Shown one piece after another: positions 1 through 25,042 of a stretch of 25,042 bases of DNA; position 1 is the first letter of the stretch; each line of letters starts with the position of its first letter. Source of the DNA: a virus. The notes beneath the pieces were generated by a model. The model saw nothing but the letters and a program-made list of their open reading frames with translations. It was not told the origin of the DNA and searched no databases. A program made the position numbers and the translations under genes. The DNA lies in IMG/VR virus record IMGVR_UViG_3300042294_002490, positions 1-25,042 of that record; one strand, 5' to 3'.

Positions 1-174
1 GGGCTGCCGAGGCTCTTCGATCTCGCAACCGAGATGGGTATCAGCGACAAGCCGCTCTCTGAGTGGAGCAAGGTTGAGGTGGTGCGCTTCCTCGCTATCG
101 GCGTGAGAGCTGCGGTGCCTCTCCGAGTTGTCTCTTTCACCCTCGCGACCGACGACGGATCGCCACCATTCTAA
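1..174 (+). CDS. 3' end of an unidentified phage gene
   Basis: The frame is open from base 1 to the TAA at 172-174 and gives 57 C-terminal residues; the start lies outside the window. The tail is mixed helical and hydrophobic and ends in an acidic stretch followed by Pro-Pro-Phe. Acidic-Pro-Phe ends of this kind occur on small phage and proteobacterial proteins of unknown function, but the fragment is too short to place in a family. The stop lies 10 bases before the GTG start of the downstream nuclease gene, and the AAGGAG ribosome-binding site of that gene overlaps the stop, so the two genes are almost certainly co-transcribed in the replication module. Confidence 0.6.
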   Translation, partial: GLPRLFDLATEMGISDKPLSEWSKVEVVRFLAIGVRAAVPLRVVSFTLATDDGSPPF

Positions 175-184
175 GGAGCCGCCA

Positions 185-1009
185 GTGACCGACACGTTCG
201 TTTTGAAAGACTTCAACCACACTGCGCAACAGCGCCACTCAAAAGCTGATCGCGCCGAGTTCGCCGCGCTCGTCAACACGCTGATCGATCAAGCTTTGGT
301 CGATGCTCACATCGCTGAGCCGCCGCGCGCCTACAACATCAGCCCGTCGTCGGTTGGCGACGAGTGCCTGCGCCGCGTTCAATACCAAACGACGAGGGTT
401 GAGGGCTCACCGCCCAGTGGCAAGCTGCTGCGGATCTTCGCGCGCGGCCACATCTTTGAAGACTATGTCGCCAAGCTGATGCGTGACGCCGGTTTCGATC
501 TGCGTGTCACCAGCCCCAAGGACGGACGCCAGTATGGCTTCCAGCTGGCCAAGGGGCAGATCCGTGGACGTCTGGATGGCATCATCATGGACGGCCCGTA
601 TCTGCCGGGCCTGCTCTATCCATGCATCTGGGAGTGCAAGGCGCTCGGCGCGAAAGGGTTCGCCAGCTGCGTCGCTAAAGGCATCACCGAAGCGTACCCA
701 AAGTACGCGGCGCAAGGCTATCTCTATCAGGCGTACATGGAGCTTGAGCACCCCGAGCTTTACTCGGTTCTGAACGCCGACACGATGGAGCTGCACCACG
801 AGCCGGTGCCGTTCGATGAAGAGCGCGCGCAGTGGGCGTCGGATCGCGCCGTCCAGATCCTTGAAGCCAATCGCTGTGGCGAGTTACTGCCGCGCGCTGG
901 ATCGGACCCTGAAAAGTATCCATGCAAGTTCTGCGACTTCCGCGATCACTGCCATGACGGCACACCGCTCGGCGGTGATCTCGGGCCGGTGCGAAAGGGG
1001 GACCAATGA
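185..1009 (+). CDS. Cas4/RecB-like PD-(D/E)XK exonuclease with Fe-S cysteines
   Basis: The start chosen is GTG 185, six bases after AAGGAG (173-178); an upstream TTG at 128 lies in the preceding gene and lacks a site. The protein has 274 residues. Visible PD-(D/E)XK nuclease motifs are a G-H-x-x-E helix (His89, Glu92), GRLDG with Asp131, and WECKA with Glu150 and Lys152. One cysteine upstream (Cys61) plus a CxxC-x5-C cluster (Cys247, Cys250, Cys256) reproduces the 1+3 cysteine layout of Cas4/AddB-type nucleases that hold a [4Fe-4S] cluster. Family members degrade DNA ends with 5'-3' or 3'-5' polarity and in phages support recombination or recycling of DNA. No cas genes or CRISPR array are nearby, so a role in phage replication or recombination is inferred. 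The stop overlaps the next micro-gene as ATGA. Confidence 0.85.
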   Translation: MTDTFVLKDFNHTAQQRHSKADRAEFAALVNTLIDQALVDAHIAEPPRAYNISPSSVGDECLRRVQYQTTRVEGSPPSGKLLRIFARGHIFEDYVAKLMRDAGFDLRVTSPKDGRQYGFQLAKGQIRGRLDGIIMDGPYLPGLLYPCIWECKALGAKGFASCVAKGITEAYPKYAAQGYLYQAYMELEHPELYSVLNADTMELHHEPVPFDEERAQWASDRAVQILEANRCGELLPRAGSDPEKYPCKFCDFRDHCHDGTPLGGDLGPVRKGDQ

Positions 1010-1080
1010 TCAAAGAGTTCCCTGGTGTCGCGATGACCGCCACCGTCCATGACTGTCCGTATCAAGAGGAGAACTATTAA
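1006..1080 (+). CDS. 24-residue translationally coupled small protein
   Basis: The ATG at 1006 overlaps the nuclease stop as ATGA, and its own TAA overlaps the next ATG as TAATG at 1078-1082, so it bridges two genes with no gap. The product is 24 residues, begins MIKEFPG and has one cysteine. A purine-rich AGAGGAG near its end serves as the ribosome-binding site of the following gene. No family is recognised. It may be a real micro-protein or just a coupling cistron that carries ribosomes from the nuclease gene to the next one; overlap at both ends favours translation. Confidence 0.45.
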   Translation: MIKEFPGVAMTATVHDCPYQEENY

Positions 1081-1337
1081 TGGATACTTTAGGCGAACGG
1101 GTAGCGTGCGTTGAAGCAGCCAACGAGATAGGGGCGTACATTTACGGCCTGGATGCGTCTGGTTACACGCCCATCGAAGTCATGGTCGGTATGTCGATGG
1201 TGATGAACAGGTTCATCGAGGATCTGCAGGAGGCGAACGGTGGTGTGAAGTTCATGGAGTTTCAAAACCTCCGAGCCGCAAACATCCTCTTTCAAGGGCT
1301 AGTGGTCGAGCGTCTCGTTGCGCCAGTTAAAACATAG
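1080..1337 (+). CDS. hypothetical 85-residue protein
   Basis: The ATG overlaps the stop of the 24-residue ORF as TAATG, with AGAGGAG just upstream. The 85-residue product is amphipathic and largely helical, with a Met-rich middle (residues about 37-45). It has no membrane segment, cysteine cluster or recognisable catalytic motif. Its 3' end overlaps the next ORF by about 20 bases. Position in the early operon between nuclease and primase-helicase suggests an accessory replication or host-takeover role, which is inference from context only. Confidence 0.7.
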   Translation: MDTLGERVACVEAANEIGAYIYGLDASGYTPIEVMVGMSMVMNRFIEDLQEANGGVKFMEFQNLRAANILFQGLVVERLVAPVKT

Positions 1338-1545
1338 CCCATGGGATGTCGAAGACATCCTGTCGATGTGTCGGGATGCCGAACACGACGGGATTGATGA
1401 CTACGCCCAGAACTTTGTTGACGACACACGCAATCGCGTGATCCGCTGGGGGTTGGCGATGGCCCTCAGCGAGAAGCAAGAGAACTTTCTGATGAGCGCA
1501 GCGGACAAAGGTCTGCGCGCGCGTCGGTCGAGGGGGAAAACGTGA
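1318..1545 (+). CDS. hypothetical 75-residue protein
   Basis: The only plausible full-length start is TTG 1318, because an in-frame TAG lies at 1300-1302; the site upstream is weak, so translation probably depends on coupling with the overlapping gene before it. The product is acidic in its first half and basic at its C-terminus (Arg/Lys-rich last ten residues). A stretch of the type LSEKQENFL near residues 51-59 resembles a helical motif in several small phage proteins encoded beside replication genes, but no function is known to me. Its TGA overlaps the GTG start of the primase-helicase as GTGA, giving strict coupling. Confidence 0.65.
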   Translation: MRQLKHSPWDVEDILSMCRDAEHDGIDDYAQNFVDDTRNRVIRWGLAMALSEKQENFLMSAADKGLRARRSRGKT

Positions 1546-3524
1546 GCGAAGACGTGTTGCACCAACTACCGTGCAGGCCTGACCGCGAAGCGATGGAGCG
1601 CTTCGTCAGCGAGATCTTCAACACGCTGGGCATGCGTGGCCTTGTCGAGCTGTGCTGGACAAGCGTTCGCGCGCCTCACGCTCTGGAGTTCGCGCGTCAG
1701 TACGATGTCGGTGATCTAGACCAGCTGGTGCAGGACGCGGCGCGCATGAATGCGTCGCCGAACTGCAACGTCTACATCAGCGCTGGCCTGCGCAAGTCAA
1801 ACACATACCCAGGCAAGCGCGCCAAGGACGAGCATGTTCAATCCATCGTCGCGTGCTGGGCTGACTTCGATAAGCCGGGCGCTCTTGAGCGCGCGATAAA
1901 GAAGGCTACCGATCTGGGCATCACGCCAAACATCGTGACCTACACCGGCCACCATCCACACACGCGTGGTCAGATGTGGTGGACGCTCGATGAGCCGTGC
2001 GAGGATTTCGACGTTCACATGCAGATCCAGCGCAAGCTCGCGCTTGAGCTGGGCGGCGACAAGACGGTGATCAACAGATCGCGCGTGATGCGCTTCATCG
2101 GCAGCGTGGCGTGGCCGCTTAAGGCTGAGCGCACGCTGGAGATGACCGGCTTCTATGATGCCGCCACGCGCCAAGCGCCATACACATTGGATGAGCTGAT
2201 CCATTGCTTGCGCCAGTCGAAGAGTGAAGCGCCGCGCAACCCGCTCTACGATTTCAGCACCGCTGAGCCGACGATAGAGACGCAAGATCTGATCGCGTTC
2301 AGCGTTGAGCCGCATCAATTCCACGAGAATGCACGCAAGGCGACAGCACGCCTGATTGCGCAGGGCATGAGCCCTGATGATGTGTACGGTGTGATGGCCG
2401 GTGCGGTGCGTGCTGCTGGCGTCAACGTGCCAGAGCGTCTGATCCAGCTGAAGAACCTCGTTGCGGGCGCGGCGACCAAGTACTCTCCATCAGGGAAAGA
2501 GACCGCCGCGCCCTCATCAGCGCCGGATCCTGGCGCGACTGGTGATCGGGTTAGCCCGTTCATGAGCATCGCGCAACTGCTTGCGCAGCCCGCACCCGAG
2601 TACATCATCGACCAGTTCCTGATCGAGCGCGGCATGTCGGCGATCTTCGGCGCGCCCGGCACGTTCAAGACGTTCATCGCTCTCGATCTGGGGCTCAGCG
2701 TTGCGCACGGGATCCCGTGGCATGGCTTCGCCACCAAGCAACGCAAGGTGCTCTACATCTGCGCCGAAGGCCAATATGGCTTCGGATCTCGAGCCCTAAT
2801 CTGGCAGCAAGAGCGCGCCGCCGGTCGCGACACCGATCAGTTCATGCTGCTGCCGGTGCCGGTGAACTTCCTGCAGCCCGAGGCGGTGGGTAAGCTGCTC
2901 GAGGATATGAAGCTCTTCATCGGCGATGTCGGCCTGATCATCGTTGACACGCTCGCGCGCAATTTCGGGACCGGCGACGAGAACAAGACCCAGGACATGA
3001 ACGCCTTCGTCAAAGGCGTTAGCCGCCTCACCAAGGACGCGATGGTGTTAATCGTCCACCACACCGGCAAGGACGATGGGAAGGACGAGCGCGGATCCAG
3101 CGCCTTCCGTGCCGCGCTCGATGCTGGCTTCAAGCTGCGCCGCGAGCCGGGTTCGGACTACGTCGATTTCATCACGAAGAAGCAGAAGGAGGCCGAGGAG
3201 CACGCCCCGCTCGGGTTCGTCATGGCGACCGCCGAGGCACCGCACCCGCTGACCGGCGAGTTGCTCAGATCGAGGATCCCCACAATCGGCCAGAAATCAT
3301 CGCCCACGTCGATCCGCGAGCCGACCCTCACGCGTGGCCATCTGGCCATCATCAGCGCCCTGCGTGGCTCTGGGAGCGTTGGCGTGTCGGTTCTCGCGCG
3401 TCAGCTAGGAAAGGATCGCGGCAACCTCACGCGCCAGCTGCGCATGCTGGAGGATCGCGGTCTGGTGAAGCAGCACCCGGCTACCGGGTCCTGGGAGCTG
3501 ATCGAGCAGGAGGATCAGGATTAG
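1542..3524 (+). CDS. fused primase and RepA/DnaB-like helicase (replication protein)
   Basis: The start is GTG 1542 after a G-rich site and overlaps the previous stop. The product is 660 residues. The N-terminal part (about 95-230) looks like an archaeo-eukaryotic/RepB-type primase: a DxD pair at Asp108 and Asp110 after a strand, and RFIGS near residues 186-190, where RepB-like primases carry their conserved R-hGS motif. The middle part is a RecA-fold hexameric helicase of RepA type: Walker A GAPGTFKT (370-377), Walker B LIIVD (465-469) and a His-His-Thr-Gly motif (506-509). The last 60 or so residues resemble a winged helix. It is expected to open the origin, unwind DNA and lay primers, acting in the host cytoplasm. 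Direct linkage to the downstream repeat array suggests that array is its cognate origin, as in plasmids that carry rep genes beside iterons. Confidence 0.88.
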   Translation: MSEDVLHQLPCRPDREAMERFVSEIFNTLGMRGLVELCWTSVRAPHALEFARQYDVGDLDQLVQDAARMNASPNCNVYISAGLRKSNTYPGKRAKDEHVQSIVACWADFDKPGALERAIKKATDLGITPNIVTYTGHHPHTRGQMWWTLDEPCEDFDVHMQIQRKLALELGGDKTVINRSRVMRFIGSVAWPLKAERTLEMTGFYDAATRQAPYTLDELIHCLRQSKSEAPRNPLYDFSTAEPTIETQDLIAFSVEPHQFHENARKATARLIAQGMSPDDVYGVMAGAVRAAGVNVPERLIQLKNLVAGAATKYSPSGKETAAPSSAPDPGATGDRVSPFMSIAQLLAQPAPEYIIDQFLIERGMSAIFGAPGTFKTFIALDLGLSVAHGIPWHGFATKQRKVLYICAEGQYGFGSRALIWQQERAAGRDTDQFMLLPVPVNFLQPEAVGKLLEDMKLFIGDVGLIIVDTLARNFGTGDENKTQDMNAFVKGVSRLTKDAMVLIVHHTGKDDGKDERGSSAFRAALDAGFKLRREPGSDYVDFITKKQKEAEEHAPLGFVMATAEAPHPLTGELLRSRIPTIGQKSSPTSIREPTLTRGHLAIISALRGSGSVGVSVLARQLGKDRGNLTRQLRMLEDRGLVKQHPATGSWELIEQEDQD

Positions 3525-3542
3525 GTCACACCTAGGTCACAC
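3522..3542 (+). repeat. tandem direct repeat TAGGTCACAC x2
   Basis: Two perfect copies of TAGGTCACAC stand at 3522-3531 and 3533-3542 with one base between them. The first copy contains the TAG stop of the primase-helicase gene. The 11-bp period places both copies on about the same face of the helix, as expected for a dimeric protein site at the edge of the origin-like region, but two copies could also be chance duplication. Confidence 0.5.
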
Positions 3543-3599
3543 GCTAAGTCGTTGATTTCAAAGCAATGACAACAAGCGATGACAACAAGCACAACAATG

Positions 3600-3613
3600 G
3601 TGGTAATTACCAC
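3600..3613. promoter_or_regulatory. 14-bp perfect palindrome at centre of repeat array
   Basis: GTGGTAATTACCAC reads the same on both strands. It is flanked by ACAACA on the left (3591-3596) and TGTTGT on the right (3618-3623), so a cruciform with a small internal loop is possible. ATGACAAC pairs point inwards on each side. This is what a dimer-binding operator or an origin dyad looks like; no specific protein family is identified. Confidence 0.6.
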
Positions 3614-3716
3614 ACGGTGTTGTCATTGCGTGTTGTCATTTTTTCTCGAATGATTTCAGGAGGCTAGATGGCAAAAAGACAACAATGACAACAGCAAATG
3701 ACAACGCGGCTATCCC

Positions 3717-3762
3717 GTTGTCATTTTTTCCCTCCCCCCTTTAGGGGGGAGGAAATGACAAC
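3717..3762. other. long GC-capped hairpin formed by two ATGACAAC repeats
   Basis: A 9-bp perfect stem (CCTCCCCCC at 3731-3739, GGGGGGAGG at 3744-3752) closes a TTTA loop. Outside it GTTGTCATTT (3717-3726) pairs with AAATGACAAC (3753-3762), leaving a four-base bulge (3727-3730) on the left. The right arm also holds the GGAGG ribosome-binding site and ATG of a 13-codon ORF, so folding in RNA would hide that start. Possible roles are an origin structure, a translational switch or a transcription pause; there is no U-run after the stem, so it is not a standard terminator. Confidence 0.6.
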
Positions 3763-3792
3763 AGCCCAACAACACGTCAGGAGACTTACCAC

Positions 3793-4746
3793 ATGACCAA
3801 GAGACCCCCAGGATCGCCGATCAAGCCGACTGCTCAGTCGCGCGTGCTGAGCAGTGGACGCAGCCCGATCACACCGGCACGGCGCGTGGCGCTGGCCGAT
3901 GGTGACGCTCGACCGATGACCGATGACGAGGTGCGCTCGGTCGAGGCGGCGTTGGCGGCGCACGGCAGAGCCCCGGTGAACACGGCTGAGGTGCTGGACG
4001 AGATCGATGAGGTTCTGGCGCTTGAGACCGTCGGCACTCCGGCGGCGGTGGTTAGGGCGCATCAGCGCCGCCTCGACCGCGCGATGGCAATCGTGGTCCG
4101 TGACGCCGAAGATGCGCTGCTGAAGGCCGAGAAGGTATTTGAGGCATACGCCTACATCCACGCCAACAAGACGCCGCCCGACAACGCCAAGGCCGAGGCC
4201 AATCACAACCTGATGATGGAGATGCGTCACGCACTGTTCAGCGACGACGCCCCTGCCGACGTGCCTTCGGTTCCTCCATTAAGCGACACACTCGCGCACG
4301 CGCACGCGCGAGCCAGGGACCGCGTCTTGATGGTGCCGGGGAACCGCCGGCTCAACCAGATGCGTGATGATCTCGCAGCAGCTCAGAAGAGCGGGAGCGT
4401 CAGCAACTGGGAGGTGGCGATGATCGAGAGCATGATCGATCTGCGCGATCTGCAGGATGTGATCGACGCGATGACGGCGCTGCAGGACACCATCCGCGAG
4501 AACGTGAAGCTCGCTCTGGCGAACGGCGACAGTAAGACGTTCAAGTGCGCCATCGGTGTAGCGACGCTGGCCAAGGGCGCTGAGACCGTCTCCATCGTGG
4601 ATCCCAAGCTCGTGCCGTCTCAATTTCTGAAGACCGAGATCGACAAGGCCAAGGTGGGTCGCGCCCTCAAAGTGCCGTCGGTCGTGCCGGGCGCTGTGCT
4701 CACCGAGGGCAAACCGTCACTGCGCATCAGCTGGGACGACGAGTGA
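3793..4746 (+). CDS. Gp157-like (Sipho_Gp157) phage protein
   Basis: The ATG at 3793 overlaps the stop of the upstream 13-codon ORF; a CAGGAG site lies about 8 bases before it. The product has 317 residues. The N-terminal 40 or so are basic and Pro/Ser-rich, the centre is helical, and the C-terminal region holds a pattern typical of siphovirus Gp157-family proteins: Val-Asp-Pro-x-Leu-Val-Pro-x-x-Phe, then Lys-rich helix, then VPGAVL and a final strand SLRISW. That family is usually encoded with phage replication and recombination genes; it was linked to phage resistance in Streptococcus, and its biochemistry is not settled. The N-terminal two thirds do not obviously match and make the protein longer than usual (about 160-190 residues), so a fused extra domain is possible. 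Confidence 0.65.
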   Translation: MTKRPPGSPIKPTAQSRVLSSGRSPITPARRVALADGDARPMTDDEVRSVEAALAAHGRAPVNTAEVLDEIDEVLALETVGTPAAVVRAHQRRLDRAMAIVVRDAEDALLKAEKVFEAYAYIHANKTPPDNAKAEANHNLMMEMRHALFSDDAPADVPSVPPLSDTLAHAHARARDRVLMVPGNRRLNQMRDDLAAAQKSGSVSNWEVAMIESMIDLRDLQDVIDAMTALQDTIRENVKLALANGDSKTFKCAIGVATLAKGAETVSIVDPKLVPSQFLKTEIDKAKVGRALKVPSVVPGAVLTEGKPSLRISWDDE

Positions 4747-4808
4747 TCGCTTTCGAGTAGCGGCATCATCAGCGTGCTGATATCCAGTGCGTTAAAGGAG
4801 ACCAGATC

Positions 4809-5219
4809 ATGCAAAATAACGACGCTAAGCTAGCACCGCGCGCACCGCGTCAGCCTCGCAGCGTGGCGAAGAAGAAGCCAGTGGCTGCGCCACTGGCAGC
4901 CGTGCCGCTCACCGAGGTGATCAAGGCGCGCAAGGCGCAGGACAATGCGCTGCGTGCGCGTCTGAAAGTTCTCGACCGTGAGATCTCAAAGCTCATGGGC
5001 GAGTACGACCAGATCGCCGGGATCCTCGGCATCGTGAAGCAGAGCGACAACGAACCGCCTGCGCCGCCGGTCACAGTGTACGCATGGGGGCCATCGCCAC
5101 CGGAGACGCAACCATCAGAGACCGCGTACAAATGCGCTGACTGCGGATCGAGTATTGGCCCGAACGCAAAGAACGAATGCGATGCGTGCGGCGCGTATCC
5201 ATTCGAGCAAGCGCTATGA
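4809..5219 (+). CDS. zinc-ribbon protein with basic N-terminus and coiled coil
   Basis: The ATG at 4809 follows AAAGGAG with good spacing. The product is 136 residues in three parts: a Lys/Arg/Pro/Ala-rich tail (1-35), a helical segment with coiled-coil character (about 40-80), a Pro-rich linker and a C-terminal zinc ribbon with CxxC at about 110-113 and CxxC at about 125-128. The ribbon and basic tail suggest nucleic-acid or RNA-polymerase contact. No specific family is recognised. It sits in the early operon after the Gp157-like gene with a 62-bp gap in which I see no other feature. Confidence 0.7.
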   Translation: MQNNDAKLAPRAPRQPRSVAKKKPVAAPLAAVPLTEVIKARKAQDNALRARLKVLDREISKLMGEYDQIAGILGIVKQSDNEPPAPPVTVYAWGPSPPETQPSETAYKCADCGSSIGPNAKNECDACGAYPFEQAL

Positions 5220-5243
5220 ACGTCGATGGCAAGTGAGCGCGCC

Positions 5244-5387
5244 ATGAAGAAGAAGGCCGTCATCCAGCTGCCGGTACGCGTGATGTGTCCTGCATCTGGC
5301 ACATGGTGTCCGTCGAAGAAGTGCATTCTGGATCGCCTGAAGACCAAGCAGAACAGATGCTATCGCAAGTTCAGGAGCGGGTTATGA
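5244..5387 (+). CDS. 47-residue Cys-rich small protein
   Basis: The ATG at 5244 starts a 47-residue frame whose TGA overlaps the next ATG as ATGA at 5384-5387. The product is strongly basic (starts MKKKA) and has four cysteines at positions 15, 22, 27 and 39, spaced C-x6-C-x4-C-x11-C, which could hold one zinc ion. Exact coupling to a gene with a strong start supports expression, although the site before 5244 is weak (GAGCG). Function unknown; a small DNA- or protein-binding zinc finger is one possibility. Confidence 0.5.
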   Translation: MKKKAVIQLPVRVMCPASGTWCPSKKCILDRLKTKQNRCYRKFRSGL

Positions 5388-5704
5388 CCAGCATAGACCA
5401 ATCGTTCATCGAGGGGCTCGTTATCGGGGCCAGGGCGCTAGGCGTAGCTGTGCCGTTTGCGGCTGTTGCGCTTTGCATAGTCATCTATCGCGAAGCGCAG
5501 GAGGCTCGCGCAGCGTTGCGGGCAGCTCGTGAACAGGCCGATCAACAAACTCGGGAGCTGACCGACATCGAGTATGCGCTCGATAGCTGCAACATCCCGA
5601 GAAAAGAAGAAGGCCGTCTGGTCATGAGTATTGCGCGCCGCGTGCGCGTTGCTCTGGAGCCGGGCGCGAAGACGCGGGGGCTCTCACAGTGGCCAGCCAT
5701 CTAG
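5384..5704 (+). CDS. small membrane-anchored coiled-coil protein
   Basis: The start chosen is ATG 5384, six bases after AGGAG and overlapping the upstream stop; a longer frame open from 5285 has no site. The 106-residue product has one hydrophobic segment (about 14-35) followed by a charged Ala/Arg/Glu helix (about 36-70) of coiled-coil type and a basic tail. This layout is shared by inner-membrane spanins, some holin partners and superinfection-exclusion proteins. Its location among replication genes and the lack of an overlapping lipoprotein frame argue against a spanin pair. Function is unknown. Confidence 0.65.
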   Translation: MTSIDQSFIEGLVIGARALGVAVPFAAVALCIVIYREAQEARAALRAAREQADQQTRELTDIEYALDSCNIPRKEEGRLVMSIARRVRVALEPGAKTRGLSQWPAI

Positions 5705-6045
5705 AGATGACGACGAAAGAAGCTGCGATGCTCTACCTAAAACAGTTTCGCGGATGGAATATCCCGCCGCCAGACGAAGGCGGTGAGTATTCCATTCTGC
5801 GCTTTGCTGATCGGAGGCAAGAGGCGATGCGCCGCGCTCGCATGGCTGGCTTGAGCTACAGGGAGATAGGCGAAGCGGTCGGCGTGTGCGGGGAGAGGGC
5901 GTCAGTTGTCATCAAAAAAGCCATCGCAGACGGGCAGGATGTGAACACTTACTTTGCGCGCCATCGCGCTGTGACTTGGGATGATGGCGAGGTGATCATC
6001 AGGGCGAACGTGAAGCCAATGTCCAGGCAGGAGTGGTTCCCATGA
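5689..6045 (+). CDS. helix-turn-helix protein
   Basis: The start is GTG 5689 (GCGGGGG 8 bases upstream, overlap of 16 bases with the previous gene) or ATG 5707, which has a poorer site; 118 or 112 residues. The segment around residues 48-80, containing ARMAGLSYREIGEAVGV followed by a basic helix, has the spacing of a helix-turn-helix of sigma region 4/TrfB type. This suggests a DNA-binding regulator, perhaps of early phage transcription. The C-terminal part is a short strand-rich tail. The stop overlaps the start of the resolvase gene as ATGA. Confidence 0.65.
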   Translation: MASHLEMTTKEAAMLYLKQFRGWNIPPPDEGGEYSILRFADRRQEAMRRARMAGLSYREIGEAVGVCGERASVVIKKAIADGQDVNTYFARHRAVTWDDGEVIIRANVKPMSRQEWFP

Positions 6046-6560
6046 TCTACATCGGCATCGATCCCGGCCTCGACGGGGCAATCGCGATCTACGATCCAAC
6101 GCTTGACGAGAGCTATCATCCTGAGAGGCGTCTCTCATTTCACGACATGCCAACGCTGGCGATCACGCGCGGCAAGACAAAGAAGCGCGAGGTTGATGCG
6201 TTTGCGCTGCGCAGTCTGCTTCTAAAGCACGCGCCTCGGCTGGATCGTAGGGTGATCATCGAGCAGTCGGGACCGATGGCGCGCGATGGATCCATGCAGG
6301 CATGGAAGACCGGCTGCGGCTGGGGCATCGTCTACGGCGTTGTCGTCGGTATCGGCATTCCGATCAGCATCGTCACAGTGCAACGCTGGAAGAAGGCAAT
6401 GGGCGCGACCGCCGACAAGGATCTGTCGCGCAAGCTGGCGATGTCGGCGTTCCCCGAACAGGCCGATCACCTCAGCCGCAAGAAGGACGATGGCCGGGCC
6501 GAGGCTGCTTTGATCGCCCTCTACGCGGAAAGGCTTGAACGGGCTCCGATGCCCGGCTAA
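6042..6560 (+). CDS. RuvC-like Holliday junction resolvase
   Basis: The start is ATG 6042, eight bases after AGGAG (6029-6033) and overlapping the previous stop; the earlier GTG at 6033 lies inside the ribosome site. The product is 172 residues, the usual RuvC size. The RNase H-fold acidic residues are visible: Asp7 in IGIDPG, Glu74 in VIIEQ, and the Asp149-Asp150 pair with Glu154 in KKDDGRAEAALIA. It is expected to cut four-way junctions or branched replicative DNA before packaging. It closes the early module: the next gene begins after a 140-bp gap with a hairpin. Confidence 0.88.
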   Translation: MIYIGIDPGLDGAIAIYDPTLDESYHPERRLSFHDMPTLAITRGKTKKREVDAFALRSLLLKHAPRLDRRVIIEQSGPMARDGSMQAWKTGCGWGIVYGVVVGIGIPISIVTVQRWKKAMGATADKDLSRKLAMSAFPEQADHLSRKKDDGRAEAALIALYAERLERAPMPG

Positions 6561-6618
6561 CACTTGCGTTATCGCCCCGACCGGCTCAGTCGGAGTGGTA
6601 TCCCTCACCGTCGCAAGG

Positions 6619-6646
6619 TCGGCCCCAGCAGCAATGTTGGGGCCGA
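6619..6646 (+). terminator. intergenic hairpin, probable weak terminator
   Basis: TCGGCCCCA (6619-6627) pairs perfectly with TGGGGCCGA (6638-6646) around a 10-base loop; TTTGCTTG follows, a poor U-tract. It stands in the 140-bp gap between the resolvase and the next gene, where early and later transcription units may separate. The rest of the gap shows only a GAGGAGG ribosome-binding site for the gene at 6701. Confidence 0.55.
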
Positions 6647-6700
6647 TTTGCTTGCGCGTCGTCCAGAGCTGACGCATGCAGGGGGTCCGAGGAGGATCCC

Positions 6701-8209
6701 GTGACAGAGCTTCGACGCACCCGACCGGCCAGATCGCAAGGCCAACGCCGCCCCACGATGGGTGAGCGCATCTCTGAGGGCCTCGCAATGGTTCAGAGAA
6801 ACATGGACGGCAATCGCCAGCGCGATAGCGAAGCGCGCCAAGATCGTGAACGCGTCACGCGTGAGCGTGGGCCGCAAGCTGCAGCCGACTATCTCAGCGG
6901 TCGTGCTGCGCGCCCTGACGTCGATAACGCATCGTCGCGATCCTTCACCATGCAGAGAGCAGCAGCTGTCGCAGCAGCCGGTGGCGCACCTCAGCGGCGC
7001 GTTGAGCGCAGCTCACCGCTCGCAGCACGAGGTGATCTGCGAGCAGCCATCGATATGGCGACCGACAACCGCGTCTCAGACGCGCGAGCACGCAACGCTG
7101 CAGTCAGTGAACAGCAGCCATACGGCAACGGCGCAGAGCTGACGCGTGGCCAAGGCCCTGGCCGTCGCGGCGTGCTTCAGCGTCCGTTCACTGTGCGCGT
7201 TGATGGCCAGAACATCCCGATCAGCGACAGTCAGCGCGTCACGCTGCGAGACTACGTCAACGAGAACCCGCGTGCATTCGACACGTTCGCCGACTGGTAC
7301 AATGCGATCTCAACGCTGGACGGCGCGACACCCGACCAGCTCAGCGTCGAGGGCGTAGCGATGGCGCGCCGTCAATGGAGTGCGGGATCCCAGGGTCGCC
7401 CTGGCTTTGCGCCTGCTGACGCTGAGTACACGCTCGATCCTGCGTATGTGCGAGGTCGCGGCCCGGTGAATGAAGGTGCGGATTATCCCTATCGCAACGT
7501 CGATCAAGGCGTTAACGCCGATGGTCAGCCCGTGATTGTCGGCCAGCGTCTAGGCGCTCCAGTTGACCGGAGCAGCGGACGGAGAGTGACAGAAGACAGT
7601 CGTTTCTCGTTTGAGGAAGCGCCGGAATGGGCGCGTCAGCAGATCACACCAGCTGAGCGCGAGACTGCTACTTTTGAGCTGCGGCAAATCATAGAAAGAA
7701 ACCTAGCCGAGCGTAATCAGGGCAGGTCTCGTACTGTGGCTGCGCGTGACGCCACGCCGGGTCAGCCGTCAAACGTACTCGATATCCCGCGCCGGATCGC
7801 GGAGGCTGTCATTGCTCGCGCTCGCATCACCGATGAGGCGCGCAATCTGCGTGAAGAGGCCGCTAATCGCCCCACGCGCCCAGAGCGGCGTAACGACAAA
7901 CCCGGCAACAGCAAGCAGACCATCGCTGGCGGTCGCGGCACGCTGATGACATCGCGCGATGTCGCCGCGCAACAGCAAGAGGACGACGCTCGCCGCAACC
8001 GCGCCGATGGCATCGATCTCGGTGACGGAGGCGAACAGCGCGATCTCTTCACGGGCGAGCGGATCTTGCCGATTAGACCGCGAGGTGAGGGCAGCGCCGA
8101 AAGCGAGAGTGAGTTAGCGCGCCGATTACGCCGCGCTGGCACTGTCGGGGTGGGGAGCGCCGAGGTTGGCGTGAGCGACCGGGGCGTGGGCGCAAGGATC
8201 CGTTACTAG
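6701..8209 (+). CDS. hypothetical Arg-rich, largely disordered protein (502 aa)
   Basis: The GTG at 6701 follows GAGGAGG at good spacing. The product has 502 residues and is very rich in Arg, Ala, Gly, Gln and Asp; it has no cysteine cluster, membrane segment or catalytic motif that I recognise. The middle (about 160-270) contains more hydrophobic residues and aromatic positions and may fold, whereas both ends look disordered. It may be a virion-packaged or DNA-coating protein, but that rests only on composition and on the location between the resolvase and terminase genes. Its TAG at 8207-8209 overlaps the stop of a convergent gene on the other strand. Confidence 0.75.
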   Translation: MTELRRTRPARSQGQRRPTMGERISEGLAMVQRNMDGNRQRDSEARQDRERVTRERGPQAAADYLSGRAARPDVDNASSRSFTMQRAAAVAAAGGAPQRRVERSSPLAARGDLRAAIDMATDNRVSDARARNAAVSEQQPYGNGAELTRGQGPGRRGVLQRPFTVRVDGQNIPISDSQRVTLRDYVNENPRAFDTFADWYNAISTLDGATPDQLSVEGVAMARRQWSAGSQGRPGFAPADAEYTLDPAYVRGRGPVNEGADYPYRNVDQGVNADGQPVIVGQRLGAPVDRSSGRRVTEDSRFSFEEAPEWARQQITPAERETATFELRQIIERNLAERNQGRSRTVAARDATPGQPSNVLDIPRRIAEAVIARARITDEARNLREEAANRPTRPERRNDKPGNSKQTIAGGRGTLMTSRDVAAQQQEDDARRNRADGIDLGDGGEQRDLFTGERILPIRPRGEGSAESESELARRLRRAGTVGVGSAEVGVSDRGVGARIRY

Positions 8210-8397
8210 ACCAGATCGTCAGGCACGCACTCAGCGACGGTCACGTCCCAACCGGCGGCGAGGGCATCGAGTCGAAGCACATCGCGCCACGCGACGCATT
8301 CTTCGATGCTTTCAAAGCGCTCGGGCGGCGCTTCGACATAGACGACGTTCAGGCGACCATCGAACGGAAGCATGATGACGAAGATCAGCGTGAACAT
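8206..8397 (-). CDS. small minus-strand protein with signal-like N-terminus
   Basis: Read from ATG 8397 leftwards (or GTG 8406) to TAG at 8208-8206; 63 residues from the ATG. The first 12 residues are hydrophobic (MFTLIFVIMLPF), like a short signal or anchor, followed by a region with an FESIEEC motif and a second cysteine near the C-terminus. Small exported proteins with Phe-x-x-x-Glu-Glu-Cys and a distal cysteine are common in proteobacteria and their phages and may form one disulfide. Third codon positions are GC-rich as in neighbouring genes, while no plus-strand gene fills 8210-8408. It is the only convincing minus-strand gene here and converges on its neighbour with a four-base overlap. 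Confidence 0.55.
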   Translation of the reverse strand: MFTLIFVIMLPFDGRLNVVYVEAPPERFESIEECVAWRDVLRLDALAAGWDVTVAECVPDDLV

Positions 8398-8408
8398 GGA
8401 GCACACCT

Positions 8409-8648
8409 ATGAGCATCTTCGCTAGGATCGGGAAGAACATTCGCCTGGGGGCGCAGAACTTCCAGCCTCTCGGCATGTGGCCGGTGACCGATACGTCGGG
8501 CGGTCGAGGATCTAGTGGTGCCACGGCTCAGCCTGAGGCGGTGCCGACAAACGTGTCGGGCTATTACACGAAGCGCCCGAGGGACACGACCGTCACACCG
8601 AGTGACATCGACCGCACGCCTCCCGGCAGTAGTACTCAGGCCAACTAA
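8409..8648 (+). CDS. hypothetical 79-residue Pro/Thr/Gly-rich protein
   Basis: The ATG at 8409 follows GGAG (8398-8401) by seven bases. The product starts with a short basic amphipathic helix (about 1-14) and then becomes Ser/Thr/Gly/Pro-rich and probably unstructured. No family is recognised. Its start region lies back to back with the start of the minus-strand gene, so the two may share a divergent regulatory stretch around 8398-8408, too short to hold two full promoters. Confidence 0.6.
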   Translation: MSIFARIGKNIRLGAQNFQPLGMWPVTDTSGGRGSSGATAQPEAVPTNVSGYYTKRPRDTTVTPSDIDRTPPGSSTQAN

Positions 8649-8689
8649 ACGCTTGACGTTGTCGCAAAACCCGATGCAAGGGGGATCTC

Positions 8690-9100
8690 ATGAGCAAGCT
8701 TCCTGTCGTCACGCAGCTTTCACCAGACGCTCGCCGCGAGGCGGCGCAGCGCGCTGCTGAGGCTGAGCGTGAGCGGATCCGTGAAGAGGCTCGGGCCGAA
8801 GGCGTTAAGATCGGCGAGCGGCACAAAGCCTTCGCTTACGCATTCGCCGGGGCCATCGTCGGCGCTTTCTTGATGGGGGTCTACACGTCAGCGGTGCAAG
8901 AGCGCGGCATGTTCACCGCTGGCGCTGTCGCTGATCGCATCGTTGCTCGCACGGTCGAGCCCGGCCTGCCCGCTACAATCAACGAAGACCGCGTCGAGGA
9001 GTACCTCCGCAACACCGAAGAGGCCCGCGAGCAAGCGTGCCGTGAAGGCGTACGCGGTCGAGACGGTCGATGCCCGCGCGAACCGGCGAACGCGCCATGA
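8690..9100 (+). CDS. single-span membrane protein with N-terminal coiled coil
   Basis: The ATG at 8690 follows AAGGGGG. The 136-residue product has an Ala/Arg/Glu helix (about 12-46), one transmembrane segment (about 48-68, Ala/Gly-rich with Phe and Tyr), and a charged C-terminal part with two cysteines (in QACREGV and RCPRE). The first helix is probably cytoplasmic and the C-terminus periplasmic. It overlaps the next, even smaller membrane protein by ATGA. The pair may act on the host envelope (lysis control or exclusion); sequence alone does not decide. Confidence 0.65.
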   Translation: MSKLPVVTQLSPDARREAAQRAAEAERERIREEARAEGVKIGERHKAFAYAFAGAIVGAFLMGVYTSAVQERGMFTAGAVADRIVARTVEPGLPATINEDRVEEYLRNTEEAREQACREGVRGRDGRCPREPANAP

Positions 9101-9213
9101 CTGATGCGGTCCTAAACTTCCTCATCAGCTTGGCGAAGCTCGTCCTCTGGGCCATCGCCTGCCTCATCGCGTTGCCGCTCGTGGCCATACTATCCCTCGG
9201 AGGGCGTTTCTGA
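9097..9213 (+). CDS. 38-residue membrane micro-protein
   Basis: The ATG at 9097 overlaps the previous stop as ATGA, and the TGA at 9211-9213 overlaps the next start as TGATG. The product is almost wholly hydrophobic between residues 5 and 34 (Leu, Ile, Ala, Val) and ends in a short GGRF tail, so it is a single- or hairpin-span membrane peptide. Overlap on both sides makes translation very likely. Candidates are a small holin-like, antiholin or membrane-regulator peptide; none can be shown. Confidence 0.6.
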   Translation: MTDAVLNFLISLAKLVLWAIACLIALPLVAILSLGGRF

Positions 9214-9557
9214 TGCGCGTTGAGATCCACTTTTTCCCAGGCCAAATGGCCGTCTTCTCGATTGATCGCGACGCGGCGTTGTTCGTCGGCCTCGATCCAT
9301 TCGCACCGGAGTGGAGCCGTGCTCTTCATATCCAAGCACTTGCGGCTGCTCTCGCAAACGAGCTGATGGCTGGCCGCAACGAGCAACCCGAAGCAGAGGC
9401 TGATTTCACAAGCGCGCTCGGGTTCATCGCACAAGCTTCTGCGTACGGGGTTGCAGCGGCAAACACGCCGCGACCACCGCCGCCTCCACCCCCACCGGAG
9501 CCGGAACCCCCGCCGCCAGAAGATCCTCCAGCGGAGGATCCACCACCGCCGGGCTAA
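9213..9557 (+). CDS. hypothetical 114-residue protein with polyproline tail
   Basis: The ATG at 9213 overlaps the stop of the membrane micro-protein; a CGGAGGG site lies 8-10 bases upstream. Residues 1-85 look like a compact alpha/beta domain. The last 30 residues are an acidic polyproline tail that includes eight consecutive prolines and EPEPPPP-type repeats. A second long polyproline tract occurs in the scaffold protein of this same phage. The tail probably forms an extended polyproline-II rod or a flexible tether. No family is recognised for the N-terminal part. Confidence 0.65.
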   Translation: MRVEIHFFPGQMAVFSIDRDAALFVGLDPFAPEWSRALHIQALAAALANELMAGRNEQPEAEADFTSALGFIAQASAYGVAAANTPRPPPPPPPPEPEPPPPEDPPAEDPPPPG

Positions 9558-9582
9558 ACCCGGTCGAAGAGGAGATGGCCAC

Positions 9583-9669
9583 ATGGCTGCTAAGAAGAAG
9601 ACTGTGAAGAAGGCGAAGAAGGTCGCGAAGAAAGTCGCGAAGAAGAAGACCGCCGCCGCCAAGATCTAA
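9583..9669 (+). CDS. 28-residue Lys/Ala histone-H1-like peptide
   Basis: The ATG at 9583 follows AGGAG (9570-9574) by eight bases. The product is 28 residues, about half Lys, the rest Ala, Val and Thr, with the repeated unit KKVAKKVAKK. The composition matches the C-terminal tail of histone H1 and the bacterial AlgP/HctB-like tails, which neutralise DNA charge. Here it is a stand-alone peptide with its own strong start, not a tail. It could aid DNA condensation, or bind RNA or acidic proteins. A GC-rich hairpin follows directly after its stop. Confidence 0.6.
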   Translation: MAAKKKTVKKAKKVAKKVAKKKTAAAKI

Positions 9670-9676
9670 ACACGAG

Positions 9677-9706
9677 GCGGGTCGCATCCATCCGGGTGCG
9701 GCCCGC
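9677..9706 (+). terminator. GC-rich hairpin after the histone-like peptide gene
   Basis: GCGGGTCGCA (9677-9686) pairs with TGCGGCCCGC (9697-9706) over ten positions with one G-U pair and a 10-base loop. No U-tract follows; the AAGGAG site of the next gene comes 7 bases later. It is therefore more likely an mRNA-stability or pausing element than a full terminator. Confidence 0.45.
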
Positions 9707-9726
9707 ACTCACGAAGGAGACGACAC

Positions 9727-9966
9727 ATGACCAATGAGATCCACCCAGCGCCGCAAGAGTTCACCGCCGATCAGCTCGCTGCTGATCCGATCTTGCGCTT
9801 CTTCCACTACGCGCACTTGCCCACCATCCTGCAAGAGCGCTCCAAACCGTTCTGCGATCTCGCGCGGCACATCGTAGAAACGACACCGCGCAACGCTGAG
9901 CGCACCGTCGCTCTGCGCAAGCTGCTTGAAGCCAAGGACGCTGGCGTCCGCGCGGCGCTTCCGTGA
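9727..9966 (+). CDS. Acb2/Tad1-hairpin-like small helical protein (candidate anti-CBASS/anti-Thoeris sponge)
   Basis: The ATG at 9727 follows AAGGAG by good spacing; 79 residues. After a 20-residue leader come two long helices: the first contains FFHYAHLPTILQERSKPFC and LARHIV, the second RNAERTVALRKLLEAKD and ends in VRAAL. The Pro-x-x-x-Glu-(Arg)-x-x-Ala-Leu-x-x-Leu-x-Glu-Ala pattern is that of small proteins grouped in the Acb2/Tad1 hairpin family, whose studied members bind cyclic di-/trinucleotides or gcADPR and block CBASS or Thoeris. Assignment is from memory of the pattern, not from a search, and many members of this class are untested. It lies in a run of small accessory genes before the terminase, a common place for counter-defence genes. 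Confidence 0.55.
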   Translation: MTNEIHPAPQEFTADQLAADPILRFFHYAHLPTILQERSKPFCDLARHIVETTPRNAERTVALRKLLEAKDAGVRAALP

Positions 9967-9983
9967 TCGAAGGAGAAACGACC

Positions 9984-10337
9984 ATGCAAAACGAACGCAC
10001 TTGGAAGATCCCGGTCACGCTGACCGACATGAAGACGCGCGCCGACAACATCGGCGGCGAGATCAAGCAGGCCGACGCCAATATTGTTGAGGCGAAGAAG
10101 CGCCTCGCTCTCGCGCAAGAAGCGCAACGCGTCGCTGAGCGCGCGGTCACTTCAGCTGAGGAGATCGCTCGTGACCGTCGCGAGGAGCGTGACGCCCTGG
10201 CGCAAGCTATGGCGGCGCACATCTACAGCCTCGGCGAGGTGCCGCCGGTATCACCGACCGCGCTGGAGGAAGCCTCAGTCAAGGCAGACCAGTTCTGGGG
10301 CGGCGATGCTGGCGGCTCTATGGAAGCAGGCCGATGA
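9984..10337 (+). CDS. hypothetical coiled-coil protein (117 aa)
   Basis: The start is ATG 9984, eight bases after AAGGAG; the in-frame GTG at 9963 lies upstream of that site and is less likely. Residues about 10-75 form a long Ala/Glu/Arg/Lys-rich helix with heptad-like spacing, followed by a Pro-containing, probably loose C-terminus. The layout suggests a dimeric coiled coil. Its TGA overlaps the next gene as ATGA. No family is recognised. Confidence 0.65.
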   Translation: MQNERTWKIPVTLTDMKTRADNIGGEIKQADANIVEAKKRLALAQEAQRVAERAVTSAEEIARDRREERDALAQAMAAHIYSLGEVPPVSPTALEEASVKADQFWGGDAGGSMEAGR

Positions 10338-10717
10338 TCCCGACCGAAGACCACATCACGGTTCTGCGTGAGATCCTCGACGCTGGCACTGCTGGCGACG
10401 AGAAGCGCCTCTTCGTCGCGTTTGCCAGCGCTCATCGTCTCTTGGAGGGTGGTCAGCGCGACACCGACGGTGATCGCACGCCGAGCGCGATGGAGACCGG
10501 CGTCGGCGGCGGCGACATCGAGACAGCCATCGGCCACACCGATGATGGCTTCGTCGTCATGCGCTTCAACAGGCTGATCCAGTGGGTGCGCTGGGATCCG
10601 GCGACGACAATCAACATCGCAGAAGCGATGATCACGGCAGCGCAAGCGGGATCCAAGATCTGGATGCCGCGCACTAAGAAGAAGCTGGTGCTGCCGGGGC
10701 TACCAGAAGGAAGCTAG
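10334..10717 (+). CDS. hypothetical 127-residue protein
   Basis: The ATG at 10334 overlaps the stop of the coiled-coil gene, so the two are coupled. The product has a helical N-terminal third, an acidic Gly-rich middle (TGVGGGDIE), then a strand-like stretch DGFVVMRFNRLIQWVRWD and a basic tail with KKKLVLPG. It may bind through its Trp-rich strand region, but no fold is recognised. It is the last gene before the terminase pair, four bases upstream. Confidence 0.65.
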   Translation: MIPTEDHITVLREILDAGTAGDEKRLFVAFASAHRLLEGGQRDTDGDRTPSAMETGVGGGDIETAIGHTDDGFVVMRFNRLIQWVRWDPATTINIAEAMITAAQAGSKIWMPRTKKKLVLPGLPEGS

Positions 10718-10721
10718 GGAA

Positions 10722-11252
10722 ATGGCGCGGCCAACGGACTACACTGTCGAACTGGGTCAGAAGATCCTGACGCGCTTCGCGGGTGGCGACACCATCCTGC
10801 AAGTGTGCTCGGCGGAAGATATGCCGCATCGTTCGACAGTGTACCGCTGGATCGCCAGCGATAAGGCTGAGTTCGCCGCCTTCCAGGCCGAGTATCGCAT
10901 CGCATCGCGCGCTCACGCGCTGGCCCTGGCCGATGAGACGCTTGAGATATCCGACGACAGCGGCAACGACACGATCACCAAGCAGAACAGGAACGGCGAT
11001 GACTTTGAGGTAGCCAACACCGAGTACATTGCACGCGCTCGATTGCGCGTTGAGACGCGCTTCAAGCTCATGAGCAAGCGAGCGCCTGAGATGTTTGGCG
11101 AAGCGCTACAACTCGGCGGCATCGGTGGCGGTCCCATCGAGATCAACGACAACAACGGACGCGACACTGCGCGGCGTGTCGCTCTCGTGCTGGCAATGGG
11201 CCTAGCGAATGCGTCAGAGCCGCCGACGCTGGAGCACGATGATGCAGCTTGA
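10722..11252 (+). CDS. terS: terminase small subunit
   Basis: The ATG at 10722 follows a purine-rich site; 176 residues, usual for the family. The N-terminal 60 residues contain a helix-turn-helix of the type found in terminase small subunits: a helix ending in LQVCSAEDMPHRSTVYRWIAS, in which the STVYRWI segment is the recognition helix. The central part is helical (oligomerisation), and the C-terminus is acidic and loose. It binds the packaging start site on phage DNA and loads the large subunit. The end overlaps the start of the large subunit by about 11-14 bases. Confidence 0.85.
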   Translation: MARPTDYTVELGQKILTRFAGGDTILQVCSAEDMPHRSTVYRWIASDKAEFAAFQAEYRIASRAHALALADETLEISDDSGNDTITKQNRNGDDFEVANTEYIARARLRVETRFKLMSKRAPEMFGEALQLGGIGGGPIEINDNNGRDTARRVALVLAMGLANASEPPTLEHDDAA

Positions 11253-12849
11253 AGACGTCTTGAGGGCCTACAACGCGCTGCCTGATGAGAAGAAGAAGGA
11301 AGTCTCCGAGGCTGTCAGGGACGAGACCAAAGAGTTTCGCTGGGTGCCGAACCCAGGCCCGCAGCTCATGGCTTATCTCAGTGAGGCTGATGAGCTGTTC
11401 TATGGCGGCGCTGCCGGTGGCGGCAAAAGCGATCTGATCTTGGGCGTCGCTCTCAACGTCGCCACCACATCGCGGATCTTCCGTCGTCAGTTCAAAGATT
11501 TCTACGGCGTCGGCGGTCTCGCACCGCGTCTCGCCGAGATCCTCGGCAGCTGGGGTGGCTTCCATAAGCAGGCTCACTTGTGGCGCAGGCCAAACGGCAA
11601 AGAGCTTGAGTTCGCCGCGTTCAGCAACGCAACCGAGGCCGAAGCCTATCAGGGCCGACCGGCTGACTACTATGCGTTCGATGAGATCACGCAATTTGAA
11701 GAGCACCTCGTGCGCTTCCTCATGACGTGGAACCGATCAACGAAGACTGGCCAGCGCACGCGCATGATCTGCACCGGCAACCCGCCGGTCACTGCTGAAG
11801 GCCGGTGGGTCATCAAGTATTGGGGTCCGTGGCTTGATCCGCAGCATCCAATGTATCCGGTGCCAGCCGGTGAGCTGCGTTGGGTGACGACGATCAACGG
11901 CGAAGACGTCTGGTACGAAGAGCCCGGCTTCGTCGAGGTCAACGGTGAGCAGATCAAGCTGCGCTCGCGCACGTTCATCCCGGCAAAGCTCAGCGACAAT
12001 CCAGATCTCATCGAGCGTGACGACTATCGCGCAACGCTCGCCGCTCTGCCCGAGCCGTATCGCTCAGCGTTCAGAGACGGCAACTTCGGCGCAGGCCTGC
12101 AAGACCACGAGTGGCAAGTCATCCCGACTGAGTGGGCGCTCAAGGCTCAGCAGCGATGGGAAGCGCGCAAGGATCTGAACAAAGGCCCGATGACCGCGAT
12201 GGGCGTGGACATCGCGCAGGGCGGTCCAGACAAGACCGTGTTGTCGCCGCTCTACAATTTCTTCTTTGCACCTCTCATCCGCGAGAAAGGCATCAACACG
12301 AAGAACGGCGCAGACGTTGCCGCTCTCGTCATCCGCAACGTGACCGATGGCGCGACAATCAACATCGACTGCGGCGGCGGCTGGGGTGGATCCGCGTTCG
12401 AACACCTCGACAGCAACGGCGCGAATGTACAGTCGTGCATCGGCGCGAGCGGATCTCAGCGCCGAGATCGCAGTGGCAAGTTCACGTTCAAGAATAAACG
12501 CGCCGAATGGTGGTGGTCGTTCCGCGAAGCTCTAGATCCAGACACTGGTGACAACATCGCACTGCCGCCTGACGGCGATCTGCTCGCGGATCTGACGTCT
12601 GTGCGCCGCAAGCCAACCGAGACCGCTGCCGTCATCCAGATCGAGGACAAGGAGGAGCTGAAGAAGCGCCTCGGGCGGTCGCCTGACGATGGCGATGCTG
12701 TCGTCCTGGCGTGGGCGTACGCGGACCCCGATCTGCTTCGCGAGCGCAAATCCAAGAACCGCAGGCGCTCGCCCGATAGTGTGAAGAGGCCGGTGGTGAC
12801 GACCGGCTACGACAAGGCCAAAGACAGGTTTCACAAGAGACGCAGCTAA
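11239..12849 (+). CDS. terL: terminase large subunit (packaging ATPase-nuclease)
   Basis: Two ATGs stand in tandem at 11239 and 11242; GGAG at 11231-11234 fits the second slightly better. The product is about 536 residues. ATPase motifs are Walker A GGAAGGGKS (56-64) and Walker B YAFDE (Asp148, Glu149). The C-terminal RNase H-like nuclease has its first acidic residue at Asp324 (GVDIAQGG), a glycine-rich NIDCGGGWGGSA strand, and the last acidic cluster DDGD (483-486) before AVVLAWAY. It pumps DNA into the prohead through the portal and cuts the concatemer. The closest general type seems to be the terminases of podoviruses with a BPP-1-like head, though assigning a packaging mode needs a tree. 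Confidence 0.95.
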   Translation: MMQLEDVLRAYNALPDEKKKEVSEAVRDETKEFRWVPNPGPQLMAYLSEADELFYGGAAGGGKSDLILGVALNVATTSRIFRRQFKDFYGVGGLAPRLAEILGSWGGFHKQAHLWRRPNGKELEFAAFSNATEAEAYQGRPADYYAFDEITQFEEHLVRFLMTWNRSTKTGQRTRMICTGNPPVTAEGRWVIKYWGPWLDPQHPMYPVPAGELRWVTTINGEDVWYEEPGFVEVNGEQIKLRSRTFIPAKLSDNPDLIERDDYRATLAALPEPYRSAFRDGNFGAGLQDHEWQVIPTEWALKAQQRWEARKDLNKGPMTAMGVDIAQGGPDKTVLSPLYNFFFAPLIREKGINTKNGADVAALVIRNVTDGATINIDCGGGWGGSAFEHLDSNGANVQSCIGASGSQRRDRSGKFTFKNKRAEWWWSFREALDPDTGDNIALPPDGDLLADLTSVRRKPTETAAVIQIEDKEELKKRLGRSPDDGDAVVLAWAYADPDLLRERKSKNRRRSPDSVKRPVVTTGYDKAKDRFHKRRS

Positions 12850-12857
12850 AAGGCGGT

Positions 12858-12876
12858 ATCCCCGCACGCGGGGGAT
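12858..12876 (+). other. hairpin after terL, with a TTGACA box downstream
   Basis: ATCCCC (12858-12863) pairs with GGGGAT (12871-12876) around GCACGCG. TTGACA at 12893-12898 matches a sigma70 -35 box, but no TATAAT-like -10 lies 16-18 bases further; an imperfect inverted repeat GGCAATAGCTACTGCC follows instead (12899-12914). The 87-bp gap may hold a weak terminator and a poor promoter or operator for the head genes. Confidence 0.35.
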
Positions 12877-12936
12877 CTCGACGCGCCGGATCTTGACAGG
12901 CAATAGCTACTGCCTCGGCGCTTTGGAGTTGAAGCG

Positions 12937-13179
12937 ATGAAGAAACCTAAGATGCCCAGTATGCCGAAGGCAGAGCGCATCACGCCGATGCCGGATCTCG
13001 GCGGCGCGGCGGTGCAGCAGGCAAAGTTCGACGCCATCAAGCAGCTGATGAACCGACGCGGTCGATCATCGACGCTGATGACATTCTACAAAAAGCGCCT
13101 CGGCAATGTGTCGGGTCGTCTGTCAGATGTGCCGGTCGCTCCCGATGCGCGCGAGGGCGTCGAAGTTGGTCGAGGCTAA
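12937..13179 (+). CDS. small head-module protein (RRGR-SST type)
   Basis: The ATG at 12937 lies eight bases after GGAG. The 80-residue product is basic, with a Pro/Met/Lys-rich N-terminus and the motif NRRGRSSTLM in the middle, followed by KRLGN. Many podoviruses carry a protein of this size and motif (RRGR-S-T) just before the portal gene; its role is not established, and a packaged or head-completion component is the usual guess. The stop is three bases from the portal start. Confidence 0.6.
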   Translation: MKKPKMPSMPKAERITPMPDLGGAAVQQAKFDAIKQLMNRRGRSSTLMTFYKKRLGNVSGRLSDVPVAPDAREGVEVGRG

Positions 13180-13182
13180 ACA

Positions 13183-14928
13183 GTGACACAGTCCTATTCG
13201 CGTACGATCCGCAAAGTCGGGCTGAATGCTTCTAACAGCAGAATGCCGCGATGGACCGTGGACGACGTCTTGCTGCGATCAAGCAAGGCGTTCTCCAATC
13301 AGGACGGCATGAACCGGCTGTGCCAAGCCATCGCCGAGTACTTCTACCCAGAGCGCGCTGACTTCATCACAACCAACACGCCCGGCGACGAGCGCTACTA
13401 CGAGATCTTCGATGAAGAGCCGATGCTGCTCCGTCGAAACCTCGCCAACCAAATCGGCGCTCTGATTCGACCGCGTGGCCGCGAGTGGTTCAAGACAAGA
13501 GCCAAGCCAAGCGCCCTCAACAAGATGGATCCGGTGCGGATCTGGTGTGAGCAAGTAACGAAGATCACGCGCGATGTGATCTACAATGCCAACGCAAACT
13601 TCACTGCGACGATGACCGCGAGCGACAACGACTATGTCGCGTTCGGCGTTTCCATCGTCACGCACACCTACAACAGCAAGCGTGACGGGCTCATCTTCAA
13701 TCTCCTGCATCCGCGCGACTGCGCTTGGTACAAGAACATCGATGGGCAGATCGATGAGTTCTACGAGAAGCTAAAGCACTCGCTGATACAGCTCGACCAG
13801 ATGGGTCTGGAGCTGCCGCGCGAGATGGTCAAGGAGATGGCGAAGGATCCGCACCGCGAGATCGAGATCATTCGCTGCGTTTATCCAGTGAAATATTTCC
13901 AGGGCGAACCTGGGTCCATGCCGCGCGAAGCAAAGTACGCGGTGATGTACATAGCGCCTCTCTTCAAGGAAGAGCTGAAACCGAAGACCGGCGTCCAGCC
14001 ATACTTCCGCACATTCCCGTATTGGGTGCGCGAGTGGATGAACGTCAGCGGTGAGCCGCGTGGCCGCAGCCCCTGCACCAGCGTCTCGCTCGCCACTGCC
14101 CGTGGTCTCAACCAAACCGCCCTGTCGATCATCGAGGGTCTGGAGAAGCTCGTCTCACCGCCGCTCATTGCGCCCGATGACGGCATCGCTGGCGAGGTGC
14201 AGCTCCGCGCCAACGGCGTCACGTTCTACGATCCGACAATGGAGTACGGTTCGCGCTCGCCCATCGAGGCGCTGCCGGTCGGTCGCCCTGACTTCGGTAT
14301 GGCGTACGCCGAAGATCGTAAGGCGTTCCTGGCGCGCGCGTTCCTGCAGAACATCATCAACTTCCCACAGGTGACGAAGGAGATGACCGCCTACGAGGCC
14401 GGTCGTCTCTGGGAGCAATACATGCGCGACGCGTCGCCCGTGTTTGAGCCGATGGAAGCTGACAACGGTCGCCTCATGGAGCCGATCTTTGAGCGGATCT
14501 ACGACGTCAGTGGTCCGACGAAGAGCGGCGGCTATCCCGAACCGCCGGAAGAACTGTGGGAAGCTGAGGTAGATTTTGAGTTTGAGACGCCGCTCAGCGC
14601 CGCGTACGCGCGCATTGAGTTTGAGAAGGCGATGGAAGCCACCCAGTACTTGGCGGCTCGCGTGCAGCTGAATCCAGGCGTCATGGATCTCATCGATCAT
14701 GACACGATGGACCGCGCCGCGCTGACGGCCATCGTGCCTCAGTCGTGGGTGCGCAACGAAGACGACGTCGAACGCGAGCGCGAAGAGCGCGAGCAGATGA
14801 TGCAGCAAACGATGATGGCGAACATGGCCATACAACAAGGCGCTGGCCAGAGCGGCTTGGATCCAAACTCGGCTCCGCAGCTACCTAGTCCCAATGCGCC
14901 CATAGTGGAGATGGCGCGTGGCGGCTGA
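13183..14928 (+). CDS. portal (head-to-tail connecting) protein
   Basis: The start is GTG 13183, seven bases after GAGG. The product is 581 residues, normal for podovirus portals of the Head-tail_con family (T7 gp8 type). Features expected for the family include the N-terminal helical region with QAIAEYFYPERADF, the LANQIGALIRPRGREWF segment (about 87-103), the central beta-rich wing and the C-terminal helical region ending in a Met/Gln-rich and Pro-rich tail. Twelve copies form the vertex ring through which DNA enters and leaves and to which the gp11-like adaptor binds. The last 11 bases overlap the next gene. Confidence 0.93.
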   Translation: MTQSYSRTIRKVGLNASNSRMPRWTVDDVLLRSSKAFSNQDGMNRLCQAIAEYFYPERADFITTNTPGDERYYEIFDEEPMLLRRNLANQIGALIRPRGREWFKTRAKPSALNKMDPVRIWCEQVTKITRDVIYNANANFTATMTASDNDYVAFGVSIVTHTYNSKRDGLIFNLLHPRDCAWYKNIDGQIDEFYEKLKHSLIQLDQMGLELPREMVKEMAKDPHREIEIIRCVYPVKYFQGEPGSMPREAKYAVMYIAPLFKEELKPKTGVQPYFRTFPYWVREWMNVSGEPRGRSPCTSVSLATARGLNQTALSIIEGLEKLVSPPLIAPDDGIAGEVQLRANGVTFYDPTMEYGSRSPIEALPVGRPDFGMAYAEDRKAFLARAFLQNIINFPQVTKEMTAYEAGRLWEQYMRDASPVFEPMEADNGRLMEPIFERIYDVSGPTKSGGYPEPPEELWEAEVDFEFETPLSAAYARIEFEKAMEATQYLAARVQLNPGVMDLIDHDTMDRAALTAIVPQSWVRNEDDVEREREEREQMMQQTMMANMAIQQGAGQSGLDPNSAPQLPSPNAPIVEMARGG

Positions 14929-15253
14929 ACCTAAGCGCAGGCGTGTCATCACGCCTGACAATTCTATTGATGCAACGCTCAAGTTTCTTGGGGCAAAGCC
15001 CCCGACAATCGACGAGGTGGTGGCAATACGCGCGATCACGCGCGGACATGCGGACGCGAGCCAGCAGCGGCGCGCGATCACCTACATCCTCGGCCAGCTC
15101 TGCAACGTCGGTGGCGTCACGTTCACTGGCGAGAACACAAACACCGGAGCCTTTCGGGCTGGAGCCCAGGCGGTCGGTGTTTCAATAGCGTTGATCGGCG
15201 ACGCGGTGCTGATGCGTTTCCCGATTGAAGAGGAGAAGACCAGTGAGACGTAA
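14918..15253 (+). CDS. Bbp19-like phage protein
   Basis: The GTG at 14918 lies seven bases after GGAG and overlaps the portal stop. The product is 111 residues. The segment QQRRAITYILGQL followed by a loop and FRAGAQAVGVSIALI is the pattern of Bbp19-like proteins, which sit between portal and scaffold in Bordetella phage BPP-1 and relatives. Their function is not known; a head-assembly factor is likely from position. The stop overlaps the scaffold start by 11 bases. Confidence 0.6.
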   Translation: MAAEPKRRRVITPDNSIDATLKFLGAKPPTIDEVVAIRAITRGHADASQQRRAITYILGQLCNVGGVTFTGENTNTGAFRAGAQAVGVSIALIGDAVLMRFPIEEEKTSET

Positions 15254-16394
15254 CATTTTAAACACGACATCGATTATCGACCGGATTAGCGGCTTGTGCT
15301 TCGGCGATCCCGGCGGCAACGACGGCGGCGGAATGGGCGGCGGTGGATCCGCGCTTCAGCCGCCGGTCGATAACAGCTCACCGCCACCGCCGCCGCCGCC
15401 ATTGTCGCCGCCAGTCGCGCCGCCGCCCCCGCCGGTTGCGCCGCCACCGGCCCCCACTGGCGACGACTGGCGCACCAAGTTTGTCGGCGACAACACCGAG
15501 CGGCTTGAGCAACTGAAGGCTTTCGAGACTGAGGACGCGATGTTCGCCCGTCTCAATGCGCCGACCGGCGACTGGGAGACGTTCAAGAAGGCGATGGCCG
15601 GTGACGACACGAAGGCGCTTGAGTTTCTCAATCGCTTTGCGGATCCGCAGCAGGCTTTCAAAGCGTGGCAGAGTGCGCAGGCGAAGCTGACTGAAGGCGG
15701 CAAGGTTAAGATCCCCGACGCCAACGCGACGCCGGAAGAACTCGCCGCCTACAACAAGGCCATCGGTCTCCCCGAGAAGGTGGAAGATTACAAGATCACG
15801 GCAGCGCCACCGAAAGGATACGAGCCCACCGACTACGACAAGAGCGCGCTGACCAACATCACGAACCGCGTGCATGAGGCTTTAGGCAAAGGCGCGAAAC
15901 CGAACGACATCGTGAACTTTGCTCACCAGCTTTACTACGAGATGAGCGCTGACGCGGCGGTGAAGAGCGAAGAGACCGCTGCGGATCTGGCGCTTGAGAC
16001 CGAGCGCGAGATGCGTCAGCTCTGGGGTGATGCTGCCTACGACAACAAGATCGCACTCGGCATTGCCGGTGCGAAGAAGTTTTTCCCGGTCGATGACGAG
16101 GCCGAGTTTGAGCGCTTCATGGGCATGAAGCTGGAGAGCGGCCACGCCCTCTTCGATCACCCGCTCGTCCAGCGGATGTTCGCCCAGATCGGCCTGCAGC
16201 ACGTCGAGGATCCGTACTTCCTGGCTGCGGCCACCGGCAAGACCGACTTTGATCCGGCCAAACGGATCGCCGAGATCCACAGGCTGCGCACCGGGACCGG
16301 CGCGGAGCAGAGGCAGTATGCCGAGCTGTCCAAGCCTGGCGGCGAGCTGGAAAGATTGACGGCGGGGCTTGCGCGCAACAAGGGCCGCTCATAA
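15243..16394 (+). CDS. scaffolding protein with Gly- and Pro-rich N-terminus
   Basis: The start is GTG 15243, seven bases after AGGAG (15231-15235). The product is 383 residues. Residues about 25-45 are Gly/Asp-rich, about 45-80 carry runs of up to eight prolines, and the remainder is acidic and helical, with ATPEELAAYNKAIGLPEKVEDY near the middle, a stretch typical of phage scaffold or capsid-assembly proteins. A basic C-terminus (ARNKGRS) would bind the capsid protein, as in other scaffolds. It should guide prohead assembly and then leave. The polyproline tract is unusual for the family; low complexity there could drive scaffold clustering. Confidence 0.75.
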   Translation: MRRNILNTTSIIDRISGLCFGDPGGNDGGGMGGGGSALQPPVDNSSPPPPPPPLSPPVAPPPPPVAPPPAPTGDDWRTKFVGDNTERLEQLKAFETEDAMFARLNAPTGDWETFKKAMAGDDTKALEFLNRFADPQQAFKAWQSAQAKLTEGGKVKIPDANATPEELAAYNKAIGLPEKVEDYKITAAPPKGYEPTDYDKSALTNITNRVHEALGKGAKPNDIVNFAHQLYYEMSADAAVKSEETAADLALETEREMRQLWGDAAYDNKIALGIAGAKKFFPVDDEAEFERFMGMKLESGHALFDHPLVQRMFAQIGLQHVEDPYFLAAATGKTDFDPAKRIAEIHRLRTGTGAEQRQYAELSKPGGELERLTAGLARNKGRS

Positions 16395-16614
16395 TAGGAC
16401 GACGTGGGTGCGTTAAAGCGCACCGGGCGGCGGCACGGGAGGCGATCCCCGTGCCGATCCGGCCCCAGCAGACAACCGCTTTGTCGATCTGCAAGCTCAG
16501 AGCCAGAGGTTCCGCCCTGATCCCGCTGTGAGCGGTGACAACCAGGGCGTCCGGTATCGCCATTCCCAAAAGCACGACAACGCGCCTCGGCGCGCCCATT
16601 AAGGATGGACTGAT
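16395..16614 (+). other. structured 220-bp gap before the capsid gene
   Basis: Two strong hairpins follow the scaffold stop: GGTGCG (16407-16412) with CGCACC (16419-16424), and a nine-pair stem CGGCACGGG (16431-16439) with CCCGTGCCG (16448-16456). Neither has a U-tract. Further on lie GC-rich repeats (CGCGCC, 16580-16597) and AAGGATGG, the likely capsid ribosome site. The gap may be a leader that boosts or stabilises capsid mRNA or contains a promoter that I cannot recognise. An open frame at 16417-16602 has no credible start. Confidence 0.5.
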
Positions 16615-17484
16615 ATGGCTGTTTCCACGGTCGATGCGACTTTTCGCACGATGTACAATGACGAGTTCAAGTTCGATTTCGAGCGCGATGTAGCGAAGCT
16701 GCGTCTCGGCGTTCGCTCCGACGGCCTGCAGCGCGGCGACACCGTGAAATGGGACGTGGTCGATCCAGGCGACACCGCCAATACGCGTGGTCGTAACGGC
16801 TCGATCCCGATCTCTGAACTCGGCCTGTCGCAAGTCAGCGCCAGCGCGTCTGAGGTTTTCAAAAAGTACCGCATCGACTCGTTCGATGAGTTCCGCAACA
16901 ACCCGAACGTCCGCTCCGCGATGTCGAAGCGCGGCATCGGCACGATCAACCGCAGCATCGATCAGGTCATCATCGATGCGATGGATGCGTCGCACACCAA
17001 CATCACGGCCACGACCGACGGTGCGTCTAACCAAGCAGTGTCGCTCTCGACACTCGCTCGTGTGAACCACTGGATGAGCTTCTTGCTTGAAGCGGATGTG
17101 CCGTTCGGCGACGGCGAGATCTTCGCGGTCATCTCGATCCGTGCTGCGCTGCAGATGCAGCGCATCAACGAGTTCAAGAGCGCCGACTTCGTTGACATGA
17201 GGATCATGCCGGATGCGCCTGCGACCAAGGTTCTGCGTTGGCAGGGTGTGAACTGGATCCCGCACAACGGGCTCACCGGCAAGGGCACTGCCGCCTGTCG
17301 CATGTACATGTGGCACAAGTCTGCTCTGGGTCACCAGATCAGCGGCGAGCCGGAAAGCCACCCGTACTTCTACGAGCCGGAAGATCGTTTCGAGTGCTGG
17401 TACAAAGTGGCCCACGTCGCCAAAACCATCCTCACGCGCGGCATCGTTGAGTTCTATCACGACGACACCGCCGCCTTCGCATAA
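16615..17484 (+). CDS. major capsid protein
   Basis: The ATG at 16615 follows AAGGATGG; 289 residues. Order after portal and scaffold, length, and sequence identify an HK97-fold capsid of the small podovirus type (Phage_capsid_2 group, like Bbp17): N-terminal AVSTVDATFRTMYNDEF, a beta-rich middle with GDTVKWDVVDPGD, and a long spine helix region around residues 95-125 containing NRSIDQVIIDAMDASH. About 415 copies would form a T=7 head. Strong structure upstream and hairpins on both sides fit its expected high expression. Confidence 0.88.
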   Translation: MAVSTVDATFRTMYNDEFKFDFERDVAKLRLGVRSDGLQRGDTVKWDVVDPGDTANTRGRNGSIPISELGLSQVSASASEVFKKYRIDSFDEFRNNPNVRSAMSKRGIGTINRSIDQVIIDAMDASHTNITATTDGASNQAVSLSTLARVNHWMSFLLEADVPFGDGEIFAVISIRAALQMQRINEFKSADFVDMRIMPDAPATKVLRWQGVNWIPHNGLTGKGTAACRMYMWHKSALGHQISGEPESHPYFYEPEDRFECWYKVAHVAKTILTRGIVEFYHDDTAAFA

Positions 17485-17499
17485 CCCTTCAGCGCATAA

Positions 17500-17526
17500 C
17501 GCTCGCGGTCGCACTGGCCGCGAGCG
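17500..17526 (+). terminator. hairpin after the capsid gene
   Basis: CGCTCGCGG (17500-17508) and CCGCGAGCG (17518-17526) form a nine-pair perfect stem with a 9-base loop; CCTCTTTC follows. It can act as a leaky terminator or as a 3' mRNA-stabilising structure for the capsid message. The next gene begins 25 bases later, with AAAGGAAC as its site. Confidence 0.55.
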
Positions 17527-17550
17527 CCTCTTTCAAAAGGAACATTCCAA

Positions 17551-17883
17551 ATGGCTTATGTTGCAGCGGACCTTCGCAAGGTTCTCGATCTGGGTGGTGA
17601 GGTTGGCGGCGGTCTGTGGGTCTATGACACCCCCGACGCGGTCGCGACTGTGTACGCAGCTGGCTACATCACTGACGCCCTCACCAAGGGCATGCGCAAA
17701 GGTGACATCGTCATTCACCGTCGCTGGACGACGACCGTCCCGGTCGCCGATAGCGAAGTGAAATCGGCGGCTGGTGTGGCCAACATCTTGCTTGGCGGCA
17801 CGATCATGTACGTCATGGGCATCTCGACCGCAGGCGCGGCTGACTTGGCCGACGGCACGGCGATCTCGGTCGCCAACACCTAA
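17551..17883 (+). CDS. probable capsid cement/decoration protein
   Basis: The ATG at 17551 follows AAAAGGAA. The 110-residue product is beta-rich and Gly/Ala/Val-rich with few charges, starting AYVAADLRKVLDLGG and containing GLWVYDTPDAVATVYAAGYI. Position immediately after the capsid gene, and size, match the cement protein of BPP-1-like heads, which clamps capsid subunits from outside. The sequence match itself is general; a minor head or spike protein is an alternative. Confidence 0.55.
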   Translation: MAYVAADLRKVLDLGGEVGGGLWVYDTPDAVATVYAAGYITDALTKGMRKGDIVIHRRWTTTVPVADSEVKSAAGVANILLGGTIMYVMGISTAGAADLADGTAISVANT

Positions 17884-17917
17884 GTCTGGCCTTCGGCCTG
17901 GAACGGTGGCAAAGGCG

Positions 17918-17943
17918 ATGGGGTTCGGGAAACCGAGCCCCAT
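17918..17943 (+). terminator. strong GAAA-loop hairpin
   Basis: ATGGGGTTCGG (17918-17928) pairs with CCGAGCCCCAT (17933-17943) over eleven positions with one G-U pair, closed by a GAAA loop. GGCAA (17909-17913) can pair with TTGCC (17944-17948) outside it, leaving bulged AGGCG. A small GGCC-TTC-GGCC hairpin precedes it. TTGCCTTAGGAG follows, so the ribosome site of the next gene is directly beside the stem. Leaky terminator or RNA-processing site. Confidence 0.6.
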
Positions 17944-17961
17944 TTGCCTTAGGAGAAACCC

Positions 17962-18483
17962 ATGACCGACGCAGGCCAAACCCAAGCGCCGACGCGGCGC
18001 TCTGCTCCCATCGAGCGCGCACAACCAGAAGCCCCGAAGCCTTTCAATCGCTGCCCGAAAGGCGCTCTGTTTCTTGAGAACGAGAGCATCGCGCCCGGCG
18101 GTCGCGGCACTTGGTACGCTCGCGTGCCACACGATCACACGGTCGAAGACGTCACCAGTCACCACTACTTTGGCGCTCTGCAGATCTCGCATGGCGGTCT
18201 CAAGCCGGGTGACGTGATCGACATCGAGCCCGAGAGCGGTCTCTGGTTCACGCGCGTTCGTGTCATGGCGACGCTGCCCGCACTCTCCCAAGTTCGTCTG
18301 CGCGAGTTCGCCAACATGCGGCAGAGCTATCAAGCAAAGCCGCCAGCTGGCTTTCGTTTCGAGTGGCGCGGCGGTCTGGCGAAATGGTGCATCGTGAAGA
18401 TCGAAGACAACGTCGATGTCGATGGTGGTTTCGCTTCACAGGAAGAAGCTGCGGCGCGCGCAAGCGAGTTCGAAGGCCGCTAA
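17962..18483 (+). CDS. hypothetical virion-module protein (173 aa)
   Basis: The ATG at 17962 follows TTAGGAG. The product has a disordered Pro/Gln/Arg N-terminus (1-30), a beta-rich domain (about 35-115) with Trp and His residues (TWYARVPHDHTVEDV), and a C-terminal strand-helix part with WRGGLAKWCIVKIED. Genes of this size between capsid/cement and the tail adaptor are common in related phages and are usually unnamed. A head-associated or host-contact role is possible. Confidence 0.65.
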   Translation: MTDAGQTQAPTRRSAPIERAQPEAPKPFNRCPKGALFLENESIAPGGRGTWYARVPHDHTVEDVTSHHYFGALQISHGGLKPGDVIDIEPESGLWFTRVRVMATLPALSQVRLREFANMRQSYQAKPPAGFRFEWRGGLAKWCIVKIEDNVDVDGGFASQEEAAARASEFEGR

Positions 18484-18497
18484 CATAGGGGGCGACG

Positions 18498-19106
18498 ATG
18501 GCAACCAAAGTTGATGTCCTGAACGGCGCTCTCGTCTTGATGGGTCAGCCGCCTGCGGCAGGCCCGGCAGACACATCGACCTGGGTGAAGCGCATCGTCG
18601 CCCGCTATCCATCGGTCGTGAAAACTCTGCTTGAGAAGCACCCGTGGAAGTTCGCGCGTGTGATGGAGCAGCTGCAGAGACTGCCAACTGCGAGCGGCGG
18701 TTACGAGTACTCCTTCAATCGACCGGCCAAGTGCTTGAAGATCTGCTTCATCAACAACACGGGCGATGACGAAGATGATGAGTGGCACGAGTACGATGTC
18801 GGTGACGGCAAGATCCACGCCGACTATGACACGCTCTATATGTGGTACATCTCGTCGGACTATCTGATCAAAGAAGGCTCGTGGCCGCAGACGTTCGCCG
18901 ACGCTGTCTCGGCTGAGCTGGCGTTCCAGTGCTTGCCAGTCTCATCGCGAGATCGCGGCGCGCGCAACGACGCGAAGCTCCACGCCAAAGATGTGCTGAA
19001 GAGCGCCAAGAGCACCGACGCGGCAGAGAAGCCTTTCAGGCGCAACCCCACCGGAACGTGGGCTAGGTCGCGCCGCAGTGGCGCTCGCTATAGGACTGAC
19101 GGCTAA
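18498..19106 (+). CDS. tail adaptor, tail tubular protein A-like (T7 gp11 type)
   Basis: The ATG at 18498 follows AGGGGGC. The product has 202 residues. The N-terminal part with VDVLNGALVLMGQPP, then KHPWKFARVMEQLQRLP, is the helical pattern of gp11-like adaptors (LNxAL-xx-LG and HPWxFA). The C-terminal basic tail (RRSGARYRTDG) would reach the portal. Twelve copies form the ring below the portal that connects to the nozzle. The stop overlaps the nozzle start as TAATG. Confidence 0.8.
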   Translation: MATKVDVLNGALVLMGQPPAAGPADTSTWVKRIVARYPSVVKTLLEKHPWKFARVMEQLQRLPTASGGYEYSFNRPAKCLKICFINNTGDDEDDEWHEYDVGDGKIHADYDTLYMWYISSDYLIKEGSWPQTFADAVSAELAFQCLPVSSRDRGARNDAKLHAKDVLKSAKSTDAAEKPFRRNPTGTWARSRRSGARYRTDG

Positions 19107-21760
19107 TGCCCAACGTAGCGATCACAAGCTTTTCCGGTGGAGAGATCGGAAAGGAAGCTCTCGCGCGCGTAGAGCTTGAAATGTATCCGACTACTGCGGA
19201 GATCATGGAGAACTTCTGGCCGAGCATGCGCGGCTCGATGAGTAAGGTGACCGGCACTCAGTATCTCGGCACGCTCACTGCCACTGCCGCCATCGTTCGC
19301 CCGTTCGTGTTCAACACCAACCAAACCCGCGCGATGGAGTTCAGCGATAATGAGATCCGTTTCGTTGATGATGACGCGTACGTTGCTCTTAGCGGAGGCG
19401 CGGCTACGGTCGGCACTCCTGTCGATAACACATCGACCGGCGGGTCTTCGGTTTCCGTTGCTGGCGTCAATGTTACTTTCACGGCCACTGCCGGTGGAGA
19501 GGCCAAGGCGACGGTGCCAATCACCAGTGGCGTCACGTCACAAACTACGTTTCGATTTGAGATCGAACGACGCCCGATCAAGCTGAGCGTCGGAACGACG
19601 TCCAGCCTCTCCGACATCCTGAGTGAGATCACGCTGGATCCTGGCGTTCACATCATCACCATCGTGCCAACGGCGACATCGTACAACATCAACTTCAAAC
19701 TAGATGACCAGGGCAAGGCCAAGGTGCTGAACCTGACGAGACTCGCCGCTGGTCGTCTCGTCGTTCCGACGCCATACGAGACGGCAGATCTGTCGAAGCT
19801 CCGCTTCCGTCAATCGAACGACGTCGTGTTCATCTATCACCCAGACTATCGCACACGCGTCCTTGAGCGGCGCGGCGACACGTCGTGGAGCCTTCGCCTC
19901 TTCAGACCGACCAATGGTCCGTTTGAAACGGTGAACCTGACGACGACCACGCTGACACCCAGTGCCACCGACGGCAGCGTGAACGTCACAGCGAGCAAGG
20001 CGATCTTCACCCCGGACAGCGTTGGCCAGCTGCTTGAGCTGCAACACCAGGGTCAGCGCGAAGAGCTTGATGCCACGGCGGTCGATCAGGCGACCGAAGA
20101 GGTTCGCATCTTCGGACTTGAGACCAACAGAACCTTCACCGTCACGGTCGAAGGGACGTTCGTCGGCACGGTCAAGCTGCAGCGCTCGTTCGGTAACACG
20201 GTCGATTGGGTGGACTACCTTCAGTACACAGCGCCGACGACGACGACGGTGAACGACGAACTCGACAACCAGATCGTCTACTATCGCTTCCTCTGCTCGG
20301 CCTACACGAGCGGTACCATTGAGTGCGCTATCAGCTACGGCGGTGGCGTCACCATCGGTCGTGGTGAGGTAGTTGAGTACACCAGCTCCACGGTCGTCGT
20401 TGTCGAGGTGTTTGAGAACTTTGGTGCGACGACCGCGACCACGCGTTGGAGCGAGGGCTCGTGGTCTGAAACTAACGGATGGCCGAGCGCAGGCTTGCTC
20501 GAAGACGCTCGCCATTGGCTCGTTCGCGAAGACCGGATCTTCGTCAGCGCCAGCGACGACTATGAAGACCACGAGCTTGGATCCGAACTCTCTGCCGCTA
20601 TCGCACGCACCATCGGCGTTGGCGAAACCAACACGCCATACTGGATCGAGATGGCGACGCGCATCGTCGTCGGCACTGAGGGCGGCGAGATCGAGGTTGG
20701 CAGCAACAACCTCGATGAGACGGTGACGTGGCAGAACATCAGGGCTCGCCCTGCTGGTGATGAGGGATCCGCTGACGCGCAGGCTGTGCGCGCAGGCAAT
20801 CGTATCGTCTACATCGACAGTGCGCGTGCTCGCCTGCTCCAGGCTTATCTCGATAGCGACACGGCGAAGACCGAGGTCGATGATCTCTGCCGCCTTCACG
20901 AGAAGATGGCCGGTGAGATTGAGCAAGGCAGCGGCGACGGGTTCGTTGAGGTGGCCTACCAGCGTAAACCGGAAAAGCGTCTCTGGGCAGTGCGATCAGA
21001 CGGATCCCTGGCGGTGATGCTCTACATCCCGCGCGAGGGTGTCTATGGCTGGGCTCGCATCACGGCGGCGAACGGCGGTCTCTTCAAGAGCGTCTGCGTT
21101 CTTCCAGGCAAGCCGGAAGATCGCGTGCATGTGCTGGTCGAACGCGAGATCGACGGCAACACGGTGCTCTATCACGAACGCTTTTCGCTCAACCGCTTCC
21201 CTATCGAGGTCGCCGAAGACGGCACGCGGAGCGCACCCGAGGCGTGGCGTTTGCAGTGCGCTCTTGCGACCGACGGCGCGCCGACCGACACGTTCAGCAA
21301 TCTCGGCCACCTTGAAGGTGAGACCGTCGCTGTCTGGGGCGATGGCCGTGACATGGGATCCTACGAGGTGAACAGCGGCGCGATCACGATCAGCGAGCCG
21401 GTGAGCTACGCGATCATCGGTCTCTCTTACGAGGCCAAATGGAAGTCATCGAAGATCGGAAGCTTGGCCGGGCTCACGCAGCAGAAACAGGTCGGACGCA
21501 TCGGTGTCGTCACGCACGACACGCCAACTGGCACGCTGCGCTGGGGTCGTAGCTTCGACAAGACAGATGATCGCGGCGTCGAAGAGTTCTTCGATGGGAT
21601 CATCATGGACGGTCCAGCTCTACTGGTGACGGCTGAAGAGAACCAGCCGTTTGAGGGCGAGATGGAGATCGACGCTCGCGTGTGCCTCTACTCAAACAAT
21701 CCGGCTCCGGTGACGGTGCTGGCGATTGTGCCGAACGTCGATCTGCAGGCGTGGCCGTGA
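19106..21760 (+). CDS. tail nozzle, tail tubular protein B-like (T7 gp12 role)
   Basis: The ATG at 19106 overlaps the adaptor stop. The product is 884 residues. The start, FSGGEIGKEALARVELEMYPTTAEIMENF followed by a Gly-rich turn and GTQYL, is the hallmark of podovirus nozzle/tail proteins (F-x-GGE-x-x-x-x-x-x-x-R-x-(D/E)-x-x-x-Y). The rest is beta-rich with many Thr/Val strands, and a C-terminal half that contains YQRKPEKRLWAVRSDGSLAVM, a repeat-like propeller motif. Six copies close the tail tip. It is the largest complete gene here, larger than T7 gp12, as in other members of this group. Confidence 0.8.
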   Translation: MPNVAITSFSGGEIGKEALARVELEMYPTTAEIMENFWPSMRGSMSKVTGTQYLGTLTATAAIVRPFVFNTNQTRAMEFSDNEIRFVDDDAYVALSGGAATVGTPVDNTSTGGSSVSVAGVNVTFTATAGGEAKATVPITSGVTSQTTFRFEIERRPIKLSVGTTSSLSDILSEITLDPGVHIITIVPTATSYNINFKLDDQGKAKVLNLTRLAAGRLVVPTPYETADLSKLRFRQSNDVVFIYHPDYRTRVLERRGDTSWSLRLFRPTNGPFETVNLTTTTLTPSATDGSVNVTASKAIFTPDSVGQLLELQHQGQREELDATAVDQATEEVRIFGLETNRTFTVTVEGTFVGTVKLQRSFGNTVDWVDYLQYTAPTTTTVNDELDNQIVYYRFLCSAYTSGTIECAISYGGGVTIGRGEVVEYTSSTVVVVEVFENFGATTATTRWSEGSWSETNGWPSAGLLEDARHWLVREDRIFVSASDDYEDHELGSELSAAIARTIGVGETNTPYWIEMATRIVVGTEGGEIEVGSNNLDETVTWQNIRARPAGDEGSADAQAVRAGNRIVYIDSARARLLQAYLDSDTAKTEVDDLCRLHEKMAGEIEQGSGDGFVEVAYQRKPEKRLWAVRSDGSLAVMLYIPREGVYGWARITAANGGLFKSVCVLPGKPEDRVHVLVEREIDGNTVLYHERFSLNRFPIEVAEDGTRSAPEAWRLQCALATDGAPTDTFSNLGHLEGETVAVWGDGRDMGSYEVNSGAITISEPVSYAIIGLSYEAKWKSSKIGSLAGLTQQKQVGRIGVVTHDTPTGTLRWGRSFDKTDDRGVEEFFDGIIMDGPALLVTAEENQPFEGEMEIDARVCLYSNNPAPVTVLAIVPNVDLQAWP

Positions 21761-22278
21761 GGGTCGTCTACTCAGAGATGACGAGCGAGGACTTGATCGC
21801 GGCCAAGCACGCGGGCATGGCGATGGAGGGTTGGCCCGACGCTCGGCTCCATTACTTACCGCATATTGGCTACATCGCGCGCGACGAGACCGGGAAGATC
21901 CAGGCGGTAGGCTGTGTTGCTTGGATCGGACGTAGTGCTAAGAGCGGCAAGGCGGTTGGGATTTTCTCGATCACGGATGAGTTCAGGCGGGAGCGCGCAG
22001 CGGCTTTAGCGTATCGGCGTTGCATCGAGGTGATCGATCTAGCGCTGTTGATTACGCCGAAGATCTTCGCCGAACCCGACCGAGACATCGAAAAAGCTGA
22101 GCCGTTTATGCGCAGGCTTGGCTTCGCGCCTGAAGGGAAGGAGTGGGTCAGACATGCAGGCACTTCCATTCGTCGCGATGGCATTCACGGGCGCGGCGGC
22201 AGTGGGCTCGTATGCGATGGCTCGCTACCAGTCGCAGATGGAAATGGCCATCGCGCGCCAGCAGGCCGAAGAGCTTAA
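21757..22278 (+). CDS. GNAT-like phage protein (possible internal virion protein A)
   Basis: The start is GTG 21757, which overlaps the nozzle stop as GTGA; an earlier in-frame start at 21682 lies inside the nozzle gene. The product is 173 residues. A strand ARDETGKIQAVGCVAWIG, another strand with GIFSITDEFR, a helix of type ERAAALAYRRCIEVID and a terminal FMRRLGFAPEG element follow the order of GNAT acetyltransferase folds, though the acetyl-CoA loop (Q/RxxGxG/A) is not clear, so activity is doubtful. T7-like phages have a comparable small protein at this position. The final 40 residues overlap the next gene in another frame by 125 bases. Confidence 0.5.
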   Translation: MRVVYSEMTSEDLIAAKHAGMAMEGWPDARLHYLPHIGYIARDETGKIQAVGCVAWIGRSAKSGKAVGIFSITDEFRRERAAALAYRRCIEVIDLALLITPKIFAEPDRDIEKAEPFMRRLGFAPEGKEWVRHAGTSIRRDGIHGRGGSGLVCDGSLPVADGNGHRAPAGRRA

Positions 22279-22696
22279 GCTCGCGGCCAAGCAAGAGCGC
22301 GCAGCGTCTCACATGGAGATGGCGCGCAAGCGCAGCGAAGACAGGTTCAAGATCGGCGAAGCGAAGGCAGGGCTCGCGGGATCAGGCTTCGTCTTGGACG
22401 ATGCGCAGTCCGCGTTCCTCATCGGCGAGTACGCCGAGAACTCCACGCTCTCCGAATTGCTCATCAAATCGCAGGGCGACCAGCGCGCGCGAAACCTAGA
22501 GACGCAAGCTAAGAACACGCTCTGGGAAGGCAAGATGAGAAAGAAGCTCAACAACTTTGGCGCTACCGTTGGGCTTGTGAAAGATCTTGCTGGCGCTGCG
22601 TCGATGATGCCGAACGGCGGCGGTGGCGCTCGCCTAAGTCCGAAGCCATCAGGCGGCGGAACCATCGGCACCGGCATGAAGCCTCCAGGGGGTTAA
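22154..22696 (+). CDS. internal virion protein B-like (T7 gp14 type)
   Basis: The start is ATG 22154, ten bases after AAGGAG (22138-22143); it lies inside the 3' part of the preceding gene. The product is 180 residues: a hydrophobic N-terminal segment (about 4-24, Ala/Phe/Gly/Met) like a membrane span, a long helix rich in Gln, Glu, Ala and Met (about 25-75), then a second helical part with a Gly-rich tail. This order, size and position match gp14-like ejection proteins, which form the outer-membrane part of the DNA-ejection conduit in Gram-negative hosts. Confidence 0.6.
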   Translation: MQALPFVAMAFTGAAAVGSYAMARYQSQMEMAIARQQAEELKLAAKQERAASHMEMARKRSEDRFKIGEAKAGLAGSGFVLDDAQSAFLIGEYAENSTLSELLIKSQGDQRARNLETQAKNTLWEGKMRKKLNNFGATVGLVKDLAGAASMMPNGGGGARLSPKPSGGGTIGTGMKPPGG

Positions 22697-22699
22697 TAG

Positions 22700-24463
22700 A
22701 TGGCACTACGGATCCGTGCGCCCGAGGAGCTGAACGACACCAGCGTCTCGAATAACTTTCGACCGGCGCCTCTTGATGGCAGCGGCATCAGCTCTGCAAT
22801 CAGCGGTGTTCGCCGTCAGGTCGATGATGTCACTCAGATCGTTGAGCAGGCGCATGACAGCGCCATGCGCTCGCAGGCTCTCGCTGATAGCGTTCAGTAC
22901 GAGACGCGACTGACGGCGCTGCGCGCTCAGATGGACAGCGAGGAGCCACCGGAAGGCGTAGACACTGCTGACTGGGCTAGCTCTTATGCGCAGCGTTGGG
23001 AGCAGCGCTCTGCTCGCATACGCAATGAGGTGCTGTCGGGGCGCGGTGCGCGAAGCTCGCGTTATCAAAATTACTTCAACGAACGGGCCGAGCAGATCGC
23101 CGCTCGCGAGCAGGGCGAAGCTATCACGCGCCAACAACAGTTCGTTGTTAGTCTAGCCGCCGCCGCTGGTCTTGAGCATTACAGTCTCCTCGCTTCAGGA
23201 TCGACTGATCCAGACATTGCAGAGGATCCCGTAGAGGGGAGCGACGCGCCTAGCCGCTCTGGCTATGCGCGCGAGGCCGAGGAGATGGCGCAGGATCTGG
23301 TAAGGAGGAGGGTCTGGTCTCCAACCTACGCAGCCGAGCGCATCACTCAGCTGCGAGAAGAGCGTGAAAGATTTCTCGAAACCGAGGGGCGTCACCAGCG
23401 CGTTCGTACTGCGGTTGATGAGGTGCGTGCTGCTTTTCCAAATGATCCTAACCGGCAGAGGCAGATGCTGATCGAGCGTTTTCCTAACGCCGGGGAGCGC
23501 GCGCTGGCGATGGATGTCTTGATGACCGACATCTCTCAGGATGATGCCTTGCGCACAGCTGAGCTTGATGGAGCGGAATCGCGCGTTGAGGTTTTGATCA
23601 ACACATACGGGGCCGGGTGGGAGCGCTACGCATCACAATCGGATCGCGATATACTGCGTCGCAGTGTTGGTGCTATGGCTCGGATCCGTGAGCGCGTCGA
23701 AAGCATGACCGGCGGCGGCGGTGCAGGCTCTGCATCTCGCACCGCGAGAAGTTATGATGTGCGCCTTCTGCTGGAGGGTCTCGGGGAAGCGCCGAACACA
23801 ATGGTTGACGGTCGGCTGGTTGATATCAATTCCATCTTCCTTGGGTTAGATCTCGACGCTCCATTGTCAGCAACGACCGCCGCCGCGTTGCAGCGTTCTG
23901 GTATTCTGAACGCTGAAGAGGGCGTCGTCTTGTCTCAGTTTCTAACAATCGAGGACTATAGGGCCATCAGACAGCTTCAGCGTGAGCGCGGTACAGGTCA
24001 GACCTCTAGCGGCCAGTCCATCCTTACGCGCGAAACCAACGACATCGTTGAGTACGCAGTTCGTATGCTCTCTCCTGATTTCACGATGTCCGACGAAGGT
24101 GCCACCAACAGACAGCGCCGCGCCCTGTTCTCAGCTCACGTTGGCAGAATACTGCGGGATCAATTCGCTGAAGGCGGGTACACAAACCTTTCTGATGAAG
24201 AGATGGACGGCATCGCTAGGCAGGCACTGAGGCGCACTGCCGGTCGCTTCGGTGGTCTGTCGCAGACCCCGGATTACCGGAGAACCGACAACAATGCTCG
24301 GTCATTTACTGAGATACCGCGCGCTACACGCGTTCGCATTCAGACTGAACTTGCCGAAGCTAACCTTCTTTGGGGTCTCAGTGATCAGCGGATCCAAGAG
24401 CTTGTTATTGAGCGAGACGCTGAAGAGCGAGCGGCTATTGCTGAAGGAGAGGCTGCTCAGTGA
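22700..24463 (+). CDS. internal virion protein C-like (T7 gp15 type)
   Basis: The ATG at 22700 follows AGGGGGT. The product has 587 residues and is helical and charged, with coiled-coil character, for example in the first 130 residues (ISGVRRQVDDVTQIVEQ, EQRSARIRNEVLS), and no membrane segment. Length, composition and location between a gp14-like and a gp16-like gene fit the periplasmic-tunnel ejection protein. Direct sequence similarity to T7 gp15 is not obvious, so the call rests on gene order and fold type. Confidence 0.6.
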   Translation: MALRIRAPEELNDTSVSNNFRPAPLDGSGISSAISGVRRQVDDVTQIVEQAHDSAMRSQALADSVQYETRLTALRAQMDSEEPPEGVDTADWASSYAQRWEQRSARIRNEVLSGRGARSSRYQNYFNERAEQIAAREQGEAITRQQQFVVSLAAAAGLEHYSLLASGSTDPDIAEDPVEGSDAPSRSGYAREAEEMAQDLVRRRVWSPTYAAERITQLREERERFLETEGRHQRVRTAVDEVRAAFPNDPNRQRQMLIERFPNAGERALAMDVLMTDISQDDALRTAELDGAESRVEVLINTYGAGWERYASQSDRDILRRSVGAMARIRERVESMTGGGGAGSASRTARSYDVRLLLEGLGEAPNTMVDGRLVDINSIFLGLDLDAPLSATTAAALQRSGILNAEEGVVLSQFLTIEDYRAIRQLQRERGTGQTSSGQSILTRETNDIVEYAVRMLSPDFTMSDEGATNRQRRALFSAHVGRILRDQFAEGGYTNLSDEEMDGIARQALRRTAGRFGGLSQTPDYRRTDNNARSFTEIPRATRVRIQTELAEANLLWGLSDQRIQELVIERDAEERAAIAEGEAAQ

Positions 24464-25042
24464 CTACGATTGATGAAATCAGAGAGCGGCGCGAACGTGA
24501 GCGCTTGGCCCGACTAGCGCCGAGCGAAGGCGGGATTAGCGATGAGGGCCAAGCGGCTCTTGGGGCTATGTCGGACATAAGGGAACGCCGCGCCAGTGCG
24601 CCGCGTGAGGCTATGCTTCGCCCTATGCCGCGCACCGTGTTAGTGGGTGAGCCGGGGTTTGAGGCTTACCGACAAGATCTCGACCGCTGGCAGATGGAGC
24701 GGTCGAACGCTCTACTTGCTCGCATCAACATCTCCTTCCCAGGCGGTATTGACCCGGATCTTCTCGCGCGTCGCCAGCGTAACGCTGAGATGTACGGAAC
24801 GACGGCGATCTCTACTGACCTCGCTCAAGGCGAGCGCAACGCTGGCATCGTGTCGAGATCTCCGGTCTTTGGTTCGTTCTTCGCAAACGAAACGAACGCG
24901 CAGTTGGCGCGAGATGACATTCGCCCGCTGTCGTTCTGGCAGATCGTCGGCGATATGTTCCGCTTCGGCAATGCAAGCGGAGACTTCTCTCAGGGAGGGA
25001 TCCAGCGTCAGTTTGGCGGTGAGAACCGAACAAGAGATAACA
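24460..25042 (+). CDS. 5' part of a large internal virion protein (T7 gp16 type), truncated by the window
   Basis: The GTG at 24460 overlaps the previous stop as GTGA, with GAAGGAGAGG upstream. The frame stays open to the right edge and gives 194 residues with no stop. The visible part is Arg/Glu-rich (IRERRERERLARLAPSEGG), then Pro-containing, then more hydrophobic (SFWQIVGDMFRFG). Following gp14- and gp15-like genes, it is probably the large ejection protein; those often carry a lytic transglycosylase domain, which would lie outside this window or is absent. Confidence 0.6.
   Translation, partial: MTTIDEIRERRERERLARLAPSEGGISDEGQAALGAMSDIRERRASAPREAMLRPMPRTVLVGEPGFEAYRQDLDRWQMERSNALLARINISFPGGIDPDLLARRQRNAEMYGTTAISTDLAQGERNAGIVSRSPVFGSFFANETNAQLARDDIRPLSFWQIVGDMFRFGNASGDFSQGGIQRQFGGENRTRDN

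Follow-up and report, generated by a model that had tools for sequence, protein, structure and literature searches.

A repeat array behind the RepA-type helicase gene of a virus as the likely replication origin of a proposed self-recruiting initiator

Introduction

The array of short repeats that directly follows the primase-helicase gene of the viral record IMGVR_UViG_3300042294_002490 is interpreted here as a site that acts in cis in replication, and most likely as the origin, in a phage whose helicase is a self-recruiting initiator. We assign this interpretation a probability of about 0.82. Very probably the helicase docks on the repeats with its own DNA-binding tail, and the repeats mark the start of replication, with both the binding and the origin function being inferred. 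Directly observed are the array, its place, the conservation of its position and the co-variation of the repeats with the winged helix of the helicase. A phage origin with iterons after a primase-helicase gene had already been suggested in an earlier note on this DNA and is now the best-supported reading, based on the arrays at the 3' ends of helicase genes and on the co-variation. The window, i.e. the whole stretch of 25,042 bases that was analyzed, is the complete IMG/VR record and a fragment of unknown completeness.

The array in the window

The array fills the 268 bases from the stop of the helicase gene (3524) to the start of the next gene (3793). A recount agreed with the earlier note in finding eight perfect copies of the octamer ATGACAAC at 3566-3762 after the primase-helicase gene, of which five are forward, three are reverse and six form three pairs spaced by 13 bp. 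Repeats 1 and 2 (3566..3573 and 3579..3586, + strand) form the first pair, the inverted repeats 3 and 4 (3619..3626 and 3632..3639, - strand) the second, and repeats 5 and 6 (3685..3692 and 3698..3705, + strand) the third, followed by the inverted repeat 7 (3717..3724, - strand) and by repeat 8 (3755..3762, + strand). About 12 copies are present if one mismatch is allowed. The number is beyond chance, as had been stated, with 9 copies in the window versus a mean of 0.53 and a maximum of 3 in whole-window shuffles, and the octamer is not scattered through the rest of the sequence: the ninth copy, at 5905, is the sole further one in 25 kb.

The 14-bp perfect palindrome reported earlier was recovered as GTGGTAATTACCAC at 3600..3613, in the center of the first hairpin. 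Absent from the earlier note were the nesting of the octamers as inverted repeats and a second, GC-clamped palindrome, CCTCCCCCCTTTAGGGGGGAGG (CCTCCCCCC-TTTA-GGGGGGAGG, 3731..3752). Similar TA-centered, GC-clamped palindromes recur in arrays of different sequence, outside the Enterobacterales, and palindromes with a stem of at least 8 that are not part of the repeats occur in 25% of the arrays versus 0.7% of shuffles. Positions 3560-3650 are predicted to form one long hairpin (z -5.3) and positions 3680-3770 two hairpins (z -6.1), in both cases with an energy well under that of shuffled sequences. Repeats 6 and 7, and likewise repeats 1 and 4, form hairpins followed by T6, which would fit transcription terminators or RNA hairpins built from repeated arms. 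We give this explanation almost no credence: the repeats of other elements are mostly direct copies without a pairing partner, T runs are missing from many arrays, an Rfam scan returned no match, and the co-variation with the protein would be left unexplained.

Tiny reading frames cross positions 3566-3793 and are chained to the next gene via overlapping stops and starts (MTTSDDNK..., MAKRQQ, MTTANDNAAIPLSFFPSPL and MTTAQQHVRRLTT, each closed by a stop codon). The stop of the MTTAQQHVRRLTT frame overlaps the ATG at 3793, and octamers that begin with ATG are possible start codons.

The helicase and the downstream gene

The gene at 1542..3524 (+ strand) encodes a primase-helicase initiator of 660 aa, consisting of an N-terminal region of unassigned fold, a RepA-type AAA_25 helicase and a C-terminal winged helix. 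The ATPase matches AAA_25 (PF13481, E 7.5e-30). RSF1010 RepA (1g8y) was the sole family matched in a PDB profile search with 32 relatives (E 3.3e-10), and the predicted structure of the helicase aligns with 1g8y at a Foldseek TM of 0.73 by target length. By sequence and predicted fold the protein qualifies as a RepA-type AAA_25 helicase; for a hexamer and for unwinding there are no biochemical data. The window helicase, like L032, a RepA-type helicase of Escherichia coli, matches AAA_25 and not D5_N, and the Pri-Rep of the E. coli island EcCICFT073 and L309, a further E. coli satellite, match D5_N. Comparison of the N-terminal region with Pfam matched no family, a RepB relationship of this region was not found, and its putative role as primase has support only from weak PHROG matches.

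The winged helix occupies the C-terminal ~80 residues, with the domain proposed to bind the array at approximately residues 596-655 (3327..3506, + strand). The isolated domain matches MarR, HTH_20 and HTH_5 above the Pfam cut-offs, and AF2 predicts helices at residues 598-610, 615-622 and 626-638 together with wing strands at a pLDDT of ~88-90. The predicted recognition helix (residues 626-638; 3417..3455, + strand) contains Asn628 (3423-3425, + strand), at the position equivalent to the base-predicting residue of enterobacterial relatives described below. The AF2 model of the whole helicase reached a pTM of only 0.48, so its domain arrangement is not to be trusted. The downstream gene (3793..4746, + strand) is Gp157/Gam-like (PF05565, E 5.7e-8; phrog_253).

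Arrays in relatives of the helicase

Relatives of the window helicase carry an array immediately 3' of the gene, with a sequence that differs between elements. The array of the window is kept in the sister contig L004 (97% identical). Directly after the helicase stop of L202, whose helicase is 43% identical to that of the window over its full length, the sequence reads as a ATGACCAC array followed by a Gam-like reading frame, and L006 (46% identical over the part available) has a AACGACAG array. Remoter relatives in phages, plasmids and prophages show TGCGGAAG, AGTGCGGCA, AAAGTGGG, TGTATAAA, CGGTACA, GCGGGACA, GGAACA and others. Of the conservation expected in the earlier note, the position of the array was thus borne out and the octamer sequence was not, as L202 and L006 demonstrate; since the arrays of relatives differ in sequence, a search of these relatives for the octamer would have missed them. 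The exact 13-bp-spaced pattern gave 19 hits in viral contigs, with more than one match only in the sister contig, and a DNA-level search of phages with the window returned weak matches to the helicase only.

Position was scanned in 64 deduplicated loci, after addition of 80 viral loci, using 300-bp windows and defining an array as at least 6 copies of one 7-mer. At offset -100 an array was present in 32 of 64 loci, and at the stop codon in 28 of 63; none of the 64 had one in any scan window starting at least 300 bp before the stop, and in a few it lay up to ~1.8 kb downstream. At least 5 copies of one 7-mer were found in the scanned 3' region of 178 of 234 distinct helicase homologues; this count takes the best window within the region, so the scan of 64 loci is the fairer test. 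About one quarter of the homologues, mycobacteriophage relatives among them, have no array by the test for at least 5 copies of a 7-mer.

Several loci have peculiarities. In L092, L093 and L098 the array lies ~0.3-1 kb downstream of the helicase stop, possibly with an inserted gene between. In the Xenorhabdus loci L230 and L240 long perfect hairpins with stems of 15 and 21 bp follow the array ~220 bp past the helicase stop; a scan of other Xenorhabdus loci found none. Plasmid p1 of Caenibius sp. WL (L313), a circular 'plasmid' of 38 kb with capsid, terminase and DNA-stabilization genes, is a phage-plasmid carrying a RepA-type helicase and a 12-copy TGCGGAAG array.

Co-variation of the repeats with the C-terminal domain

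Among helicases with an ATPase similarity of at least 0.9, the median motif similarity is 0.51 where the C-terminal domains are 20-35% similar, versus 0.99 where the domains are at least 70% similar. If only ATPases with a similarity of at least 0.6 are compared, the motif shows a partial rank correlation of 0.47 with the domain and of 0.23 with the ATPase, which keeps some predictive power. A global Mantel test over all distances did not separate domain and ATPase (partial 0.26 versus 0.31). Motif similarity therefore appears to track the C-terminal domain more than the ATPase among comparable ATPases only. To the extent that co-variation can establish it, the C-terminal domain sets the specificity for the iterons; the binding itself is inferred.

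Temperate phages commonly have dispersed operators, both inverted and direct, and the earlier note had suggested a repressor operator cluster as its alternative. The binder would then be a separate repressor or other regulator, e.g. the HTH protein at 5689. This alternative loses and is considered very unlikely, because the sequence of the repeats tracks the helicase's own winged helix across relatives, in one group down to a single residue; moreover, the arrays lie at the 3' end of the helicase gene, and a promoter scan found no sigma-70-like promoter. As the repeat tracks the winged helix, the most likely binder is the fused domain (approximately residues 596-655) and not the HTH protein at 5689.

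A residue-to-base code in enterobacterial satellites

In the enterobacterial elements the array has the form AAGTGxG, and one residue, located where the recognition helix begins, predicts x throughout the array. His goes with GTGGG in 37 of 37 scored arrays, Asn with GTGAG in 27 of 27, and Ser or Gly with GTGCG in 23 of 23, i.e. there are no contradictions among these four residues in the scored arrays; with Lys, runs of G are found (33 of 34 scored). Another four loci with His or Asn offered too few sites for scoring. In L124 the residue is His441, the recognition helix being a predicted one. The AF2 model of an enterobacterial helicase had an overall pLDDT of 54 and was accordingly used for the C-terminal domain only.

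On a tree built from the ATPase alone, all 7 independent His/Asn changes on supported branches match the G/A change (sign test, p 0.016); counting all branches there are 10 His/Asn contrasts. In five pairs the ATPase stretches are identical, but residue and array are opposite. When the tree is built from the C-terminal domain and the code residue is masked, it shows 7 residue changes and 7 base changes, which argues, though weakly, against a mere shuffling of two old modules; only 3 pairs, all concordant, remain on its supported branches. The domains of L137 and L141 differ by the exchange of His for Asn and one other residue, and their arrays differ by GTGGG versus GTGAG at most sites.

All 7 new E. 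coli genomes fitted the code. In one of them, L320, few sites remain and a transposon sits shortly after the helicase. Another, L321, has an Asn-type helicase and a mixed array of 5 GTGAG and 4 GTGGG sites, possibly caught in the middle of a change of specificity. Part of the RepA-type satellite segment is matched by 1733 of 5426 complete E. coli genomes, and at least 80% of the segment by 550. An extension of the code to the whole superfamily (Ala or Ser with G at the equivalent base) was suggestive but is broken by exceptions, e.g. L006 with Asn; the claim is therefore limited to the enterobacterial group.

Proposed mechanism and origin function

In the proposed mechanism the C-terminal winged helix would bind the ATGACAAC sites on both strands, so that several subunits could assemble on the array and a ring would be formed at the 3' end of the helicase gene. 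The helicase would open the DNA at the hairpin and the AT-rich parts, and the ring would be loaded on the DNA opened beside the array. A primase, perhaps the helicase's own N-terminal part, would then start synthesis; the TA-centered, GC-clamped palindromes may serve as melting or priming sites, which is a guess. Binding, loading, priming and origin firing are inferences without assay data.

Alternatively, the winged helix might bind the array while the true origin lies elsewhere; the array would then act in copy-number control, incompatibility or autoregulation. Phage P4 provides the precedent, with crr and its type 1 repeats beside the alpha gene and a separate cluster at ori, so that the window array could be an accessory cis site; its position just upstream of the next gene would also suit such a role. 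We regard this as improbable, although not negligible. No second cluster of the motif was found in four complete RepA-type elements (Roseobacter phage CRP-822, 1N2-2, Caenibius p1 and a Klebsiella element of 17 kb) or in the window, and the four complete elements, one of them the circular Caenibius phage-plasmid, each have a single cluster adjoining the helicase gene. The window being a fragment, a second cluster cannot be excluded for it. GC skew, which the earlier note had proposed as a check, was uninformative: it is near-monotonic in the window, with a minimum at 345, and near-monotonic or strand-biased in the four complete elements, and is of no use for placing the origin.

Also against a crr-like role stands the E. 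coli island EcCICFT073, in which the replication gene and the iterons just 3' of it drive plasmid replication (PMC6092414); Gram-positive PICIs have the same layout (PMC6092414). An island that fits the description of EcCICFT073 was located in CFT073, where a D5-type replication protein is followed by GGTAGACA repeats. L032 occupies the same slot, between the DUF4222 and SSB genes. Its flanking genes are nearly those of EcCICFT073 (93 of 99 identical residues for DUF4222, 133 of 136 for SSB) and its replication protein shares only ~125 residues, at 62% identity, with that of EcCICFT073. The shared slot thus holds two helicase engines, each with its own array, in a place whose array is a functional origin. 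The cis function was demonstrated in this equivalent slot (PMC6092414), not in a RepA-type element, and for the origin reading of the window array it is an argument by analogy.

Significance

That an initiator helicase can read repeats located behind its own gene is already known from P4, SaPI/PICI and SCCmec. On balance we lean towards the view that phages, phage-plasmids and satellites harbor a large and undescribed class of self-recruiting initiators, the RepA-type helicases with a fused winged helix. In this view the array diverges in step with the recognition helix, following a simple GTGxG code (His or Lys with G, Asn with A, Ser or Gly with C). Text searches of the open literature, which did not cover subscription papers, turned up no account of the residue-to-base code or of arrays of this kind beside RepA-type helicases; one of the four Pri-Rep variants in PMC6092414 could be RepA-type.

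If true, a change of one amino acid goes along with a change of all copies of the repeat in an origin. This would be a natural experiment in which an initiator and its multi-copy array shift specificity together while replication is kept, with the shift resolved to a single residue and base in one group. Private origin 'passwords' would cut the cross-talk between co-resident elements and could help in the escape from origin-directed nucleases such as Odn (PMC8263062). In practice, the origins of many uncharacterized phages and satellites could be predicted by looking just after an AAA_25 helicase gene.

Comparison with known systems

Phage P4 resembles the window in that short repeats, clustered in both orientations, come directly after its primase-helicase gene, alpha; these 8-bp type 1 repeats of crr are bound by the C-terminal winged helix of alpha. 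It differs in its engine, alpha being a D5-like (SF3) helicase whereas the window helicase is of the RepA-type AAA_25, in its second cluster at ori, of which no counterpart was seen in the window, and in its repeat, GGTGAACA. The P4-type repeat was also observed in the E. coli satellite L309, in which a D5-type primase takes up the same slot and 9 copies of GGTGAACA lie directly after the gene (5818-6106), matching its P4-like C-terminal sequence.

The ATPase of the window is a relative of RSF1010 RepA, and the iterons and hairpins of RSF1010, the latter being single-strand initiation sites, are comparable to the repeats and GC-clamped palindromes of the window. The iterons of RSF1010 are bound by a separate protein, RepC, whereas the winged helix of the window is fused to the helicase. 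Measured against RSF1010 with its separate iteron binder RepC and its primase RepB, the window has a winged helix fused to the helicase and an N-terminal region without Pfam match, in an incomplete genome.

In the Vibrio PLE the initiator varies together with the origin, and both are exchanged as one module (PMC8263062), with the origin-directed nuclease Odn as a plausible pressure for the change of the origin (PMC8263062). The PLE RepA is, in contrast, a RepA_N initiator without predicted helicase activity (PMC7145576).

SaPI Rep, PICI Pri-Rep and SCCmec Cch2 resemble the window in layout, being self-loading initiator helicases with iterons directly 3' of their gene (PMC7581432, PMC6092414); for SaPI Rep and Cch2 PMC7581432, citing Ubeda 2007, has the C-terminal domain binding repeats downstream of the protein's own gene. 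RepA-type E. coli islands even occupy the slot of EcCICFT073. These systems use D5/SF3 or DUF927 helicases, whereas the class of the window is RepA-type and its carriers include tailed phages and a phage-plasmid. Of the marks of SaPI Rep, Pri-Rep and P4 alpha, the window lacks the D5/SF3 or DUF927 core, has the iterons directly 3' of the initiator gene and, as judged from co-variation alone, shares the setting of iteron specificity by the C-terminal domain. The window helicase therefore stands outside the P4/SaPI family by its helicase core, though it is proposed to work likewise.
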